From assembly GCF_024494725.1 (NCBI RefSeq), contig NZ_JANHDK010000003.1, forward strand, positions 372,001 to 436,000: 64,000 bases of DNA, read 5' to 3'. The stretch comes from Haloplanus ruber (GTDB lineage Archaea; Halobacteriota; Halobacteria; Halobacteriales; Haloferacaceae). Numbering within the stretch: position 1 is the stretch's first letter; every line of letters starts with the position of its first letter. Shown here piece after piece: positions 1 to 64,000 of the stretch. The notes below the pieces were generated by a model, which did not search any database, was not told where the DNA came from, and saw only the letters and a program-made list of their open reading frames with translations. The translations under genes were made by a program, and so were the position numbers.

Positions 1-45
1 CGCGATAGGCCGATCATTCATGTCCGTGGAGCCGAACCTTCTTTC

Positions 46-402
46 GTGCCCAGTGTCGACTCGCGGTTCCTCTCGGCGGCAGCGGTGATCTGTGTCCTCG
101 GCTGTATCGCTGCGACGGTGACGCCTCTCGTCGCGGGCGCGTCGGCCGCCTTCACCGGTAGTGTCGTCACGAGCGGCGTCCTCGGTGTCGTCTTCGCCGC
201 ACGAAATCTCCAGTTGCTCCAAGCTCGCGGCCGTGTGAGCCTGCCGCCCGCGGTGCTCACGACCCTGTTCGGCGGCTGGTTCATGCTCGCTCCGCTCCTG
301 TACGACGTTGGCTTTCTGTCCACGGCCGGGACGCAGTCGGCGGGCATCCTCGTCGCCACCTTCGGAACCTACCTAATCGTCACCGGCCTCGCCGGCGAGT
401 GA
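46..402 (+). CDS. Small SPW-repeat-like membrane protein
   Basis: The 118-residue protein is almost entirely hydrophobic, with about four predicted transmembrane segments arranged as two similar halves. The second half carries a GGWFMLAPLLYD stretch that resembles the SPW repeat found in small prokaryotic membrane proteins. The GTG at 46 is the first plausible start, but the frame stays open to the window edge, so the true start could lie outside. The function is unknown. The SPW assignment is by resemblance only. Confidence 0.6.
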   Translation: MPSVDSRFLSAAAVICVLGCIAATVTPLVAGASAAFTGSVVTSGVLGVVFAARNLQLLQARGRVSLPPAVLTTLFGGWFMLAPLLYDVGFLSTAGTQSAGILVATFGTYLIVTGLAGE

Positions 403-437
403 CGACCCGGATCGGTCACGCCACGCGACGTCACCGG

Positions 438-1964
438 TTACCCGCGGAGGCCCGCTGCCGGCGCCTCGTGTCGCATGCTCCCGCCCATCGAGTCGCCGGC
501 GTCCACGGCGAGGATCAGATCGAACGGGGTCTCGGCGGGTGCGTCGTCCGGCGAGAGGTAGCCGGCCGCGAAGCCAGTCGAGACCGTTCCGCCCCCGAGA
601 CTCACGTCGAACGACGCGACGACGTCGCCATCGTTGCCTTCGGTATCGCCACGCACTTCGAGGGTGTACTCGCCAGCGGGCACCTCGACGTAGCCGGAGT
701 CGCCGTAGGCGACGCCGTCGAAGAGCGCATCGCCGTTCGACGCCAAGGTCACGTCGACGGCCGGGGCGTCCGGGGAGGCGTGAACCAACCGAACTCGCGC
801 CATATCCTCGGCCGGTGTCGCGTTGTCGTCTTCGAGGACGAGCGGTTCGAAGGGCTGGTCGACCATGTCACCGACTTCGCCGGCGGCGGCGACCGTGTAG
901 TCGGCGTCGGCCTCGACGGGAACAGCACCCTCGAAGACGGTCGTCCCGTCGTCGCCAGCGGGAGTGATTCGCAGTTGTCGCTCTCCGGCCGGCACTTCGA
1001 GATAGTCGCTGACCGTGCCGAATCCGACGCCTTCGAGGACGGCGCTCCCGTCGGCGTAGACGTCGACGTCGGGGGCGTTGGGGGAGAGATGGGCGACTCG
1101 GAGATTCGCGGTCCCATCAGACGGCGCGGCCACCTCCAGCATGCCGCCCTGCGTGTCGCGGGCGACCAACAGGTCGAAGGGGGTGTCGGCGGGTGCGTCG
1201 TCCGGTGAGAGGTAGCCGGCCGCGAACCCTGTGTACACCTCGCCGCCGTCGACCTGGACGGTGAACTCCGCGACGACGTCGCCATCGTTGCCTTCGGTAT
1301 CGCCACGCACTTCGAGGGTGTACTCGCCAGCGGGAACCTCGACGTAGCCGGAGTCGCCGTAGGCGACGCCGTCGAAGAGCGTGTCGCCGTTCGACGCCAG
1401 AGTCACGTCGACGGCCGGGGCGTCTGGGGAGGCGTGGACCAACCGAACTCGCGCCGTATCGTCCGCGGGTGCGGCGTTGTCGTCCTCCAGAACGAGCGGT
1501 TCGAAGGGCTGGTCGACCATGTCACCGACTTCGCCGGCGGCGGCAACCGTGTAGTCGGTGTCGGCCTCGACGGGAACGGCACCCTCGAAGACGGTCGTTC
1601 CGTCGTCGCCAGCGGGAGTGATTCGCAGTTGTCGCTCTCCGGCTGGTACTTCGAGATAGTCGCTGACCGCGCCAAACCCGACGCCTTCGAGGACGGCGCT
1701 TCCGTCGGCGTAGACGTCGACGTCGGGGGCGTTGGGCGAGAGATGGGCGACCCGGAGGTTCGCCGTCTCGGCCGGAGTCTCGGTCTCCGTTTCGGTCGGT
1801 GTCGCGGTTTCGGTTGCGGTCGGGGTTGTCGTCTCTGTCTCCGTTTCGGTCGGTGTCGCGGTCGCGTCCCCACCGGTGCCGCCGCAGCCAGCAAGGGCAG
1901 TCGTCGTGATGGTGCCGAGTCCGATGAGTACGTGCCGTCGTGTCGTGTCCGGGGAGTCCGTCAT
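438..1964 (-). CDS. Exported DUF4397-repeat lipoprotein
   Basis: The 508-residue protein begins with a twin-arginine motif (TTRRHVLIG) and a lipobox ending ALAGC, so it should be exported folded and lipid-anchored. A threonine/glutamate/proline spacer follows (about residues 25-60). Then come two long units, each containing two beta-rich DUF4397 modules that start NLRVAHLSPNAPDVDVYADG and RVRLVHASPDAPAVDV. The two units are nearly identical, showing a recent internal duplication. The open frame continues upstream of 1964, but the signal peptide fixes the ATG at 1964. DUF4397 proteins are cell-surface proteins of unknown role; adhesion or scaffolding is only a guess. Confidence 0.85.
   Translation of the reverse strand: MTDSPDTTRRHVLIGLGTITTTALAGCGGTGGDATATPTETETETTTPTATETATPTETETETPAETANLRVAHLSPNAPDVDVYADGSAVLEGVGFGAVSDYLEVPAGERQLRITPAGDDGTTVFEGAVPVEADTDYTVAAAGEVGDMVDQPFEPLVLEDDNAAPADDTARVRLVHASPDAPAVDVTLASNGDTLFDGVAYGDSGYVEVPAGEYTLEVRGDTEGNDGDVVAEFTVQVDGGEVYTGFAAGYLSPDDAPADTPFDLLVARDTQGGMLEVAAPSDGTANLRVAHLSPNAPDVDVYADGSAVLEGVGFGTVSDYLEVPAGERQLRITPAGDDGTTVFEGAVPVEADADYTVAAAGEVGDMVDQPFEPLVLEDDNATPAEDMARVRLVHASPDAPAVDVTLASNGDALFDGVAYGDSGYVEVPAGEYTLEVRGDTEGNDGDVVASFDVSLGGGTVSTGFAAGYLSPDDAPAETPFDLILAVDAGDSMGGSMRHEAPAAGLRG
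480..1763 (-). repeat. 654-bp in-gene tandem duplication
   Basis: Two directly adjacent copies, about 1110-1763 and 480-1109, are offset by 654 bp (218 codons). They encode almost the same 218 residues of the DUF4397 lipoprotein. Differences are mostly single bases. The last roughly 25 residues of the second copy diverge. The reading frame is kept, so the gene is intact. Confidence 0.9.
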
Positions 1965-2285
1965 CGTCCGATCGTGACGAGGTATGACAGACTCATAACT
2001 ACTTTCGCAACTGAGACTAGAATCTCGCCAAACTCCGCCTCCAATCGGCGGACATCGTTGCGATCTGGCGGTGATCGGCGCCGGTCGGCACGGCCGAATT
2101 TGCGTCCGAGTTTGCACAATCACTAAGCGATGGTCGTCCGAGCTATCGGGTATGAGGCCCGCCACGCGGGCAGCAGAGCGGCGACTCGGGTCGCTCGCAC
2201 CCCCGTCGAGCGGCGTCGCCGGCCGCCGGATCAGCCCGTCGGAGACCGGGGTGTTATTTGTGACTCCCCTCGCACGTTCGCGTGT
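1965..2285. other. Divergent intergenic region, no gene recognised
   Basis: This 321-bp stretch separates the DUF4397 lipoprotein gene (minus) from the winged-helix gene (plus). It must hold both promoters. GTGTTATTTGTGAC around 2250-2264 is a reasonable TATA region for the plus-strand gene, about 27 bp before its ATG. I see no convincing protein, tRNA or other structured RNA here. Confidence 0.5.
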
Positions 2286-2564
2286 ATGGAGGTGGTGCTC
2301 TGGCAGATCCTCGCCGCGACGCGTGGCGGGCCCAATCGCGCTCGCATCCTCCGTGCGCTCGACGAGCGCCCTCGGAACGCCAACCGCCTCGCCGAGGACC
2401 TCGACCTCGCGTACAACACCGTCAGACACCACCTCGACGTCCTGGAGGAACACGACATCGTCACCAGCGGCGACGAGAGTTACGGGACGGTCTACCTGCC
2501 GAGTGACCGAACACGCACCAACTGGGACACCGTCGAAGAAATCCTCACTAAACTCCGAGAATGA
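2286..2564 (+). CDS. Winged-helix transcriptional regulator, ArsR-like
   Basis: The 92-residue protein is essentially one winged helix-turn-helix domain. The first helix pair (GPNRARILRALDERPRNANR) and the recognition helix with wing (LDLAYNTVRHHLDVLEEHDI) match the pattern of haloarchaeal ArsR-type regulators. There is no obvious sensor domain and no metal-binding cysteine. The ATG at 2286 is chosen because the frame upstream has no regulator-like sequence. The membrane protein at 2614 follows on the same strand after 49 bp, a pairing common in haloarchaea. Joint regulation is inferred. Confidence 0.8.
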   Translation: MEVVLWQILAATRGGPNRARILRALDERPRNANRLAEDLDLAYNTVRHHLDVLEEHDIVTSGDESYGTVYLPSDRTRTNWDTVEEILTKLRE

Positions 2565-2613
2565 TCCGTGAGCCAGCCACGACACGAGCGAGACCGCCCG
2601 ACGGGGGAGAGCG

Positions 2614-2895
2614 ATGAGTCTAATGGTCGACGCGGCACGGATCGCCGCGGGGGTCAATATCGTCCTATTGCTCGGGCTGTTGAGCATCTGGATCCGCAAC
2701 TACCGCGCGGTTCCGGGAGGCGTTCTCCGCGGGCTGATCCTCTTCGGGACCCTCCTCCTCGCGGAGAACGTCGTGGCACTGTACTTCTACTTCAACGCCC
2801 CGGCAATGCCGCCGCTGGCGGTCGAGGTCATGATGATCCTCCAGGTTCTGGAGGCCGTCGGCATCGCCGTCCTGTTCTACACGACCTGGCAGTAA
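2614..2895 (+). CDS. Three-helix membrane protein, unknown function
   Basis: The 93-residue protein has three clear hydrophobic helices (about residues 10-27, 38-60 and 66-90) joined by short loops, and no catalytic motif. It lies just downstream of the winged-helix regulator and is probably cotranscribed with it. Similar regulator plus small membrane protein pairs occur in haloarchaeal genomes, but I do not know a function. Confidence 0.7.
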   Translation: MSLMVDAARIAAGVNIVLLLGLLSIWIRNYRAVPGGVLRGLILFGTLLLAENVVALYFYFNAPAMPPLAVEVMMILQVLEAVGIAVLFYTTWQ

Positions 2896-2946
2896 CGGTC
2901 GCCCTGGCGACACGGTTTTGCCGGTCCGTCCCGTTTCCCGGATGAA

Positions 2947-3927
2947 ATGCCCGGCACCCGGCTCCTCCCAATTTTCGTCGCCGTCCTAGTACTCCTGAGT
3001 GGCTGTTCGGGAGTGCTCCCCGGCGACGGGGCGCAGACTGCGACCCAGACCGCGACCGACCGTCCATCTCCGACGTCGACCCCGGCGCCGACCGAAACCC
3101 CGGCCGACACCGAGGCGTCCTACACGCAGACGCCACACATGGGCTGTCAACCCGGTGCCATCGAGAAGAACGGCACCTGTCAGGCGGTCGCGTCGGGCGG
3201 TAACGCGGACATCTTTGGCGCCGAGAACCTCTCGGCGATCACGTCCGAACGGACGACCATCGACGGCACGCCCGGTTACCTCGCCCGCCCGGCCGACGAC
3301 GGCGAGTATCCCGCCGTCGTCATGATCCACGAGTGGTGGGGCCTCAACGAGAACATCGAACACATGGCCGACATTCTCGCCGGCCACGGCTACGTCGTCT
3401 TCGCGGTCGACCTCTACGACGGCGAGGTGGCGACGAACTCCTCCGAGGCGGCGCAGTTGTCGGGGCAGGTGCGCGAGAACCCCGACGCCGCCGTCTCGAA
3501 GATGAGTGGTGCGGTGTCCGGACTCCGTGACCGCTCCGACACCACCGACCGGGTCGCCAGCCTCGGCTGGTGTTTCGGTGGCGGCCAGAGCCTCCAGTTG
3601 AGCCTGAGTGAGGCCGATCTGAACGCGACGGTCATCTACTACGGGACGCTCGCGACGAACGAATCGACGCTGCGTGCCATCGACGGCCCCGTCCTCGGGG
3701 TCTTCGGCTCCGAGGACCAGGTGGTCGGAATCGAGAACGTCCGTGCGTTCAACCGGACGCTCGACACCGTCGGCGTCGAACACGAGGTGTACGTCTACGA
3801 GGGAGCGGGCCACGCCTTCGCCAACCCGAGCGGCGAGAGCTTCCGCCCGAACGCCACGCGGGACGCCTGGAACCGGACCCTGACCTTCCTCGACAGAAAT
3901 CTTCGGGCAAACGAGTCGGCGGCCTGA
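2947..3927 (+). CDS. Lipid-anchored dienelactone hydrolase family protein
   Basis: The 326-residue protein starts with a hydrophobic signal and lipobox (LLSGCSG), then a Thr/Pro-rich spacer, and is therefore predicted to sit outside the membrane. From about residue 90 it is an alpha/beta hydrolase of the dienelactone hydrolase family. The nucleophile elbow GWCFGG carries Cys rather than Ser, as in true dienelactone hydrolases. EWWG follows the first strand, and GAGHAF supplies the histidine. The substrate is unknown. Another ATG lies 5 bp upstream but in a different frame. It is convergent with the next hydrolase. Confidence 0.85.
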   Translation: MPGTRLLPIFVAVLVLLSGCSGVLPGDGAQTATQTATDRPSPTSTPAPTETPADTEASYTQTPHMGCQPGAIEKNGTCQAVASGGNADIFGAENLSAITSERTTIDGTPGYLARPADDGEYPAVVMIHEWWGLNENIEHMADILAGHGYVVFAVDLYDGEVATNSSEAAQLSGQVRENPDAAVSKMSGAVSGLRDRSDTTDRVASLGWCFGGGQSLQLSLSEADLNATVIYYGTLATNESTLRAIDGPVLGVFGSEDQVVGIENVRAFNRTLDTVGVEHEVYVYEGAGHAFANPSGESFRPNATRDAWNRTLTFLDRNLRANESAA

Positions 3928-3934
3928 CCACCGG

Positions 3935-4618
3935 TCAGTCTACCAGCGCCGACAGCATCGCCCGCACGCGTTCGCGCTCGTCAGCGTTGACCGTGTGGCC
4001 CATCCCCTCGTAGAGTCGCGTGGTCACGTCGCCCTCTAGACGCTCGAAGACCGCCGCCGACTCGTGGACTCGCTCTGCGGGGATGTGGGGGTCGACGTCG
4101 CTACAGCCGAAAAAGACCGGCGTGCCGGCCAGATCGCCCGCGTAGTCGTCGGGGTCGATCCGCTCGCCGATGAGACCCCCACTGAGCGCCGCCATCCCGC
4201 CGTATCGCCGCGGGCTGCGAGCGACGAACTCGCTGGCGAGACAGGCTCCCTGCGAGAAGCCCAACAGGAGGACACGCTCGGGCGGAATCCCGGCGTCGGT
4301 CGCCTCGCTCACGGCCTCGGCGACGGCGTCTAGCCCGGACGAGCGGCCGGGCTCGTTCGACTCCACAGGCGCGGTGAAGGGGTTGGGATACCAGGTGTTG
4401 CGAGCGGCCTGCGGGGCGAGATAGGCCACGCCCTCGACGCCGAACTCCGCCCCCATCCGGAGGATACTTCGGGCGGTCGCTCCCCGGCCGTGGACGAGGA
4501 CGGCCGCGGCCGACGCCTCGGCCACCGGTGTTCCTCCCGTCACGAGCGGCTGGCTTCCGTGCGGGTCGCTCACGTCGAGGCCTCCCGTCGGACGCGTCGG
4601 TGGTTTCGCATGGTCCAC
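3935..4618 (-). CDS. Phospholipase/carboxylesterase-family hydrolase
   Basis: The 227-residue cytoplasmic alpha/beta hydrolase belongs to the phospholipase/carboxylesterase family. Visible motifs are VHGRGA (oxyanion region), the nucleophile elbow GFSQGA, the acid in CSDVDPHIP and the histidine in GMGHTV, giving a complete Ser-Asp-His triad. The length fits the family. The substrate cannot be inferred. It is divergent from the DUF1684 gene and convergent with the lipid-anchored hydrolase. Confidence 0.85.
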   Translation of the reverse strand: MDHAKPPTRPTGGLDVSDPHGSQPLVTGGTPVAEASAAAVLVHGRGATARSILRMGAEFGVEGVAYLAPQAARNTWYPNPFTAPVESNEPGRSSGLDAVAEAVSEATDAGIPPERVLLLGFSQGACLASEFVARSPRRYGGMAALSGGLIGERIDPDDYAGDLAGTPVFFGCSDVDPHIPAERVHESAAVFERLEGDVTTRLYEGMGHTVNADERERVRAMLSALVD

Positions 4619-4738
4619 GGTAGGGTCCGCGCGGGTATAGGCGTTCGCGGACGTGCATGCTACCCGGTGACGTCGGCGTCACCGGGGTCGTCGGGGCCAG
4701 CCGGCAGTCTGAAACCCGTCGACGCGGAACGGAGGAGT

Positions 4739-5287
4739 ATGACCGATCACGACGACGACTACGCCGAGCGCCTGCGCGCGAAGCGTGCCGAGAAGGACCG
4801 CGCGTTTGCCGAGGCCCGCGCCTCGCCGCTGCCCCCGGAGCGCCGCGACGACTTCGACGGTCTCGACTACTTCGACCCTGCCCCCGACTACCGCGTCGAG
4901 GCGACTGTGACCCTCCACGACGACCCCGAACCGATCGAGATGGAGACGAGCGACGACCGTACGGTTCGATATCTGCGGGTCGCCACCCTGCGATTCGACC
5001 TCGGCGGCGACACCCACTCACTGCACGCCTACCGACAGGAAGGGGCCGACAGCGACGATCTGTTCCTCCCCTTCCGGGATAAGACGACCGGACAGCAGAC
5101 CTACCACGGTGGCCGGTACATGGAGCTCAGCCCCGAGGGGAGCCTGGCGGACGGCGACCGGGTCCCACTCGATTTCAATCTGGCGTACACGCCGTTCTGT
5201 GCGTTCAGCGACACCTTCTCCTGTCCGCTCCCGCCCGAGGAGAACTGGCTGGAGACGACGGTCCCGGCGGGCGAGCGGTCGCCGTAG
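4739..5287 (+). CDS. DUF1684 family protein
   Basis: The 182-residue soluble acidic protein has the conserved blocks of the DUF1684 family: LPFRDKTTG(Q)xTYxGGRYMEL, the run LDFNLAYTPFCAF, and a C-terminal CPLPPEENWLxxxVPAGE. The family is widespread in bacteria and haloarchaea without a known reaction. A GGAGG sequence ends only 3 nt before the ATG at 4739, which supports this start over the longer open frame upstream. It is tail-to-tail with the histidine kinase, only 2 bp apart. Confidence 0.85.
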   Translation: MTDHDDDYAERLRAKRAEKDRAFAEARASPLPPERRDDFDGLDYFDPAPDYRVEATVTLHDDPEPIEMETSDDRTVRYLRVATLRFDLGGDTHSLHAYRQEGADSDDLFLPFRDKTTGQQTYHGGRYMELSPEGSLADGDRVPLDFNLAYTPFCAFSDTFSCPLPPEENWLETTVPAGERSP

Positions 5288-5289
5288 CC

Positions 5290-7584
5290 TCACTCCACGA
5301 TCGGAAACTCGACGGCAAAGACGGCGCCCGTCGGGTGGTTGTCCTCGACGCGGATGTCGCCCCCGTAGCGGTCGACGAGCGTCTCGACCAAGTACAGGCC
5401 CAGGCCGGTGCCCCCGTCGAGACCCGCCTCGCCTTCCTCGAAGATGGCTTCCTTGCGCTCGTCCGGGATACCGGGGCCGTTGTCGGCGATCCGAACGGTG
5501 ATCCGGTCGTCGGTTCGACGCGCGGCGACCGTCACCTCACAGACCGCGGCGTCGTTGTGTTCGATGGCGTTCGTGAGCAGATTTCGAAACACCGAGCCGA
5601 GCATGTCGTCGGCCCGGACCGTCGCGTCGGGGATCGACCCCTCCGTTGTCACCACGGCGTCCGCGTAGGCGGCTCTGCTCTCTTCGATTTGGTCGATGAG
5701 CGGTCGTCTAATCCCGACCGGCGCCGTCTCGGTGTCGGCCGTGAGCATCACCTCGGCCACGTCGCCGGCCGTCTCGGTGATCTCGACGGCGTCGCGTGCG
5801 TTCCTGACGACCTGCTCGACGTGGTCCAGGCGCTCGTCCTCGACGAACCGCCGGATCGACTCCGCGTAGCCGAGCACCACCTGCAGGTCGTTGCGAATGT
5901 CGTGGCGTACCACCTGATTCAGGATTTCGAGGTTGTCCCGCTGGCGCTCCAGTCGTTCCTCGTATCGGTGACGCTCGGTGATGTCGCGGACGACACAGAT
6001 GTATCGCCCGTCGGACAGCGGACTCAAGGAGAGTTCCTGCGGGAAGCGGCTCCCGTCCGCGCGCACGCCGGTGGCCTCGCCACGCCACTCCGCTCCCGCC
6101 TCGACCGACGGGAGAACCGACGACTCGAACTGCTCGATGCCCGCGTCGTCGTAGTTGATCCGCCAGGAACTGCCGACGAGCGCCTCGGGGCTGTCGTACC
6201 CGTAGATGTCCGCGTGGGCGCGGTTGGCGTAGACGTACTCGTCGCCGTCGAGGATCGCCATCCCATCCATCGACGCCTCCATGGCTTCGGCCTGGTCGAT
6301 CACCTGCCGGGCCCGCTTGCGCTCCGTCATGTCGACGTACAGCGCGTGCGTGCCGACGATTTCGCCCTCGGCGTTCCGCCGTGGCGTCGCCTGCAACAGC
6401 GTCTCCAGGACTTCCCCGGTCCGCGTGCGGAGCGTCCGCTCGGCGGTGACGAACTCGCCAGCGAGTGCCCGTTCGTAGCCACCCTCTTCGAGGAGCTTCG
6501 TCGCCGCCGCGTCGGTGTACAGGTCGGCTACCGGCCGCCCCTGGAGTTCCTCGCGTGTCCACCCGATTTTCGCGGCGAACCGGCGGTTGCAGTCCTTGAC
6601 GACCGGACCTGTCGGCGAGTCGTCGGTCAGGACGATCATCACCGGCGCCTCCTCGAACAGGTCCCGGTACTGAGCCTCGTACCGTTCCCGGAGGCGGACG
6701 CGGTGGAGGGCCTGGGCGATGTTGTCACCGAGATCACCCAACAGCGCAGTCTCCGCGGGGTCGAACGCCCCCGTCCGGTCGGCGTAGACGTTCAACACGC
6801 CGTACAGCGTCCCCTCGTGGACCAGGGGAATCGCGGCGCTGGAGCGGTACCGCCGCTCCGTCGCGTCCCCTCGCCACGGTTCGTACCCCGGTTCCGACGG
6901 GATACTCTGGACGACTTGGAGTTCGTGCGTCCGGACTGCCTGTCCCGTGGGTCCCTCGGCGAGTTCCCCGTCGTCCGCTCTGACCGCGATGTCGTCCAGA
7001 TACCCGATCTCGATCCCCGCCGAGGCTCGTGGCACTACCTTGCCGCTCGCCTCGTCGTGGTCACCGATCCAGGCGAACACGTACGGGTCCGCGCCGACGA
7101 GGGCCTCACACACCCCGCGGTCGACCGCGTCGGGCGTTCGCGCCCGGACGAGTTTCGACTGGACCGACCGAACCAGGTCGACGACTTGCGCCGGTCCACG
7201 ATTCAGTCCTGCGGTTCTCGACCCCTCGACTGCGGCCGTCACGCGCGCCGCGAGTCGGTCGCTCCCCGCGTCCCCCGGCACGTAGTCGGTGACCCCCGAT
7301 CTGACCGCCTCGGCCGCGAGCGCTTCGGACCCCGCCGCCGGATGCAGAACGACCGGCACGTCGGGGTCGACCGTTCGCACCGCGTCGAAGAGATCGAACC
7401 CGTCACCGTCCGGTAGGTCTGCTCCGGAGACAACACAGTCGGCCGAGCGCTCCGAAAGCCGTTCGAGCGCCGCCGCAACCGTCGACGCCGAACGCACCTC
7501 GAAATCCGCCGCCGCTGCGAGGGCCGTGGCCATCCCCGACTGGGCCTTCCCCTCGACGCACAGCACCTGCCCTCGATTCGACAT
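5290..7584 (-). CDS. Receiver-GAF-PAS-PAS sensor histidine kinase
   Basis: The 764-residue soluble kinase has, in order, a receiver-like domain (1-120), a GAF domain (about 135-300), two PAS domains (about 310-430 and 440-545), a dimerisation helix with phospho-acceptor His561 in the RHDIRN box, and an ATPase domain with the N box (NLLTNAIEHND), ADNGPGIP and GGTGLGLYL. There are no transmembrane segments, so it senses cytoplasmic signals. The receiver is degenerate: Gly54 sits where the phospho-accepting Asp should be, the acidic pocket reads VEGK, and the C-terminal Lys is lost. The ATG at 7584 is preferred over 7602, since MSNRG leads straight into the first strand. Confidence 0.9.
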   Translation of the reverse strand: MSNRGQVLCVEGKAQSGMATALAAAADFEVRSASTVAAALERLSERSADCVVSGADLPDGDGFDLFDAVRTVDPDVPVVLHPAAGSEALAAEAVRSGVTDYVPGDAGSDRLAARVTAAVEGSRTAGLNRGPAQVVDLVRSVQSKLVRARTPDAVDRGVCEALVGADPYVFAWIGDHDEASGKVVPRASAGIEIGYLDDIAVRADDGELAEGPTGQAVRTHELQVVQSIPSEPGYEPWRGDATERRYRSSAAIPLVHEGTLYGVLNVYADRTGAFDPAETALLGDLGDNIAQALHRVRLRERYEAQYRDLFEEAPVMIVLTDDSPTGPVVKDCNRRFAAKIGWTREELQGRPVADLYTDAAATKLLEEGGYERALAGEFVTAERTLRTRTGEVLETLLQATPRRNAEGEIVGTHALYVDMTERKRARQVIDQAEAMEASMDGMAILDGDEYVYANRAHADIYGYDSPEALVGSSWRINYDDAGIEQFESSVLPSVEAGAEWRGEATGVRADGSRFPQELSLSPLSDGRYICVVRDITERHRYEERLERQRDNLEILNQVVRHDIRNDLQVVLGYAESIRRFVEDERLDHVEQVVRNARDAVEITETAGDVAEVMLTADTETAPVGIRRPLIDQIEESRAAYADAVVTTEGSIPDATVRADDMLGSVFRNLLTNAIEHNDAAVCEVTVAARRTDDRITVRIADNGPGIPDERKEAIFEEGEAGLDGGTGLGLYLVETLVDRYGGDIRVEDNHPTGAVFAVEFPIVE

Positions 7585-7727
7585 ACTCCGGCAACGACGC
7601 ATGTGCTGTTTAATCTACCGTCCCTCGTGGCGACGGTCGCTGGTCACCCTCCGAACTCGCGTTCGAAACGGGCGGTGTCGTCGCCGACGGTGACGACCAG
7701 TGCGGGTGTGCGACGGTTCGGCCGGAA

Positions 7728-9098
7728 TCAACCGCTGTCCTCGATCAGCCTCGTCACTGTCTCCTCGGTGGCCTCGACCTGCCGGTACTGTTGACTCGTG
7801 ACCTCGCCCAACTCGATGAGTTGTTCCTCGAGCGTCGACAGTGCGTCGACCACCTCGTCGACCGTGGCCGCGACCTCCTCGGTACTCGCCGCGTGGTCGT
7901 CCGTCGCGTCGGCCACCTCCGCCGCGCCGGTCGCGGTCTCGCCGATTGCCGACTGGATCTCGGAGAGCGCATCGACCGTCGCACTGACTGCGTCGATTCC
8001 GTCGTCGATCTCTGCGGCCGTCTCGTCGAGTTCCTGGGCGGTGCGCTCGGTCGCGGCCACCATCTCGGTTATCATCTCCTCGATCTCGCTGGCCCGGGTC
8101 TGGGATTCTCCGGCGAGGCTCTTGACCTCGTCGGCGACGACGGCAAAGCCCTCCCCGGCCTCGCCGGCCCGCGCCGCCTCGATACTGGCGTTGAGTGCCA
8201 GCAGGTTCGTCTGGTCTGCAATGTCGTTGATCACGTCGATGATCTCCCGCATCTCGTCTGCCTGCTCGGTGAGGTCGTCGATTGTCTCTCTGGCGCCGTC
8301 GGCCGATTCGCGGACCGCGTCCATCCGGTCGATGGCTGTCCCGGCCGTCTCCGAGCCTTCCTCCGCCCGGGTGCGGGCACGCTGGGCCGCCTGACTGACC
8401 TGTTCGGTACTGGCCGCAATCTCCTCGATTGTCGCCGACTGCTCGGCCACCTCGTCGGCGACCTGTTCCATGCGACCTGTCTGTTCCTCGGCGAACGACT
8501 CGACCTCGTCCGTAATCTCGACCGTGTCGTCGATGCCGTCGACAAGATCCGTCAGCTTCGACCGAACGTCCCCGCCGACCTGTTGCTGGAGTCGTTCGAG
8601 TTCGCGCTGCTGTTCCACGTGGTCGGAGACGTCGGCGGCCACCTCGAACGCCCCGGCGACGGTGCCGTCCGGGCCACACAGCGGCACACCGTACGTCTGG
8701 AAGATGGCGTCGGTCGTCGGCACCTCTCTGATGTCGTCCTCCCGAATCGTCTCGCCGGTCCGGGCGACCGTCTCCGCGAGCGTCTCCTCGGCGTTCTCCG
8801 TCCCGATGACGTCGTACGCGTTCTCACCGATTGCCGCCGACCGCGGGATGTCGAGTTGGCGTTCGAGCGTCTCGTTCCAGTGCGTGAGCGTCCCGTCCGG
8901 TGCCGTCACCAGCACCCCTTCCGGAAACTCCCCGACCAACTGGCTGAACATCGACTTCCAGAAGTCCCGTTCCTGCTGGAGGCGGTCCGTCTCGTCGGCC
9001 GCATCCGACTCCAGCTCCGACGCGTCGAGGTACGCCTCCCACAGATCGTCTGCCCGGTGTCGCTCGTCCCCGTGTGTCGATTTCCCCGTCTGACTCAT
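7728..9098 (-). CDS. Cytoplasmic PAS-containing methyl-accepting transducer
   Basis: The 456-residue protein has no transmembrane segment. An N-terminal helix is followed by a PAS domain (about residues 50-170) and a long methyl-accepting coiled coil. The hairpin tip ([20 protein letters not shown], then [21 protein letters not shown]) is the canonical CheA/CheW contact site. It is therefore a soluble chemotaxis or aerotaxis-type transducer, and the PAS domain may bind a redox or light cofactor. No chemotaxis genes are adjacent. The promoter is visible upstream. Confidence 0.92.
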
Positions 9099-9119
9099 TG
9101 GTCGAATTCAACCTCCCCC

Positions 9120-9130
9120 GATTATTTAAC
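9120..9130 (-). promoter_or_regulatory. TATA element for the transducer gene
   Basis: On the minus strand GTTAAATAATC is centred about 27 bp before the ATG at 9098, the expected spacing for a leaderless or very short-leader haloarchaeal transcript. It is the most AT-rich stretch of the intergenic region. Confidence 0.6.
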
Positions 9131-9274
9131 CCGTTCATCTAGTTATTTCGGATGATAATAGAAGTTGTACGGGGTCAGACACGAATTCACGACCACTTCC
9201 AAATGTGTGTCCACCCGTCGACCTCTCACCGGCGCAACCGACCAGTTTTGCGTCCGTGCCGCCTACCACCGTCG

Positions 9275-9703
9275 ATGTCGTCGCCCGCCGTCTACGATCA
9301 CGTCTTCCCTCCCGACGACGCCGGGTATCCCCCCGGTGTCTACCGCGTCGTTGGCGTGACCGACGGGTCGGTGACTCTGCTTCGCGTCGCCGACGGCGAC
9401 GGCCGGCGGGTCGCCACCGGCGAGACGCTCACCGTCGAGCGCGACGCGTTCGCGGCCTTCACGCCCGCCCCGAACCCAGACGGGAGCCGGTCGTTCGAGG
9501 CGGTCGCCGACGCCGGCTACTGGTCCGTCCGCGCGTTCGTGCGGCAGTTGCGCGCTCGCCCGCTTCGCTCCGGTCCCGCCATCGCCGCCGTCCTGTTCGG
9601 CATCGGCGGCGACCGGTTCCTCGACCTTCCCGCCCCCGCGTTCACCGTCCTCGTCCTCGCCGGGAGTCTCGCGCTCGCGGCCCTCGGAAGCGGGCGGCTG
9701 TGA
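9275..9703 (+). CDS. Haloarchaeal protein with C-terminal membrane hairpin
   Basis: The 142-residue protein has a soluble N-terminal domain (about 1-85; it includes YPPGVYRVVGVTDGSVTLLRVAD) and two hydrophobic helices near the C-terminus (about 105-120 and 124-139). The ATG at 9275 is chosen because the upstream open frame reads as non-coding. I do not recognise the family. It is convergent with the dehydrogenase gene that follows. Confidence 0.7.
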   Translation: MSSPAVYDHVFPPDDAGYPPGVYRVVGVTDGSVTLLRVADGDGRRVATGETLTVERDAFAAFTPAPNPDGSRSFEAVADAGYWSVRAFVRQLRARPLRSGPAIAAVLFGIGGDRFLDLPAPAFTVLVLAGSLALAALGSGRL

Positions 9704-9725
9704 GCGTGCGGTGGGCGCTCGGCTG

Positions 9726-10787
9726 TTACTCGATCAGCCGCTCGGACAGGTCGTCGGTGACTGCAACCGTCGTCGCGCTCCCGCCGATGTCGGCGGTACG
9801 GGGGGCGTTCTCGTCGGCCAACTGCGCCGCGACGGCGTCGTGGAGCGCGTCGGCGACGGCGCCTTCGCCGAGGTGGTCGAACATGAGCGCCCCCGAGAGC
9901 ACCGTCGCCAGCGGGTTGGCGACCCCCTCGCCCATGATGTCGAAGGCGCTACCGTGGACGGGTTCGAACATCGAGGGGTAGGTACCGTCGGGGTTGATGT
10001 TCGTCGACGGCGCCAGTCCGAGGCTCCCGCTGATGATCCCGCCGATGTCGGTGAGGATGTCGCCAAAGAGATTCGACGCGACCACCACGTCGAACTCGTC
10101 GGGACGGCGCACAAAGTCCATGCTCGCGGCGTCGACCAACAGGCGTTCGACCTCGACGTCGGGATACTCCTCGCTCACCTCCGCGACGATATCGTCCCAG
10201 AAGACCATACTGTGGGCCTGCGCGTTGGACTTCGTGACGTTCGTCAGTTTGCCGTTCCGCTCGCTCGCGGCCTCGAAGGCCGGCCGGACGACCGCCTCGG
10301 TCGCCTCCCGGGTGAACACCGACGCCTGCACCGCCACCTCGTTCTCGAAGCCGCGGTGTTCGCGCCCGCCCACGTCTGCGTACTCCCCTTCCGTGTTCTG
10401 CCGATAGACCACGAGGTCGATATCACCGCCGCTGTACCCCTTTAGCGGGCTGTCGACGCCCTCGAACAGGTACGAGGGGCGCTTACAGACGTGCTGGTTG
10501 AACCCCTTGGTGATCGGGAGTCGAAGCCCCCTGAGCGTGACGTGATCGGGAACCTCGGGGTGGCCAACGGCCCCGAGGAGGATGGCGTCGAAGGATTCCA
10601 GCCGGTCCAGCCCGTCGTCGGGCATGAGCGCCCCGTCGTCGAGGTAGCGCTGACTCCCCCAGTCGAACCACGTCGTCGACACGTCGACCCCGCGGGCCGC
10701 CGCGCTGTCGACCAGCAACGGTTCGACTGCCTCCACCACCTCGTTCCCGATGCCGTCGCCGGGAATGACCGCGATATTGTATGACAT
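9726..10787 (-). CDS. Isopropylmalate-type dehydrogenase, tartrate/D-malate branch
   Basis: The 353-residue protein is a beta-decarboxylating NAD(P)-dependent dehydrogenase. IPGDGIG marks the N-terminus, RQNTEGEYADVGG the substrate loop, and NLFGDILTDIGGIISGSLGLAPS the metal-binding and hinge region. It ends in EPVHGSAFDIMGEGVANPLA. LRGLRLPITKGFNQHVCKRP differs from LeuB and isocitrate dehydrogenase and looks like the tartrate dehydrogenase/D-malate dehydrogenase branch. No leu genes are nearby, which argues against leucine synthesis. A role in D-malate, tartrate or another 2-hydroxyacid is inferred. Confidence 0.85.
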   Translation of the reverse strand: MSYNIAVIPGDGIGNEVVEAVEPLLVDSAAARGVDVSTTWFDWGSQRYLDDGALMPDDGLDRLESFDAILLGAVGHPEVPDHVTLRGLRLPITKGFNQHVCKRPSYLFEGVDSPLKGYSGGDIDLVVYRQNTEGEYADVGGREHRGFENEVAVQASVFTREATEAVVRPAFEAASERNGKLTNVTKSNAQAHSMVFWDDIVAEVSEEYPDVEVERLLVDAASMDFVRRPDEFDVVVASNLFGDILTDIGGIISGSLGLAPSTNINPDGTYPSMFEPVHGSAFDIMGEGVANPLATVLSGALMFDHLGEGAVADALHDAVAAQLADENAPRTADIGGSATTVAVTDDLSERLIE

Positions 10788-10823
10788 GGGCGTCCGTGAC
10801 CGGCGACGGGCATAAATGGCCCG

Positions 10824-11978
10824 CTACCCGTCCGCGGCGCAGTTGTTCGGCCCGAGTTCGAGTTCGAACGCCGTCTCGTCGTCGACGGTTTCGGTCCCAC
10901 GGTTGATCCCGACGATCCGCTCGGCGTTCGCGGGTTCGGCGCCGCCCTGTGTCGTCCGCTCGACGAACTCCGCCTCGTCGGTTTCGAAGGCGTCGAGACG
11001 GGTCCGCAGGTCGCCGAGGCGAGCGACGGCCGGTCCCGACGCGACGCCCGCGTCGGCGTGGCCAGGGGCGACGAGGACGGCGTCGGGGAAGCGCGTCAGC
11101 CGCTCGGTGAGCGTCGCGTACAGCTCTCGGGCCTGTGTCCCCGGATCGGCGTCCTCCTGTAGATCGGGGCGCGCAACGCCGTCGAGAAAGAGGCTGTCGC
11201 CGGTCAGGAGGGCGTCCGCGTCGCCCGCCGCGCCGACGGCGAAGCCGGTCATGCCCGTCGTGTGACCGGGCAGGCCCACCGCCGCCAGTTCCGCCTCTCC
11301 GACCGGCAGGCGGTCGCCGTCCCGTATCGTCTCGAACGTGTCGGCGTCGGCGACGCCGCGGTCGACCGCGTTCTGGGGCAACACGGGCGTCGCGCCCGTC
11401 GTCGCCGCGAGGGCCCGCACCCCGCTCACGTGGTCGGCGTGGACGTGTGTGTCGACGGCGTAGGTCAGGTCGACGCCCAGGTCGGCGGCGTCGGCCCGGT
11501 AGCGGTCGACGAACGCCCGCAACGGGTCGACGACAATCATTTCGCCGTCCGCGACGGCAGCGTATCCGAGACAGCCGCTCGCTGGCCGACGGTACTGGTG
11601 GAGGGTCGCCGCGCCCTCGACGACGACCGTACGGTCGTACAGCCGCGCCCACCCCGCCATGCCGTCGGCGAGGTTCCGGGCGTCGACGCCGGCGGCCGCG
11701 AGTTTCTCGGCCACTTCGGCACTCGCCGCGCCGTGTGCGCAGACGACCACCACCGGCTCCTGTCGGTCTGCGGGCAGGAGGTCGGTCACGTCGCCGGTGA
11801 CGCCCGCAGCGACGAACTTCACGTACGGGACGTGGACGTGGGTGAGCGACGACGCCTCGATGCGCCAGCGCTCGATCTCCGCACGGTCGCGTACGTCGAG
11901 CAGCGTCACCGGGTCGCCGGCGGCGAGGCGGTCCCGGAGCGTCGCCGCCGAGAGCGCCTCCGCGGAGTCTGCCGTCAT
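10824..11978 (-). CDS. Rhodanese-MBL fusion, persulfide dioxygenase-like
   Basis: The 384-residue protein fuses an N-terminal rhodanese domain (about 1-105; active-site loop CAHGAAS) to a metallo-beta-lactamase domain (about 120-330; metal motif DTHVHADHVSG, later GHTTGM and LLTGDSLF). This combination is typical of persulfide dioxygenase/sulfurtransferase proteins of sulfide detoxification. The usual order in bacteria is MBL first; here the rhodanese comes first. The ATG at 11978 begins MTADSAEALSA, directly before the rhodanese fold. The gene is divergent from the ferritin-like gene, 73 bp away. Confidence 0.85.
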   Translation of the reverse strand: MTADSAEALSAATLRDRLAAGDPVTLLDVRDRAEIERWRIEASSLTHVHVPYVKFVAAGVTGDVTDLLPADRQEPVVVVCAHGAASAEVAEKLAAAGVDARNLADGMAGWARLYDRTVVVEGAATLHQYRRPASGCLGYAAVADGEMIVVDPLRAFVDRYRADAADLGVDLTYAVDTHVHADHVSGVRALAATTGATPVLPQNAVDRGVADADTFETIRDGDRLPVGEAELAAVGLPGHTTGMTGFAVGAAGDADALLTGDSLFLDGVARPDLQEDADPGTQARELYATLTERLTRFPDAVLVAPGHADAGVASGPAVARLGDLRTRLDAFETDEAEFVERTTQGGAEPANAERIVGINRGTETVDDETAFELELGPNNCAADG

Positions 11979-12051
11979 CGGCGTCGCTACGCCCCCGACG
12001 GCGTTAAACGTGGGGGCGGGGTTCATGACTGTCGGTGCCCTACGGACGACC

Positions 12052-12687
12052 ATGGACGGGAGCACGCTAGTCGAGACGGTGCGGACGGATCGCGAGACCG
12101 AACTGGGTCGGCTCGGCTCCGAGAAGGCGCTGGTGGCGTCGACGGCGGCTCGGCTCGACCGGGCGTCGGTGCTCGACGCGACGCTCGACGCCGAGCGCCG
12201 CGCCGCGGCGACGTTCGCGGCGTGGGCGGCCGACGAGGGGAACGACACGGCCCGCGTGGCGTTCGACCGCGTCGCGAGCCAGGAGCGCGAGCACGCCGAG
12301 CGGGTTCGAGACCTGTTAGACGCCGCCGGTCCCGACGAAGACCCCGGCTCGGACGCTCTCCACGCCCACCTCCGCGACCTCGATGCGACCGTCGAACGGA
12401 TCGCCGCGGGGTTCGTCGCCCGCCCGTTGGTCAGCGAGCGCTCGCTGCTACAGGTGGTGAACTTCTTCGTCAACGAGGCCGACGAGCAGGCCGCCGACAC
12501 CGTCAGGGGGCTGCGCTCCGAGACGCAGGCACTGACCGACGACGGAGCCACACTCCTCGATGCCTGCTGTGGCGACGACGACTGGGATCAGGCCCGCGAG
12601 GCCGCCGACCGGACCGTCGACGTCGCCTACGCCCAGTACGAGGAGCGACTGACCGAGATGGGTGTCGACCCGAAGCCGGTCTGCTGA
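12052..12687 (+). CDS. Ferritin-like/rubrerythrin-type helical protein
   Basis: The 211-residue protein is all-helical. It has paired Glu/His sites expected of a ferritin-like four-helix bundle: ERRAAATFAAWA, then SQEREHAERV (ExxH), later VNEADEQAADTV. The Cys pair LDACCGDDDW is unusual. Haloarchaeal relatives are annotated as rubrerythrin family. The C-terminal rubredoxin domain is absent. The ATG at 12052 is preferred; another in-frame ATG lies at 12025. A role in iron or peroxide handling is plausible but unproven. Confidence 0.7.
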   Translation: MDGSTLVETVRTDRETELGRLGSEKALVASTAARLDRASVLDATLDAERRAAATFAAWAADEGNDTARVAFDRVASQEREHAERVRDLLDAAGPDEDPGSDALHAHLRDLDATVERIAAGFVARPLVSERSLLQVVNFFVNEADEQAADTVRGLRSETQALTDDGATLLDACCGDDDWDQAREAADRTVDVAYAQYEERLTEMGVDPKPVC

Positions 12688-12736
12688 CGCCCCGTCCGTA
12701 TTTTTCCACAGCTGTCGAATCACAATAAGACGATGA

Positions 12737-12746
12737 TTTAATATAG
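12737..12746 (+). promoter_or_regulatory. AT-rich promoter of the RnfC-like gene
   Basis: TTTAATATAG lies 34 bp before the ATG at 12780, within the AT-rich stretch 12722-12770, which contrasts sharply with the surrounding DNA. It is the best TATA candidate for the RnfC-like gene. Confidence 0.55.
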
Positions 12747-12779
12747 TTATTTGATAACAATACACATGATTCGGTGGCC

Positions 12780-13877
12780 ATGAGCCTCGCGCGCCTCAGC
12801 GAAGTGACGGTTCCGGAGATTGCTACGACCATCCGCAACGCCGGCGTCGCGGGCGCCGGCGGGAGCGGGTTCCCGACGTACGCGAAGTGGCAGCGGTTGG
12901 AGGAGGTGGATCACCTTCTGGTCAACGCCCAGGAGAGCGAACCGGTTTACTACATGGACAAGTGGCTGAGCCGCGAGCGGGCGTCCGGCCTCGCGGCGTT
13001 GTTCGACGCGCTGTTGGAGACGGCCGTCGAGACGGTCGTTGTCGCGCCGAAACTGTCGGACCGGCACTGGTATCGGCCGTTGGAAGCCGCCACGGACGCC
13101 ACGGTCTACCGCCCCGGAGACCTCCCCCTCGACACCGACGCGGCCGACGGCATCGTCTTCGCCTACAGCGCCGACCGGTACCAGTACGGGATGGAACAGG
13201 TGCTCCTCAGAGTTGTCGACGATACCGTCCTCGGGGGCGACGACCTGCCGATGGACCGTGGCTGGCTCGTCCAGAACGTCGAGACGCTCGCGAACCTCCG
13301 TCGCGCCCTGGCCGACGGGGCGCCCGTCACCCGGAAGTTCGTCCACGTCGCCGGCGACGTTCCCCACCACCGCTTTCTCGACGTGCCCGTCGGGACGTCG
13401 GCGGCACATCTGCTCGACGCCGCCGGCATCCCGCTCGATGCGGTGCCGGACGACCGGGTGTTGCTAGAAGGCGGTCCAGGGTGGTGTTTCCGAACCGACG
13501 GCCCCCCGGAGGCCTTCGGCGTCTCGAAGCGGACGAACGGCGTCCTGCTCCTGGATCGGGAGACGGTCGCCACACACACGCTCGGTGAGGGGCGGATCAA
13601 CGCCCTCGACGCCCGGAAGTGGGGCGCCGACCACGAGGAGATGCCCTCGGCGCTCGATCCCGATACCGTCCGGGTGCCGCTGTGCTCCAACCCGGCGCTC
13701 GGCCCCGTCACCGCGGCCGATCCCATCGTCGCCCCCGGCGACCCGGTCGAGCGCGGCGAGTTGATCGCCACGCCGGGGACGGGGGTCAGCAACGCCCACC
13801 ACGCCACCGTCGACGGGACGGTCACGGCCGTCGAGGACGACTACGTCGCGATCAGGGCGGGCGCGGCCAACGAGTGA
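12780..13877 (+). CDS. RnfC/complex I 51K-like electron-transfer subunit
   Basis: The 365-residue protein has the FMN/NADH-binding core of the NuoF/RnfC superfamily: AGVAGAGGSGFPTYAKW near the N-terminus, NAQESEPVYYMDKWL, and WLVQNVETLANLRRA. A SLBB domain (VHVAGDVPHHRFLDVPVGTS) and a C-terminal barrel-like segment (VAPGDPVERGELIATP) follow. The Fe-S cysteines of NuoF and RnfC are missing, and no partner subunits are adjacent. GTG at 12774 is also in frame, but ATG at 12780 is more likely. It may feed electrons from NAD(P)H to an unlinked acceptor, as PduS-type proteins do. Confidence 0.8.
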   Translation: MSLARLSEVTVPEIATTIRNAGVAGAGGSGFPTYAKWQRLEEVDHLLVNAQESEPVYYMDKWLSRERASGLAALFDALLETAVETVVVAPKLSDRHWYRPLEAATDATVYRPGDLPLDTDAADGIVFAYSADRYQYGMEQVLLRVVDDTVLGGDDLPMDRGWLVQNVETLANLRRALADGAPVTRKFVHVAGDVPHHRFLDVPVGTSAAHLLDAAGIPLDAVPDDRVLLEGGPGWCFRTDGPPEAFGVSKRTNGVLLLDRETVATHTLGEGRINALDARKWGADHEEMPSALDPDTVRVPLCSNPALGPVTAADPIVAPGDPVERGELIATPGTGVSNAHHATVDGTVTAVEDDYVAIRAGAANE

Positions 13878-13889
13878 CACTGCGGTCGG

Positions 13890-14051
13890 TCAAGGATCGA
13901 GCGTGACGACCGTCTCTGAGCGGAGCCACGCCCGCGCGTTCCGGCGGTCACAGACGACGAATGCGTCGCCGTCCTCGTATCCGGCGCACCAATCCAGGGC
14001 GGGCGGTGCGGGGTCGCGCGCCGACTCGGCCGAACGAGATCGGTTCTCCAT
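13890..14051 (-). CDS. Small DUF7331-like haloarchaeal protein
   Basis: A 53-residue protein runs from the ATG at 14051 to the TGA at 13890. Its core WCAGYEDGDAFVVCDRRN, followed by ARAWLRSETVVTLDP, matches the pattern of a short haloarchaeal family (Y-x-D-G..vvyD..np.AW..sd..v.l) known as DUF7331. It lies between the RnfC-like gene and the aldo/keto reductase, convergent with the former. Codon use has G/C in most third positions. The function is unknown. Confidence 0.65.
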   Translation of the reverse strand: MENRSRSAESARDPAPPALDWCAGYEDGDAFVVCDRRNARAWLRSETVVTLDP

Positions 14052-14112
14052 CACCGGCCGCTCGGCGCGGCGCCGACTTCAGTCGCGCGGTTTCCACTCC
14101 GCCGCCCTCTCT

Positions 14113-14970
14113 TCACCCCGACAGCCGCGACCGGACGAAGCCCGCGAGTGCCCGACTTTTCGATGGCCGGCGGAGACGCTCCATCTCCGCGTCGGTCAAC
14201 GCGAAGTCGAACACGTCGTGGTTCGCCCGGAGGTGGTCCCGGGTCGTCGCCTTCGGCACCGTCCGGACACCCTCGTGTTGGATGACCCACCGGAGCGCCA
14301 CCTGCGCCGCGGTCTTGTCGTACCGCCGGCCGACTGCCGCGAGGGCGTCGTCGCGGAGGACCCCGCCGTGACAGAGTGGGCTGTACGCCGTCACCAGCAC
14401 CCCGTGACGACGGCAGTACGACAGCAGGTTGCGCTGATCCCAGTAGGGGTTGAACTGTACCTGGTTCGCGAAGATGGGGACCTCGGATCGCGTTCGTGCT
14501 TTATCGAGTAGGCGGACGTCGAAGTTCGAGACGCCGATGTGCCGGACGTGCCCGTCGGCCACCAGGTCGGCCATCGCGTCGAGGGTCTCCCCCAGCGGCG
14601 TCGCGCCCGGCAGGTGAACGGGGGAGAACGGCGGCTTGCCGTTCGGCCAGTGGATCAGGAGACAGTCGAGGTAGTCGGTGTCGAGACGCTGGAGGCTCTC
14701 GGTGACCGACCGGCGGACCGACTCCTGATCCCGATTCCCGCCGTCGAGTTTTGTCGTCAGAAAGACGTCCTCGCGGTCGACCGAACTCGACCTGATTGCG
14801 GCACCCACCTGTCGCTCGTTGCCGTAAGCCTGCGCCGTGTCGACGTGTCGATACCCCAGTTCGAGCGCCGTCTCGACGGCGCGCCGGCAGTCGTCGCCGC
14901 GTAGACGCCACGTACCGAGGCCGACCGTCGGAACCTCGACGCCGCGGACGGTCACGGTCTCGCGTGTCAT
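14113..14970 (-). CDS. Aldo/keto reductase
   Basis: The 285-residue single-domain TIM-barrel oxidoreductase has the full catalytic tetrad of the family: Asp and Tyr in YRHVDTAQAYGNE, Lys in FLTTKLDGG and His in LLIHWPNGK. The NADPH region VPKATTRDHLRANHDVFDF is present near the C-terminus. It reduces aldehydes or ketones, with the physiological substrate not inferable. The length is normal for 2,5-diketogluconate reductase-like members. Confidence 0.92.
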   Translation of the reverse strand: MTRETVTVRGVEVPTVGLGTWRLRGDDCRRAVETALELGYRHVDTAQAYGNERQVGAAIRSSSVDREDVFLTTKLDGGNRDQESVRRSVTESLQRLDTDYLDCLLIHWPNGKPPFSPVHLPGATPLGETLDAMADLVADGHVRHIGVSNFDVRLLDKARTRSEVPIFANQVQFNPYWDQRNLLSYCRRHGVLVTAYSPLCHGGVLRDDALAAVGRRYDKTAAQVALRWVIQHEGVRTVPKATTRDHLRANHDVFDFALTDAEMERLRRPSKSRALAGFVRSRLSG

Positions 14971-15052
14971 ACGCTCTTACGGGACGCCGGGTGCCTAAGC
15001 GTGACGCCCGGCTGATCGTGGTTTCTTGCCGCTGGCGTCCCGATCACCGACC

Positions 15053-16465
15053 GTGTCGCGGACAACCACCTTCGAACTGGGCTTTCGGACCGTCGAGCGG
15101 GAGTACACCGACCGTCGGCTCCCCGTCGAGGGGACCCTGCCCGCGTGGCTCTCCGGGCGCCTGATCCGCAACGGCCCCGGGGCGTTCGAAATCGGGGACG
15201 AGCGAGTGACCCACTGGTTCGACGGCCTCGCGATGCTGCGGAGCTACACCATCGCCGACGGCGCGGTGCGGTATACGAACCGCTTTCTCCGGACCGAGGC
15301 CAGAGCGCACGCGGCCCGGGGGTCGTCGTCGGGCGAGTTCGCCACCGGCGCCGGCCCGCTACGCCAAGCCGTGCGCTGGCTCCGGGCGCTCGGCCCCCCG
15401 ACCCCGACCGACAACGCGAACGTCAACGTCGCCCGCATCGGCGACCGCTACGTCGCACAGACGGAGGCACCACGATGGATCGCCTTCGATCCCGCCACGC
15501 TCGAAACTCGTGGCGAGTTCCGCTGGCGGGACGGGATTCCGGGGAACCTGACGACCGCACACACGAAACGTGACCCGCGGACGGGCGAGACGGTGGGGTT
15601 CGGTCTCCGGTTCGGCCGCCGCCCCCAGTACCTGCTCTACGCCGTCGACGCCGACGGGCGGCGCCGGTCGATTGGTTCCGTCCCGGCCGCGGGTCCCGGC
15701 TACGTCCACGACTTCGGGCTCACCCGCGACTACGCCGTTCTCGTCGAGACGCCGCTCCGGATCGACGTGTGGCGGGCGCTCGTGCCGTGGGGCGAGGGGT
15801 TACTCGATATGCTTCAGTGGGACCCCGACCGCGGCACCCGTCTACTCGTCGTCGACCGGACGACGGGTGAACTGGTCGCCGACCCCGTGACCGATCCCCT
15901 GTTTACCTTCCACACGGTCAATGCCTTCCAGCGCGACGGCGACGTGGTGCTCGATCCGGTCACGTTCGACGACGACACCATCGTCCGGTCGCTCACGCTG
16001 TCGACGCTCGGCACCGACGGGTTCGACGCGGCACCGGACGGCCGCCTCGAACGGCTTCGGATCGACCCCGAGGCCGACACCGTGGTCGACCGGTCCCGCC
16101 GCTACGATGGTGGTCTCGCCCTCCCCACGGTCCCCCGAGGTGTTCGAACGCGGCCCTACCGCTACGCCTATGCGCAGGCGACGGATCGCGAGGGGGCGAA
16201 CGGTCTCGTCAAGGTCGACCTCGACCGGTCGACGGCGACCGAGTGGTGGGGGCGAGGACTCTACGTCGAGGAGCCGCGCATGGTCCAGCGCCCGGACGGT
16301 GACGCCGAGGACGACGGCGTCGTCATCGCCCCCGCCCTCGACGCCGACGCCGGCCGGAGCGTCCTCCTCGTCTTCGACGCGTCGACGCTCTCTCTCCTGG
16401 CTCGGGCGCCGCTCCCCCACGCCGTCCCCTTCGGGTTCCACGGGCGGTTCTTCGCGACGGAGTAG
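15053..16465 (+). CDS. Carotenoid oxygenase (apocarotenoid-forming dioxygenase)
   Basis: The 470-residue protein belongs to the RPE65/carotenoid cleavage dioxygenase family. The family's Fe(II) ligand histidines are all identifiable: His170 (TTAHTK), His219 (GYVHDF), His287 (FTFHTV) and His463 (GFHGRFF). The N-terminus LPVEGTLPAWLSGRLIRNGP and NVNVARIGDRYVAQTE are also family signatures. The GTG at 15053 gives a start directly before the conserved region; TTG at 15026 is the alternative. It probably cleaves a carotenoid double bond to form an apocarotenal. The genome also encodes a Brp enzyme for retinal (56714), so this one may have a different product. Confidence 0.88.
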   Translation: MSRTTTFELGFRTVEREYTDRRLPVEGTLPAWLSGRLIRNGPGAFEIGDERVTHWFDGLAMLRSYTIADGAVRYTNRFLRTEARAHAARGSSSGEFATGAGPLRQAVRWLRALGPPTPTDNANVNVARIGDRYVAQTEAPRWIAFDPATLETRGEFRWRDGIPGNLTTAHTKRDPRTGETVGFGLRFGRRPQYLLYAVDADGRRRSIGSVPAAGPGYVHDFGLTRDYAVLVETPLRIDVWRALVPWGEGLLDMLQWDPDRGTRLLVVDRTTGELVADPVTDPLFTFHTVNAFQRDGDVVLDPVTFDDDTIVRSLTLSTLGTDGFDAAPDGRLERLRIDPEADTVVDRSRRYDGGLALPTVPRGVRTRPYRYAYAQATDREGANGLVKVDLDRSTATEWWGRGLYVEEPRMVQRPDGDAEDDGVVIAPALDADAGRSVLLVFDASTLSLLARAPLPHAVPFGFHGRFFATE

Positions 16466-16505
16466 CGCCGCCGCTACGGACGGATGGACGGTGCTATCCT
16501 TAGCC

Positions 16506-16823
16506 TCACTCGGTATCTGCTGGGTCGTCGATACGGACGCGGTCGGCCGTGACCGTCACCCGATACCCGTAGAGGACGAACGCCGTCTGAATCGGCGTCG
16601 CCTGCGATTCGCGGTGGAGGCTGCGGAGGGCATCGACGTTCACGAACTCGTGAAACGGTGTGTCCCGGTCCATCACGTCGACGCCGAGGCGTTCGAACGC
16701 TCTTGCAATCTCCAGCTCTAACGTCCTGTCCTCGCTGCGCTCGTACGCCGCGAGCACGTGTTGATCGGCGGCGTTCCGCGACTGTGGGTCCACTGGCAGG
16801 GCTCCGTTGTCGAATATAGCCAC
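16506..16823 (-). CDS. HalOD1 output-domain protein
   Basis: The 105-residue protein has the haloarchaeal HalOD1 pattern: a helix (LELEIARAFERLGVD), the central acidic-aromatic stretch FHEFVNVDALRSL, and the terminal beta hairpin AFVLYGYRVTVTADRVRI. HalOD1 is found in haloarchaeal signalling proteins. The GTG at 16823 is the chosen start. The open frame continues far upstream through the opposite strand of the photolyase gene, which is not coding there. It is divergent from the photolyase, with 81 bp between the starts. Confidence 0.75.
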   Translation of the reverse strand: MAIFDNGALPVDPQSRNAADQHVLAAYERSEDRTLELEIARAFERLGVDVMDRDTPFHEFVNVDALRSLHRESQATPIQTAFVLYGYRVTVTADRVRIDDPADTE

Positions 16824-16904
16824 TACCCCCGTATCAAAGCCCCGATCCGTTCGATCCCAGCCGACGAATCGAGCGTTTATGCGGCCCCGTTCCCACGTGC
16901 CCCC

Positions 16905-18308
16905 ATGCGGCTCCACTGGCACCGGACGGATCTCCGCCCGTCCGACAACCTGGCCCTGACGACGGGTGACGACCCGATACTGCCGGTCTACGTCTTCGAT
17001 CCGCGCGTATTGACGCACGCCGCGCCGCCACGGGTGGCGTTCGTCCGCGACAGCCTCGCCACCCTCCGCGAGTGGTATCGCGCCCGCGAGAGCGACCTCC
17101 TGATCGTTCGTGGCGAGGCACCGACGGAACTCGCCCGCCTGGCCGACGAGTACGACGCCGACACGGTGTCGTGGGCGCAGGCCTACTCCGGGTTGGGCCG
17201 CCGGCGCGACGACCGGGTCGCCGACCGCCTCGCCGCCGACGGCGTCGACCACCGGGTCGTCCACGACCACCTCCACCACGAACCGGGGTCGATCACCACC
17301 AACCAGGGGGAGCCATACGCCGTCTACAGCTACTTCTGGAAGAAGTGGCGCGACCGCGAGAAGGCGTCGTCGGTGGCGGCGCCGGGGGCGGACCGCCTCG
17401 CCGATCCCGGCGTCGAGACGCCCATCCCGACGCTCGCCGACCTCGACTTCGACGACCCGGAGGCGACGATTCCGCCCGGCGGCTACGAGACGGCACGCCA
17501 CCGCCTCAACGAGTTCTGCTCGGGACCGATCTACGACTACGAGTCGACGCGCGACCGCCCCGCGGCCGACGCCACCTCGCGGCTCTCGCCGCACCTGGCC
17601 CACGGAACCGTGGGTATTCGAACGGTCAACGACCGGGTCGTCCGCGCCCGCGAGAACGCCCCCGACGAGGAGGCCCGCGAGGCCGTCGAGACGTTCCGTG
17701 GCGAACTCGCCTGGCGGGAGTTCTACCACCACGTTCTCTATTTCAACCCCGAGGTGGTGACCGAGAACTACCGCGACTACGAACACGACATCGAGTGGCG
17801 GGCCGACGCTGCGGAGCTTCAAGCCTGGAAGGACGGAGAGACGGGCTATCCGATTGTCGACGCCGGCATGCGCCAGCTCCGCGCGGAGGCGTACATGCAC
17901 AACCGCGTCCGCATGATCGTCGCCTCCTTCCTGACCAAGGACCTCCTGATCGACTGGCGTGAGGGCTACGACTGGTTCCGGCAGAAACTCGTCGATCACA
18001 ACCCCGCAAACAACAACGGCGGCTGGCAGTGGGCCGCCTCGACCGGCACCGACGCCCAGCCCTACTTCCGCATCTTCAACCCGATGACCCAGGGCGAACG
18101 CCACGACCCCGACGCCGCGTACATCCGGGAGTACGTCCCCGAACTCCGGGGAGTCGACCCCGACCTGATCCACGACTGGCACGAACTGTCACCGACACAG
18201 CGTCACCGGACGGCGCCCGACTATCCCGCCCCTATCGTCGACCACAGCGAGCGCCGGGAAGCGGCACTCGCGATGTTCGAGCGAGCCCGTGGCGAGGCCG
18301 ACGACTGA
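16905..18308 (+). CDS. phr: Class I deoxyribodipyrimidine photolyase
   Basis: The 467-residue enzyme repairs cyclobutane pyrimidine dimers using light and FAD. The N-terminal antenna domain starts MRLHWHRTDLRPSDNLAL. The FAD-binding helical domain contains WREFYHHVL, GYPIVDAGMRQLRAEAYMHN, RMIVASFLTKDLLIDWR and NNGGWQWAASTGTDAQPYFR. These include the Asn and Trp residues that distinguish CPD photolyases from cryptochromes. The length and order are normal. The ATG at 16905 is set by the antenna-domain start. Confidence 0.95.
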   Translation: MRLHWHRTDLRPSDNLALTTGDDPILPVYVFDPRVLTHAAPPRVAFVRDSLATLREWYRARESDLLIVRGEAPTELARLADEYDADTVSWAQAYSGLGRRRDDRVADRLAADGVDHRVVHDHLHHEPGSITTNQGEPYAVYSYFWKKWRDREKASSVAAPGADRLADPGVETPIPTLADLDFDDPEATIPPGGYETARHRLNEFCSGPIYDYESTRDRPAADATSRLSPHLAHGTVGIRTVNDRVVRARENAPDEEAREAVETFRGELAWREFYHHVLYFNPEVVTENYRDYEHDIEWRADAAELQAWKDGETGYPIVDAGMRQLRAEAYMHNRVRMIVASFLTKDLLIDWREGYDWFRQKLVDHNPANNNGGWQWAASTGTDAQPYFRIFNPMTQGERHDPDAAYIREYVPELRGVDPDLIHDWHELSPTQRHRTAPDYPAPIVDHSERREAALAMFERARGEADD

Positions 18309-18379
18309 GCCACGACGGGCACCGACCCGCGATGCCCTCCCCCGCCCTTTTTATCCTGGGGCGCGAGCGTTTGGCACCG

Positions 18380-18589
18380 ATGACCAGCGACGACGACCCG
18401 ACGGTACCTATCGTCTGTCCGGCGTGTGAGACGACGACCCGGGTGCCGCTCACGACGGTTGCCGACGCGGTCGCGAGTCACAACGAGAACGTCCACGACG
18501 GCGAGGAGATAGCGACGGTCGATCCCGCCGTCGCCGACCGTCTCGCCGACCTCGTGGCCGAGGACATGGGACTGCTCGACGACGAGTGA
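18380..18589 (+). CDS. Small CxxC haloarchaeal protein
   Basis: The 69-residue acidic protein has one CPAC motif near the N-terminus (IVCPACETTTRVPLTTV) and a helical tail ending LVAEDMGLLDDE. HNENVHDG could add metal ligands, so a half zinc ribbon is possible. A TATA-like CTTTTTATCC at 18347-18356 sits about 29 bp before the ATG at 18380 and supports both the start and a leaderless transcript. The function is unknown. Confidence 0.75.
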   Translation: MTSDDDPTVPIVCPACETTTRVPLTTVADAVASHNENVHDGEEIATVDPAVADRLADLVAEDMGLLDDE

Positions 18590-18667
18590 GCGGTCACCCG
18601 CTGCCCCGAAACCGAATATGTTCGGGGTAACGCTCGGGGCGGCCCGGTGCCTTCGCCTACGTGTACG

Positions 18668-19288
18668 ATGTTCGACTCCGATTCACCCACGCGACGGTCG
18701 GTCGTACTGTCGACGAGCGCACTCGCACTCGGGGGCCTGAGCGGGCTGGCCGGGTGTAGCGGCGGTGGTGGCGGCGGCGGTGGCGGCGGCGAGGGCGGCG
18801 AGGGCGGCGACGGCGGGAGCGAGGACACCCCGACTGCAACCGCCACCGAGGCCAGCGGTAGTGGCGGCGACGGCGAGAGTGAGGACACCGCGACCGCAAC
18901 CGCCACCGAAGCCGACGATAGCGGCGGCGACGGCGGTGCGAGCGCCGAACTCGAGGAGTGGTTCTCGAACGTCGACAACTACGACTCCGTCGCCGACGAG
19001 ACAGGAAGCGACCAGGTGACCGTATCCGTCGGCGCGCAGGGCAACGGCGGCGCCTTCGCCTACGACCCACCGGCGATCCGGATTTCGACCGGGACGACGG
19101 TCGTCTGGGAGTGGACCGGCCAGGGCGCACAACACAACGTCGCCGCCGAGGGCGGCGCCTTCGAGAGCGAACTCAACGGAGAGGAGGGATTCACCTTCGA
19201 ACACACCTTCTCCTCGTCGGGCACCTATCGCTACGCCTGCACGCCCCACCGGACGCTTGGGATGAAAGGCGCCGTCATCGTCGAGTGA
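18668..19288 (+). CDS. Halocyanin-type blue copper lipoprotein
   Basis: The 206-residue protein starts with a twin-arginine/lipobox signal (TRRSVVLSTSALALGG, then AGC) and has a long Gly/Glu/Thr spacer. The C-terminal 110 residues form a type I copper domain. The ligands are His in GAQHNVAAEG, and Cys, His and Met in YACTPHRTLGMKG. Halocyanins are membrane-anchored electron carriers of haloarchaeal respiratory chains. The spacer contains a short internal duplication (SEDTPTATATEA.. and SEDTATATATEA..). The ATG at 18668 is chosen over an upstream in-frame start by the signal peptide. Confidence 0.93.
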   Translation: MFDSDSPTRRSVVLSTSALALGGLSGLAGCSGGGGGGGGGGEGGEGGDGGSEDTPTATATEASGSGGDGESEDTATATATEADDSGGDGGASAELEEWFSNVDNYDSVADETGSDQVTVSVGAQGNGGAFAYDPPAIRISTGTTVVWEWTGQGAQHNVAAEGGAFESELNGEEGFTFEHTFSSSGTYRYACTPHRTLGMKGAVIVE

Positions 19289-19384
19289 GCGGCGGCCGGG
19301 TATCTCCCCGCTCGCCCGAGGTCGTGTGTCGGCGGCCCACAGCCGGATCGCACTCTTTTACCCGGCGGCCCTCCGAGCGAACAC

Positions 19385-20017
19385 ATGAGCGACACTCAGG
19401 CTCGCGAGCGCATCACGGTCTACTCGGATTACGTCTGTCCCTTCTGTTATCTGGGTCGACAGTCTCTCGACCGGTATCAGGCCGAACGGGCGGAGCCACT
19501 GGCCATCGACTGGCAACCCTTCGACCTCCGTGCAGGGAAACGCGACGCCGACGGCGAGATCGACCCCACCGTCGACGACGGCAAAGACGAGGACTACTAC
19601 ACCCAGGCGCGGGAGAACGTCCGCCGTCTCAGTGAGGAGTACGACGTCGAGTTGGCTCAGGAGATTGCGACCGACGTCGACTCCCGGCCTGCGCAGGTCG
19701 TCTCGTACCGCTTGAAGCAGACGGAGGACTACGAGACGTGGCTGGCCTTCGACCGCGCAGTCTTCGAGGCGCTGTGGGCCGACGGTCGCGACATCGGTGA
19801 GATGGACGTCCTCGTCGACTGCGCCGAGGCGGCGGGCTGTGACCCATCCGTCGTCCGGGCGGCGCTCGACGACGACGACCTGTTCACACAGGTCGACGAG
19901 CAGTTCGCGGCCGCCCAACAGCGGGGGATCACTGGCGTGCCGACGTTCGCGTACGACGGCCACGCGGCACGGGGCGCGGTCCCACCCGCACAGCTCCGCC
20001 GCCTCGTCGAAGGGTAA
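19385..20017 (+). CDS. DsbA/FrnE-family thiol oxidoreductase
   Basis: The 210-residue thioredoxin-fold protein has the redox motif CPFC (VYSDYVCPFCYLGRQ), a helical insertion and the cis-proline region ITGVPTFAYDG. This places it in the DsbA/FrnE (2-hydroxychromene-2-carboxylate isomerase-like) family. No signal peptide is seen, so it acts in the cytoplasm. CTTTTA at 19355-19360 is about 27 bp before the ATG, a good TATA position. The substrate is unknown. Confidence 0.88.
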   Translation: MSDTQARERITVYSDYVCPFCYLGRQSLDRYQAERAEPLAIDWQPFDLRAGKRDADGEIDPTVDDGKDEDYYTQARENVRRLSEEYDVELAQEIATDVDSRPAQVVSYRLKQTEDYETWLAFDRAVFEALWADGRDIGEMDVLVDCAEAAGCDPSVVRAALDDDDLFTQVDEQFAAAQQRGITGVPTFAYDGHAARGAVPPAQLRRLVEG

Positions 20018-20055
20018 TCCCAACCTATTCGTCGCTGTCCCCCTGATAACCGGTA

Positions 20056-21114
20056 ATGGTCGCGGACGAGACGAGTCGACGCCGCTTTCTCCGTGTGGGT
20101 GGATTCGCGCTGGCAACGGGACTCGCCGGATGCGGCGCGTCGGCACCGGGAGGCGACGACGGCGCGTCGGCCGACACGTCGTCGTCCGACGCCAGTCCAT
20201 ACACCCAGGTGTACCGCGACACCATCGATTCGGTTCTCCTGGTCCGAACGGACGACGGAAGCGGTACAGGCTTCGTCTCCGACGACGCTCACGTCGTGAC
20301 GAACGCCCACGTCGTCGGCGACGCGACGGCAGTCGAACTCCGGACGAGCGAGGGTGAGTGGTACGAGGGAGAGGTCGTCGGCACCGACCCCAACAGTGAT
20401 CTGGCGGCCATCGCCGTCGAAGACCTCCCGTCGTCGTCGCCGCTCTCGTTTGCCGACGACCCGGCGGTCATCGGACAGGAGGTGGTCGCCATCGGCAACC
20501 CCTTCGACCTCGACGGCTCGGTCACGACCGGCGTCGTCAGCGGCACCGACCGGTCGGTTCCTGCGCCGACGGGATTCAACATCCCCGACGCCATCCAGAC
20601 CGACGCGGCGGTCAACCCGGGCAACAGCGGCGGGCCGCTGGTCGCGCTGGACGGATCGGTGGTCGCTGTCATCAACTCCGGCGGCGGCGACAACATCGCC
20701 TTCGGCATCTCGGCCGCCCTCGCCCGGCGGGTGCTTCCGGAACTCATCGAGACCGGCTCGTTCGAGCACTCCTTTCTCGGCGCCGCGCTGGCGCCCGTCA
20801 CCCCGACGCTCGCCGCGGCGAACGGCCTCGCAGAGCCGCGTGGACTGCTCGTGACCCAGGTGGTGACCGACGGTCCGTCCGCGGGGATCCTCCAGGGGAG
20901 CGAACCGGAGGTCGTCGACGGTGAGTCCGTCCCCGTCGGCGGCGACGTACTGCTGTCCATCGAGGGGACGACCACGAACACGGCGGAGACGCTGGGGAGC
21001 TACCTCGCTTTGGAGACCGATCCGGGTGATACCGTCTCGCTGACGGTCCTGCGTGACGGGAGCGAGCAGACCGTCGAGGTGGAACTCGGAACCCGCCCGA
21101 CCGAGACGGCCTGA
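20056..21114 (+). CDS. HtrA-like exported serine protease with PDZ domain
   Basis: The 352-residue protein starts with a Tat motif (TSRRRFLRVGG) and lipobox (GLAGC). The trypsin-like domain (about 45-235) has a complete triad: His in VVTNAHVVG, Asp in NSDLAAI and Ser in NPGNSGGPL. A PDZ domain (about 245-345; it includes GLLVTQV and TNTAETLGSYLALETDPGDTV) follows. It should act outside the membrane in protein quality control. Haloarchaea commonly encode such HtrA/DegP homologues. Confidence 0.92.
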   Translation: MVADETSRRRFLRVGGFALATGLAGCGASAPGGDDGASADTSSSDASPYTQVYRDTIDSVLLVRTDDGSGTGFVSDDAHVVTNAHVVGDATAVELRTSEGEWYEGEVVGTDPNSDLAAIAVEDLPSSSPLSFADDPAVIGQEVVAIGNPFDLDGSVTTGVVSGTDRSVPAPTGFNIPDAIQTDAAVNPGNSGGPLVALDGSVVAVINSGGGDNIAFGISAALARRVLPELIETGSFEHSFLGAALAPVTPTLAAANGLAEPRGLLVTQVVTDGPSAGILQGSEPEVVDGESVPVGGDVLLSIEGTTTNTAETLGSYLALETDPGDTVSLTVLRDGSEQTVEVELGTRPTETA

Positions 21115-21193
21115 CCCGACTCCATCCGCTGATAATCGGGCCGTACCACTCATAAGCCAGCCCGTCCACGTACCCGAACGAGGACGGTCCCCC

Positions 21194-23095
21194 ATGGAGG
21201 AACGCATCGCCGTCGCCGCGCTCACGCTCGCGCTCGTATCGAGCATCGGCGTCGCGTCGCTCGGCGTGCCGGCCGCGGCCCAGACCGGCGACTCGCCCGA
21301 CGTGCGTGTCAACGTCGACGGCTCGCCACTCGACCTCGGTGAGGTCCACCGGACGACGAGCGACCCGTGGCTGACGGTGACCGCGACGGCGCCGGCCGGT
21401 GAACGCGTCACCCTGATCGAGATCAGGGTCGATGGGGAGACCAGACACGCCTTCGAGCCCTCGACCCGAGAGGCCGAGGAACACGTCGTCCTCGACCTAG
21501 AGGGCGGCGACCACCGGATCGACGTCGTCGTCAGGGGTGGGGGGGCAACGACATACTCGGCGACGGTCGTCAGAGACAACATGGCACCGTCGGTGACGTT
21601 CGCGCCGCCGCTTCAAGGCGGACCGACGGGCTACGACACCGAGACACTGGAGCGTCTCGGCACCTCGAACCCGATTTTCGTCGTCGATGGTGACTCCATC
21701 AGCACCCTCGACTCGGTGTCGAGCCGAAGCGTCGGCAACTCCACCCTGACGGTCGGAGGGACCATCGACGATCACTCCGAGATCCGGGCCGTCCGGATCG
21801 AACACGCCTACGAGTACGCCCCCGTCCGCGACGACAACGAAGACGAGAACGAGGACCGTGAAGAGTTCGCCTACGACCCCGAGGATCAGGTGCCGATCCA
21901 CCCCGGGGTGGAGATACCGACCGGCGACGTCGATGGCGACGGCAATCCGGACCAACTCGATAAGTACTTTCTCGACTCCCCCGGTGACACGTTCAACAAA
22001 ACGCTGACGCTCGCGCTGGGCGAGAACTACTTCCGAATCGCCGTCGAGGACGCCCTCGGTAACATCGCCGTCTATCACGTCGTCGTCACCGTCAACGACG
22101 GGACAGCCCCGACGATGAACGTGACCCGGGTACGCTACCGCTCGCCAACTCGTCTCCACGTCGAAGGGACGGTCAGCGACGCTGTCCAGGTCCACGACGT
22201 CTGGCTGGAGGATACGATCCTGACACTCGACGACGTGGAGGCAGACATCGACGCCGAGGACCTCGATGGCACCGACATCTGCGCGGCCGCCGACCTCATC
22301 GAGTTCGAACACGACGACCAGCTCTGTGCGGTGTACCCCGGCGGCACCGTCCGGGTGACAGACGACGACTCGCTGGTCGTGCGCCACCGCGTGGTGTTCC
22401 GCCGGCCGACGCGCCCCGACGCCGACCGGAAGCGTATCAGCTTCAACACGACCGTCTATCACCCGCCCGGCGACGACAGCCTCACGCTGGGGGCGGCCGA
22501 CACCGCGCTCAACGAACGGCGCCAGACTGACGCGCTGTCGACGTTTCTCGGCCCGAACATCACCATCAGCGACCGTCGAACCGGCTACGCCGAGGGACGG
22601 GTTGTCTCGGTCGGCGGCCGGATCACGGGGGGACAGCCCGCCGACGCGAGCGTCGAGACGCTCGATCCGGACACCGGACGGCTGGTCGACATCCGGCCCG
22701 TCGACATCGGTCCCGAGGGCCGCTTCGCGACTCGACTCGACGGTCTCGACGACGAGACGCACGTTCGCGTTCGCGTCCGCGACGCGAGCGGGACGGAGTA
22801 TCTCAACTCGACGAACGTGACCGCCCCGGCCGACGACCCGGCGACGCCGGCCCCCGAGACGCCTGCGGACGACGGTGCCGACGGCACCACCACCCCGACG
22901 GCGACACCCGCCCCGCCCGACGACGGAACCGACGGGTTCCGGATTCCCTTCCTAGGTATCGTCGTCCCCATTCCCGGGGTGCTCACCGCCAGCGTCTCCA
23001 TCCCGGTCCCGGTTCTCGGCCCGTTCGACCTGCCGCTCGTTCCGGTGGGTGCGTTGGCGTTGCTCGGCGGCGCCGTCGCCGTTCGGCGGCGGTGA
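21194..23095 (+). CDS. Large secreted surface protein with C-terminal anchor
   Basis: The 633-residue protein has a Sec-type signal peptide (about 1-27, ending PAAAQ) and a long beta-rich ectodomain. The ectodomain carries a calcium-loop-like DVDGDGNPDQLD, two cysteines in the ICAAADLIEFEHDDQLC region and recurring TxTVNDGTAPTM-type Ig-like segments. A Pro/Thr-rich linker and a hydrophobic C-terminus ending in RRR follow, so it is tethered at the cell surface. The linker contains no clear PGF-CTERM signature. The function is unknown. Confidence 0.75.
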   Translation: MEERIAVAALTLALVSSIGVASLGVPAAAQTGDSPDVRVNVDGSPLDLGEVHRTTSDPWLTVTATAPAGERVTLIEIRVDGETRHAFEPSTREAEEHVVLDLEGGDHRIDVVVRGGGATTYSATVVRDNMAPSVTFAPPLQGGPTGYDTETLERLGTSNPIFVVDGDSISTLDSVSSRSVGNSTLTVGGTIDDHSEIRAVRIEHAYEYAPVRDDNEDENEDREEFAYDPEDQVPIHPGVEIPTGDVDGDGNPDQLDKYFLDSPGDTFNKTLTLALGENYFRIAVEDALGNIAVYHVVVTVNDGTAPTMNVTRVRYRSPTRLHVEGTVSDAVQVHDVWLEDTILTLDDVEADIDAEDLDGTDICAAADLIEFEHDDQLCAVYPGGTVRVTDDDSLVVRHRVVFRRPTRPDADRKRISFNTTVYHPPGDDSLTLGAADTALNERRQTDALSTFLGPNITISDRRTGYAEGRVVSVGGRITGGQPADASVETLDPDTGRLVDIRPVDIGPEGRFATRLDGLDDETHVRVRVRDASGTEYLNSTNVTAPADDPATPAPETPADDGADGTTTPTATPAPPDDGTDGFRIPFLGIVVPIPGVLTASVSIPVPVLGPFDLPLVPVGALALLGGAVAVRRR

Positions 23096-23104
23096 CGGCG
23101 GGAC

Positions 23105-23305
23105 TCACCGACGGGGGAACCGGGCGAGACAGACGACGAACAGACACGCGGCGAGCAGCGAACCGGCACCGGCGGCCACTCGAAGCGGCAGCGCGGAGAC
23201 GACGCCGACGGCGATGCCGCCGAACAGCGCGACGCCCATCGCCGCGAGCAGATAATCGACGCCCCGATGCGTCGCCGGGGCCGACCAGACGGTCCGGTCG
23301 CTCAT
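23105..23305 (-). CDS. Two-helix membrane protein
   Basis: The 66-residue protein has two transmembrane helices (about residues 18-37 and 42-60) and a positively charged C-terminal ARFPRR, suggesting a cytoplasmic tail. It is convergent with the surface protein gene. AT-rich sequence just upstream (23310-23345) can serve as promoter. The family is not recognised. Confidence 0.65.
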   Translation of the reverse strand: MSDRTVWSAPATHRGVDYLLAAMGVALFGGIAVGVVSALPLRVAAGAGSLLAACLFVVCLARFPRR

Positions 23306-23466
23306 CTTGGTAATTACATCTAATTAGAAACGGGTATATCTTTCGCCTCGGTGACAGGCTGTGTCGTGGCCGGCTCCGTCGTGTTTCGGGGTCGCCAGGC
23401 ACCGCGGCGCCGCCGTGGACACGTTCGGCCGAAAGGCTAAGCCTGTGGGCGGTCCCGTTCGGACCG

Positions 23467-23940
23467 ATGCTGCACTCTGAGCCACCGACTGACGCCGACC
23501 CGGATCGCTGGACGCTGACCGTCGACGGCGCCGTCGCTGACCCGCTGTCGGTGTCCGTGGCCGACCTCGCGGCCGACGACGCGATGCGGTCGTCGACGGC
23601 CTGTACCGGCGAGACGGCGGCGGCACAGACGTGGCAGGGGATCGGTGTCGGGACGCTCGTCGACCGGACGGTGCCTGACGCGGCGGCGACCCACGCGCTG
23701 GTCCACTCTGTCGACCCCGAGTACGCCTGTGGGTTCGCCCTCGACCGCCTCCGGGCGGCGCTACTCGCGGTTCGGGTGGACGACGAGCCGATTCCGACCG
23801 AGCGGGGCGGCCCCGTGCGCCTCCTCGTGCCCGACGCCGACTGCTGGGAGCGGGTGAAGTGGGTCACCCGCGTCGACGTGTTGACCGACCCGCCGGGCGA
23901 GGCCGACACCGCCCGGGACCGGGTGCCCGCCGACGTCTGA
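23467..23940 (+). CDS. Small sulfite-oxidase-like molybdopterin-domain protein
   Basis: The 157-residue protein resembles the molybdopterin-binding domain of the sulfite oxidase family: WTLTVDGAVADPLSVSVADL at the N-terminus, STACTGE with the possible Mo-ligand Cys, TWQGIGVGTLV, GGPVRLLVPD, and CWERVKWVTRVDVL at the C-terminus. It is much shorter than YedY or sulfite oxidase and has no signal or dimerisation domain. It may be a minimal oxidoreductase or a non-catalytic relative. Confidence 0.8.
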   Translation: MLHSEPPTDADPDRWTLTVDGAVADPLSVSVADLAADDAMRSSTACTGETAAAQTWQGIGVGTLVDRTVPDAAATHALVHSVDPEYACGFALDRLRAALLAVRVDDEPIPTERGGPVRLLVPDADCWERVKWVTRVDVLTDPPGEADTARDRVPADV

Positions 23941-24097
23941 TTGGTAACGCTCTGTGACTACGATCACGATCGTCGTCCACGGATCACCAACCGCTACGGC
24001 GCGGGCCGGGCGTCACTCTGGCGCCACTGGTGCACGAACGGGGGGTATTATTCGTTCGCTTGATATTTCATCCCCCCGAAGTAACTGTAGTGCGTGA

Positions 24098-24394
24098 ATG
24101 TACGACCCAATCCACCCTGGATTCTACCACTTCTGGTCGTCGGCGCTTGTGGGATTGCTGGGGTATCTGTCGATCTGTTTGATATCATCAGTCTCGCAAT
24201 CGACGGACCTCCGTGGATGTGGAACCTCGATCTCCTTACGGCAGTTCTACTTACTGTTGGTATTGGCTGTCTGGACGCATATCATCGCAGACGTCATTGA
24301 ACACGGCTATCTCCCGCGGATTGGCTGGGGTCTCCAGGGACTCTCCGACTATCTACGCTCGCTCCTCTGGATGGGGATTCCCCCCGTCGTGTAG
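24098..24394 (+). CDS. Membrane protein of unknown function, atypical codon use
   Basis: The 98-residue protein has hydrophobic segments at about 12-30 and 48-66 and a short C-terminal helix. It starts MYDPIHPGFYHFW and contains WTHIIADVIEHGYLPRIGWG. About 70 percent of third positions are G or C, lower than in neighbouring genes. The alternative frame starting at 24094 has only about 45 percent, which identifies this frame as the coding one. No family is recognised. The flanks (23941-24097 and 24395-24451) are also relatively AT-rich. Confidence 0.55.
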   Translation: MYDPIHPGFYHFWSSALVGLLGYLSICLISSVSQSTDLRGCGTSISLRQFYLLLVLAVWTHIIADVIEHGYLPRIGWGLQGLSDYLRSLLWMGIPPVV

Positions 24395-24451
24395 CGCCGC
24401 GGTGGCCGCATCTTTATACACCCCTCGCTTCAATAGAGTGATGATTGGGTT

Positions 24452-25381
24452 ATGGGGGGAGTTAACGGCGGCACGCCGAGCGGCGAGCGATCCGTCGACC
24501 GGTCGGCCGCGACGTTACTGTTGACACAGGACGGAGGGCGTGATGCGCTCGACCGACTAGACGTTACACCCGACGCAGCCGAGGTACTGGTGGTGTCCGC
24601 CGAGCGCTCGGCAACGGCCGCTGTCGACGACTGGCGGGCGTCCCACGGGTCGCTCCCGGCCGCGTTCGGCCTGATCTCCTTCGGGGAGTTCGGCCGGTCG
24701 GCCGCCACGCGGGGGGCAGACGACGGCCCGTCGCGCCGGTCGCTTCCCGGACGCGACGTGACGGTGACGACGATGTCCGATCCCGGGAACCTCCAGCGAC
24801 TCGGGACGGCCGTCACGCTCTATCTCGACGACTGGGCCGACACCGACCGCGACACCGTGGTCTACGTCGACGACCTCACCCCGTTCGTCGAGGCCGGCGG
24901 TCTCGAACCAACCTTCCAGTTCCTCCACCTGCTGAGTCAGACGGTCACGGGCACGAACGCCACGCTGGTCGTTCGCGCCGATGCGTCGGCGACCGACGAG
25001 CAGACGGTCAACACGCTCCGGCCGCTGTTCGACGCGGTGATCGATAACGACGCGGCGCCGCCCGCTCTCGATACCGATACGCTCCACGAACTGCTCCGCA
25101 ACCCTCGACGGCGGTTCGTCCTCCGCTCGCTACTCGCGGAGGAGGGGACGACGCTCGACCGACTGGCCGCGCGGCTGGCGGCCTGGGAGAACGACACCGA
25201 CGAACCCACCGACGCGGAGCGAACCCGAGCGTTCACGGCGCTCGCCTCGGTGCACGTGCCGCGGCTGGCCGAGGCCGGACTGGTGGTGTTCGACCGCTCG
25301 GCAAAGCGGGTGTCGCTCTCGGACGCCGCACGCGACGCTGGGCGCCTCGAAGGCTATCTGAACGAGTCGTTCGACGACTGA
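24452..25381 (+). CDS. DUF7504/DUF7344-type haloarchaeal regulator
   Basis: The 309-residue protein pairs an N-terminal RecA/KaiC-like fold without a Walker A motif (strands EVLVVSAE and DTVVYVDDLTPFVEAGG) with a C-terminal winged helix (LHELLRNPRRRFVLRSLLAE through LAEAGLVVFDRSAKRVSLSD). I recognise this as the haloarchaeal DUF7504 plus DUF7344 arrangement. The lack of a P-loop suggests no ATPase activity. It may be a signalling or transcription factor. It ends one base before the stop of the convergent HalOD1 gene. Confidence 0.75.
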   Translation: MGGVNGGTPSGERSVDRSAATLLLTQDGGRDALDRLDVTPDAAEVLVVSAERSATAAVDDWRASHGSLPAAFGLISFGEFGRSAATRGADDGPSRRSLPGRDVTVTTMSDPGNLQRLGTAVTLYLDDWADTDRDTVVYVDDLTPFVEAGGLEPTFQFLHLLSQTVTGTNATLVVRADASATDEQTVNTLRPLFDAVIDNDAAPPALDTDTLHELLRNPRRRFVLRSLLAEEGTTLDRLAARLAAWENDTDEPTDAERTRAFTALASVHVPRLAEAGLVVFDRSAKRVSLSDAARDAGRLEGYLNESFDD

Positions 25382-25699
25382 CTACGTGGTCGGGTCGACG
25401 CGCACCTCGCCGTCGCCGGTCACCGTCACCCGACATCCCGCGAGTTCGAAGGTGAGCGTCCCGCCCACGCGGGAGGTTCCGTCGGGTTTGTGGCCGAAGA
25501 TGCGGTTCAGCGCATCCGGCCGGACGACAGCGTTGAGGTCGATATCTGTCGGGTCCGCGCCGGTCACTTCGAGCACCGCGTGGACGACGGTGACGCTCAA
25601 TTCGACGTCGCTCGTCTCGTGGTGGTCGACCACGTACGCTCCCGTCTCCGGGTCGTACGTTCCAGTCGCGTTGGAATCGGGGGGAGAGTTCTCCTGCAT
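25382..25699 (-). CDS. HalOD1 output-domain protein
   Basis: The 105-residue protein has the HalOD1 pattern: VELSVTVVHAVLEVTGADPT, then the acidic-hydrophobic core DLNAVVRPDALNRIFGH, and the beta hairpin GTLTFELAGCRVTVTGDGEVRV. The ATG at 25699 (MQENSPPDS) is chosen over the longer frame because upstream residues are low-complexity. It follows the MinD-associated gene after 77 bp on the same strand and is tail-to-tail with the DUF7504-type gene. Confidence 0.8.
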   Translation of the reverse strand: MQENSPPDSNATGTYDPETGAYVVDHHETSDVELSVTVVHAVLEVTGADPTDIDLNAVVRPDALNRIFGHKPDGTSRVGGTLTFELAGCRVTVTGDGEVRVDPTT

Positions 25700-25776
25700 G
25701 ATCGTCTGTCCGTCGCTGTCGTCGTCTACGTCGGCCGACGGTATAGATGTGTGTGTTCGTGACGTGGCCGCGCGAC

Positions 25777-26313
25777 TCAGTCGTCGAGGGCGTCGGTCAG
25801 TCCCCACTCTTCGGCGCGGGCGCGGGCCTCCTCGCGGGCCTGTTCGCGGATGGCCTCGATCCCCGCCTCGTCCGCGAGAAACGCCGCGACGGTGTCGCCG
25901 TCACCGTCGCCGAGGCGTTCGTCCGGCGCCGCCTCCCGCGTTCGGGTCACGAGGTCACGGTTCGCGGCCAGTCGCTCGGCGGGCAGTCCCGGCGGCACCC
26001 GAAGATCGTCGGCCTCGTGGGTCTCGGCCAGGTCCGCGTCGTCGAGTTCGTAGAGGTCGACGCTGTACGGTCCCGGTCCCGCGAGGTCGTTCAGGGCGTC
26101 CGCACCCCCGCGGTCGGTGTCGGTACAGTACGCGAGGGTGGGGACGCCCGCCTCGAAGGTGAGCACGCCCCGGGTCTCGTCGCCGAGGAGGACCGCGTCC
26201 TGTGGCTCGAAGACGGCATAGCCGGTGAGACGCCGGTCGAGGGCGGTCGCAAGCGTCGTCCCGGGGTCGTCGACGACGCGCGACCGGATCAGGTCGCCGC
26301 GTGGAATCTTCAT
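25777..26313 (-). CDS. MinD-associated haloarchaeal protein, unknown function
   Basis: The 178-residue acidic protein has a beta-rich N-terminal domain (MKIPRGDLIRSRVVDDPG; GYAVFEPQDAVLLGDETRGVL) and a C-terminal helix rich in Glu, Ala and Arg (IREQAREEARARAEEW). It starts 10 bp after the MinD-like gene and is surely cotranscribed with it. MinD-type ATPases work with a partner, and this is the natural candidate. The family is not identified with confidence (possibly DUF8054). Confidence 0.75.
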   Translation of the reverse strand: MKIPRGDLIRSRVVDDPGTTLATALDRRLTGYAVFEPQDAVLLGDETRGVLTFEAGVPTLAYCTDTDRGGADALNDLAGPGPYSVDLYELDDADLAETHEADDLRVPPGLPAERLAANRDLVTRTREAAPDERLGDGDGDTVAAFLADEAGIEAIREQAREEARARAEEWGLTDALDD

Positions 26314-26323
26314 CGGCCGGCGG

Positions 26324-27103
26324 TCACACTTCCTCCGGGACGACCGCGCTCCTGAAGCGATCCGCCACGTCGCCGCTCTCGCTTGCCCCGTCGCGTACGT
26401 CGAGTCGCTTTGCCGCCTCGCGGAAGGCCCGCGACGCCGGCGCATCCGGGGCGTGGGCCAATAGTGGCTCTCCCGCCGTCCGGGCCGCGCGGGCGGCGTC
26501 GCTCTCCGGGATCACGCCCAACGTCTCGCCGCCGAAGTAACGCTCGGCCTGCTCGGCGACCCGTTCGATCCCGTCCTCGTCGCGGACGCGGTTGAACAGT
26601 GTCCCCGCCGTCTCCGTGCCGTACGAGCGGGCGTACTCCTGGACCTTCAGCCCGTCCGAGAGCGCGGGAATCGTCGGCTGGAGGACGATCACCGTCCGGT
26701 CTGCGAGCACGACGGGGAGGACGGCACTTTTCGAGCCGAGCGCTGCCGGCGAGTCCAAGAGCAACACGTCCGTGCCGGCGGCCAACTCCGCCACCACGTC
26801 CCGCAGGCGCTCGGGGTCGGCCGCCCGGAACGCCGCCAGCTCCGTCCCGCAGGGGACGACCTTCATCCCGAATCGCTCGTACACCGCGTCGTCGACGGCG
26901 ACCGCCGCCCCGTCGATCAACAGATCGTGAAGGGTCACCGGCGCGTCATCGAGGCCGGTATGAAAGAGCAGGTTCGCCATCCCCGTGTCCGCGTCGACGA
27001 CGGTCACGTCGTGGTCCTCGGCGAGCGCCATGCCGAGCGCGAGGGTGCTGGTCGTCTTCCCCGTCCCGCCCTTGCCGCTCGCTACGGCGAACGCCTCGAC
27101 CAT
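26324..27103 (-). CDS. MinD/ParA-family ATPase
   Basis: The 259-residue protein has the deviant Walker A motif of the MinD group (SGKGGTGKTT, with the signature first Lys), switch I DADTGMANLL, and Walker B DVLLLDSPAAL. There is no obvious C-terminal amphipathic membrane-targeting helix. Haloarchaea carry several MinD paralogues that position chemosensory arrays, archaella and pili rather than division sites. It sits 44 bp after cobQ on the same strand and is followed by its putative partner gene. Confidence 0.88.
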   Translation of the reverse strand: MVEAFAVASGKGGTGKTTSTLALGMALAEDHDVTVVDADTGMANLLFHTGLDDAPVTLHDLLIDGAAVAVDDAVYERFGMKVVPCGTELAAFRAADPERLRDVVAELAAGTDVLLLDSPAALGSKSAVLPVVLADRTVIVLQPTIPALSDGLKVQEYARSYGTETAGTLFNRVRDEDGIERVAEQAERYFGGETLGVIPESDAARAARTAGEPLLAHAPDAPASRAFREAAKRLDVRDGASESGDVADRFRSAVVPEEV

Positions 27104-27147
27104 CGGCGACGAGTTGCGCACCCCCCGGGTTAAACGTTCGGTCGGCG

Positions 27148-28695
27148 TCAGGCGTCGCCGAGGCCGACGACCCCGAGGTCGATCCGGTCGACCAGCGCCG
27201 CCGCGCGGTCGTACGACGACGGGGCGTCGCCGCCCGTCTCCGTCGCGGGACGCTCCCGACCCCGCTCGGCGTAGAGGCGGTCGACGAACGCCTCGCGGAC
27301 CGCCCGATTCGCGAACAGGCCGTGGAGATAGGTGCCGAGGACGGCCTCCCGTGTCGCGCCGAGTGTCGCACCCGTCCGGCCGTCGGGTGCGGCGAACGGG
27401 GTTTCGACCGCCCCCGTCGCTCGCGTCTCGCCCGCGTGGATCTCGTATCCCTCGACCCGCCCTTCGGCGCCGGCGAGCGGTCCCGCTCCGTCGAGACGCC
27501 ACGTCGCCGGTTCGACTCGCTTCTCGGCCGAGAACCGCGTGACGACGGGCAGTAGGCCGAGTCCTGACACCCGCTGTTGTTCGCCCGTCCCTTCGACGGC
27601 CGCGCCCTCGATCCGCTCGCCGAGGAACTGGTAGCCGCCACAGAGACCGATCACCGGCCCCTCGACGGCCCGTAACTGCCTGCCGAGGTCCGCCTCCCGG
27701 GCCGCAAGCAGGTCATCGACCGTGTTTTTTGTCCCCGGGATGACCGCGGCGTCGGCCGGGCGACCCCCCGGCCCGACCGCCGCGAGGTCGGCCCCGAGGG
27801 GGGTGTAGACGACGCGCACGCCCGGGGTCGCCGCGAGCGGTTCGAGATCCGTCGCGTTCGAGAGATGCGGGAGGCGAGGCACGGCGACGGTCACCGTCCG
27901 CTCGGCGTCGACGCCGTCGTCACCGGTGACGCCTCGTTCGCCCCGCGCCGGGAGCGCGAGGCTGTCTTCCGCGGGGAGTCCTGGATCGTCGTACGGTAGG
28001 ACCGCGAGTACGGGCACGCCGGTGCGTGCTTCGACCGTCTCGACTCCGTCCGCGAGCAGCGAGCGGTCGCCCCGGAACTTCGTGATCACGACGCCCGCGA
28101 CCTGTTCTCGGAGGTCATCGGGCAGGAGCGCGAGCGTGCCGACGATGGCGGCGAAGACGCCGCCACGTTCGACGTCCGCGACGAGTATCACGTCGGCGTC
28201 GGCGATCCGCCCCGTCTCGACGTTCGCTAGGTCGCGGTGGTGGAGGTTGATCTCGGCGATGGACCCCGCGCCCTCGGCGACCACCACGTCGGCGTCGGCC
28301 GCCAGTCGGTCGTGGGCCGCGACGACCGACTCGCGGGCTCGGTCCCACCAGTCGTCGTAGTAGTCGGTCGCGGGCACGTTCGCGATGGCCTCGCCGTCGA
28401 TCACCAACTGTGACTCGCCGTCGCCGCGGGGTTTCAGCAAGACTGGATTGTGGTCGGTCGTCGGCCGCACCCGCGCGGCACGGGCTTGGACGTACTGTGA
28501 GACGCCCACCTCACCGAAGCCCTCGCCGTCGGCCCGCGGCACCGCCCGGGCGTTGTTGGACATATTCTGGGCCTTGAACGGCGCCACGTTGTATCCAGCG
28601 TCGGCCAGGCGCCGACACAGCCCCGCCGCCACCGTCGACTTGCCGACGTGGCTCGCGGTGCCAGCCACGAGAAGCGTCCGGGCGCGGTCGCTCAC
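27148..28695 (-). CDS. cobQ: Cobyric acid synthase
   Basis: The 515-residue glutamine-dependent amidase converts adenosylcobyrinic a,c-diamide to cobyric acid. The N-terminal dethiobiotin synthase-like ATPase domain contains [38 protein letters not shown] and [14 protein letters not shown]. The C-terminal class I glutaminase-like domain contains [10 protein letters not shown] (Cys nucleophile) and YEIHAG. The GTG start at 28695 overlaps the stop of the preceding gene by 4 nt (GTGA), indicating translational coupling. Confidence 0.95.
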
Positions 28696-30104
28696 GCTAC
28701 CCGACCCTCCCGCCCCCGCCCCGGACGCAACGCCTCGGCGCCGGCGGGCGTCGCCGTCTCGTTCGCCGATTCGACCCACGCCGGCCGCGTCACCGACACC
28801 GGGCCGGGGACGATCCGTATCGTCGTCTCGACCCGTACCGCGGGGTCGTCCCGCGGGGTATACTCCCGGCGGATCACGCGGACGAGGCCGTCCTCGTCGA
28901 CGACCGCCCGCCCGGTCATCTCGCTCGCGCCCCGCCACGGCTCACCGTCGACGGTCACCGCGACGAAGGCAGTCCCGTTGCGTTCGCCCGCGCCGACGAC
29001 CCGCGACTCCTCGACGTCGAGGAGCCATCGGACGTACCGGCGCGTCCGGTCAACGTACCGATTGGGCGTCGACGTGTCCGACACCATCAACAGCCGAAAC
29101 GCGGCGCGTTTGGGCGCGTCCTGCCCGCCGACCGGGTGTACGTACCGCACCGTCCCGTTGGCGTAGGCCGACACGTCCGCGACGTGGAGCGTCTGGTATT
29201 CGAGGGTTCCGAGGGTCCGGACCCGTGAGTGGTAGTGATCCGTCGCGGCGACGGCGACTCGTTCGACCGCGACTCCCCGCAGTTCGCCGTCGGCGTACTC
29301 CCGGTGGACGATCCGGAGGCGGTACGGGCGCTCCGCCAGCGCCTCGGCGTGGGCGTTCGCCAGCGCTGACGCGTCCGCGACGCCGTCCCCGTCGATTCCG
29401 GGTGGTGGCTCGTCGCTCCCGGCGACCGCAGCGCCCCCCTCGACTCCCGCCCCGGGTGTCGTCGTCGCGTTCGACTCCCCGCCGGGCGAGACGCCCGCCA
29501 CCTCGGGCGACGTGACGCCTGCCCCTGCGACCACCGCGGCGCCGACGACGGCGACGGCGACCAGTCCCACGACCAGTCGAACGGGAGCGCTCGGGCGCGG
29601 GCCATCGCTGTCCGCCGTCCTCGTGGGGTCCCCGTCGGTCGCTCCGTCGGGGACGGCCGCACGCGGATCGGTGTCCGACGGTCCCCGGCCGGTGGCGCTC
29701 GGCTCCCCCTCGGTCCGGCGTGTCGGTGAGGCCTGTGTCGTGTCGTCGGCAGCCACACGCCGGGCGCCGTCGTCGGCGTCATCGACACTGTCGGTGCCGG
29801 TCTCGTCGGCTGCGGCGAACGCCTCCGGCGGCCGATCAAAAAAGCGCCGGCAGAGCCGGGTCCGGGCCTCGTCGTCGACGGCGTACGTCACCTGTTCGTG
29901 GAGGGTTTCGGCGTCGACGCTCGCCGGGACGTGTCGCGGTTCGTCTCCGTTGGGTGGTGTCACCACCACGTCCCCTCCCGCGTCGCGGCTGACCCGTTCG
30001 ACCGTCCACCCGCGGGCCTCGTACACCGCCGCGACGAAGGCGGCACGCTCCTCCGGATCGAGCCCGTCGAGCGAGTCGCGGAAGCTCCCGGGTGGGATCG
30101 GCAT
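28692..30104 (-). CDS. Single-pass membrane protein inside the cobalamin cluster
   Basis: The 470-residue protein has an N-terminal soluble alpha/beta module (about 15-75; [28 protein letters not shown] resembles small nuclease-like folds), a low-complexity acidic linker, one transmembrane helix (about 175-200) and a large outside domain with [22 protein letters not shown] and VRYVHPVGG. No known enzyme family is recognised. It lies between cobA (36 bp upstream) and cobQ (4-nt overlap), which links it to the operon. A role in cobalamin metabolism is not shown. Confidence 0.7.
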
Positions 30105-30140
30105 ACCGTTCGCTAGGCGTTGGTCCTCAAAACCGTTCGG

Positions 30141-30776
30141 CTAGAACTCCGTCCCCTTCCGTGCGCGCTGACCGGCGTCGATTGGGTGGCGTTCCTTGCG
30201 AACCTCGCTCACCAGGTCGGCGTGGTCGTCGAGGTACGCGGGACGCTCGTGGCCACCGGTACAGACCAGTTCTACGTTCGCGGGCTTGGATTCGACCAGG
30301 TCGACCACGTCCGCCGGATCGATCAGCCCGCGGTTGGCCGCGTACAGCACCTCGTCGAGGATCAGCATGTGGACCCCTTCGGTCGGGTCGCCGTCGAGCG
30401 CCAACGGCTCGGTGAGGGTGGCGGCGGCGGCCGCATCCAGCAGGTCGCGGGCGCGTTCGAGGCCGCCTCGGGCCTTCGCGGCGTGGTCGTCGTCGTCGCT
30501 CCCGTCGGCGAAGCCGTGCCAGCCGTAGTGGCCCGTGTGTTCGTACGAGAACCCGTCGAGCTGTTGGATGGCCGCGTACTCGCCGCGCACGTCCTCGACG
30601 CTCTCGGCGCCGCCTTTCATGAACTGGAGCAGATGCACCCGGTAGCCGTGGCCGGCGGTACGCGCTCCCATGCCGATGGCGGCCGTCGTCTTCCCCTTGC
30701 CGTCGCCCCACCACGCCTGGACGAGGCCGAACTCCGGTGGCGCTCGGGGGGTGACTCCGCCGCTGTCGTCGGTCAT
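30141..30776 (-). CDS. cobA: ATP:cob(I)alamin adenosyltransferase (BtuR/CobA type)
   Basis: The 211-residue enzyme adenosylates Co(I) corrinoids. Motifs are the P-loop WGDGKGKTTAAIGMG, HLLQFMKGGAE, the family block DVVDLVESKPANVELVCTGGHE and the Walker B-like LILDEVLYAANRG. The C-terminal tail is shorter than in Salmonella CobA but typical of archaea. The ATG overlaps the cbiZ stop by 4 nt. Confidence 0.95.
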   Translation of the reverse strand: MTDDSGGVTPRAPPEFGLVQAWWGDGKGKTTAAIGMGARTAGHGYRVHLLQFMKGGAESVEDVRGEYAAIQQLDGFSYEHTGHYGWHGFADGSDDDDHAAKARGGLERARDLLDAAAAATLTEPLALDGDPTEGVHMLILDEVLYAANRGLIDPADVVDLVESKPANVELVCTGGHERPAYLDDHADLVSEVRKERHPIDAGQRARKGTEF

Positions 30777-31525
30777 CGCTCCGTGGTCGGGGACCGGTGG
30801 CCTTCAATGGTGAGGGTCGACACCCTCGCCCGCTCGTCCGTGCGGACGCCGGATTCGGCCGGGCCGTACTCTCCCTCGGGGTAGCGAGCGGCGAGGCTGG
30901 CATCGACGGCGTCGCGGACGCAGGCCCGGGCCGCCGCGCCAACGGGAGTTGCGCTCCCGGAGAAAGCGGCCGTTTCGCCCGTCGGGTCGCAGGCGGCGAC
31001 GACGGCGTCGGTCGTCGTCCCGGGGACGCCCACCCGTTCGAGGAGCGTCGCCGCCTTCGCCTCCGCGGCGACAGTCAGCAGGTTCGCGAGCGCACCCGGC
31101 GCGAGCGAACGGGTCGTGCCGACGACGACGTTCACCGTCCCGGGACCGTCCTCGGGGGTGTGGTGGATGTCGACAGCGTCACCCCGGTTCGCCGTCGACG
31201 CCGTGTCGCCCCCCACGGGAAGCGCCGCGGGGTTCGACACGCCGGCAGTGGCGACGGCCTCGACCGGGGGGAGTCGCGCCCGCCGGGCGTGTCGCTGGGC
31301 GACGCCCGTCAGCAGCGCTGGACCCCCTGATTTGGGGTCGAACCCCGCGGCGTCGAGGCGTTCCGCGACGTAGGTATCGAGGTCGGTCCGCTCCCAGCCC
31401 TCGGGGACGGTCACGTTGTAGGCGGCGGGTGCGGTCCGCTCGCCGCCGTCGTGTCCGGTCGAAAGCCACCGGGTCCCCGGCCGGGCGAGGCGACAGACGC
31501 CGTCGCGGACGGTGATCTCGAACAC
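30773..31525 (-). CDS. cbiZ: Adenosylcobinamide amidohydrolase
   Basis: The 250-residue protein matches CbiZ, which removes the aminopropanol arm of adenosylcobinamide so that salvaged corrinoids re-enter synthesis at cobyric acid. Family blocks seen are ALLTGVAQRHARRA, VEAVATAGVSNPAA, GTVNVVVGTTRSLAPGALANL and TEAKAATL-like ATLLERVGVPGTTTDAVVAAC. The start is a GTG at 31525. It is coupled to cobA by a 4-nt overlap. A 168-bp gap with a palindrome separates it from cobD, so it may start its own transcript. Confidence 0.92.
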   Translation of the reverse strand: MFEITVRDGVCRLARPGTRWLSTGHDGGERTAPAAYNVTVPEGWERTDLDTYVAERLDAAGFDPKSGGPALLTGVAQRHARRARLPPVEAVATAGVSNPAALPVGGDTASTANRGDAVDIHHTPEDGPGTVNVVVGTTRSLAPGALANLLTVAAEAKAATLLERVGVPGTTTDAVVAACDPTGETAAFSGSATPVGAAARACVRDAVDASLAARYPEGEYGPAESGVRTDERARVSTLTIEGHRSPTTER

Positions 31526-31627
31526 GAGTTCGCATACCCGCGTGCCCCGGAAAAAGTCAGGGCACGTCCGGGACGGTGAATCGCTGTCCCCACCGACTGG
31601 TCGATTCGTCTCCCCGATCCGAATTTG

Positions 31628-31639
31628 ATATCGCGATAT
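31628..31639. promoter_or_regulatory. 12-bp palindrome upstream of cbiZ
   Basis: ATATCGCGATAT is a perfect 12-bp palindrome within an AT-rich stretch (31620-31650) that stands out in this GC-rich DNA. It lies about 103 bp before the cbiZ start and 55 bp after the cobD stop. It could be an operator or part of a promoter for the cbiZ-cobA unit, or a transcription end for the upstream operon. Confidence 0.4.
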
Positions 31640-31693
31640 ACGATTTATCTAGGCTGAACAGCGGATCGGCGTCGTGAACCACCGACTCGGCGG

Positions 31694-32701
31694 TCAGTCT
31701 CGTAGGGTCTCGAGGAGGCGGTCGTTCTCGGCCGGCCGCCGAATTGCGACGCGGACGTGGGAGTTGAGGCCGCGGAAGGTAGTGGCGTCACGGAGGACGA
31801 TGCCGTCCGCGCGGGCGGCCGTCAGCACGTCCGCAACCGCTCGGTCGCCGACATCGAGCAGGAGGAAGGGAGCCGCCGACGGCCTCACCCCGTAGGCGGG
31901 GTCGAGAGCGTCGGCCATCCGCGCCCGCTCTCTGCGCACCCGGTCCCGCGTCTCGGCGACGAACTTCGTCTGCCGGAGACAGTAGGTCCCGACGTCGGCT
32001 GCGGGCGTGGAGAGCCCCCAGGCGGGGCGTGCGGCGTCCAGTCGGTCGTGCAGGTCGCCCGTCGCGACGGCCATCCCTGCCCGGAGACCGGGCAGACCGA
32101 ACATCTTGGTCAGCGACCGCGCGACGACGACGCCGGGTTCGCCCGCGAGCGTCCGATGGTCGGTGAAATCCAGAAACGCCTCGTCGACCAGCAGGACGGT
32201 GTCGGCGGCGCGACACTCCTGGGCGTACGCCCGGAGGTCGGCCCGCGGGTAGGCGTCGCCGGTGGGATTGTTCGGGTTACAGACAACGACCATCTCGTAG
32301 GGGTCGGGATCGGTTCGGAGGAGGCGGTCGTGGTCGACGAACGTCGGTTCCGCGCCCTGCAGGCGGACCTCGCGTTCGTACTCGCCGAAACTCGGCTTGG
32401 GGAGGAGGGTATCGTCACCTGGGCTGAGCGTCACCGCGACGGTGAGTCGGAGCGCCTCGCTCCCGCCGGCCGTGGGGACGACCGATAGCGGCTCACATCC
32501 CAGATACTCGCCGGCGGCGGTCCGGAAGGCACAGTAGTCATCGCTGGGGTACTGGGTCGCCGCTCCGTAGGCCGACTCGTAGACGCTGGCGACGCCGGGT
32601 GGTCGCTCGGGGTTGGTGTTGGCGCTGAAATCGAGAAGCGACGAGTCCGCCGCGCCGCCGTGCGGGACCCGCTCCACGTCAGCGACGGCGTCAGGGTCCA
32701 T
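31694..32701 (-). CDS. cobD: L-threonine-O-3-phosphate decarboxylase-type aminotransferase
   Basis: The 335-residue fold-type I PLP enzyme has [20 protein letters not shown], and the PLP lysine in [16 protein letters not shown]. It resembles histidinol-phosphate aminotransferase, but its place between cobT and cbiZ identifies it as CobD, which makes the (R)-1-amino-2-propanol phosphate used by CbiB. The N-terminus [21 protein letters not shown], with [11 protein letters not shown], is typical of CobD/CobC. It overlaps cobT by 11 nt. Confidence 0.9.
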
Positions 32702-33695
32702 GGCGAGGAGTAAGACGTTCTACTATGTCAAGCGTTCCGTCTGCGACGGCGTCGAGTGTGCCCGCCCGCTCGGCGACGAGAAGCGCTCCACCCATTCCCG
32801 CACCCTCCTTGGCCTCGCCGTCGGCGTAGCGGGCGAGCGCGTCGTCCCGGGTTCCGAATCCTGGGTCGGTGATCGCCGTCTCGCAGTCCAGGTCGGCGGC
32901 CAGAGAGAGGTCGGCGTCGGCGGCGACGTAGCTCGTCGACGCAAGCGTCAGCGGGTCGGCAACGCCAGCGTGTCGCACCAGCGCCGCCGCCGCGAGCAGT
33001 TGTGTTCCGCCGCCGAGGATCACATCCGTCCCCGACTCTAGGGCGCCGGCGGTCAGGCCGGCGACGACGGCAAGCACCGGATCTCCCACGAAGCGGACGG
33101 CGAGTTCCGGGCGGTAGGCCGCCTCGCCGGGCGCCAGATCGCTCGCCTCGAACGCCGCCTCGATCACCCGCTCTTTCAGTTCTAGCGGGTTCTCCGGCAG
33201 CGACGAGGAGACGACCGACTTCCCTGCCGACGCCGTGTCGACGCCGAGTGCCCGAAGGACGCCCAGGGCGGTGGTCGTCCCACCGGGGATGGTCTCGCCG
33301 ACGACCAGTTCGTCGTCGGGGAGATTCCGGCCGAGGGTTCGCGCGGCCACCCACGCGCCCGGGGCGGTCGGGACGGGGTCTGCCTCCCGCACGTCGCGGC
33401 CAGGTTTCGCGCCAACGCCCACCGTCGGCGCCCCGGTCGGTTTCGCGAGCCCCGCGTCGACGACGAGCGTCTCGAAGCCCACGCGCTCGCGGACCGCGCG
33501 GGTGACAGCCGCGGGCGTCGGACACCCCGTCGGACTCACCGGGACGACCGGCGCACGGACCAGGTGGCCGAACTCGATCAGTTCCGCGTCGGCACTCGGC
33601 GTGTGGACCCGCAGGTCGGCATCGGCGCCCGCGGCGCTGATGCCGTCGATTCGGGCGGTTTCGGTCGTGCCCGCGACGAGGACGAAGCGGGTCAC
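32691..33695 (-). CDS. cobT: Archaeal CobT-type nicotinate-nucleotide phosphoribosyltransferase
   Basis: The 334-residue protein belongs to the archaeal UPF0284 group related to CobT, which activates the lower-ligand base to its alpha-ribotide. Family blocks include [53 protein letters not shown] and [14 protein letters not shown]. It overlaps cobY by 4 nt upstream and cobD by 11 nt downstream. Confidence 0.9.
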
Positions 33696-34261
33696 GACAG
33701 GGCCTCCGCGACCTCCAGGTCGGCACGGCGGTTCACGTTCACGGCGAGTCGTGGGTCGGTGCGTTCGTATATGTCGTCGTCGATTCCCGCGACGACGTTG
33801 ACCCCGGCGGGCGCCAGCCGGCGGTCCCCGTGATCGAACGCCGTGTCGACGCTTACCCCCAGGCGGCGCTTCAGCGCGACCGGGACCGCGGCCGTGAGCG
33901 AGCGAGCGTCGGCACCGTCCCCCGCGGCGGCGAGGACGCGGTTGATCGTCGCCCCGGTCACGAGCGGAAGGTCGGCGGCGACGGTCAACACTGGCTGCTC
34001 CACTCGGTCAAGCGCGGCGTCTAGGTCCGCAATGTAGCCCTCGCCGGGCGTCTCGATCACACGCGCACCGGCCGCCCGCAGATGCCCGCGGGTCGCTGGC
34101 GCCAGCGGCGAGACGGCGAGGTGGATCCGTTCGACCCGGCTGGTCGCGAGCGCCGCGCGCACGCGGTCGACCATGGGCGTCCCGGCGACCGGAACGAGGG
34201 GCTTCTCGGTGTCGCCGCCGAGACGCGTCCCCGCGCCGCCACACATCACCAGAGCGTCCAC
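33692..34261 (-). CDS. cobY: GTP:adenosylcobinamide-phosphate guanylyltransferase
   Basis: The 189-residue nucleotidyltransferase is the archaeal replacement for bacterial CobU. Visible are the nucleotide-binding start [32 protein letters not shown], and the metal-site region [20 protein letters not shown]. The GTG at 34261 is chosen since it begins four residues before the signature. It overlaps cobS by 16 nt and cobT by 4 nt. Confidence 0.93.
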
Positions 34262-34995
34262 ACCACCACCCCCGCGTGAAGCGCGGCGACCCGCCCGAGT
34301 TCGTTCGCCGCGCCGAGGGCGTCGCCGGTGACGCCGCCGAGGGACGCCGTCGCCCACCGGCCGACGAGAAGCGCGGTGGCAGGTCCGGCGAGAAGCGTCG
34401 CCCCGAGCGCCGGCGCGCTCCCGGCCGGCGCGGCGAGGACGGCGGGAGCGGTGACGGCGACGACCGGCAGGAGCGCGGCCGCCGAGAGGTCGCCGACGAC
34501 AGCCGACCCGAGGCCCTCGTGGCCGGGGTCACCAAGCGCCGCGAGCGTCGCCATCCCGACCTTGGCGCTCACCTCGGCGGCGAGTGCGAGACGGACGGCC
34601 ACCCGGGGGCCGGCGCCGGCGACACCGAGGCCGCCGAGCGCGAGGGCGACGAGCGTCGCACCAAGGGCCAACGCGCCGCCGACGCCCGTCGCCGAGTCCG
34701 TCAGCGCCTCGCGGCGCTCGGCGGCCGGGCCGTGGGCCGCGGCCGCGTCACCGCAGTCCGCGAGGCCGTCGGCGTGGGTCACGCCGGTCAGCAGGTAGAG
34801 CGCGGCGACGTAGCCCGCGACGGCGGTCGGCACCGGAAGCGGCGCGAGGAAAGGGAGGGCGGCGACGCCGCCGACGACGTAGCCCGCGACGACGAAGGCG
34901 GCGGGCGTGGCGCGGAAGGCGTTCCAGGCGGCCTCGTCCCCGCCGACGGGCAGGCGCGTCAGGAAGGCGAGCGCGCCGCGGATCGCCGTCAGCAC
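34246..34995 (-). CDS. cobS: Adenosylcobinamide-GDP ribazoletransferase
   Basis: The 249-residue integral membrane enzyme joins alpha-ribazole phosphate to adenosylcobinamide-GDP. ALAFLTRLPVG at the N-terminus and the metal motif GVTHADGLADCGDA (HxDGLxDxxD) are diagnostic, followed by multiple hydrophobic helices and GDALGAANEL near the C-terminus. The GTG at 34995 overlaps the cbiB stop by 7 nt. Confidence 0.93.
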   Translation of the reverse strand: MLTAIRGALAFLTRLPVGGDEAAWNAFRATPAAFVVAGYVVGGVAALPFLAPLPVPTAVAGYVAALYLLTGVTHADGLADCGDAAAAHGPAAERREALTDSATGVGGALALGATLVALALGGLGVAGAGPRVAVRLALAAEVSAKVGMATLAALGDPGHEGLGSAVVGDLSAAALLPVVAVTAPAVLAAPAGSAPALGATLLAGPATALLVGRWATASLGGVTGDALGAANELGRVAALHAGVVVWTLW

Positions 34996-35963
34996 GGCGG
35001 GATCACCACCGGTAGCGACGAGCCAGCCGTTCCCGCTAGCGCCGATCCACCCACTACCGCCACCGTCGCCGCGAGGCCGAACGCGAGCCACCCCGCGCGG
35101 GCGACGACGACGACCCCGCGGTCGGCGTCGGCTGGCGTCGGGAGCGCGCCGTCGGCCTCCGCCCCGCCGTCGAGACGGTACGCCCCCGGCTTCGTCAGGC
35201 ACACGCCCAGCACGACTGCGAGTGTCGCCATCGGCCACCCGGCGTTCGGCGACGTCGGGCGCCGCGCCAGGGGTCTGGCCGCGCGGAGCGCCCCTGGGTT
35301 CCCTCCAGCAACCGCGAGGAGCACAGCGCTCGCACGCGCGGGCACCCACATTACGAGGTCGTCAAGGCGCGCGGGCGCCCATCCCATGGGGTGAGAGCGG
35401 TAGCCAAAGGTCGAGTCGAGCGTGTTGACCGCCTTGACCCAGGCGGCGGCCGCGGCCGCGAGCGGGAGTGAAAGCGGCGCGAGGAGGGCGAACCCGGCGA
35501 GCGGTGCGACGAGGCCGTCGGCGAGGTTCTCGGCCGCGCTCTCGACGGCGGCGCTTCGCACCTCGCCCGCCGAGAGAGCGGTCGCGTCCCGTCCCGCCAG
35601 CGCCCGTAGGCGCTCCCTGGCGGCCGGGAGGTCGGCTCCGCTCGCCGCGACGACGGCCCGTGCCTCGTCGAGGAGCATCCGTCGGCTGGTGCAGGTAAAA
35701 CAGACGACGGCGGCGGCGACTCCCCCGGCGAGGGGACCGAGGCGGGACGCGATGGCGACCCCACCGGCGGCGACGGCGGCGGCGACGAGGGGGACGGTGA
35801 GCGCCACGCCGACGCCGGCGAGTCGGGGGGTGGTCCAGGTCCGGTCGAGTGGGGCGAGTCCCCGTCCCAGCCAGGCGACCGGGTGGAGCGCCGCGGGAGG
35901 CTCCGCGAGCAGGCGGTCCAGTCCTGCGGCGAGGGCGACGCTCCCGGCGGCGATCAGGGTCAC
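34989..35963 (-). CDS. cbiB: Adenosylcobinamide-phosphate synthase
   Basis: The 324-residue membrane protein joins aminopropanol phosphate to adenosylcobyric acid. CbiB signatures are LDRLLAEPPAALHPVAWLGR near the N-terminus, the ESAAENLADGLVAPL motif, KAVNTLDSTFGYRS and RLDDLVMWVPAR. There are several transmembrane helices. The GTG start overlaps the HAD gene stop by 4 nt. It works directly with cobD (substrate) and cobS (next membrane step). Confidence 0.94.
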   Translation of the reverse strand: MTLIAAGSVALAAGLDRLLAEPPAALHPVAWLGRGLAPLDRTWTTPRLAGVGVALTVPLVAAAVAAGGVAIASRLGPLAGGVAAAVVCFTCTSRRMLLDEARAVVAASGADLPAARERLRALAGRDATALSAGEVRSAAVESAAENLADGLVAPLAGFALLAPLSLPLAAAAAAWVKAVNTLDSTFGYRSHPMGWAPARLDDLVMWVPARASAVLLAVAGGNPGALRAARPLARRPTSPNAGWPMATLAVVLGVCLTKPGAYRLDGGAEADGALPTPADADRGVVVVARAGWLAFGLAATVAVVGGSALAGTAGSSLPVVIPPC

Positions 35964-36580
35964 GGTTCGGCCCCCAGTCGGTCGGCGAGGGCTGTGAGCG
36001 GCGTCTCGCCGACGTCGACGAAGGTGCCGCCGAGGGCCTCGACCCCCCCGTCGGTCTCCGGGTCGTCACCGACGTGGGTGAGGGTTGCGGGGTCGCTGCC
36101 GAGGTCGGTGGCGAGTGTCTCGAAGGGGGTCGGGTGAGGCTTTCGGAAGCCACAGGCCGCGCTGGTGACGACGGCGCCGAACCGACCCCGGAGGTTGGCA
36201 CGCACGAGCGTCCGGGGGACCAGTTCCGGCACGCTACAGTTCGAACAGAGACCGACGGGGCCACACGCCTCGGCGGCGGCGAGGGCGTCCGCGACCCCGT
36301 CGCGACGGGTCACCGTGGGATCGAAGGCGGCGACGACGGCGCGTCTGACGACGCCGTCGGACGGCGTCACGCCGCGACTTCGGAGCGCCGCGGCGGCGTG
36401 GGCGGGGAGGGGAATCTCCGCCTCGTCGGGGATGTCGAGGTGGGACGTGCGGTAGGCGTCGCCCCAGTCGTCGGGGATGGGGACACCGCGGTCCCGGAGC
36501 TCGGCAGCGACGGCGGCGGCCGGGTCGGCCGGCGTCGACGCCGTCACGAGCGTCCCAAAGAGGTCGAAGGAGACTGTCAC
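35960..36580 (-). CDS. HAD-superfamily hydrolase heading the cobalamin operon
   Basis: The 206-residue protein has HAD motifs in order: FDLFGTLV (nucleophile Asp, but Phe at the usual general acid/base position, as in dehalogenase-like members), LCSNCS (motif II), GFRKPHPTPF (motif III Lys) and THVGDDPETD (motif IV). The GTG at 36580 begins VTVSFD, directly at motif I. It is the first gene of the cbiB-cobS-cobY-cobT-cobD run and overlaps cbiB by 4 nt. An alpha-ribazole-phosphate phosphatase role is possible, but the motif I substitution weakens it. Confidence 0.85.
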   Translation of the reverse strand: MTVSFDLFGTLVTASTPADPAAAVAAELRDRGVPIPDDWGDAYRTSHLDIPDEAEIPLPAHAAAALRSRGVTPSDGVVRRAVVAAFDPTVTRRDGVADALAAAEACGPVGLCSNCSVPELVPRTLVRANLRGRFGAVVTSAACGFRKPHPTPFETLATDLGSDPATLTHVGDDPETDGGVEALGGTFVDVGETPLTALADRLGAEP

Positions 36581-36665
36581 GGGTCTCCCGAACGGTCGGC
36601 GCGGAGCCACTTGACCCCCGCGGTCGGCGCGGAAGGGTTAGGTCCCCGGCGCTCCGAGAGCGACC

Positions 36666-37400
36666 GTGACTATCGCCCGACTGCTCGGCATCGAGACGCC
36701 CGCCGACGCCGCCGACTGGTACGCGGCCGGGCGGGCCTACACCCGTCGGGTCGCGGCGGGGATGGAGTTCGACGGCGTCGAGGCCGTCGACGGCGACGGG
36801 GTGGCCGCGACGCTTCGGGCCAACCCGACCGCACTGTCGCGCCGTGCGGCCGAATCTGTCGTCGGCGTCTTGGTCGGCGACGCCGTCTTCACCGACCCGT
36901 TCTGCGAGTGGATGCCGACGTGGTACGAACTCGGCCTGTGGCCGGCGGCCAGACTCCTCGAACGCCGACTGCGGCGGATCGCCCGCGAGGTGGCGGCGGT
37001 TGCAGGGCTGACCGTCACGACGCCTCGGTTCTCGCGGCCCCGGGACGTCCTCGTGGCGGGTCGCTCGCCGCTCGCGGAGGTGTCGGGCTTTCGCGAGCGG
37101 TTCGTCCTCGCGGCGGCGGTGACCCACCTCGAGTGGTTCGCCCACGCCGCGGCCGCGGACGGTATCGCGGTGCCGCAGGACCTACTCGCGCGGGCGCGCC
37201 GGGAGACGCTCGAACATTACGCCGGGTCGGGCCGGCCGCTGTCGCCCCGGATTCGGCGCTTCCAGCGCCTGCTGTTCACCGACGGCGAATGGGTGCAGGC
37301 GGTCGACGCCGCGTACGGACTCGATAGCTGGGTGTTCGACCGGTGGGCCCGGTGGCTGGACGCCGAACGGTCGCGTCTCGCCGCCGTGGCCGACGGGTGA
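36666..37400 (+). CDS. Conserved haloarchaeal-type protein, unknown function
   Basis: The 244-residue soluble, largely helical protein starts with GTG at 36666. It is rich in Arg and Trp for a halophile protein (WYELGLWPAARLLERRLRRIAREV; FRERFVLAAAVTHLEWFAH). No catalytic motif or family is recognised. It is divergent from the cobalamin operon, with 85 bp between the starts, and ends 59 bp before cdrL. Codon use is typical of the host. Confidence 0.65.
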   Translation: MTIARLLGIETPADAADWYAAGRAYTRRVAAGMEFDGVEAVDGDGVAATLRANPTALSRRAAESVVGVLVGDAVFTDPFCEWMPTWYELGLWPAARLLERRLRRIAREVAAVAGLTVTTPRFSRPRDVLVAGRSPLAEVSGFRERFVLAAAVTHLEWFAHAAAADGIAVPQDLLARARRETLEHYAGSGRPLSPRIRRFQRLLFTDGEWVQAVDAAYGLDSWVFDRWARWLDAERSRLAAVADG

Positions 37401-37459
37401 CAGACAGGCGTCAGACACCGTCCAAGGTTTGAAATAACCCGCCATCGTGTCTGTGAACG

Positions 37460-37993
37460 ATGAGCAAGATCACGTTCCGCGCCGACGACGATCTCGTCGA
37501 GCGCCTGGAGGAGTTCGACGACTCCAAAAGCGAGGTGATGCGCGACGCGTTGCGCACCTACCTCGACGACGCGGAACGCGAACCGAGTGACGGTGGGGCC
37601 GACACGGCCGACCCTACGATGGCGTTGCTGGAGACGCTTCTCGCCGACGGGGCGTTTGCGCCGCGGGAGCCGCCGTCGATCAACGTAAACGTCACTGTCG
37701 ACGGCGCGTCGACCGATCCGTCGGACGTGTCCGTCGAACGCGAGTCCGAGACGACAGAGCGTAAGACGCAATCCGAGCGTCCGACCGACGAGGACGGGTC
37801 GGCGGCCGCGCGTAAAACGTGCTCCCAGTGTGGCGAGGAGATGTCCACCGGGCACGTCTACTGCCCAAACTGCGGTGAAAAAGGCGCACACCGCGTCTTC
37901 TGTGACTGTGGCGACGAGATTCGGTCGGACTGGGCGTTCTGTCCGAGCTGTGGCCGCCGAACGCCGGCAGCGGATGTGTTGGACCGTGCGTAA
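37460..37993 (+). CDS. cdrL: Long RHH/zinc-ribbon regulator CdrL
   Basis: The 177-residue protein has an N-terminal ribbon-helix-helix DNA-binding domain (SKITFRADDDLVERLEEF, then DDSKSEVMRDALRTYLDD), an acidic linker, and two C-terminal zinc ribbons (CSQCGEEM..YCPNCGEKG and CDCGDEI..FCPSCG). This architecture, upstream of a short RHH gene and ftsZ2, matches the CdrL/CdrS pair that controls cell division in Halobacterium and Haloferax. CdrL is expected to act on the cdrS-ftsZ2 promoter. Confidence 0.88.
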   Translation: MSKITFRADDDLVERLEEFDDSKSEVMRDALRTYLDDAEREPSDGGADTADPTMALLETLLADGAFAPREPPSINVNVTVDGASTDPSDVSVERESETTERKTQSERPTDEDGSAAARKTCSQCGEEMSTGHVYCPNCGEKGAHRVFCDCGDEIRSDWAFCPSCGRRTPAADVLDRA

Positions 37994-38031
37994 CCCAACC
38001 TACCCCGCTGTTTACGCCTCTCTCCACCTTC

Positions 38032-38189
38032 TGTCTTACAACGGCCGTTAGTTTTATACCGTATTGGTCTGTTGTTACGTTTGCGTAAGACGGTCGTCTT
38101 ACAGATTCGGCGTCCGTGGGGTAGCGGGCCTCCACCGGACGATTCGAGCCTGTAAGACAGTGCGCGGGGTGCTGCCCGTTCCGTCTTAC
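38032..38189 (+). promoter_or_regulatory. cdrS-ftsZ2 promoter with five GTCTTAC boxes
   Basis: A TATA-like TTTATAC lies at about 38053-38059. The heptamer GTCTTAC or its complement occurs at 38033-38039 and 38183-38189 (forward) and 38152-38158 (reverse). It also forms a perfect inverted repeat GTAAGACGGTCGTCTTAC at 38085-38102. The repeat sits at the expected transcription start. RHH proteins bind such short palindromes, so these are likely CdrL and/or CdrS operators. The cdrS ATG is about 100 nt further on, giving an unusually long leader for a haloarchaeon. Confidence 0.7.
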
Positions 38190-38204
38190 CGGGGGAATGC
38201 AAAC

Positions 38205-38387
38205 ATGGAGCGTGTGACACTACGAATTCCGAAGCAGCAGATCGAGGAGGTCGAACAGATGGTCGAGACGGGAGAGTTCCCGAACCGAAGCGAGGCCATC
38301 CGCTCGGCGGTCCGCGAGATGCTCAACGAACAGAGCGAGTCCCGCGACGACAAACGCAACCGTAACCGCAGCTGGGCGAAGGTGTAA
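38205..38387 (+). CDS. cdrS: Short RHH cell-division regulator CdrS
   Basis: The 60-residue protein is a single ribbon-helix-helix domain: [36 protein letters not shown], then a basic tail. Position and sequence match CdrS, the small transcription factor that controls ftsZ2 and other cell-division genes in haloarchaea. The ATG at 38205 is fixed by the RHH strand. Only 2 bp separate its stop from the ftsZ2 start. Confidence 0.92.
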
Positions 38388-38389
38388 CG

Positions 38390-39559
38390 ATGCAGAGTTT
38401 CGTCCAAGACGCTATCGAACACGAGGAGGCCGAAGAGCGCGGTGCCGACGACGACGACGAGTTCGGCAACCCGCGGATCGTCATCGTCGGCGCCGGCGGT
38501 GCCGGTAACAACACGGTCAACCGACTGTACAACATCGGTGTCGACGGCGCCGAGACGGTCGCGATCAACACCGACAAACAGCACCTGAAGATGATCGAGG
38601 CCGACACGAAGATCCTCGTCGGCAAGTCGCTCACGCAGGGGCTGGGTGCCGGTGGCGACCCCTCGATGGGTGAGCGCGCGACCGAGATGGCCCAGGGGAC
38701 GATCAAGGAAGTCCTCGGCGAGGCGGACCTCGTGTTCGTCACCGCGGGGATGGGTGGCGGGACCGGCACCGGTGCCGCGCCCGTCGTCTCCAAGATCGCC
38801 AAAGAGCAGGGTGCCATCGTCGTCGGCATGGTGTCGACGCCGTTTAACGTCGAGCGCGCCCGCACGGTCAAGGCCGAGGAGGGACTCGAGAAACTCCGCG
38901 GCGAGGCCGACTCGATCATCGTCCTCGACAACAACCGACTGCTGGACTACGTACCCAACCTGCCCATCGGCAAGGCGTTCTCGGTGATGGACCAGATCAT
39001 CGCCGAGACGGTCAAGGGTATCAGTGAGACCATCACCCAGCCCTCGCTCATCAATCTGGACTACGCGGACATGTCCACGATCATGAACCAGGGCGGCGTC
39101 GCGGTGATGCTGGTCGGCGAGACGCAGGACAAAAACAAGACCCAAGAGGTCGTCAGCGACGCGATGAACCACCCGCTGTTGGACGTCGACTACCGCGGCG
39201 CGTCCGGCGGACTCGTCCACATCACCGGTGGTCCGGACCTCACGCTGAAGGAGGCCGAGGGCATCGCGAACAACATCACCGAGCGACTGGAGGCGAGCGC
39301 CAACGTCATCTGGGGCGCGCGCATCCAGGAGGAGTACAAGGGCAAGGTGCGGGTCATGGCCATCATGACCGGCGTCCAGAGCGCTCAGGTGCTCGGCCCG
39401 TCGACCCAGCGACAGGCGGAGAAGTCCCGTCGCAGCCTCAACGGTGAGGACGTTTCGGAATTCGATGCGAGCGAAAACGTCGGTCAGGAGCAGGGCTCTT
39501 GGTCCGACGGCGGTCGCAACGAGGTCGATACGCGTAACGGCGTCGACGTCATCCGGTAG
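38390..39559 (+). CDS. ftsZ2: Cell division GTPase FtsZ2
   Basis: The 389-residue tubulin homologue has [13 protein letters not shown], the GTP-binding tubulin signature [27 protein letters not shown] and the T7 catalytic loop region [22 protein letters not shown]. An acidic N-terminal extension (about 25 residues) and a polar C-terminal tail with a short conserved end are typical of haloarchaeal FtsZ2. FtsZ2 acts with FtsZ1 in ring constriction. It is cotranscribed with cdrS. Confidence 0.97.
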
Positions 39560-39592
39560 CGACCGCGAGGCTTCTTTCCCGTCGCCCGCGTC

Positions 39593-40558
39593 TTACACCG
39601 CTTCTATCGACTCGACTAGCCGGCACTTCCGGCAGATTCGACCGCTCGTGCTCGACCCACAGCGGTCGCACTCGCCGAGGTTGGGGCCGTCGTCGTCACG
39701 GTACCGCTCGGCGGCCAACTCCGCGAGTTCCTCGTAGCCCGCCATGATCGAGTGTCGCGTCCCGGGGTGTGACTCCTCCATGCCGAGCAGGAGTTCCTGA
39801 ATCTCCCCGCGGTAGGCCTCGCTCGCGTGCGGACACTCCGTAATGTGGGCCGGGAGGTCCGCGAGGTGGGCGTACAGCGCCACCTCCTTTTCGGGCACGT
39901 CGCGCAGTGGCTTGGCCCGGGGGACGAAGTGTGTCGTCTCGGCTCGCCGGTCGAACGGCCCGAGACTCGCGTCGAAGTGTTTGGCCATCTGTTTCAGATC
40001 CCCCTCGAAGAAGTTCATCAGGGCGGTCTGGGCCTCGTCGTCGAGGTTGTGGCCCGTCAGCAGTTTGTCGGCGCCGAGTTCGTCGGCGTACGACTCCAGC
40101 AGGTCGCGGCGGAACACACCACAGTACGCGCAGGCGGCCATGTCCTCGGGGTCCGTCTCGACCACGTCGTCCATGCGAACGCCGAGTTCGTCGGCGTACG
40201 ACACCACCTCGTGGCGCAGGTCACGGTCCGCGGTCAGTCGCTTGGAGGCGTCGAGGCTCTCGTCGCGGTAGCCCTCGATCCCCTCGTGGATCGAGAGGGC
40301 GACCAACTCCACGCGCGGGTCCTTGCCGAACGTCTCCGCCAACACGTGTGTCAGGACGACGCTGTCTTTGCCCCCCGAGAGACCGATCACCCACGTCTGT
40401 GGGTTCTCCGGCGAGGCCGTCGCCGGAAGGAGACCGTCCTCCCTGATTCGCCGTCGCACCCGCTTATCGACCGAGGCCCGGAGGTGCTTGCCACAGAGGT
40501 GGGCCCCCGAGTAGGCCGCGTGCATCACCGCCTCGCGGCCGCACCTGTCACAGTCCAT
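39593..40558 (-). CDS. ncsA: NcsA/TtcA-family tRNA 2-thiolation enzyme
   Basis: The 321-residue enzyme belongs to the TtcA/CTU1 family. N-terminal CDRCGREAVMHAAYSGAHLC and C-terminal CDRCGSSTSGRICRKC are zinc sites. The PP-loop is IGLSGGKDSVVL, and CAYCGVFRR carries the central Cys pair used for an Fe-S cluster or sulfur transfer. CTU1/NcsA thiolates the wobble uridine of Lys, Gln and Glu tRNAs. In haloarchaea it works with the ubiquitin-like SAMP2. Confidence 0.92.
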   Translation of the reverse strand: MDCDRCGREAVMHAAYSGAHLCGKHLRASVDKRVRRRIREDGLLPATASPENPQTWVIGLSGGKDSVVLTHVLAETFGKDPRVELVALSIHEGIEGYRDESLDASKRLTADRDLRHEVVSYADELGVRMDDVVETDPEDMAACAYCGVFRRDLLESYADELGADKLLTGHNLDDEAQTALMNFFEGDLKQMAKHFDASLGPFDRRAETTHFVPRAKPLRDVPEKEVALYAHLADLPAHITECPHASEAYRGEIQELLLGMEESHPGTRHSIMAGYEELAELAAERYRDDDGPNLGECDRCGSSTSGRICRKCRLVESIEAV

Positions 40559-40640
40559 CGACGCGACGTTGCCGGCCGGCCCGTATCACCGTTTCGTCTC
40601 CTCCAGAACGGTTTTGCCCGGGCGGGCGCAAACGCGGGTG

Positions 40641-41321
40641 ATGGATCGAGACGCGGCGCTCGACCGGGTGGCCGAAATCGTCGACTACGTGGACCGCACG
40701 GCGACCGACGGGCCGACCGACGGCGACGACCCCGCGCTCCTCCCGGTGCCCGTCCGCGAGGTGTGGGTGTACGGCGACGTTGCCCTCGGTCTCGACCCAC
40801 TCGACCGCCTCGACGTGTACGTCACCAAGGATCTCCTCATGCGCGGCGACGCCGACCGCGCGGCCGAATTCACGGAGCGGTTCGGCGTCGCCGGCGTCGG
40901 CAAGACCGTCGACGCCGACTGGGCCGCGGCGTATCCGGAACACCTCCGCGCGAACGACAACGGCCACGCGGCGCCCGAGCGCTGTCTCGCCGCCCATCTC
41001 GCTGGCGACGACGAACCGATCCACCTGGAGGTGTGTAACGCCTCCTTCACCGACAACGTTACCCAGCGCCTGAAGGGGGCGATGGCCCGAGAGGCCTACG
41101 GCGAAATCCTCGACCCTCGGGGGGTCTGTCTGTGGGTCGACGGCCGCCGCGACGACGACGCGATGACGAAACTCCGCGGCGGCGAACTCGCCTTCCCGAC
41201 GCTCTCGGAGGCCTTAGGCATGCTGGGACTAGACGACGACACCGCCACCGAGGCCGCCACCGCGATGCGCGAGCGTCGCGCCGAGGCGACCGGGCGGACG
41301 GTCCGTGGCGACGTGGTGTAA
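40641..41321 (+). CDS. DUF7095-like haloarchaeal protein
   Basis: The 226-residue acidic protein is conserved in haloarchaea. Recognisable blocks are VPVREVWVYGDVALGLDPLDRLDVYVTKDLL, HLEVCNASFTDNVTQRLKGA and the C-terminal LGMLGLDD helix. YGDVALGLDPLDRLDVYV recalls a minimal nucleotidyltransferase strand pair, but the GS motif is not clear. The ATG at 40641 is preferred over the GTG at 40638. The function is unknown. Confidence 0.75.
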   Translation: MDRDAALDRVAEIVDYVDRTATDGPTDGDDPALLPVPVREVWVYGDVALGLDPLDRLDVYVTKDLLMRGDADRAAEFTERFGVAGVGKTVDADWAAAYPEHLRANDNGHAAPERCLAAHLAGDDEPIHLEVCNASFTDNVTQRLKGAMAREAYGEILDPRGVCLWVDGRRDDDAMTKLRGGELAFPTLSEALGMLGLDDDTATEAATAMRERRAEATGRTVRGDVV

Positions 41322-41411
41322 TCACAGATGACACCGGCGCTCCGCGCGAGGCGGCGTCACGCGACCCGCCCGCGGCGACGGTCAGGACACGGGTCCGCTA
41401 GCCGCCCACCC

Positions 41412-42224
41412 CTACTCGAACCGACGTCCCGCCGGCACCCGGCCGACGGTCACGTCGAACGGCACGACCTCCGCCCGACGATACGTTCCTGCTTGCATCG
41501 ACTCGACTATCTCTCGGCCCATCGTCCGCCAGGCCGACCGAAGGTCGTCGTACTCGTCGCCGACCGCCCGCCGAAGCTCCGCCTCGTGGTCGGCCAGCCC
41601 CGCTCCCGTCGCCTTTCGTGTCGCGTCTCGCAGGTCGCCCTCGTCGTACGGCGGTTCGATCACCTTCCGGTGGTAATGCCGGCGCGTGGTCACGTCGACG
41701 AGACCCGCCGCTTCGAAGGCGGCCACCGCCCGCTCGCCCAGCGCGACGTCCGTCCCGACCCCCTCCAGATACGCCTCCCGGACGCGCCGTTCGAGTTCCA
41801 CCTCGCGTTCCACCGTCGACGCGACCGACACGTCGGCGTTGTCGGGTTCGACGGCCGCCACACGGTCGCTCGCGACGCGGCGGAACTCCCGGAGCGCCGC
41901 GGCCGGATCGGGCAGATTCACCAGCAGTGCCTGACACGTCACGAGGTCGAACGATCCGTCGGTGACGGGCAGGCGTTCGGCGTCGCCGGCGACGGCCGGA
42001 CAGTCGGTTTCCTCGCGAGCGACGGCCAGCAGCGACGGGTCGGCGTCGATACCGACCACCTCCCCTCCCGACTCCTCGGCGAGCACCCGCGTGAGTTCGC
42101 CCGTGCCACAGCCCACATCCAGGATTCGCTCGTGGCTCGGGAGGTCGAGCGCGTCCAGTGCCTCCCGCGACGACCACAGGCCCGCGCGCGTCCGTCGGAG
42201 GTAGTCGGCCGAGAATCTGCGCAC
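41412..42224 (-). CDS. SAM-dependent methyltransferase
   Basis: The 270-residue class I methyltransferase has motif I ILDVGCGTGELTRVL, motif II GIDADPSLL, AGDAERLPVTDGSFDLV and CQALLVNLPDP. It resembles small-molecule (UbiE/Methyltransf_11-like) enzymes. The substrate is unknown. It is downstream of the exported EEP protein on the same strand, 29 bp away. Confidence 0.88.
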   Translation of the reverse strand: MRRFSADYLRRTRAGLWSSREALDALDLPSHERILDVGCGTGELTRVLAEESGGEVVGIDADPSLLAVAREETDCPAVAGDAERLPVTDGSFDLVTCQALLVNLPDPAAALREFRRVASDRVAAVEPDNADVSVASTVEREVELERRVREAYLEGVGTDVALGERAVAAFEAAGLVDVTTRRHYHRKVIEPPYDEGDLRDATRKATGAGLADHEAELRRAVGDEYDDLRSAWRTMGREIVESMQAGTYRRAEVVPFDVTVGRVPAGRRFE

Positions 42225-42253
42225 GCCGGCCCTACCCCCTCGGTCCTCAAAAG

Positions 42254-43471
42254 TCAGTCGTCATCGCGGGCGGCGAGCCACCCGCCGATGAGGGCGGCGA
42301 GCGCCGCCGGCACGCCGAACCCGGCCCCGGTGCTCGCCGTGGGTGTGTCGGTGTCGGCGGCCGCGGTGTCGGTCTCCGTCTCGGTCGGTTCGGGCGTGTC
42401 CGTCGCCGTGGGTGTCGGTGTCTTCTCTTTTGGACTCAGCGTCGCCACCAGCCCCGCGTGGTCGGACGGCCAGAGTCGGTCGCCGTCGCCGGCCACGCGA
42501 GCGGCCGGATCGGCGCCCACCCGGCGCACGTCACGCGCCCGGAGGTCGCCCCGGACGAGCACGTGATCGACCCGCGAGTCGAGCGACGCGTCGGGGTTCC
42601 GGAGGTCGGCCGCGTGACAGCAGGTCGCGCCCGCGTCGCCGGCGTCCGTGAAGGATGCGGTGAGGCGGTCGTACGCCGCCGCCGACGCGTCCGGACCGCT
42701 GTTGATGTCTCCGACCAGAACTACTGGGTCCGGTCGGTCGGCGAGCATCTCCATTAGCTCCGCCGCCTGTGCCGTCCGCGTCTCGGCCGATGCCGATTCG
42801 AGGTGTGTAGTACAGACCGTGAGCCGGCGGCCGCCGACCGTCGCGTCCGCGACGGCGTAGCCGCGTTCGACCGTCACCTCGCGCCCGTCCCGCGACAGCG
42901 AGAGTGTCGCGTCGAAGGTGTCGGCCGTCGCCGCGCTCGTTTCCACGGGGGCGCGGGCGAGCAACAGGTCGCGGTCGGTCAGCCGTACCGTCCGCGTCTC
43001 GCCTGCTACCGTCGCCGGCACCGCGAGGTCGGCCCCGTTCGTCGCCGCGACGACGCGGTAGGGGTGGTCCCGGGCCGCGAGCCGTGCGAGCAGCGTCTCG
43101 CGGAAGTCGTAGCGCACCTCGGTCGCGTCGCCACCCGGCGGTCCCGTCCGGATCAGCGCCGCCTCCTGTATCCCGACCAGATCCGGTTCGGCGCGGGCGA
43201 GTTCCGCGGCTATCGCGTCCAGACGCGCCGGGACCCGACTGCGGTCGACCGCCGCGAGGAGGTCGCCGGCCGTCTCCCGGACCGCGTCGGGTCCCTCGGC
43301 TGCGGCTCCGAGGAGTCGAAAGAGGTCGGCGCCGAGATAGCAGTTGCGCGTGGCGACGGTCGGGTCGTCCCCGCCAGTCGTGGCGGCCCGCCCCGTCCGT
43401 ACGCCCGCACCGAGACCGACCGCGGCGCCGACGCCGGCTCGGAGCGCCGTCCGTCGAGAAACGTCGTCCAT
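42254..43471 (-). CDS. Exported endonuclease/exonuclease/phosphatase family protein
   Basis: The 405-residue protein has a Tat signal (DVSRRTALRAGVGAAVG), then an EEP-fold domain: ATRNCYLG, PDLVGIQEA, VCTTHLES, VLVGDINSGPD and a final SDHAGLVATL, which together supply the metal-binding Asn, Glu, Asp and His. A Thr-rich linker and a GFGVPAALAALIGGWLAAR tail resemble the PGF-CTERM surface anchor. It should be an extracellular phosphodiesterase or nuclease tethered to the cell. The ATG at 43471 is fixed by the signal. Confidence 0.88.
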   Translation of the reverse strand: MDDVSRRTALRAGVGAAVGLGAGVRTGRAATTGGDDPTVATRNCYLGADLFRLLGAAAEGPDAVRETAGDLLAAVDRSRVPARLDAIAAELARAEPDLVGIQEAALIRTGPPGGDATEVRYDFRETLLARLAARDHPYRVVAATNGADLAVPATVAGETRTVRLTDRDLLLARAPVETSAATADTFDATLSLSRDGREVTVERGYAVADATVGGRRLTVCTTHLESASAETRTAQAAELMEMLADRPDPVVLVGDINSGPDASAAAYDRLTASFTDAGDAGATCCHAADLRNPDASLDSRVDHVLVRGDLRARDVRRVGADPAARVAGDGDRLWPSDHAGLVATLSPKEKTPTPTATDTPEPTETETDTAAADTDTPTASTGAGFGVPAALAALIGGWLAARDDD

Positions 43472-43512
43472 CCGTCGCGCCGTAGGGGCGGTCGGCGCAA
43501 AAGCGGTCCGGC

Positions 43513-44346
43513 TCAGGCGCCGTTCCGGAGTTCGCGCACCCGGTCGATGTTCCACGCGAAGTCCTTGCCGTCCTCGGTGGGCGTCTCGAGGACGAACGGC
43601 AGGTCGCGCAGGTCGGGGTGGGTGACGATCCGGCGCATGCCGTCGACGCCGATCAGTCCCTCTCCGACGTGGGCGTGTTCGTCCTTGTTCGTCCCGCAGG
43701 CGTGTTTGGAGTCGTTGAGGTGGAGACAGTGGAGGTGTTCGAGACCGACCACGTCGTCGAACTCCGCGACGACGTCGTCGACCGCTTCGGGCGTCGAGAG
43801 ATCGTAGCCCGCGGCGAAGGCGTGTGCCGTGTCCAGACAGACCCCCAGGTCGTGGCGGCTCTCCGCGAGGACCGCCGCGAGGTGTTCGAAGTCGCCGCCG
43901 AGTTTTGTTCCGCTCCCGGCGTCGCTCTCGACGAGGACCGTCACGTCCGCGGGCACGTCGAGTTCGTTGAGCGCGCTCACGGCGTTATCGAGGCCGCCGT
44001 CGACGCCCGCGCCCGTGTGTGCGCCCAGGTGGACGTTGACGTACTCGATATCGAGTTTCGCCGCGGCCTCGACTTCCTTTTGCATACTGTCGATCGACTT
44101 CTCGCGGAGGTCCGCCTTCGGCGTACAGAGGTTGACGAGATACGAGGAGTGGATCACCCAGGGGCCATCGAGGTGTTCAGCGGTCCCCTCACGGAAGGCC
44201 ACAGCCTCGTCGTCGCCGACGTTCGGGTTCTGCCAGACCTGCGGGGAGTGGGTGAAGATCTGTCCGCAGTTACCGCCAACCGTCCGCTGGTTGCCGACCG
44301 CGTTGTCGACGCCGCCGGCGATGGATACGTGTGCTCCGACTCGCAT
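43513..44346 (-). CDS. nfo: Endonuclease IV (AP endonuclease)
   Basis: The 277-residue TIM-barrel enzyme cleaves DNA at abasic sites. Zinc ligands are seen in [43 protein letters not shown] (the usual Glu), [38 protein letters not shown] and VLETP. All family motifs are intact. The start at 44346 (MRVGAHVSI) is the standard one. Confidence 0.96.
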
Positions 44347-44429
44347 ACCGAATCGAGGACGCCGGTGCGCAAAGGCGCTTCGACTCTCGTAAGCGAACGG
44401 TTTTGTCAGCACCGCTCGAACCCCGTCTC

Positions 44430-44963
44430 ATGGTACAGGAAGAGCCGGTTGCGGTGGGCGAGACGGTGGCCGACGCCGAAGCGACGCTCGTTCGCCCGGA
44501 CGGGACCACCACGGAGACGACGCTGGGGGTCCTGACCGACGACCGACCGGTGTTACTCAGCTTCTACACCGTCGATTTCAGCCCCGACTGTATCGACGAG
44601 TGGTGTTCGTTCCGCGACTTCGACTGGTTCTCTAGCGGCGAACACGTCCAGGTGGTCGGCGCCAGCAAGTCGAGTGCCGGGCTTCACAAGCGCTTCATCG
44701 ACTACCTCGGCCTGAACTTCCCGCTCTTTGCCGACACCGACCTCGAACTGTCCGACGCCTTCGGCGTCACCTACCGCGCGCTCGGGGTCTCCCGCCGGTC
44801 GCGACGCTCGTGTTTCCTCCTCGATGCCGACCTCCGGGTGCGATACCGGTGGGTGAGCGAACACTGGCTCGATCCCACCCGCGATACGCCGCCGGTCGAC
44901 GAGATTCACCACGCAATCACCGAGGAACTCGACGTCGCCGACCCCGAGACGTTCGGCTTCTAG
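44430..44963 (+). CDS. Peroxiredoxin, BCP/AhpC type
   Basis: The 177-residue thioredoxin-fold protein contains SFYTVDFSPDCIDEWCSFRDFD. By alignment to the BCP pattern (TPxCTxExCxFRD) this supplies the peroxidatic Cys and a second Cys five residues on. FALFADTDLELSDAFGV-like (FPLFADTDLELSDAFGV) follows as in BCP. It reduces hydroperoxides in the cytoplasm. The ATG at 44430 follows a TTTTG-containing promoter region. Confidence 0.88.
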   Translation: MVQEEPVAVGETVADAEATLVRPDGTTTETTLGVLTDDRPVLLSFYTVDFSPDCIDEWCSFRDFDWFSSGEHVQVVGASKSSAGLHKRFIDYLGLNFPLFADTDLELSDAFGVTYRALGVSRRSRRSCFLLDADLRVRYRWVSEHWLDPTRDTPPVDEIHHAITEELDVADPETFGF

Positions 44964-44991
44964 CGTCGCCGGCCGTGCTCGGCGGTGTGCC

Positions 44992-45822
44992 CTACCGCTC
45001 CCCAGGCCGTCGTTTCGTCCACGCTTCGCTCCCGTATTTCTCCGCGGCCAGTTCGCGCGCCCGCGCCAGTTCCGCGTCGGTCCACGCGCCTGCCTCGGCG
45101 TCGGCCCACGCCCGGAGCGACGACTCGAGGGTCGCCACCGCCGTCGCCCGGTCGACGTCGGCGTGGTCCGCGATTCCGGTCACCCGCTCGCGGAACGTCT
45201 CGGCGTCGACACCCGGGTCGGCAAAGACCGCGAGGTGGCGCTCCGGCCGCACCGTATAAGAGAGCGAGCCGTGTTGGACGACGGCGTCGGCCCGGCGGTG
45301 CTGGGCGTTGCCGCTCACCTTTCGCGGCCCGTCCGGTCCCGGGACGACCACGTCGTGGGCGGAGTGAAGCTCCCGCAGGTAACAGGCGGGCTTGTGAAGC
45401 GCCGGCCGGCCCGTCTCCGCGAACCGCGCGGGGACGCCGAGGCGGTCGAACGCGTCGAGGATCGGCGTACAGAGCCGGCGATAGGATTCGACCAAGTCTC
45501 CGGGGAGTTCCCCGTCGGGGGCGACGATGGTGTAGGAGATGTCGCCGTCACTGTCGTGGTAGATGCCGCCGCCGCCGGTGGGCCGTCGAGTGACGCCGAC
45601 GCCCTCGCGCTCACAGTAGTCCCAGTCGACGGTGTCGGGGTCTTGGTGGTAGCCGAGCGAGAGCGTCCCCGGGTCCCACCGATAGACCCGGAGGGTCCGG
45701 GGGCCGCCCGCGGCGGCCGTCTCGGCCGCGACGTCGTCGAGTGCCATGTTCATCGGTCCCGACCACGCCTCCTCGCGGATCAGGCGCCACTCGCGGTCGG
45801 CGTGCGGATCGCTCGCGTCCAT
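44992..45822 (-). CDS. lplA: Lipoate-protein ligase A family protein
   Basis: The 276-residue protein has the biotin/lipoate ligase fold. The signature RRPTGGGGIYHDSDGDISYT and the catalytic Lys in RKVSGNAQHRRADAVVQHGSL are intact. The C-terminal part (TFRERVTGIAD..) is present as in single-chain ligases. It attaches lipoate or a related acyl group to 2-oxoacid dehydrogenase E2 or GcvH. The ATG at 45822 is chosen since upstream residues are low-complexity. Confidence 0.9.
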   Translation of the reverse strand: MDASDPHADREWRLIREEAWSGPMNMALDDVAAETAAAGGPRTLRVYRWDPGTLSLGYHQDPDTVDWDYCEREGVGVTRRPTGGGGIYHDSDGDISYTIVAPDGELPGDLVESYRRLCTPILDAFDRLGVPARFAETGRPALHKPACYLRELHSAHDVVVPGPDGPRKVSGNAQHRRADAVVQHGSLSYTVRPERHLAVFADPGVDAETFRERVTGIADHADVDRATAVATLESSLRAWADAEAGAWTDAELARARELAAEKYGSEAWTKRRPGER

Positions 45823-45964
45823 ACCGCCCGTTCGTGGTGGGCGCAAAAGGGCTTCGGGGTCGGGGCCGCAACCGCCCCGAGGCCCCTCCGCGAGCGGACA
45901 CTCTCCACCCAGTGAATGGGCGCGCGCCGGTAGACCGACATTCATCCGGAGCGAGGGGGCCTAT

Positions 45965-47203
45965 ATGAGGCTCGACATCGACCGCGACCGACTCGTCGAG
46001 ACGATGGAGGAACAGGCGGCCATTGGCGGGACCGACGGCGGGGGACTCAACCGCCTCGCGCTCTCCGACGCCGACGCGCGGGCCCGCGACTGGTTCGTCG
46101 AACGGGCGACCGCCGCGGGACTCGACACCCGCATCGACGCCTTCGGCAACACGTTCGCCCGGCGGGCCGGAGCCGATTCGGACGCCGCGCCGGTACTCGT
46201 CGGCTCGCACCTCGACTCCCAGCCATACGGTGGCATCTACGACGGCGCGCTCGGTGTGGTTGCGGCCCTGGAGTTCGTGCGGACGCTCGACGATCACGGC
46301 ATCGAGACGCGGCGGCCGGTCGAGGTGGTCAACTGGACCAACGAGGAGGGGTCCCGCTTCCCGCCCGCGATGCAGGGAAGTGGCGTCTGGGCCGGCGCCC
46401 ACGACATCGAGACAGAGTACGAGAAGACCGACGCCGACGGCACCCGCCTGGTCGACGAACTCGAACGAATCGGCTACCGTGGCTCGGAGCCGGCCGAACC
46501 GCGCGAGCCGTACCACGCCTATCTCGAAGTTCACCCCGAACAGGGGCCACGACTGGACGAGACGGGCGCCGACGTGGGGGTCGTCACCGGTATCGTCGGG
46601 CTCCGGTGGGCCGAAGTCACCCTCCACGGGCAGGCCAACCACTCGGGGACGACCCCGATGCACTACCGGAACGACGCGCTGGTCGCCGCCTCGGACGTGG
46701 TGACCGCGATTCGTCGACTCCCCGGCACCCTCGGTGATCGCACCGTCGCCACGGTCGGGTCGCTGACCGTCGACCCGGACTCGGTCAACATCGTCCCGGA
46801 GACGGTACGGTTCACGACCGACATCCGCGACCCCGACGAGGGCGTCCTCGAGACGGCCATCGACCGGATGACCGCGGAGGTGGCCGCGGCCGCCGACCGC
46901 GAGGGCGTCGGATACGATATCGAACACACCATGCGCGCCCCGAGTGTCGACTTCCCGGAGCGGCCGGTCGCGGCCGTCGCCGACGCCGTCGAGGACCTGG
47001 GATACGACGGCCGGCGCATGGTCAGCGGGGCCGGCCACGACGCGACCCACACGGCGTCGGTCTGCGATACGGCGATGATCTTCGCGGTCAGCGAGGACGG
47101 CAAGAGCCACACCGAAGACGAGTTCACCAGTTGGCCAGACTGCTACCGGGCCGCGAACGTACTGGCGAACGCCGCCCTCGACCTCGCCGGGCGCGCCGAC
47201 TGA
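45965..47203 (+). CDS. M20-family amidase/carbamoylase (HyuC/allantoate type)
   Basis: The 412-residue dinuclear metallo-hydrolase matches the N-carbamoyl-amino acid amidohydrolase/allantoate amidohydrolase branch of M20. Motifs are GSHLDSQPYGGIYDGALGV, NWTNEEGSRFPPAMQGSGVWAG, HPEQGPRLD, QANHSGTTPM (dimerisation-domain active-site His) and the final SGAGHDATH. It cleaves a C-N bond of a ureido or N-carbamoyl compound. No pyrimidine or purine degradation genes are adjacent to refine the substrate. Confidence 0.9.
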   Translation: MRLDIDRDRLVETMEEQAAIGGTDGGGLNRLALSDADARARDWFVERATAAGLDTRIDAFGNTFARRAGADSDAAPVLVGSHLDSQPYGGIYDGALGVVAALEFVRTLDDHGIETRRPVEVVNWTNEEGSRFPPAMQGSGVWAGAHDIETEYEKTDADGTRLVDELERIGYRGSEPAEPREPYHAYLEVHPEQGPRLDETGADVGVVTGIVGLRWAEVTLHGQANHSGTTPMHYRNDALVAASDVVTAIRRLPGTLGDRTVATVGSLTVDPDSVNIVPETVRFTTDIRDPDEGVLETAIDRMTAEVAAAADREGVGYDIEHTMRAPSVDFPERPVAAVADAVEDLGYDGRRMVSGAGHDATHTASVCDTAMIFAVSEDGKSHTEDEFTSWPDCYRAANVLANAALDLAGRAD

Positions 47204-47215
47204 GCGGGGCGTGTC

Positions 47216-48187
47216 TCAGGCCGACGCCGCGTCCGTCGGCTCCGGGCGGTACTCGTCGAGCGCCGACTCGACTGCCCCCCAGTCGACCGGCGGGGCGTGG
47301 CCGTCGAGCGCCGCCTCGAAGTCGGACAGTCGGGCGTCGTAGCGGTCCCGCCACTCGGCGGCCCCGTCGAAGCGGTCGTCGGTCTCCCGCCATCGGGCTT
47401 CGAGGTCCGTGAGGCGGTCGTCGAGGGCGGCGAGGCTCTCGGGGTCGACGGCGCCGTGGGCGTCGTCCGGGTCCGGGTCGGGCCAGGCTTTGAGGTCGTC
47501 GACCTCGGCCCGGAGGTCGTCGAGCAGGAGCCGGGACACCCGGTGTCTGAGGGCGGCGTCGAACCGGACGGCCGCAGGGTCGAGGTCGACCTCTACCTCC
47601 CCACCTGCGAGTGCGTCGAGAGTCCCCGCCACGCCGTCGATAACGTCCGCCACCGCGTCGGCGTCGTCGCCGAGGGCGTCCACCCGACGGTCGGGGTTCC
47701 GAACCCACGCCTCGAACTCCTCGGCGTAGACGCCGAGTCTGTCGGCATCGTGTTGGGCCGAGTTGGCGGCCGCGTTGAGCCGCCGGATTTCGGCTGCCGT
47801 CTCGTAGATGGCGCCCGACTCGTTCGCGAGGGCGACGACAGACTGAAGCTGATCGCCAAGGTCGTCCACCCGGGACGCGACCGCCGCGTGCCGGTCCGCG
47901 AAGTCGTCGAGGCGCTCGGCCACGCTGTCGAGGTGATCGACCGCGGCGGCGGCCTCGCGGGCGTCGTCGATCAGCATCCCAGCGTTTTCCACCCGGGTCT
48001 CGGGGGTCGACACCACCTTCGAGACGTGCGCAAGCGCGTCGTCGACCGCTTCGCGCCGAATCTCACCCGCCTCGGTCACCCGTTTCAGCGCCGCCCGAAC
48101 CGCGTCGGGGTCGTCGCCGGTCCGCGAGACGACGTCGTCCACGGCTGTGTCAAGCGACAGCCCGTCGAGTGAGTCGTGGTCGGTCAC
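47216..48187 (-). CDS. Haloarchaeal coiled-coil protein, unknown function
   Basis: The 323-residue protein is very acidic and nearly all helical. Long heptad-rich segments run through about 60-240 (VDHLDSVAERLDDFADRHAAV; RVDDLGDQLQSVVALANESG), resembling the helical parts of transducers. An N-terminal ~50-residue helical domain (LDTAVDDVVSRTGDDPDAVRAAL) looks like a small DNA- or protein-binding motif. There is no transmembrane segment and no chemotaxis hairpin tip. It is convergent with the amidase gene and divergent from pstS. Confidence 0.7.
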   Translation of the reverse strand: MTDHDSLDGLSLDTAVDDVVSRTGDDPDAVRAALKRVTEAGEIRREAVDDALAHVSKVVSTPETRVENAGMLIDDAREAAAAVDHLDSVAERLDDFADRHAAVASRVDDLGDQLQSVVALANESGAIYETAAEIRRLNAAANSAQHDADRLGVYAEEFEAWVRNPDRRVDALGDDADAVADVIDGVAGTLDALAGGEVEVDLDPAAVRFDAALRHRVSRLLLDDLRAEVDDLKAWPDPDPDDAHGAVDPESLAALDDRLTDLEARWRETDDRFDGAAEWRDRYDARLSDFEAALDGHAPPVDWGAVESALDEYRPEPTDAASA

Positions 48188-48253
48188 GGGCCACGCTTTC
48201 GCCGAGTCGGCGTTATAGCTTCCGTCTCGACGCCGCTTGGGACTATTTTGTCA

Positions 48254-48311
48254 TATATAGCGGTCAATGTCTACATTGTTGCTACGGAGGACCAACTACC
48301 CCTCATATAAA
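48254..48311 (+). promoter_or_regulatory. Two candidate TATA elements upstream of pstS
   Basis: TATATA at 48254-48259 and CATATAAA at 48304-48311 both lie upstream of the pstS ATG (48345). The nearer one implies a leader of about 10 nt; CTTTAT at 48316-48321 would give a leaderless transcript. Tandem pst promoters have been described in Halobacterium, so dual phosphate-dependent promoters are plausible here. Confidence 0.5.
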
Positions 48312-48344
48312 CGATCTTTATCCGAACTGCGCGAATATCGTGTG

Positions 48345-49604
48345 ATGTCTGACAACAGCGGAGATCAGCGTGATCGGCTTTCACGGCGGACGTTCATCGC
48401 AACGACTGGGGTCGCTGGCATCGCGGGGCTGGCCGGATGCGGCGGGCAGTCCGGCGGGGGCGGCGGCGACGGTGGCGAGGGTGGCGATGGCGACGGCGGC
48501 GACGGTGGTGACGGTGGGTCCGAACCCGACCCCACCCCCACCGAAGCCGAGTCCGACATGAGTAGCGACGACGCCCCGAACACCGCACTACTCAACGCCG
48601 AGGGGTCCTCAACCGTCTACCCCATCTCGAACACCGGCAGTTCCTACTGGAACTCCAACGCGCCGCCGAGCGACGGCGAGTACTGGGGGTCGAACTCGGA
48701 GAGTACCGTCCCCGGGTGGGAGCAACTCGGCGAACCGGACATGCTCCTCGCCGATTACTTCGCCCAGAAGTTCGGCTTCGAGCCGACCGAGCAGCGCTCC
48801 GAACCCCCGTTCCCGACGACGGTCGGCCTGAGCCACTCGGGGACCGGCTGTGAGGCCGTCACGGAGGGGCTGGTCGACATCGGCAACTCCTCGGGGCCGA
48901 TCACGGCCGAACTGGGCATCAGCGAGGAGGAAGCCCAGAACACGGTCGTTGACAACGTCGTCGGCCGCGACGGCCAGCCGGTCGTCGTCAGTTCGGACGT
49001 CGTCGACGCCGGCGTCACCCAACTGACCGGCGAGCAGGTCCGCGGCATCTACCAGGACGAGATCACCAACTGGAGTCAGATCGAGGGGATCGACTACGAT
49101 CAGGAGATTTACACTATCGGTCGCGCCGAGGGGTCCGGAACGGACACCTCGTTCCGCCTGAACATGCTCGGCGGCGCCGACGCCGCGATGCCCGGCGTCG
49201 ACACCCGCTTCGGACAGAACCAGCAGGTCGCGCAGGCCGTCTCTCAGAACGAGGGCGCCATCGCCTACATGGCGCTGGCGTTCACCGGCGAGACGGTCGT
49301 TCCGGTCGGAATCGAGTTCGAAGGCACGCTCTACGAGCCGGACCGCGACGCCGAACACACCATCTTCGACAGCGACTACCCGCTCAACCGCGACCTCCAC
49401 ATGTACACGCTGATCGAGGAGGACAACCACAACGGCGGCGGCTACGACGCCCGCGAGGCCGCGTTCATCAACATGTTCCTCAACGAGTTCGGACAGAGCA
49501 TCTTCGTCGAGGGGAACAACTATATCCCGCTGCCGACGAGCGATCTGGAGTCGATGAAAGAGCAGGTGTCGGCGCTCGCCACCGAAGACCTCGTCATGCC
49601 CTAA
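48345..49604 (+). CDS. pstS: Phosphate-binding lipoprotein PstS
   Basis: The 419-residue protein has a Tat motif (SRRTFIATTG) and lipobox (GLAGC), a long Gly/Asp spacer, then a periplasmic-binding fold. AEGSSTVYPIS and the loops SHSGTGCEAVTEGLVDIGNSS and GRAEGSGTDTSFR are the phosphate-binding sites of the PstS family. It captures phosphate outside the membrane for PstCAB. The ATG at 48345 is chosen; a frame-compatible ATG at 48267 would put foreign residues before the signal. Confidence 0.95.
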   Translation: MSDNSGDQRDRLSRRTFIATTGVAGIAGLAGCGGQSGGGGGDGGEGGDGDGGDGGDGGSEPDPTPTEAESDMSSDDAPNTALLNAEGSSTVYPISNTGSSYWNSNAPPSDGEYWGSNSESTVPGWEQLGEPDMLLADYFAQKFGFEPTEQRSEPPFPTTVGLSHSGTGCEAVTEGLVDIGNSSGPITAELGISEEEAQNTVVDNVVGRDGQPVVVSSDVVDAGVTQLTGEQVRGIYQDEITNWSQIEGIDYDQEIYTIGRAEGSGTDTSFRLNMLGGADAAMPGVDTRFGQNQQVAQAVSQNEGAIAYMALAFTGETVVPVGIEFEGTLYEPDRDAEHTIFDSDYPLNRDLHMYTLIEEDNHNGGGYDAREAAFINMFLNEFGQSIFVEGNNYIPLPTSDLESMKEQVSALATEDLVMP

Positions 49605-49696
49605 GCCGGCGGCTCGTCCGCACCTGATCGCCGCTCGCGACCCCGACCGCCCATTTCTATGTCACCACTCAAATCGATACACTCCAGGCACACACC

Positions 49697-50824
49697 ATGG
49701 CACAGGCAACACGTAGCGAACGACTGAACGCGGCCGCCGGACAGCAGGTCCAGCGGGTTCGCGATTTCGTCGACGACACCGAGCCTGCGGCGCTCGTCGT
49801 CGTCACGATTATCGCCCTCTCCCTGCTGGCAGCCTTCGTCGGATTTCTCGCCGTATCGAACCTGACCGCCCTCCCCTTCGCCCTGTTCGTCGCCGCGACG
49901 GGGTACGGCTGGGTGCGACATCAAGAGGAGACGGCGCTGGTGCTGACGCTGACGATGACCGTCTCGACGCTGTTGATCCTCGGGCTGATCATCGTGTTTA
50001 TCTTCCGGGAGTCGGTCCCAGTCCTCTGGTACGAGAGCGTGACCGTGTTGGGTGTGCGTGTGCCGGGGCTGCGGATGTTCATCCAGCCCAACTGGGACGC
50101 AGTGGCGCCCCCGATCCGGTACTCGATGGTGCCGATGATCCACGGGACGGTGATGGTGACCCTCGTCGCGACGGCGGTCGCTGGACCCCTGGGCGTCGCC
50201 GCTGCGCTCTTTCTCTCGGAGATTGCGCCCGCTATCGTCCGGGAGTTCGTCAAGCCCGGCGTCGAAATCCTCGCTGGCATCCCCTCCATCGTCTACGGCT
50301 TCATCGGCTTCACGATCCTCAGCCCGTGGGCCTCGGACCAGTTCCGGACCACCGGCCAGGGGAGTTACCTCTTCGTCGGCATCGTCGTCGGGCTGATGGC
50401 GCTCCCGACGGTCGTCTCCGTCGCCGAGGACGCACTCAGTAGCGTCCCCGAGTCGATGAAAAGCGGGTCACTCGCCGTCGGCACGACCGACTGGCAGACC
50501 ATGACCTCGATCACCCTCCCTGCGGCGTTCTCGGGCGTCTCCGCCGCGGTCCTCCTCGGTGTCGGGCGCGCCATCGGCGAGACGATGGCCGCGACGGTCA
50601 TGCTCCGTGGGGTCCCCCGCCTCACCGAGCCACTCGTGAACGTCTTCTACGGCCAGGAGACGCTCACCTCGCTCATCGCCCGCAACTACGGCGAAGCGGA
50701 CGGCCTCCAGATGGACGCCCTGTTCGTCGCCGGCGTGATCCTCTTTATCACCGTGCTCGTCATCTCCATCGGCGCACAGTACATCGAGTGGCGGATGCGG
50801 AGCAAGCTCGGAGGTGAAGCCTGA
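49697..50824 (+). CDS. pstC: Phosphate ABC permease PstC
   Basis: The 375-residue permease has about eight membrane helices and the EAA loop of PstC (ESMKSGSLAVGTTDWQTMTSITLPAAFSG), PLGVAAALFLSEIAP and GRAIGETMAATVMLRG. An N-terminal pair of helices precedes the core. It is 92 bp after pstS, and its stop overlaps the pstA ATG by 1 nt (TGATG). Confidence 0.95.
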   Translation: MAQATRSERLNAAAGQQVQRVRDFVDDTEPAALVVVTIIALSLLAAFVGFLAVSNLTALPFALFVAATGYGWVRHQEETALVLTLTMTVSTLLILGLIIVFIFRESVPVLWYESVTVLGVRVPGLRMFIQPNWDAVAPPIRYSMVPMIHGTVMVTLVATAVAGPLGVAAALFLSEIAPAIVREFVKPGVEILAGIPSIVYGFIGFTILSPWASDQFRTTGQGSYLFVGIVVGLMALPTVVSVAEDALSSVPESMKSGSLAVGTTDWQTMTSITLPAAFSGVSAAVLLGVGRAIGETMAATVMLRGVPRLTEPLVNVFYGQETLTSLIARNYGEADGLQMDALFVAGVILFITVLVISIGAQYIEWRMRSKLGGEA

Positions 50825-52437
50825 TGGCGGGGGCGACCCGATCACCGCTCGTCGAGGGTGACACGACGGTGACCGACGCGGTGGCCGGCGCGACGGTCGG
50901 CCTCTCGGCGATGCTGTTCGCGCTCGCGATTGCGGCGCTGTTCGAGCGGGTGAACCTCACCGGCACGGTCGCCGGCCTGTCGACGGTGACGCTGCTCGGT
51001 GGGCTGTTGATCGGTCTCGGCGTCGCTGTGTCCGTCTTCGGTCTCGGCTCCTGGTTCGGCTACGTCGAAACTGACCCCGACGCGAGCGCCGGCCTGATCG
51101 CGGGTCTCGGCGCGGCGGTGCCGTGGTTCGTCGTCGGGGGCGGCGTCGCCTCCCAGACGCTCGGATTCGGCACCGTCGGCGGCGTCGTCGGTGGTCTCTT
51201 CGTCGGCGGCCTGACGTTCGCGGCGACTGCTGTCCCCCGCGAGGACGTGGGATCGACGGTCCCGCTCGGCGCCTTGCTCGTCCTCGTCGGCGCCGTCTTT
51301 CTCACCGGAACGATCGGGCCGGCGTGGATTTGGAATCTCGGCTGGGAGCAGCAGGCGTCGATCACGGCCGAGTTCCTCGTTCCGACCGCGACGCTGTTCT
51401 GTTCTCTCTACGGTGGCTGGGCCGCCGCGAAGGCCTACGGTCGGTTCGGCGCGCGCGGCCGACACATGGGTGCGTACGTCCTCATCTACGTCAACGCGCT
51501 GTCCATCGTCGCCTTCCTGTTCATCCTCATCGCCTTCGTCGTCGTGCAGGGAATTTCCGGCCTGCTCAACGGCGCCCAGGTCGGTGCTGGCGTCGGCCCG
51601 CAGGTGTTCGGGGTCGTCGAGTTGCCGGTGTACGTCCCGTTCGTGATGAACGGCGTCGCGCTCCTGAACGACTTCCAGGGCGTCCTCCCGGCCATCGTGG
51701 GAACGATCTGGCTGGTCGTCGGCGCGGTGCTGTTCGCGGTGCCGCTTGGCGTCGGCGCGGCGGTCTTTCTCACCGAATACGCCGAGCGGGGCCGGTTTAC
51801 CCAGATCGTCGAGGTGTCGACCAACGGTCTCTGGAGCACGCCGAGCATCGTCTTCGGTCTGTTTGGATTTGCCTTTCTCATCCCACGCTTTGGTAACCGG
51901 AAGTCGTTGCTGGCCGGGATGCTCACGCTCGGATTCATGCTCCTGCCGCTGGTGCTCATCACGAGCCGTGAGGCGATGATCGCGGTGCCCGACGAGTACC
52001 GCGACGCGAGCGCGGCACTCGGCGTGCCGAAGTGGCAGACGATCCGCAGTGTCGTTCTCCCGGCGGCGCTTCCGGGCGTCGTCACGGGGGTCATCCTCGG
52101 TGTCGGCCGCATCGCGGGCGAGACGGCGCCAATCCTCCTGACGATGGCGGGTGGGACGTTCGTCCCCGGGGGACAGACAGTCGACGTCATCGGCGGCTTC
52201 GAGTTCACCGCCGCGCCGCCGTTTGTCGCCAACCCCGAACTCCTGCAGGCGACCTCTGCGCTCCCCTACCAGCTGTACGCCCTCATCACCGCGGGCGTCG
52301 GCTTGGGGAGCAACGTCACCGACCCCGACGGATTCCGGTGGGCAACGGCGCTCGTCCTGCTCGTCGTCGTGCTCTCCTTCTACGCGATTGGTATCGGCGC
52401 GCGCTACTACTTCCGACAGCGACTCAGGCACGAATAA
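50824..52437 (+). CDS. pstA: Phosphate ABC permease PstA, long form
   Basis: The 537-residue permease is longer than bacterial PstA (about 290). The N-terminal ~240 residues add extra membrane helices of haloarchaeal type. The C-terminal part is the conserved permease: [51 protein letters not shown], and [28 protein letters not shown]. It is translationally coupled to pstC and 2 bp before pstB. Confidence 0.93.
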
Positions 52438-52439
52438 CG

Positions 52440-53369
52440 ATGAGTGATTCACCACAGACCCAACCGCAGAGCCAGACACGAACCAAGACGACAGGCAGCG
52501 ACCAGCCGCTCGAAACCACCAGCGGAGAGACGGTCGAGGAGACCAGAGACGAGTGGACTGAGTACAATTTCGACGGTGAGGCGAAGATGGTCGCCGAGGA
52601 TCTCGACGTCTACTACGGCGACGACCACGCCCTGAAGAGCGTCTCGATGGAGATTCCCGAACAAAGCGTCACCGCGCTCATCGGCCCCTCGGGGTGTGGG
52701 AAGTCGACGTATCTCCGCTGTCTCAACCGGATGAACGACCGGATCAACGCCGCCAACGTCGACGGCTCGGTACAACTCGACGGGAACGAAATCTACCAGG
52801 ACGGCATCAATCTGGTGGAACTCCGCAAACGGGTTGGGATGGTGTTCCAGTCGCCGAATCCGTTCCCGAAGTCGATCCGGGACAACATCGCCTACGGCCC
52901 GCGGAAACACGGCGACATCAACACCGGCTTGCTGGCCCGACTGCTCGGCCGCGACGACAGCGAGGCGGAGCGCGAACTCGTCGAGCGGGCGCTCAAACAG
53001 GCCGCGCTCTGGGACGAGGTCCACGACCGGATGGACGACAACGCCCTCGGCCTTTCGGGTGGCCAGCAGCAGCGACTCTGTATCGCCCGGTGTCTGTCCG
53101 TCGATCCCGAGGTCATCCTGATGGACGAGCCGGCGTCGGCGCTGGATCCGATCGCGACGGCGAAAATCGAGGACCTCATCCACGACCTTGCGGAGGAGTA
53201 CACCGTCGTCATCGTCACCCACAACATGCAGCAAGCGGCCCGCATCTCGGATCAGACCGCGGTCTTTCTCACCGGTGGCAAACTCGTCGAGTACGACGAC
53301 ACTGACCGGATCTTCGAGAACCCACAGAGCCAGCGCGTCGAGGACTACATCTCCGGCAAGTTCGGATAA
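52440..53369 (+). CDS. pstB: Phosphate ABC ATPase PstB
   Basis: The 309-residue ATPase has Walker [20 protein letters not shown] (PstB-specific), Q loop [12 protein letters not shown], signature [15 protein letters not shown], Walker [14 protein letters not shown] and the H-loop VTHNMQQA. An acidic, Gln/Thr-rich N-terminal extension of about 50 residues precedes the fold, longer than in bacteria and possibly disordered. Confidence 0.97.
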
Positions 53370-53372
53370 TTC

Positions 53373-54047
53373 ATGCCCCGAGACGAGTTCCAGCAGTCGC
53401 TCGCGAACCTGCGCGCCGAGGTGTTGTCGATGGGTGACCTCGTCGGCGACCGACTCGACCGCGCGCTCACCGCCCTCGAGACCATCGACGAGGCGGCCGC
53501 TCAGGACGTGATCGAGGGCGACGACGCTGTCGACCGACGGTATCTGGAACTAGAGGCGACGTGTATCCAGCTGTTCGCCCAGCAACAGCCCGTCGCCGGC
53601 GACCTTCGCTTCGTCACCGCCTCCTTCAAGATCCTCACCGACCTGGAGCGTGTCGCCGACCTCGCGGTCAATCTCGCACAGTACACGCTCGAAGCGGACC
53701 GCAAGCGCTTCGAACAGGTCGACCTCTCGGCCATCGGCGACCTCGCCTGCGAGATGCTCGACGACGCCATGACCGCCTACCGGACCGACGACGCGGCGCT
53801 GTGTCGCACGGTGGCGGCGCGGGACGACGAACTCGACTCGCTGTGCCAACACGCGAGCGAGCGAGTGGTTCGTGACCTCATCGAACGCGAGGTGGCCGAC
53901 GGCGACGGCTGGGCGGTCGAACAGCTACTCGACGACGTCTCGCGGCTCCTGTTAATCGTCCGCGACCTGGAACGCGTCGGCGACCACGCGGTCAACGTCG
54001 CCGCGCGCACCCTCTATATGATCGAGAGTGACCCGGAACTCGTCTGA
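53373..54047 (+). CDS. phoU: Phosphate-uptake regulator PhoU
   Basis: The 224-residue protein is made of two PhoU three-helix repeats. Each has the acidic metal-binding helix (FKILTDLERVADLAVNLAQ and RDLERVGDHAVNVAAR). It represses the Pst transporter and phosphate signalling when phosphate is plentiful. It starts 3 bp after pstB. Confidence 0.95.
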   Translation: MPRDEFQQSLANLRAEVLSMGDLVGDRLDRALTALETIDEAAAQDVIEGDDAVDRRYLELEATCIQLFAQQQPVAGDLRFVTASFKILTDLERVADLAVNLAQYTLEADRKRFEQVDLSAIGDLACEMLDDAMTAYRTDDAALCRTVAARDDELDSLCQHASERVVRDLIEREVADGDGWAVEQLLDDVSRLLLIVRDLERVGDHAVNVAARTLYMIESDPELV

Positions 54048-54066
54048 CGCGGCGACGACGACGGAG

Positions 54067-55068
54067 ATGGAGACGCGCAAACTCCAGAAGATCGGTGGCT
54101 CGACGTACTCGGTGTCGCTCCCCAAGGAGTGGGCGACCGAACACCGCCTTGAAGCGGGGATGCCGATCAACCTGTACCCCCACACCGACGGCTCACTCGT
54201 CGTCCGACGCGGGGCGCGGGACGGCGGGCCACTCGGCGCCACGGAATTGACGCCCCCGGACACCGACGCCGCGACGCTACGGCGGGCGCTGGAGGCGGCC
54301 TACGCCGTCGGCTACGACACCATCACGCTCTACGCGCCCGACGGGGTGACCTTCGATGCCACCGAGCGCCGCGCTGTCCGCCGGATCGCCGACGGTCTCG
54401 TGGGGATGTCGGTCGGTGAGGCGGCCGACGACCGGATCACCGTCGACACCCTCCTCGACACCGGCGAGGTGTCGATCCAGCAGTCGGTGGTCCAACTCCA
54501 GTTCACCGCCCTCTCGATACACCGGGCCGCCGTCGAGGCGCTTGCCACCCCCGCCGAGGCGGAGCGACTCGACGACCGCGACGACGCGGTCGACCGCCTG
54601 TTTCGTATGCTCACCCGCCATCTCAACCGCTCGCTCGTCGACTTCGCGGAGGTCGATCACCTCGGCGTCGGCCGTGGGGCGCTGTTCGACTACTACCTCG
54701 TCGCCCGCCAACTGGAGCGGGTGGCGGACCACGCCGTCGACATCGCCGCTGTCGTGGACCGCGCCGACGAACTCCCACCGCCGGCGGTGCGTGACGACCT
54801 CGTAGACCTCGGGGCGCGGTCCCGCGAGGTCATCGAGACGGCGACGGCTGCGGTCATCGAATCGTCGACCGAGCGCGCGTACGCGGTGCTGAATCGTCGG
54901 GACGCGCTCGTCGACGACGTCCGCGCGCTCGACCGGGCGCTCTTCGAGCGGTCGCCGTCGGGTGCCTACGCCGTCTCGCAGGTTCTCGATGTCCTCGGCC
55001 GCACCGCGGCGTGTGCGGGCAACGTCGCTCGTGTGGCGCTCCGCACGGACGTCCGACCCGAGGACTGA
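54067..55068 (+). CDS. AbrB-PhoU fusion regulator
   Basis: The 333-residue protein fuses a SpoVT/AbrB-type DNA-binding domain (METRKLQKIGGSTYSVSLPK) to PhoU-like helices with LVARQLERVADHAVDIAAV. Haloarchaea often place this protein at the end of the pst-phoU operon, where it probably acts as the transcriptional arm of phosphate sensing. The ATG at 54067 starts exactly at the AbrB strand; GTG at 54028 would overlap phoU by 20 nt and is a possible alternative. Confidence 0.85.
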   Translation: METRKLQKIGGSTYSVSLPKEWATEHRLEAGMPINLYPHTDGSLVVRRGARDGGPLGATELTPPDTDAATLRRALEAAYAVGYDTITLYAPDGVTFDATERRAVRRIADGLVGMSVGEAADDRITVDTLLDTGEVSIQQSVVQLQFTALSIHRAAVEALATPAEAERLDDRDDAVDRLFRMLTRHLNRSLVDFAEVDHLGVGRGALFDYYLVARQLERVADHAVDIAAVVDRADELPPPAVRDDLVDLGARSREVIETATAAVIESSTERAYAVLNRRDALVDDVRALDRALFERSPSGAYAVSQVLDVLGRTAACAGNVARVALRTDVRPED

Positions 55069-55084
55069 CCCACGGGCGCCGCCC

Positions 55085-55318
55085 TCACTCCTCCGGAACC
55101 GTATAGAGGTGATACGCCGCCGTCCCGACGACCACTGCCGCGGCGAACTCGGCGACGCCGACGACGAGGAACGCTTGGCGGAAGGCGAATCCGAGGGATT
55201 CGAGCGCTGGCAACGCGAACAGCCCGGCCATGGCCACTGCCGCGCCGAGGACGAGGCCGACGACGGCGAGACGGTTCAACGAGTTGGGATAGTCGTTCCC
55301 GGTAGTGTTGGCTAGCAT
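55085..55318 (-). CDS. Two-helix membrane protein downstream of bop
   Basis: The 77-residue protein has a short N-terminal polar stretch (NTTGNDYPNSLNR), two transmembrane helices (about 18-38 and 46-67) and the ending HLYTVPEE. It follows bop on the same strand after 150 bp, and is convergent with the AbrB-PhoU gene. A poly-T tract between suggests separate transcription, although this stretch could also be its promoter. The ATG at 55318 is chosen since the upstream frame is polar and low-complexity. Confidence 0.6.
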   Translation of the reverse strand: MLANTTGNDYPNSLNRLAVVGLVLGAAVAMAGLFALPALESLGFAFRQAFLVVGVAEFAAAVVVGTAAYHLYTVPEE

Positions 55319-55359
55319 CTGTTCGACAGTCTGTCGTCTCGACGGTCCGGAACCGTTCG

Positions 55360-55366
55360 AAAAAAA
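55360..55366 (-). terminator. Poly-T tract after bop
   Basis: On the minus strand seven T residues follow the GC-rich GAACCGCAGCCG about 100 bp beyond the bop stop codon. Archaeal transcription commonly ends at such T-tracts. The same tract could alternatively be the AT-rich promoter core of the small gene starting at 55318. Confidence 0.45.
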
Positions 55367-55468
55367 CGGCTGCGGTTCGCGTGCGGTTGTTCGCACTATC
55401 ACGTGGGGCACTCGCACTCGCCGTCGGGCGGCACGCGCGAGCGTCCCGAAACGGCACGGTCGACGGGG

Positions 55469-56260
55469 TTAGTCGCCTGCGGCGGCCGTCCCCTCGCCGG
55501 CGGAGGGTTCGGGGGCCTCGACGTCACCGAAGATGGCGCGACTCCGGAGAAGCAGGAGGCCGAATCCGACCTTCGCGCTCACGTCGAGCACCATGAACAT
55601 CAGCGTCTCGACGCCCAAGGGAACGACACCAGCACCTTCGCTCCCGACGAGCCACACCACCGGATAGGCCGACCAGAGTATGATGGTCAGGTTCCGGAGG
55701 ATCATGAACGTCGAAGCGACATCTTCGCGCATCTGGTTCGCCTTCGCGGTGAAGCCGAAGAACAGCACGTACAGGATGTACAGCATCGCCGCCGTGCTGA
55801 TGGCCCACCAGATGAACCGGTACTGGTACACCTGGGTCAGCGCGCCGATGAGACCGGTGCCGATCATGATGCCGTCGGCGCCGACGAGGGCGAGGATGGT
55901 GCCCTGATCGGCGTCGACCAGCAAGGCAAGGTCGAGCAACAGCAGCGGCGTGGTGAACAACCAGTCCGCGTACCGCGCCCAGTAGATCGGGTGTTCCTCA
56001 CCGGCAAAGGGCACCATCGTGAGTCCGTACCCCAACAGCATCGAGAGGTACATCGTGAAGGCGATGGCCGGAATCAGCGTCGTAATCGCGTAGAACTTCT
56101 TGGCGCCGGGGTCCTCCACGCCCATCCCGCGGATGAGGAAGTACAGGGTCCCGAGCCCCATCAGTGCGGTCCCGAGCGCCAGCCAGATCCACTCTGGCCG
56201 GGACGTGATCTGTCCCATCTGTAACGCCACGCTTGACATCGTTGGTATTGCTCCCGACAT
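55469..56260 (-). CDS. bop: Bacteriorhodopsin, light-driven proton pump
   Basis: The 263-residue seven-helix retinal protein matches Halobacterium bacteriorhodopsin along its whole length. Helix C reads ARYADWLFTTPLLLLDL, giving Arg96, Asp99 and Asp110 (R82, D85 and D96 in mature numbering). The Schiff-base Lys230 (K216) and Asp226 (D212) are in LDVSAKVGFG. The release Glu208 and Glu218 (E194, E204) are in SEGAG and VET. This set identifies an outward proton pump rather than a chloride pump or sensory rhodopsin. The start at 56260 matches the Halobacterium precursor length, and the activator-to-ATG spacing supports it. Confidence 0.98.
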   Translation of the reverse strand: MSGAIPTMSSVALQMGQITSRPEWIWLALGTALMGLGTLYFLIRGMGVEDPGAKKFYAITTLIPAIAFTMYLSMLLGYGLTMVPFAGEEHPIYWARYADWLFTTPLLLLDLALLVDADQGTILALVGADGIMIGTGLIGALTQVYQYRFIWWAISTAAMLYILYVLFFGFTAKANQMREDVASTFMILRNLTIILWSAYPVVWLVGSEGAGVVPLGVETLMFMVLDVSAKVGFGLLLLRSRAIFGDVEAPEPSAGEGTAAAGD

Positions 56261-56284
56261 ACAGGTTGAATGTACAACCCTTTG

Positions 56285-56314
56285 GGGGTAACTCTGGTTC
56301 CCAAACAGTACGGT
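56285..56314 (-). promoter_or_regulatory. bop upstream activator and proximal box
   Basis: On the minus strand ACCGTACTGTTTGGG (56300-56314) resembles the Bat-responsive upstream activator of Halobacterium bop (roughly ACCnnACTAGTTnGG). Three bases on is CAGAGTTACCCC (56285-56296), which ends 24 bp before the ATG, where the TATA box should lie. The whole arrangement recurs before the SRPBCC gene at 61822-61851. Confidence 0.75.
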
Positions 56315-56421
56315 ATCCTACGCGGTGGGTGCTACCACCTGGCGTGCCGACGGGGTCGTCGGTCACGCTCGGTTCCGCCGCCGTGCCAAACTGATGTGTG
56401 CCGGGGGTCGGGTCTCCCCGG

Positions 56422-56604
56422 TCACCACTCGAACAGGACGTAAAACTCGTGATCGTTCCGGCAGACGAGCGACCGCGCCTTCCGTCGCTCCTCGTCGGCC
56501 GCCGGCTGTTCCGCCGCGGTGACGGACTTCACCATCGCTCCCCGCGGGAGTCCCATCTTGACCTCCGACCCACAGCGCGGGCACTGAAATTCGGTGATCG
56601 GCAC
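56422..56604 (-). CDS. Small zinc-binding-type haloarchaeal protein
   Basis: The 60-residue protein has an N-terminal CPRCGSEVKMG zinc-ribbon half and a C-terminal CRNDHEFYVLFEW, giving three Cys and one His as likely zinc ligands. Related small haloarchaeal putative zinc-binding proteins exist (DUF7837-like). It lies between the bop promoter and brp on the same strand as bop. A functional link to bop is not shown. Confidence 0.7.
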   Translation of the reverse strand: MPITEFQCPRCGSEVKMGLPRGAMVKSVTAAEQPAADEERRKARSLVCRNDHEFYVLFEW

Positions 56605-56661
56605 CGGTCAAAGACACGACGGGATACCCGTTAAGCGTTCCTCCGCCCACGCGGATCGGAT

Positions 56662-56689
56662 ACCCATACAGTTTGGGTCACTTTTGATT
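56662..56689 (+). promoter_or_regulatory. brp operon activator site and TATA
   Basis: ACCCATACAGTTTGG (56662-56676) matches 10 of 13 defined positions of the Bat activator consensus. TTTTGATT (56682-56689) follows as the TATA element, about 28 bp before the brp ATG at 56714. The site lies 37 nt before its ATG, compared with 39 nt at bop, so the promoter geometry is the same. Confidence 0.7.
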
Positions 56690-56713
56690 GGGTGCTCGGT
56701 CGTATCACCGTAT

Positions 56714-57784
56714 ATGAACACCGAGTCTCGGTTCGCGCGGGCGGTTCCCGGGACGGCAGGCGGTGTCCCGTTGACCGCCTCCCGGACGGTGTTGGTCGCG
56801 TTGATCGTTGGGTTCGCCGCCCTCCGGGTCGCCGGCGTCCGAGTCCCCCTGCGGGTGCAGGCCGGCGTCTACCTGCTCGGGATGGTGGCGATGAACCTCC
56901 CACATGGGGGGTACGAACACGTCTCGAACCTCCGGCGGCGGGCGCTCTCGTTTCAGGGGCGGTACGTCCTCGTGTACCTGGCGATGATCGGCCTCTTTGC
57001 CGGCCTGTTTTTCGCCGCGCCGGTCGCGGGGCTGGCCCTCGCGGTGAGCGTCGCCGTGGCGAAAGGCGGCTTCGGTGACGTGCAGGCGATGCGGGCGCTG
57101 TACGGTACCGACCACCTCCGTTCACGGCCACAACGCTGGCTCGCCGCCGCCGTGCGCGGGGGCGCGGTGATGATTGTTCCTATGGTGTTCTGGCCGGGGA
57201 CGTTCTACGCGTTCAGCACGGTCATGGTGAACATCTTCGAGCCTGGGGCGCTGTCGGCCGTCGCCGGTGACCTCGGGACCCGCCGACTCGTCCTCGGTGG
57301 CGGCTACAGCGTGGCGCTGTTCGGCCACCTCGCGCTCGGCTACCACCGGTCGACCGGCGATGGGGCCTTCCTCGCCGACGCCGCCGAGACGCTCCTGCTC
57401 GTGGCCTACTTCGCAGCCGTCCCGGTCGTCGTCGCCGTCGGCCTCTACTTCCCGCTCTGGTACTCCGCGCGGCAGGTCGCCCGGAGCGCCGCCGTCGACG
57501 ACACGCTCGAACCGGCCTCGTCGGCCGGCCCCCTCAGCGCGCTCGACGCCGACGACCCCGAACGGGTCGCGCTGGCCTCGTGGGGCGTCCTCATCGCCGG
57601 CAGTCTCGCGACCTTCGGCCTCGCGGCCGCGCTGTGGACGATATCGCCGCAACCGCTCGGCGGCGCCGGTCTCCTCACGGGTCTCGTCGCGTTCTGGAGC
57701 ATCTTCATCAGCATCGTCGCGCTGCCACACGTCGTCGTCGGCGCGTGGCTGGACCGCGAACGTGGCATCTGGTATGTCCCATGA
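56714..57784 (+). CDS. brp: Brp/Blh beta-carotene 15,15'-dioxygenase
   Basis: The 356-residue membrane protein cleaves beta-carotene into two retinal molecules for bacteriorhodopsin. Family His residues are in MNLPHGGYEHVSNLR near the N-terminus, GHLALGYHR in the middle and ALPHVVVGAW near the C-terminus, where they would bind iron. About eight hydrophobic helices are seen. The start MNTESRFARAV at 56714 is set by promoter spacing. The stop overlaps the crtI ATG by 4 nt. Confidence 0.92.
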   Translation: MNTESRFARAVPGTAGGVPLTASRTVLVALIVGFAALRVAGVRVPLRVQAGVYLLGMVAMNLPHGGYEHVSNLRRRALSFQGRYVLVYLAMIGLFAGLFFAAPVAGLALAVSVAVAKGGFGDVQAMRALYGTDHLRSRPQRWLAAAVRGGAVMIVPMVFWPGTFYAFSTVMVNIFEPGALSAVAGDLGTRRLVLGGGYSVALFGHLALGYHRSTGDGAFLADAAETLLLVAYFAAVPVVVAVGLYFPLWYSARQVARSAAVDDTLEPASSAGPLSALDADDPERVALASWGVLIAGSLATFGLAAALWTISPQPLGGAGLLTGLVAFWSIFISIVALPHVVVGAWLDRERGIWYVP

Positions 57785-59298
57785 TCGACGATACCTCCCT
57801 CACCGGCGAGACGGTCACCGTCGTCGGCGGCGGTATCGCAGGTCTCTCCGCGGCCTGCTATCTCGCCGACGCCGGAGCCGACGTGACGGTCGTCGAGAAA
57901 AACGACGGCCTCGGCGGCGTCACCAACCGCCTCACCGCCGACGGCTTCACCTTCGACACCGGACCGTCGTGGTATCTGATGCCCGAGACGTTCGACCGCT
58001 TTTTCGGGCACTTCGGCCACGAGGCCGCCGACTACTACGACCTCAAACGCCTCGACCCCCAGTACCGGGTCTTCTTCAAGGACGGCGACCGGATCGACGT
58101 GCCAGCCGGCCGCGACCGGATCCGCCGTGTCTTCGAGTCCTACGAGGCGGGCGCGGGCGACACCCTCGACGAGTATCTCGCGGACGCCCGGCGTACCTAC
58201 GAGATCGGGATGGACGAGTTCGTCTACACCGACCGCTCCCGCTTTCGTGACCTGGTCGACCCCGGCATCGTCCGGGCGGCACCGGCGCTCTCTCACCTCG
58301 GGTCGATGCACGACTACGTCGCGGCCCACTTCGACGAGCCGAAACTCCAGCGCCTCCTCGAGTATACGCTCGTCTTCCTCGGCAGTTCGCCCCACGACGC
58401 CCCGTCGCTGTACAACCTGATGGCCCACGTCGACTTCGAGGGTGGCGTCTACTACCCCGAGGGCGGGATGTACAGCCTCGTGGAGGCGCTCGTCTCGCTC
58501 GGCCGAACCCTCGGCGTCGACTACCGCACCGGCCACGAGGTGACGGCGCTCGTCCCGACCGGCAACGGCATCCGCGTCGTCGGCCCGACGACCCACCGTG
58601 CGGATCGCGTGATCGCGAACGCGAACCCCGCCCACGTGGAGCGCGACTTGCTCTCGTCGGCCGATCACGGTCGCGACCCAGAGTACTGGGACTCCCTGAC
58701 CTACGGCCCGTCGGCGCTCATGCTCTATCTCGGCGTCGAGGGCGACGTCGCCCCGCTCGAACACCACTCACTCGTCCTCCCGACCGACTGGGACGAGCAC
58801 TTCGAGCACATCTTCGACGACCCCGGGTGGCCCGACGACCCCGCCTACTACCTGTCGGTGGCGTCGAAGACCGACCCGGACGTGGCCCCCGAGGACCACC
58901 ACGCCGTCGTCGTCCTCGTGCCCCTCGCACCCGGCCTCGACGACGACCCCGAGCGCGTGTCGGCCTTCCGCGACGCGGTGCTCGCCGACCTCGCGGCCGT
59001 GACGGGTGTCGACCTCCGCGACCGTATCGTCGTCGAGCGCTCGGCTTGCGTCTCCGAGTTCGCCGACCGGTACCACACCCCGGGCGGCACCGCGCTCGGC
59101 CTCGCGCACACCCTCGACCAGACCGGGCCGCTCCGCCCCTCGCACCACGCGCCGGGGGTCGACGGCCTCTACTACGCCGGCGCGTTCACGTCACCGGGTG
59201 TCGGTCTCCCGATGGCCGTCGTCAGCGGCGAACACGCCGCGGCGGCCGCCGCCCGCGACGCCAGCCGATCACGTGACATCCTACCGAACCTCTCATGA
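57781..59298 (+). CDS. crtI: Carotenoid (phytoene-type) desaturase
   Basis: The 505-residue FAD enzyme has the dinucleotide fold VTVVGGGIAGLSAACYLADA, VVEKNDGLGG, DTGPSWYLMPE and the C-terminal FAD motif GLYYAGAFTSPGVGLPMAVVSGE, typical of CrtI desaturases. It desaturates phytoene toward lycopene or acts on a later carotene. Its place between brp and bat, with 4-nt overlaps on both sides, ties carotenoid supply to retinal synthesis and bop activation. Which carotene step it performs is not decided by sequence. Confidence 0.92.
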   Translation: MIDDTSLTGETVTVVGGGIAGLSAACYLADAGADVTVVEKNDGLGGVTNRLTADGFTFDTGPSWYLMPETFDRFFGHFGHEAADYYDLKRLDPQYRVFFKDGDRIDVPAGRDRIRRVFESYEAGAGDTLDEYLADARRTYEIGMDEFVYTDRSRFRDLVDPGIVRAAPALSHLGSMHDYVAAHFDEPKLQRLLEYTLVFLGSSPHDAPSLYNLMAHVDFEGGVYYPEGGMYSLVEALVSLGRTLGVDYRTGHEVTALVPTGNGIRVVGPTTHRADRVIANANPAHVERDLLSSADHGRDPEYWDSLTYGPSALMLYLGVEGDVAPLEHHSLVLPTDWDEHFEHIFDDPGWPDDPAYYLSVASKTDPDVAPEDHHAVVVLVPLAPGLDDDPERVSAFRDAVLADLAAVTGVDLRDRIVVERSACVSEFADRYHTPGGTALGLAHTLDQTGPLRPSHHAPGVDGLYYAGAFTSPGVGLPMAVVSGEHAAAAAARDASRSRDILPNLS

Positions 59299-61313
59299 GC
59301 GACACGCCCCAGAACACCGTCATGGAACCCGACCTGCCGACGATCGATGTCCTGTTCGTCGGCGACGACCCGTCCGAAACACCGTCCGCCGACGCCCTCG
59401 ATGCGGCGGCCGAGCGCTTCGATGTGGTCCACATCGCGGACTTCGTCGACGCCCGCGACCGGATCGACGAGGCGGACGTCGACTGTGTCGTCGTCACTCA
59501 CTGTTCGGACGGCTTCGACGGCCTCGCGTTTCTCGAAGCCGTGCGCCGGGAGTACGCCGAACTTCCCGTGGTGCTCGTGCCCGTGACCGTCGACGCCGAG
59601 ACGGCGCGCCGGGCGGTTGCGGCGAACGTGACCGAACTCGTGCCCGCCGCCGCGGAGGAGCCACTCGATGCGGTCGCTGAGGCCGTCGAGGCGAACGCCA
59701 GCGCCTCGACCGACGACTCCGTCCGGATGCCCATCTCCGACCTCACCGTCGAGGCCCAGCATCGACTAAAGGAACGGGCACTCGACGAGGCGCCCATCGG
59801 GATCACCATCTCCGACGCGACTAACCCAGACGACCCGCTGATCTACGTAAACGACTCCTTCGAGGGAATGACCGGCTATCCACCCGAGGAGGTTCTCGGC
59901 GCCAACCACCGATTCCTCCAGGGACCGGAGACCGACCCCGACCGGGTGTCGAAACTCTCCGAGGGCATCGCCAACGACGAGAACACGCGGGTGGTCCTGC
60001 GGAACTACACCCGCGAGGGGGCGCTGTTCTGGAACCAGGTCGACATCAGCCCCATCCTCGACGAGGACGGCGAGGTGAGCCACTACGTCGGCTTCCAGAT
60101 GGACGTCACCGAGCGGAAGGCCGCCCAACAGCAACTGGAGACCGAACGCGAGGCGCTCGACCGCCTACTCGAGCGCGTAAACGGGCTGATCAACGACGTG
60201 ACCGAGGCGCTCGTCCGCGCCGACTGCCGAGAGGAGATCGAACGCCTCGTCACCGAGCGGATCGGAACGGACGAGGAGTACGCGGGCGCGTGGCTCGGCC
60301 GCTACGACGCCACCGAAGACCTGGTGACCGTCGTCCAACGGGAGGGAGTCGACGAGACGGCCCTCGCGGCGTCACTCGACGTGGCCGCCGACACGCCAGC
60401 CGCCAGTGCCCTTCGGGCGGTCGTCGAGGAGCAAGAGTCCCGGACGGTCGAAGACCCCACCGATCCCTTGGCGGAACTCGACGGGACGTGCGTGCTCGTC
60501 CCGCTGACCTACCGTGGAACGACCTACGGCGTCCTCGGCGTCGTCCACGACGGGGAGATGGACGACGGCCGCGAGCGGGTCGTGCTCGAATCGCTCGGCC
60601 GGAGCGTCGGCACCTCGATCAACGACGTACTGACAAAGCGGACGATCACCACCGACACCGTCCTCAAGATTGGCGTGAAACTCACCGACTACGACATCTT
60701 CCTCGTCGACCTCGCGGCCACGCTCGACGCGCAGTTCGAACACGAGGCGACCGTCATCGAGGACGGCGACCAGGGGATTCTCACTATCGTCAGCACCGCA
60801 TACGACGACCTCGACGGAATGTTCGAGACGGCCGCCGAACACCCCGACGTCGTCGATATGGAGACGCTCGCGTCGACCGACGAACGCAACGTCGTGCAGT
60901 TCCGTCTCTCGAACTCGCCGCTGGTCGATGTTCTCTCGGAGGTCGGGAGCCGCGTGACTGCGATGACCGCCGACTCGACGGGGCTGGAACTGGAGTTCCG
61001 CGTCGGCACCGAACGCGCGGCGAGTCGCGTCCTCGATACGCTCCGGGAGCGGTACGATCACGTCGAACTCACCGCCTATCACGAGGACGAACCCGATGCG
61101 ACCCCCCACCACTTCCGGGAGGAACTTCGGAACGAACTCACCGACCGACAGCTGACGGCGCTGAAGAAAGCCTACGTCAGCGGCTACTTCGAGTGGCCCC
61201 GTCGCGTCGAGGGCACCCAACTCGCCGAATCGATGGATATCGTTCCCTCGACGTACCACCAGCACCTCCAAGCGGCGAAACGAAAGCTGATCGAGACGTT
61301 CTTCGAGGAGTGA
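59295..61313 (+). CDS. bat: Bacterio-opsin activator Bat
   Basis: The 672-residue regulator has a receiver-like N-terminal domain (about 15-135, lacking the phospho-Asp), a LOV-type PAS domain (about 160-280), a GAF domain (about 300-440), the bacterio-opsin activator domain (about 450-610) and a C-terminal HTH_10 (LTDRQLTALKKAYVSGYFEW, ending STYHQHLQAAKRKLIETFF). In Halobacterium Bat activates bop, brp and crtB1 under low oxygen and light. The LOV core reads GANHRFLQG, with His205 in place of the photoreactive Cys. Overlap with crtI is 4 nt. Confidence 0.95.
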   Translation: MSDTPQNTVMEPDLPTIDVLFVGDDPSETPSADALDAAAERFDVVHIADFVDARDRIDEADVDCVVVTHCSDGFDGLAFLEAVRREYAELPVVLVPVTVDAETARRAVAANVTELVPAAAEEPLDAVAEAVEANASASTDDSVRMPISDLTVEAQHRLKERALDEAPIGITISDATNPDDPLIYVNDSFEGMTGYPPEEVLGANHRFLQGPETDPDRVSKLSEGIANDENTRVVLRNYTREGALFWNQVDISPILDEDGEVSHYVGFQMDVTERKAAQQQLETEREALDRLLERVNGLINDVTEALVRADCREEIERLVTERIGTDEEYAGAWLGRYDATEDLVTVVQREGVDETALAASLDVAADTPAASALRAVVEEQESRTVEDPTDPLAELDGTCVLVPLTYRGTTYGVLGVVHDGEMDDGRERVVLESLGRSVGTSINDVLTKRTITTDTVLKIGVKLTDYDIFLVDLAATLDAQFEHEATVIEDGDQGILTIVSTAYDDLDGMFETAAEHPDVVDMETLASTDERNVVQFRLSNSPLVDVLSEVGSRVTAMTADSTGLELEFRVGTERAASRVLDTLRERYDHVELTAYHEDEPDATPHHFREELRNELTDRQLTALKKAYVSGYFEWPRRVEGTQLAESMDIVPSTYHQHLQAAKRKLIETFFEE

Positions 61314-61333
61314 TCGCGTCCTCGGCCGCGCGT

Positions 61334-61786
61334 TCAGGCCTCGAGAAACGTCTTCAGGTTCTCCAGTGTCGCCTTCGCCTCCCGCTGGTTGTACGCCTTG
61401 GCAATCGGCGCGAGCAGTGAGTCGACGACCGTCGCGGGAAGTTCGTACTCGGCCTCGTACCGGAGGCTGGTCCGACTCTCCGCGTCGCCCTCGTCTGTCT
61501 CCTCGGCTTCGAGTTCGTATCTGATCGTCCCGTCGATAGCTCCCGAGAGGCGCTGGACGAGGCGTTCGTCCGGTGACCGCTCCACGTCCTCCACCTTTCC
61601 GACGAGTTCGATGCCGGCGAGCGTGTAGCGGTACGCCGCCCGCTTGCCGCCGTCGGGAAGCGCCTCGATGTTCTCGATGTCGACGAGGCTGGGCGTGATC
61701 TTCACGTGGTTCCGCGGGTCGTCGAGAAACGAGAACACCGCCGCTGGCGAGGCGTCGATCACGATCCGTTTCTCCACGCTGAACAT
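61334..61786 (-). CDS. SRPBCC (START-like) family protein
   Basis: The 150-residue soluble protein has the SRPBCC fold: FSVEKRIVIDASPAAVFSFLDDP opens it and the long C-terminal helix (LAPIAKAYNQREAKATLENLKTFLEA) closes the ligand cavity. Related CoxG-like and polyketide cyclase-like members bind hydrophobic ligands. It is convergent with bat and has a bop-like activator element upstream, so it may be part of the purple-membrane regulon, perhaps binding a carotenoid, retinal or lipid. Ligand unknown. Confidence 0.85.
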   Translation of the reverse strand: MFSVEKRIVIDASPAAVFSFLDDPRNHVKITPSLVDIENIEALPDGGKRAAYRYTLAGIELVGKVEDVERSPDERLVQRLSGAIDGTIRYELEAEETDEGDAESRTSLRYEAEYELPATVVDSLLAPIAKAYNQREAKATLENLKTFLEA

Positions 61787-61821
61787 GGTCTATTCGTCCA
61801 ACTAGGCGTACGGTTTTCCAC

Positions 61822-61851
61822 GGGGTAACCCTGTGCCCCAAACAGTTTGGC
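61822..61851 (-). promoter_or_regulatory. bop-like activator element before the SRPBCC gene
   Basis: On the minus strand GCCAAACTGTTTGGG (61837-61851), three bases, then CAGGGTTACCCC (61822-61833). The same parts with the same spacing occur before bop; 23 of 30 positions are identical. The ATG of the SRPBCC gene is 35 bp further on, so its leader would be about 11 nt longer than that of bop. Confidence 0.7.
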
Positions 61852-61869
61852 CTCCGGGTTGCCGTCCCG

Positions 61870-61890
61870 ATACCCACACGAGTTGGGGTC
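61870..61890 (+). promoter_or_regulatory. brp-like activator element before the AAA gene
   Basis: ATACCCACACGAGTTGGGGTC resembles ATACCCATACAGTTTGGGTC before brp (56660-56679): the first ten positions match at nine, and after a one-base insertion AGTTGGGGTC matches AGTTTGGGTC at nine of ten. It lies 43 nt before the ATG at 61934 and faces the divergent element at 61822-61851. Confidence 0.6.
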
Positions 61891-61933
61891 GGCCCTTTGT
61901 GCCTCGGTCTCCTCTATTCACTACCTCCCGCCT

Positions 61934-63976
61934 ATGACGATCCGTCTCACGCTCGCCGACCCGGAGCACGTCTCGGTCCCGACGCCCGCCGCCGGCGTCG
62001 TCCGGTTCGCGCCGGCCACACGCCGGCGCGCCGGCGTCGACGTCGGTGGGACGGTGCGCGTCGAGGGTGGCGCGACCACAGCGGCGGCCGTCGGCGAGGA
62101 CGCCCCCAGTCTGTCGACTGATACGGTCCTCGCGGGCGACGCGGTCCGTCGGAACGCCGACGCCGAGGCCGGCACGTCGGTCACCGTCGCGCCCGTCGAC
62201 CCCGTCCGGGCGCGTCGCGTCGCCGTCGTCCCCAACGCGTTCTCGCTCGAAGGTGACGCCGACGCACTGTCGCGGGCACTCGACGGGCGCGTCCTGACGG
62301 CCGATGACCGGATCGAGGCCGCCCTGTTCGGCGGGAACATCACCGTCCCGCTGACCGTCGCCGACATCGACCCCGCCGGCCCGGCCGTGGTGACCGCCGA
62401 GACGACCGTCGCGGTGCGTGACCCCGACGACCGCCACCGCTGGGACGCGGCGGCCGCCCTCGACGCTACGTCGGTCGGCGGACTCGACGACGAACTGGCG
62501 GCCCTCCGCCGTCTCGTGGCCGTGCCCCGTTCGGCGTCGCCGGGGATCCGCCCGCCTGCGGGCGTCCTCGTTCACGGCCCTCGTGGCGTGGGCAAGACAC
62601 GCCTGATCCGACGGGTGGCCGCCGACGCCGGCCTGTCGATTCACGAGGTCGACCCGGCCGACTGCGAGCGCCGCGACGCCCTCTCAGCGGTGCTGCGTGC
62701 TGCCGCCGACGACGCGCCGGCGATCATTCACGTTCCGGATCTCGAAGCCGCGGCCCCGAACCCGGACCAGGCGGGCGGCGACCGCCGGCGCTCGCGTCTC
62801 GCGTGGCTCCTCGACCGCGTCCGTGACCGAGACGACGAACTCGTGGTGGTCGGGGAGGCCACCCACGACGACGCGGTCGACCCCGCGCTCAGACGTGGGG
62901 GGCGTTTCGACGCCGAGATCCGGGTGCCTATCCCCGGCCCGGACGGCCGGCGGGCGATCCTCTCGATCCACGCCGCGGACCTCGACCTCGCCCCCAACGT
63001 CGACCTGAATACGGTCGCGGCCCGGACGCACGGATACACGGGGGCGGATCTGGAGGCGGTCCTCGTCGACGCCGCGACCCGGGCCGGCGCCGACGCGGCC
63101 ACGGGGTCGCGCCCGACGGTGACGGCCGCACACGTCGAGGCGGCGCTCGACGCCGTGGCGCCGACGACCCTTCGGGAGGTAACCGTCGAGCGCCCGTCGC
63201 TCACCTACCGCGACATCGGGGGGTTGGCGGCGGCGAAACGCGAGGTGATCCGCACCGTCGAGTGGCCGCTTCGGTACTCGGGGCTGTTCGACCGCCTCGC
63301 CGTCGACGCGCCGACCGGTGTCCTCCTGTCCGGGCCGCCGGGTACCGGGAAGACGATGCTCGCCAAAGCGGTCGCGAACTCGACGGACGCGAACTTCTTC
63401 GCGGTCGACGGGCCGGAGCTGATGGATCGGTACGTCGGCGAGAGCGAACGCGGCGTCCGGGAGGTGTTCGAGCGGGCCCGTCGGGTCGCGCCGTCGGTCG
63501 TCTTCCTCGACGAGGTGGACGCCCTCGCACCGGCCCGCGCGGAGACCGACACCGGAGCGGCCGAGCGGGTCGTCTCACAGCTACTGACGGAACTCGATGG
63601 TCTCTCTCCCCGGGGATCGGTGGCGGTGCTCGCGGCGACGAACCGCCCGGATGCGGTCGATCCGGCGCTCCTCCGTCCCGGACGCATCGAGAAGCGCGTC
63701 GCGATCCCCTGCCCGGACGCCGAGGCCCGCGCCGAGATTCTCGACATCCACCTCGCGGACGTGCCCACCCGCGGCGTCGATGTCGCGGCCGTCGCCCGGC
63801 GTGCGGCCGGCTACACCGGGAGCGACCTCGCGGCCGTCGTCCGGGAGGCGGCCCTGCTCGCCATGGAGGATCACCTCCGGGCCGACGACCGGCCCGACGA
63901 CGCCGACCTCGTCGTCGAAGGGTCACACCTCGAACGAGCGCTCGCAGTCACGGAGCAGTCGGTCGATCCCGACTGA
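61934..63976 (+). CDS. Cdc48-like AAA ATPase with degenerate first domain
   Basis: The 680-residue protein has a Cdc48-type N domain (1-185) and two AAA modules. D1 has an intact Walker A (GPRGVGKT, 215-222), but the Walker B reads IIHVPDLE (264-271), so the metal-binding Asp is Pro and the catalytic Glu is Asp. Sensor 1 is THDD instead of TNRP. D2 is complete: GPPGTGKT (467-474), FLDEVD (Asp526, Glu527), ATNRPD, and the arginine finger LLRPGR. It is a likely unfoldase or segregase driven by D2. The start at 61934 and a Bat-like element 43 bp upstream suggest co-regulation with bop. Confidence 0.9.
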
Positions 63977-64000
63977 TCGGTTTGGGACGGCGTTCAAGAG

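Follow-up and report, generated by a model that had tools for sequence, protein, structure and literature searches.

The stretch of DNA between cdrL and the cdrS-ftsZ2 operon of Haloplanus ruber probably carries a DNA operator array serving the cdrS-ftsZ2 promoter, composed of short GTCTTAC/GTAAGAC boxes and bound mainly by CdrL, the product of the adjacent gene. This conclusion draws on the sequence together with published ChIP-seq at the level of the region. Comparison of genomes indicates that the array is ancient and class-wide in Halobacteria. The features on which the argument depends, within the 64 000-nucleotide stretch that was analysed (the window), are as follows.

37399..37416, + strand: CdrS-type site GACAGAC-N4-GTCAGAC, immediately 5′ of the cdrL BRE/TATA
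37460..37993, + strand: cdrL (Pfam RHH_1 at residues 4-36, DZR at residues 121-165, CdrL_M weak)
37761..37767, − strand: sixth GTCTTAC-type box, exact, within coding sequence of cdrL, where CGT AAG ACG (Arg-Lys-Thr) supplies it
38033..38039, + strand: box 1, GTCTTAC, exact, upstream of the TATA box
38052..38058, + strand: TATA box TTTTATA of cdrS-ftsZ2, as read from the sequence
38085..38102: boxes 2 and 3, the paired box GTAAGAC-GGTC-GTCTTAC (box 2, 38085-38091, − strand; box 3, 38096-38102, + strand), over the predicted transcription start
38152..38158, − strand: box 4, exact, in the leader
38183..38189, + strand: box 5, exact, ∼20 bp before the cdrS start codon
38205..38387, + strand: cdrS, 60-aa RHH regulator (NCBIfam NF058555 'transcriptional regulator CdrS', 123.7 bits, cut-off 100)
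38390..39559, + strand: ftsZ2 (Pfam Tubulin and FtsZ_C; TIGR00065 ftsZ)

The five boxes that the initial annotation placed between cdrL and cdrS-ftsZ2 are all exact, and chance does not account for them: ∼0.003 boxes were expected in the 158 bp, giving a Poisson P of ∼1e-15, a value to be taken as post hoc, the interval having been drawn around the boxes. The window as a whole held 8 boxes as compared with 3.2 expected from dinucleotide shuffles, none of 100 shuffles reaching 8, and there were 58 GTCTTAC in the 3.28 Mb genome. What had been described as an 18-bp palindrome is symmetric in its two 7-bp arms, but not in its GGTC centre; the exact sequence GTAAGAC-GGTC-GTCTTAC occurs once in the genome. 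The position of the TATA box supported both a cdrS leader of ∼100 nt and the placing of the palindrome over the expected transcription start, while the number of boxes assigned to the leader had to be revised from three to four, boxes 2-5 lying at or downstream of that start. A 5′ UTR and a strong promoter have been reported for cdrS in Haloferax volcanii (PMC8406309).

When the GTCTTAC sites elsewhere in the genome were checked singly, no second cluster was found and no division gene was recognised, and a substantial part of the sites lay within coding sequence, as judged in each case from heuristic gene calls. A TFB gene with a pair of boxes flanking its TATA element (C1:102721, 102774) was considered as a second target and rejected, as only 2 of 11 relatives in the genus keep even one of these boxes. 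A seventh box lies at 39590-39596, ∼30 bp past the ftsZ2 stop codon; boxes near the ftsZ2 3′ end were also present in several of 80 relatives, which is above chance but not general.

The scan of relatives proposed in the initial annotation was carried out on 391 genomes, a sample of the class Halobacteria. The paired box, with a spacer of 4-5 bp, was present in 368 of them, whereas a reversed control gave practically none, and 366 of the 368 positives carried a single such site per genome. A second paired box was seen only in two genomes (G239 and G363). Twenty of the 23 genomes without the strict palindrome retain the array with a spacer of 2, 3 or 6 bp or with one altered box, and the assemblies of the remaining three (G348, G229 and G362) contain no cdrS. 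Boxes were present in all 152 distinct cdrS promoters examined. The 80 named cdrS loci, which represent Haloplanus, Halorubrum, Haloferax, Halorussus, Halorientalis, Haloarcula and further taxa, each have 3-7 exact boxes in equivalent positions directly upstream of the gene. The consensus of 666 boxes extends to Y-GTCTTAC-R. Box 1 was found in most relatives, in two alternative orientations and positions; box 5 was exact in 148 of 152 distinct promoters, and box 4 was often degenerate where box 5 remained exact. One genus (L115, L117) has direct repeats of the form GTATGAC-N3-GTAAGAC-N3-GTATGAC, with a 10-bp period, in place of the palindrome. In Haloferacaceae archaeon XH8 there are two cdrS loci on one chromosome (L004, L005), each with a full box array.

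The paired box keeps its place with respect to the promoter. Of 144 loci, 105 had a TATA-like hexamer at 30-34 bp before the palindrome and 18 had one at 37 bp, the others being left unassigned, whereas the pair and the start codon were separated by anything from about 90 to 137 bp; this near constancy on one side and variation on the other tie the pair to the promoter. Boxes 2 and 3 are 11 bp apart, start to start, in 114 promoters and 9-13 bp apart in others, and the outer boxes are irregularly spaced. In some genera the spacer of the pair takes lengths between 2 and 6 bp, so strict helical phasing of the two boxes is not obligatory.

The sixth box lies inside cdrL itself. GTAAGAC occurs within the coding sequence of 99 of 141 distinct cdrL genes, in a poorly conserved linker; it precedes the palindrome by 284-373 bp, in most cases by 309-330 bp. 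It is written by a particular choice of codons: 107 of 116 Arg-Lys-Thr (RKT) tripeptides are encoded as CGTAAGAC[A/G], that is CGT-AAG-AC[A/G], as compared with ∼6% predicted by the codon usage of the cdrL genes themselves, a difference whose P value ignores the kinship of species, many of the cdrL genes being from Halorubrum. The same pattern recurs in Halorientalis, Halorarius and Natrialbaceae, and ACC and ACT are never used for the Thr of these tripeptides. The flanking preference of the cdrL box is that of the other boxes. Maintenance of the box by codon choice indicates selection on the DNA within a coding sequence and suggests that the intragenic box is a distal operator.

An enrichment of the heptamer at other division genes, which would have made it the mark of a wider regulon, was not found. 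None of 20 ftsZ1 promoters contained GTCTTAC; they carry instead a sister word, GTC[A/T]GAC, at 1.15 per 200 bp, in haloarchaeal ftsZ1 promoters arranged in pairs. Conversely, halobacterial cdrS promoters (n = 152) had 4.36 GTCTTAC per 200 bp (0.03 in shuffles) and only 0.07 GTC[A/T]GAC, and so do not belong among the promoters bearing the sister word. The words of the cdrS promoter on the one hand, and of the ftsZ1 and cdrL promoters on the other, are therefore one base apart and nearly exclusive by promoter. The absence of GTCTTAC from ftsZ1 promoters points to a single-target operator rather than a division regulon.

The sister word is very probably that of CdrS. In Haloferax marinum, GTCNGAC pairs precede ftsZ1 and the genes for a Pan1-type proteasome-activating nucleotidase and a PRC-barrel protein, and a single box is found at dacZ; the published CdrS ChIP sites of Haloferax volcanii include ftsZ1, panA, dacZ and a PRC-domain protein (PMC8406309). 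We assign the motif to CdrS from this coincidence with its published targets. The word is also present at the cdrL promoter, in the window and more widely: among 140 distinct cdrL promoters, 77 had an exact GTC[A/T]GAC and 111 had GTCNGAC; the distance to the BRE/TATA element was measurable in 88 cases and was 7-8 bp in 82 of them. Because the cdrL promoter is absent from the published list of CdrS ChIP sites (PMC8406309), the action of CdrS on cdrL is a prediction.

Outside Halobacteria, but within the same phylum, the cdrS promoter bears the other word. The 25 distinct promoters had 0.08 GTCTTAC and 1.80 GTC[A/T]GAC per 200 bp, and 68 of 80 distances between adjacent GTC[A/T]GAC boxes were exact multiples of 11 bp (7 expected). 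This 11-bp-phased array upstream of cdrS-ftsZ2 (loci L171-L190 and L200-L204), of which we found no description in the open-licence literature, is a clean candidate for a CdrS autoregulatory operator. No CdrL was seen adjoining the 25 outgroup cdrS loci, and against the non-haloarchaeal genomes of the phylum the CdrL profile matched zinc-ribbon stretches only, with no protein combining RHH and zinc ribbon, in agreement with the published distribution of CdrL. As relatives without CdrL have the phased array at the cdrS promoter, the ancestral state was probably CdrS autoregulation, CdrL later taking over the promoter with a word that differs by one base. The present circuit would thus seem to derive from an older one, the rewiring having come about through a one-base change in the word.

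That the array is read by an RHH protein, as the initial annotation proposed, is well supported by its conservation, its spacing from the TATA element, its single occurrence per genome and published CdrL ChIP-seq. In Halobacterium salinarum, CdrL gave a single reproducible ChIP-seq site, located at the level of the region upstream of cdrS-ftsZ2 (PMC7439475), which matches the one paired box per genome. We found no CdrL motif in the open-licence literature, although one may be published elsewhere. CdrL has an N-terminal RHH domain and a C-terminal double zinc ribbon. From the RHH family in general, we take residues 3, 5 and 7 of the RHH strand to be the likely DNA-facing positions. These are K-T-R in 140 of 141 CdrL proteins, the exception having an insertion of two residues at the N-terminus; in every CdrS, halobacterial and outgroup alike, they are R-T-R. 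The difference between K3-T5-R7 and R3-T5-R7 correlates with the one-base change of word.

The CdrL profile found no match in 15 of the 391 genomes. Three of these lack the whole locus and the other 12 all retain the exact paired box. A deeper search found no CdrL in four of the 12, from three genera (G026, G001, G007 and G002), where the array is intact; the other eight candidates come from a quicker scan that scored only eight candidates per genome. The rule that the array occurs only with CdrL holds at class level but fails in four genomes without detectable CdrL, and in up to 12. CdrL is thus not needed everywhere to maintain the boxes, and a second reader, most simply CdrS, must be considered.

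One way of accommodating both proteins is for CdrS-CdrL hetero-oligomers to read the asymmetric GTC-T-TAC as a composite, in which GTC is one half of a CdrS site and TAC one half of a CdrL site. On this scheme an ancestral CdrS autoregulatory array would have become a two-input ftsZ2 operator through one base change per box and a paralogue with Arg3 changed to Lys, with a further box arising in the coding sequence of the regulator. The asymmetry of the box makes this a reasonable idea, but we regard it as a tentative possibility. We consider it unlikely that GTCTTAC is read chiefly by CdrS instead of CdrL, as a low-affinity version of the CdrS word that sets negative autoregulation. Such a role would account for the array in the four (up to 12 by the quicker scan) genomes without CdrL, for the CdrS-type array at the same place in the outgroups and for the GTC half that the box shares with the CdrS word. 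However, CdrS ChIP-seq in Haloferax volcanii yielded 18 sites among which its own promoter is not listed (PMC8406309), although a Haloferax species (L081) carries the array; R3-T5-R7 is unchanged between groups with different words at cdrS; and it is CdrL that binds the region in vivo (PMC7439475).

An unrelated haloarchaeal DNA-binding protein would likewise explain why the array is kept where CdrL is absent. This is very unlikely, given the CdrL ChIP signal at the cdrS promoter, a word one base from that of CdrS, pointing to an RHH paralogue, and a single site per genome, which fits a dedicated local regulator. Least probable of all is control of cdrS-ftsZ2 translation or processing by GUAAGAC/GUCUUAC pairing in an RNA leader (2 with 5, 3 with 4): boxes 2-5 do lie within the predicted transcript and the leader in the window folds somewhat better than shuffles (z −2.3), as identical repeats must, but box 1, which precedes the TATA box, falls outside the transcript from the cdrS promoter, box 5 is exact without compensating change in 56 promoters with a degenerate box 4, some species (L133) lose box 5 and retain 2 and 3, the cdrL box shares the flanking preference, and there is no relevant Rfam family.

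We therefore favour CdrL as the main reader of a double-stranded operator array. Each YGTCTTACR box would take one RHH dimer, so that the boxes 11 bp apart over the start could seat a pair of dimers on the same face of the helix, at the point where RNA polymerase begins transcription. Further dimers may bind or bridge the flanking boxes and the cdrL box, ∼320 bp away, possibly with looping of the DNA. Since the pair sits over the predicted start, CdrL probably limits initiation and would thereby set the level of CdrS and FtsZ2. On the sign of control, deletion of cdrS is reported to lower ftsZ2 1.3-2.2-fold (PMC7439475). Binding may be cooperative and may tune the promoter to the cell cycle or growth phase. 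CdrS, in turn, would read GTC[A/T]GAC just upstream of the ftsZ1, panA, dacZ and, by prediction, cdrL promoters, closing a two-gene loop in which CdrS acts on cdrL and CdrL acts on cdrS-ftsZ2.

The timing of FtsZ-based division in archaea is largely unknown, and CdrS and CdrL are the main regulators described in haloarchaea. The present analysis gives CdrL a concrete candidate word and predicts a CdrS-CdrL feedback loop. It also offers an evolutionary case of paralogous regulators separated by a single base, between which control of a division operon has probably passed.

RHH repressors that read arrays of short boxes are known in MetJ, with its met-boxes, and in the omega-repressor, with its heptads. 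The cdrS-ftsZ2 array resembles these in its short repeated words, their mixed orientation and the proposed binding of one dimer per box. A separation near one helical turn is seen in its central pair in 114 promoters, but the outer boxes are irregular; the outgroup CdrS-type array does show such spacing, in 68 of 80 distances. The cdrS-ftsZ2 array is unlike the known ones in that two paralogues divide two near-identical words, and in having a box within the regulator's own coding sequence. The CdrS ChIP motif of Haloferax volcanii (Liao 2021; PMC8406309) represents a symmetric RHH target, which we infer to be GTC[A/T]GAC-N4-GTC[A/T]GAC; GTCTTAC, by contrast, differs by one base, is asymmetric and is absent from the ftsZ1 promoters tested. 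The closest known counterpart is the CdrL site of Halobacterium salinarum (Darnell 2020; PMC7439475), with the same intergenic location, the adjacent regulator and a single site per genome. That site was described in the text as a ChIP peak, without a motif, box array, palindrome or intragenic box, whereas sequence analysis here specifies the word, the arrangement of its copies and their conservation throughout the class.
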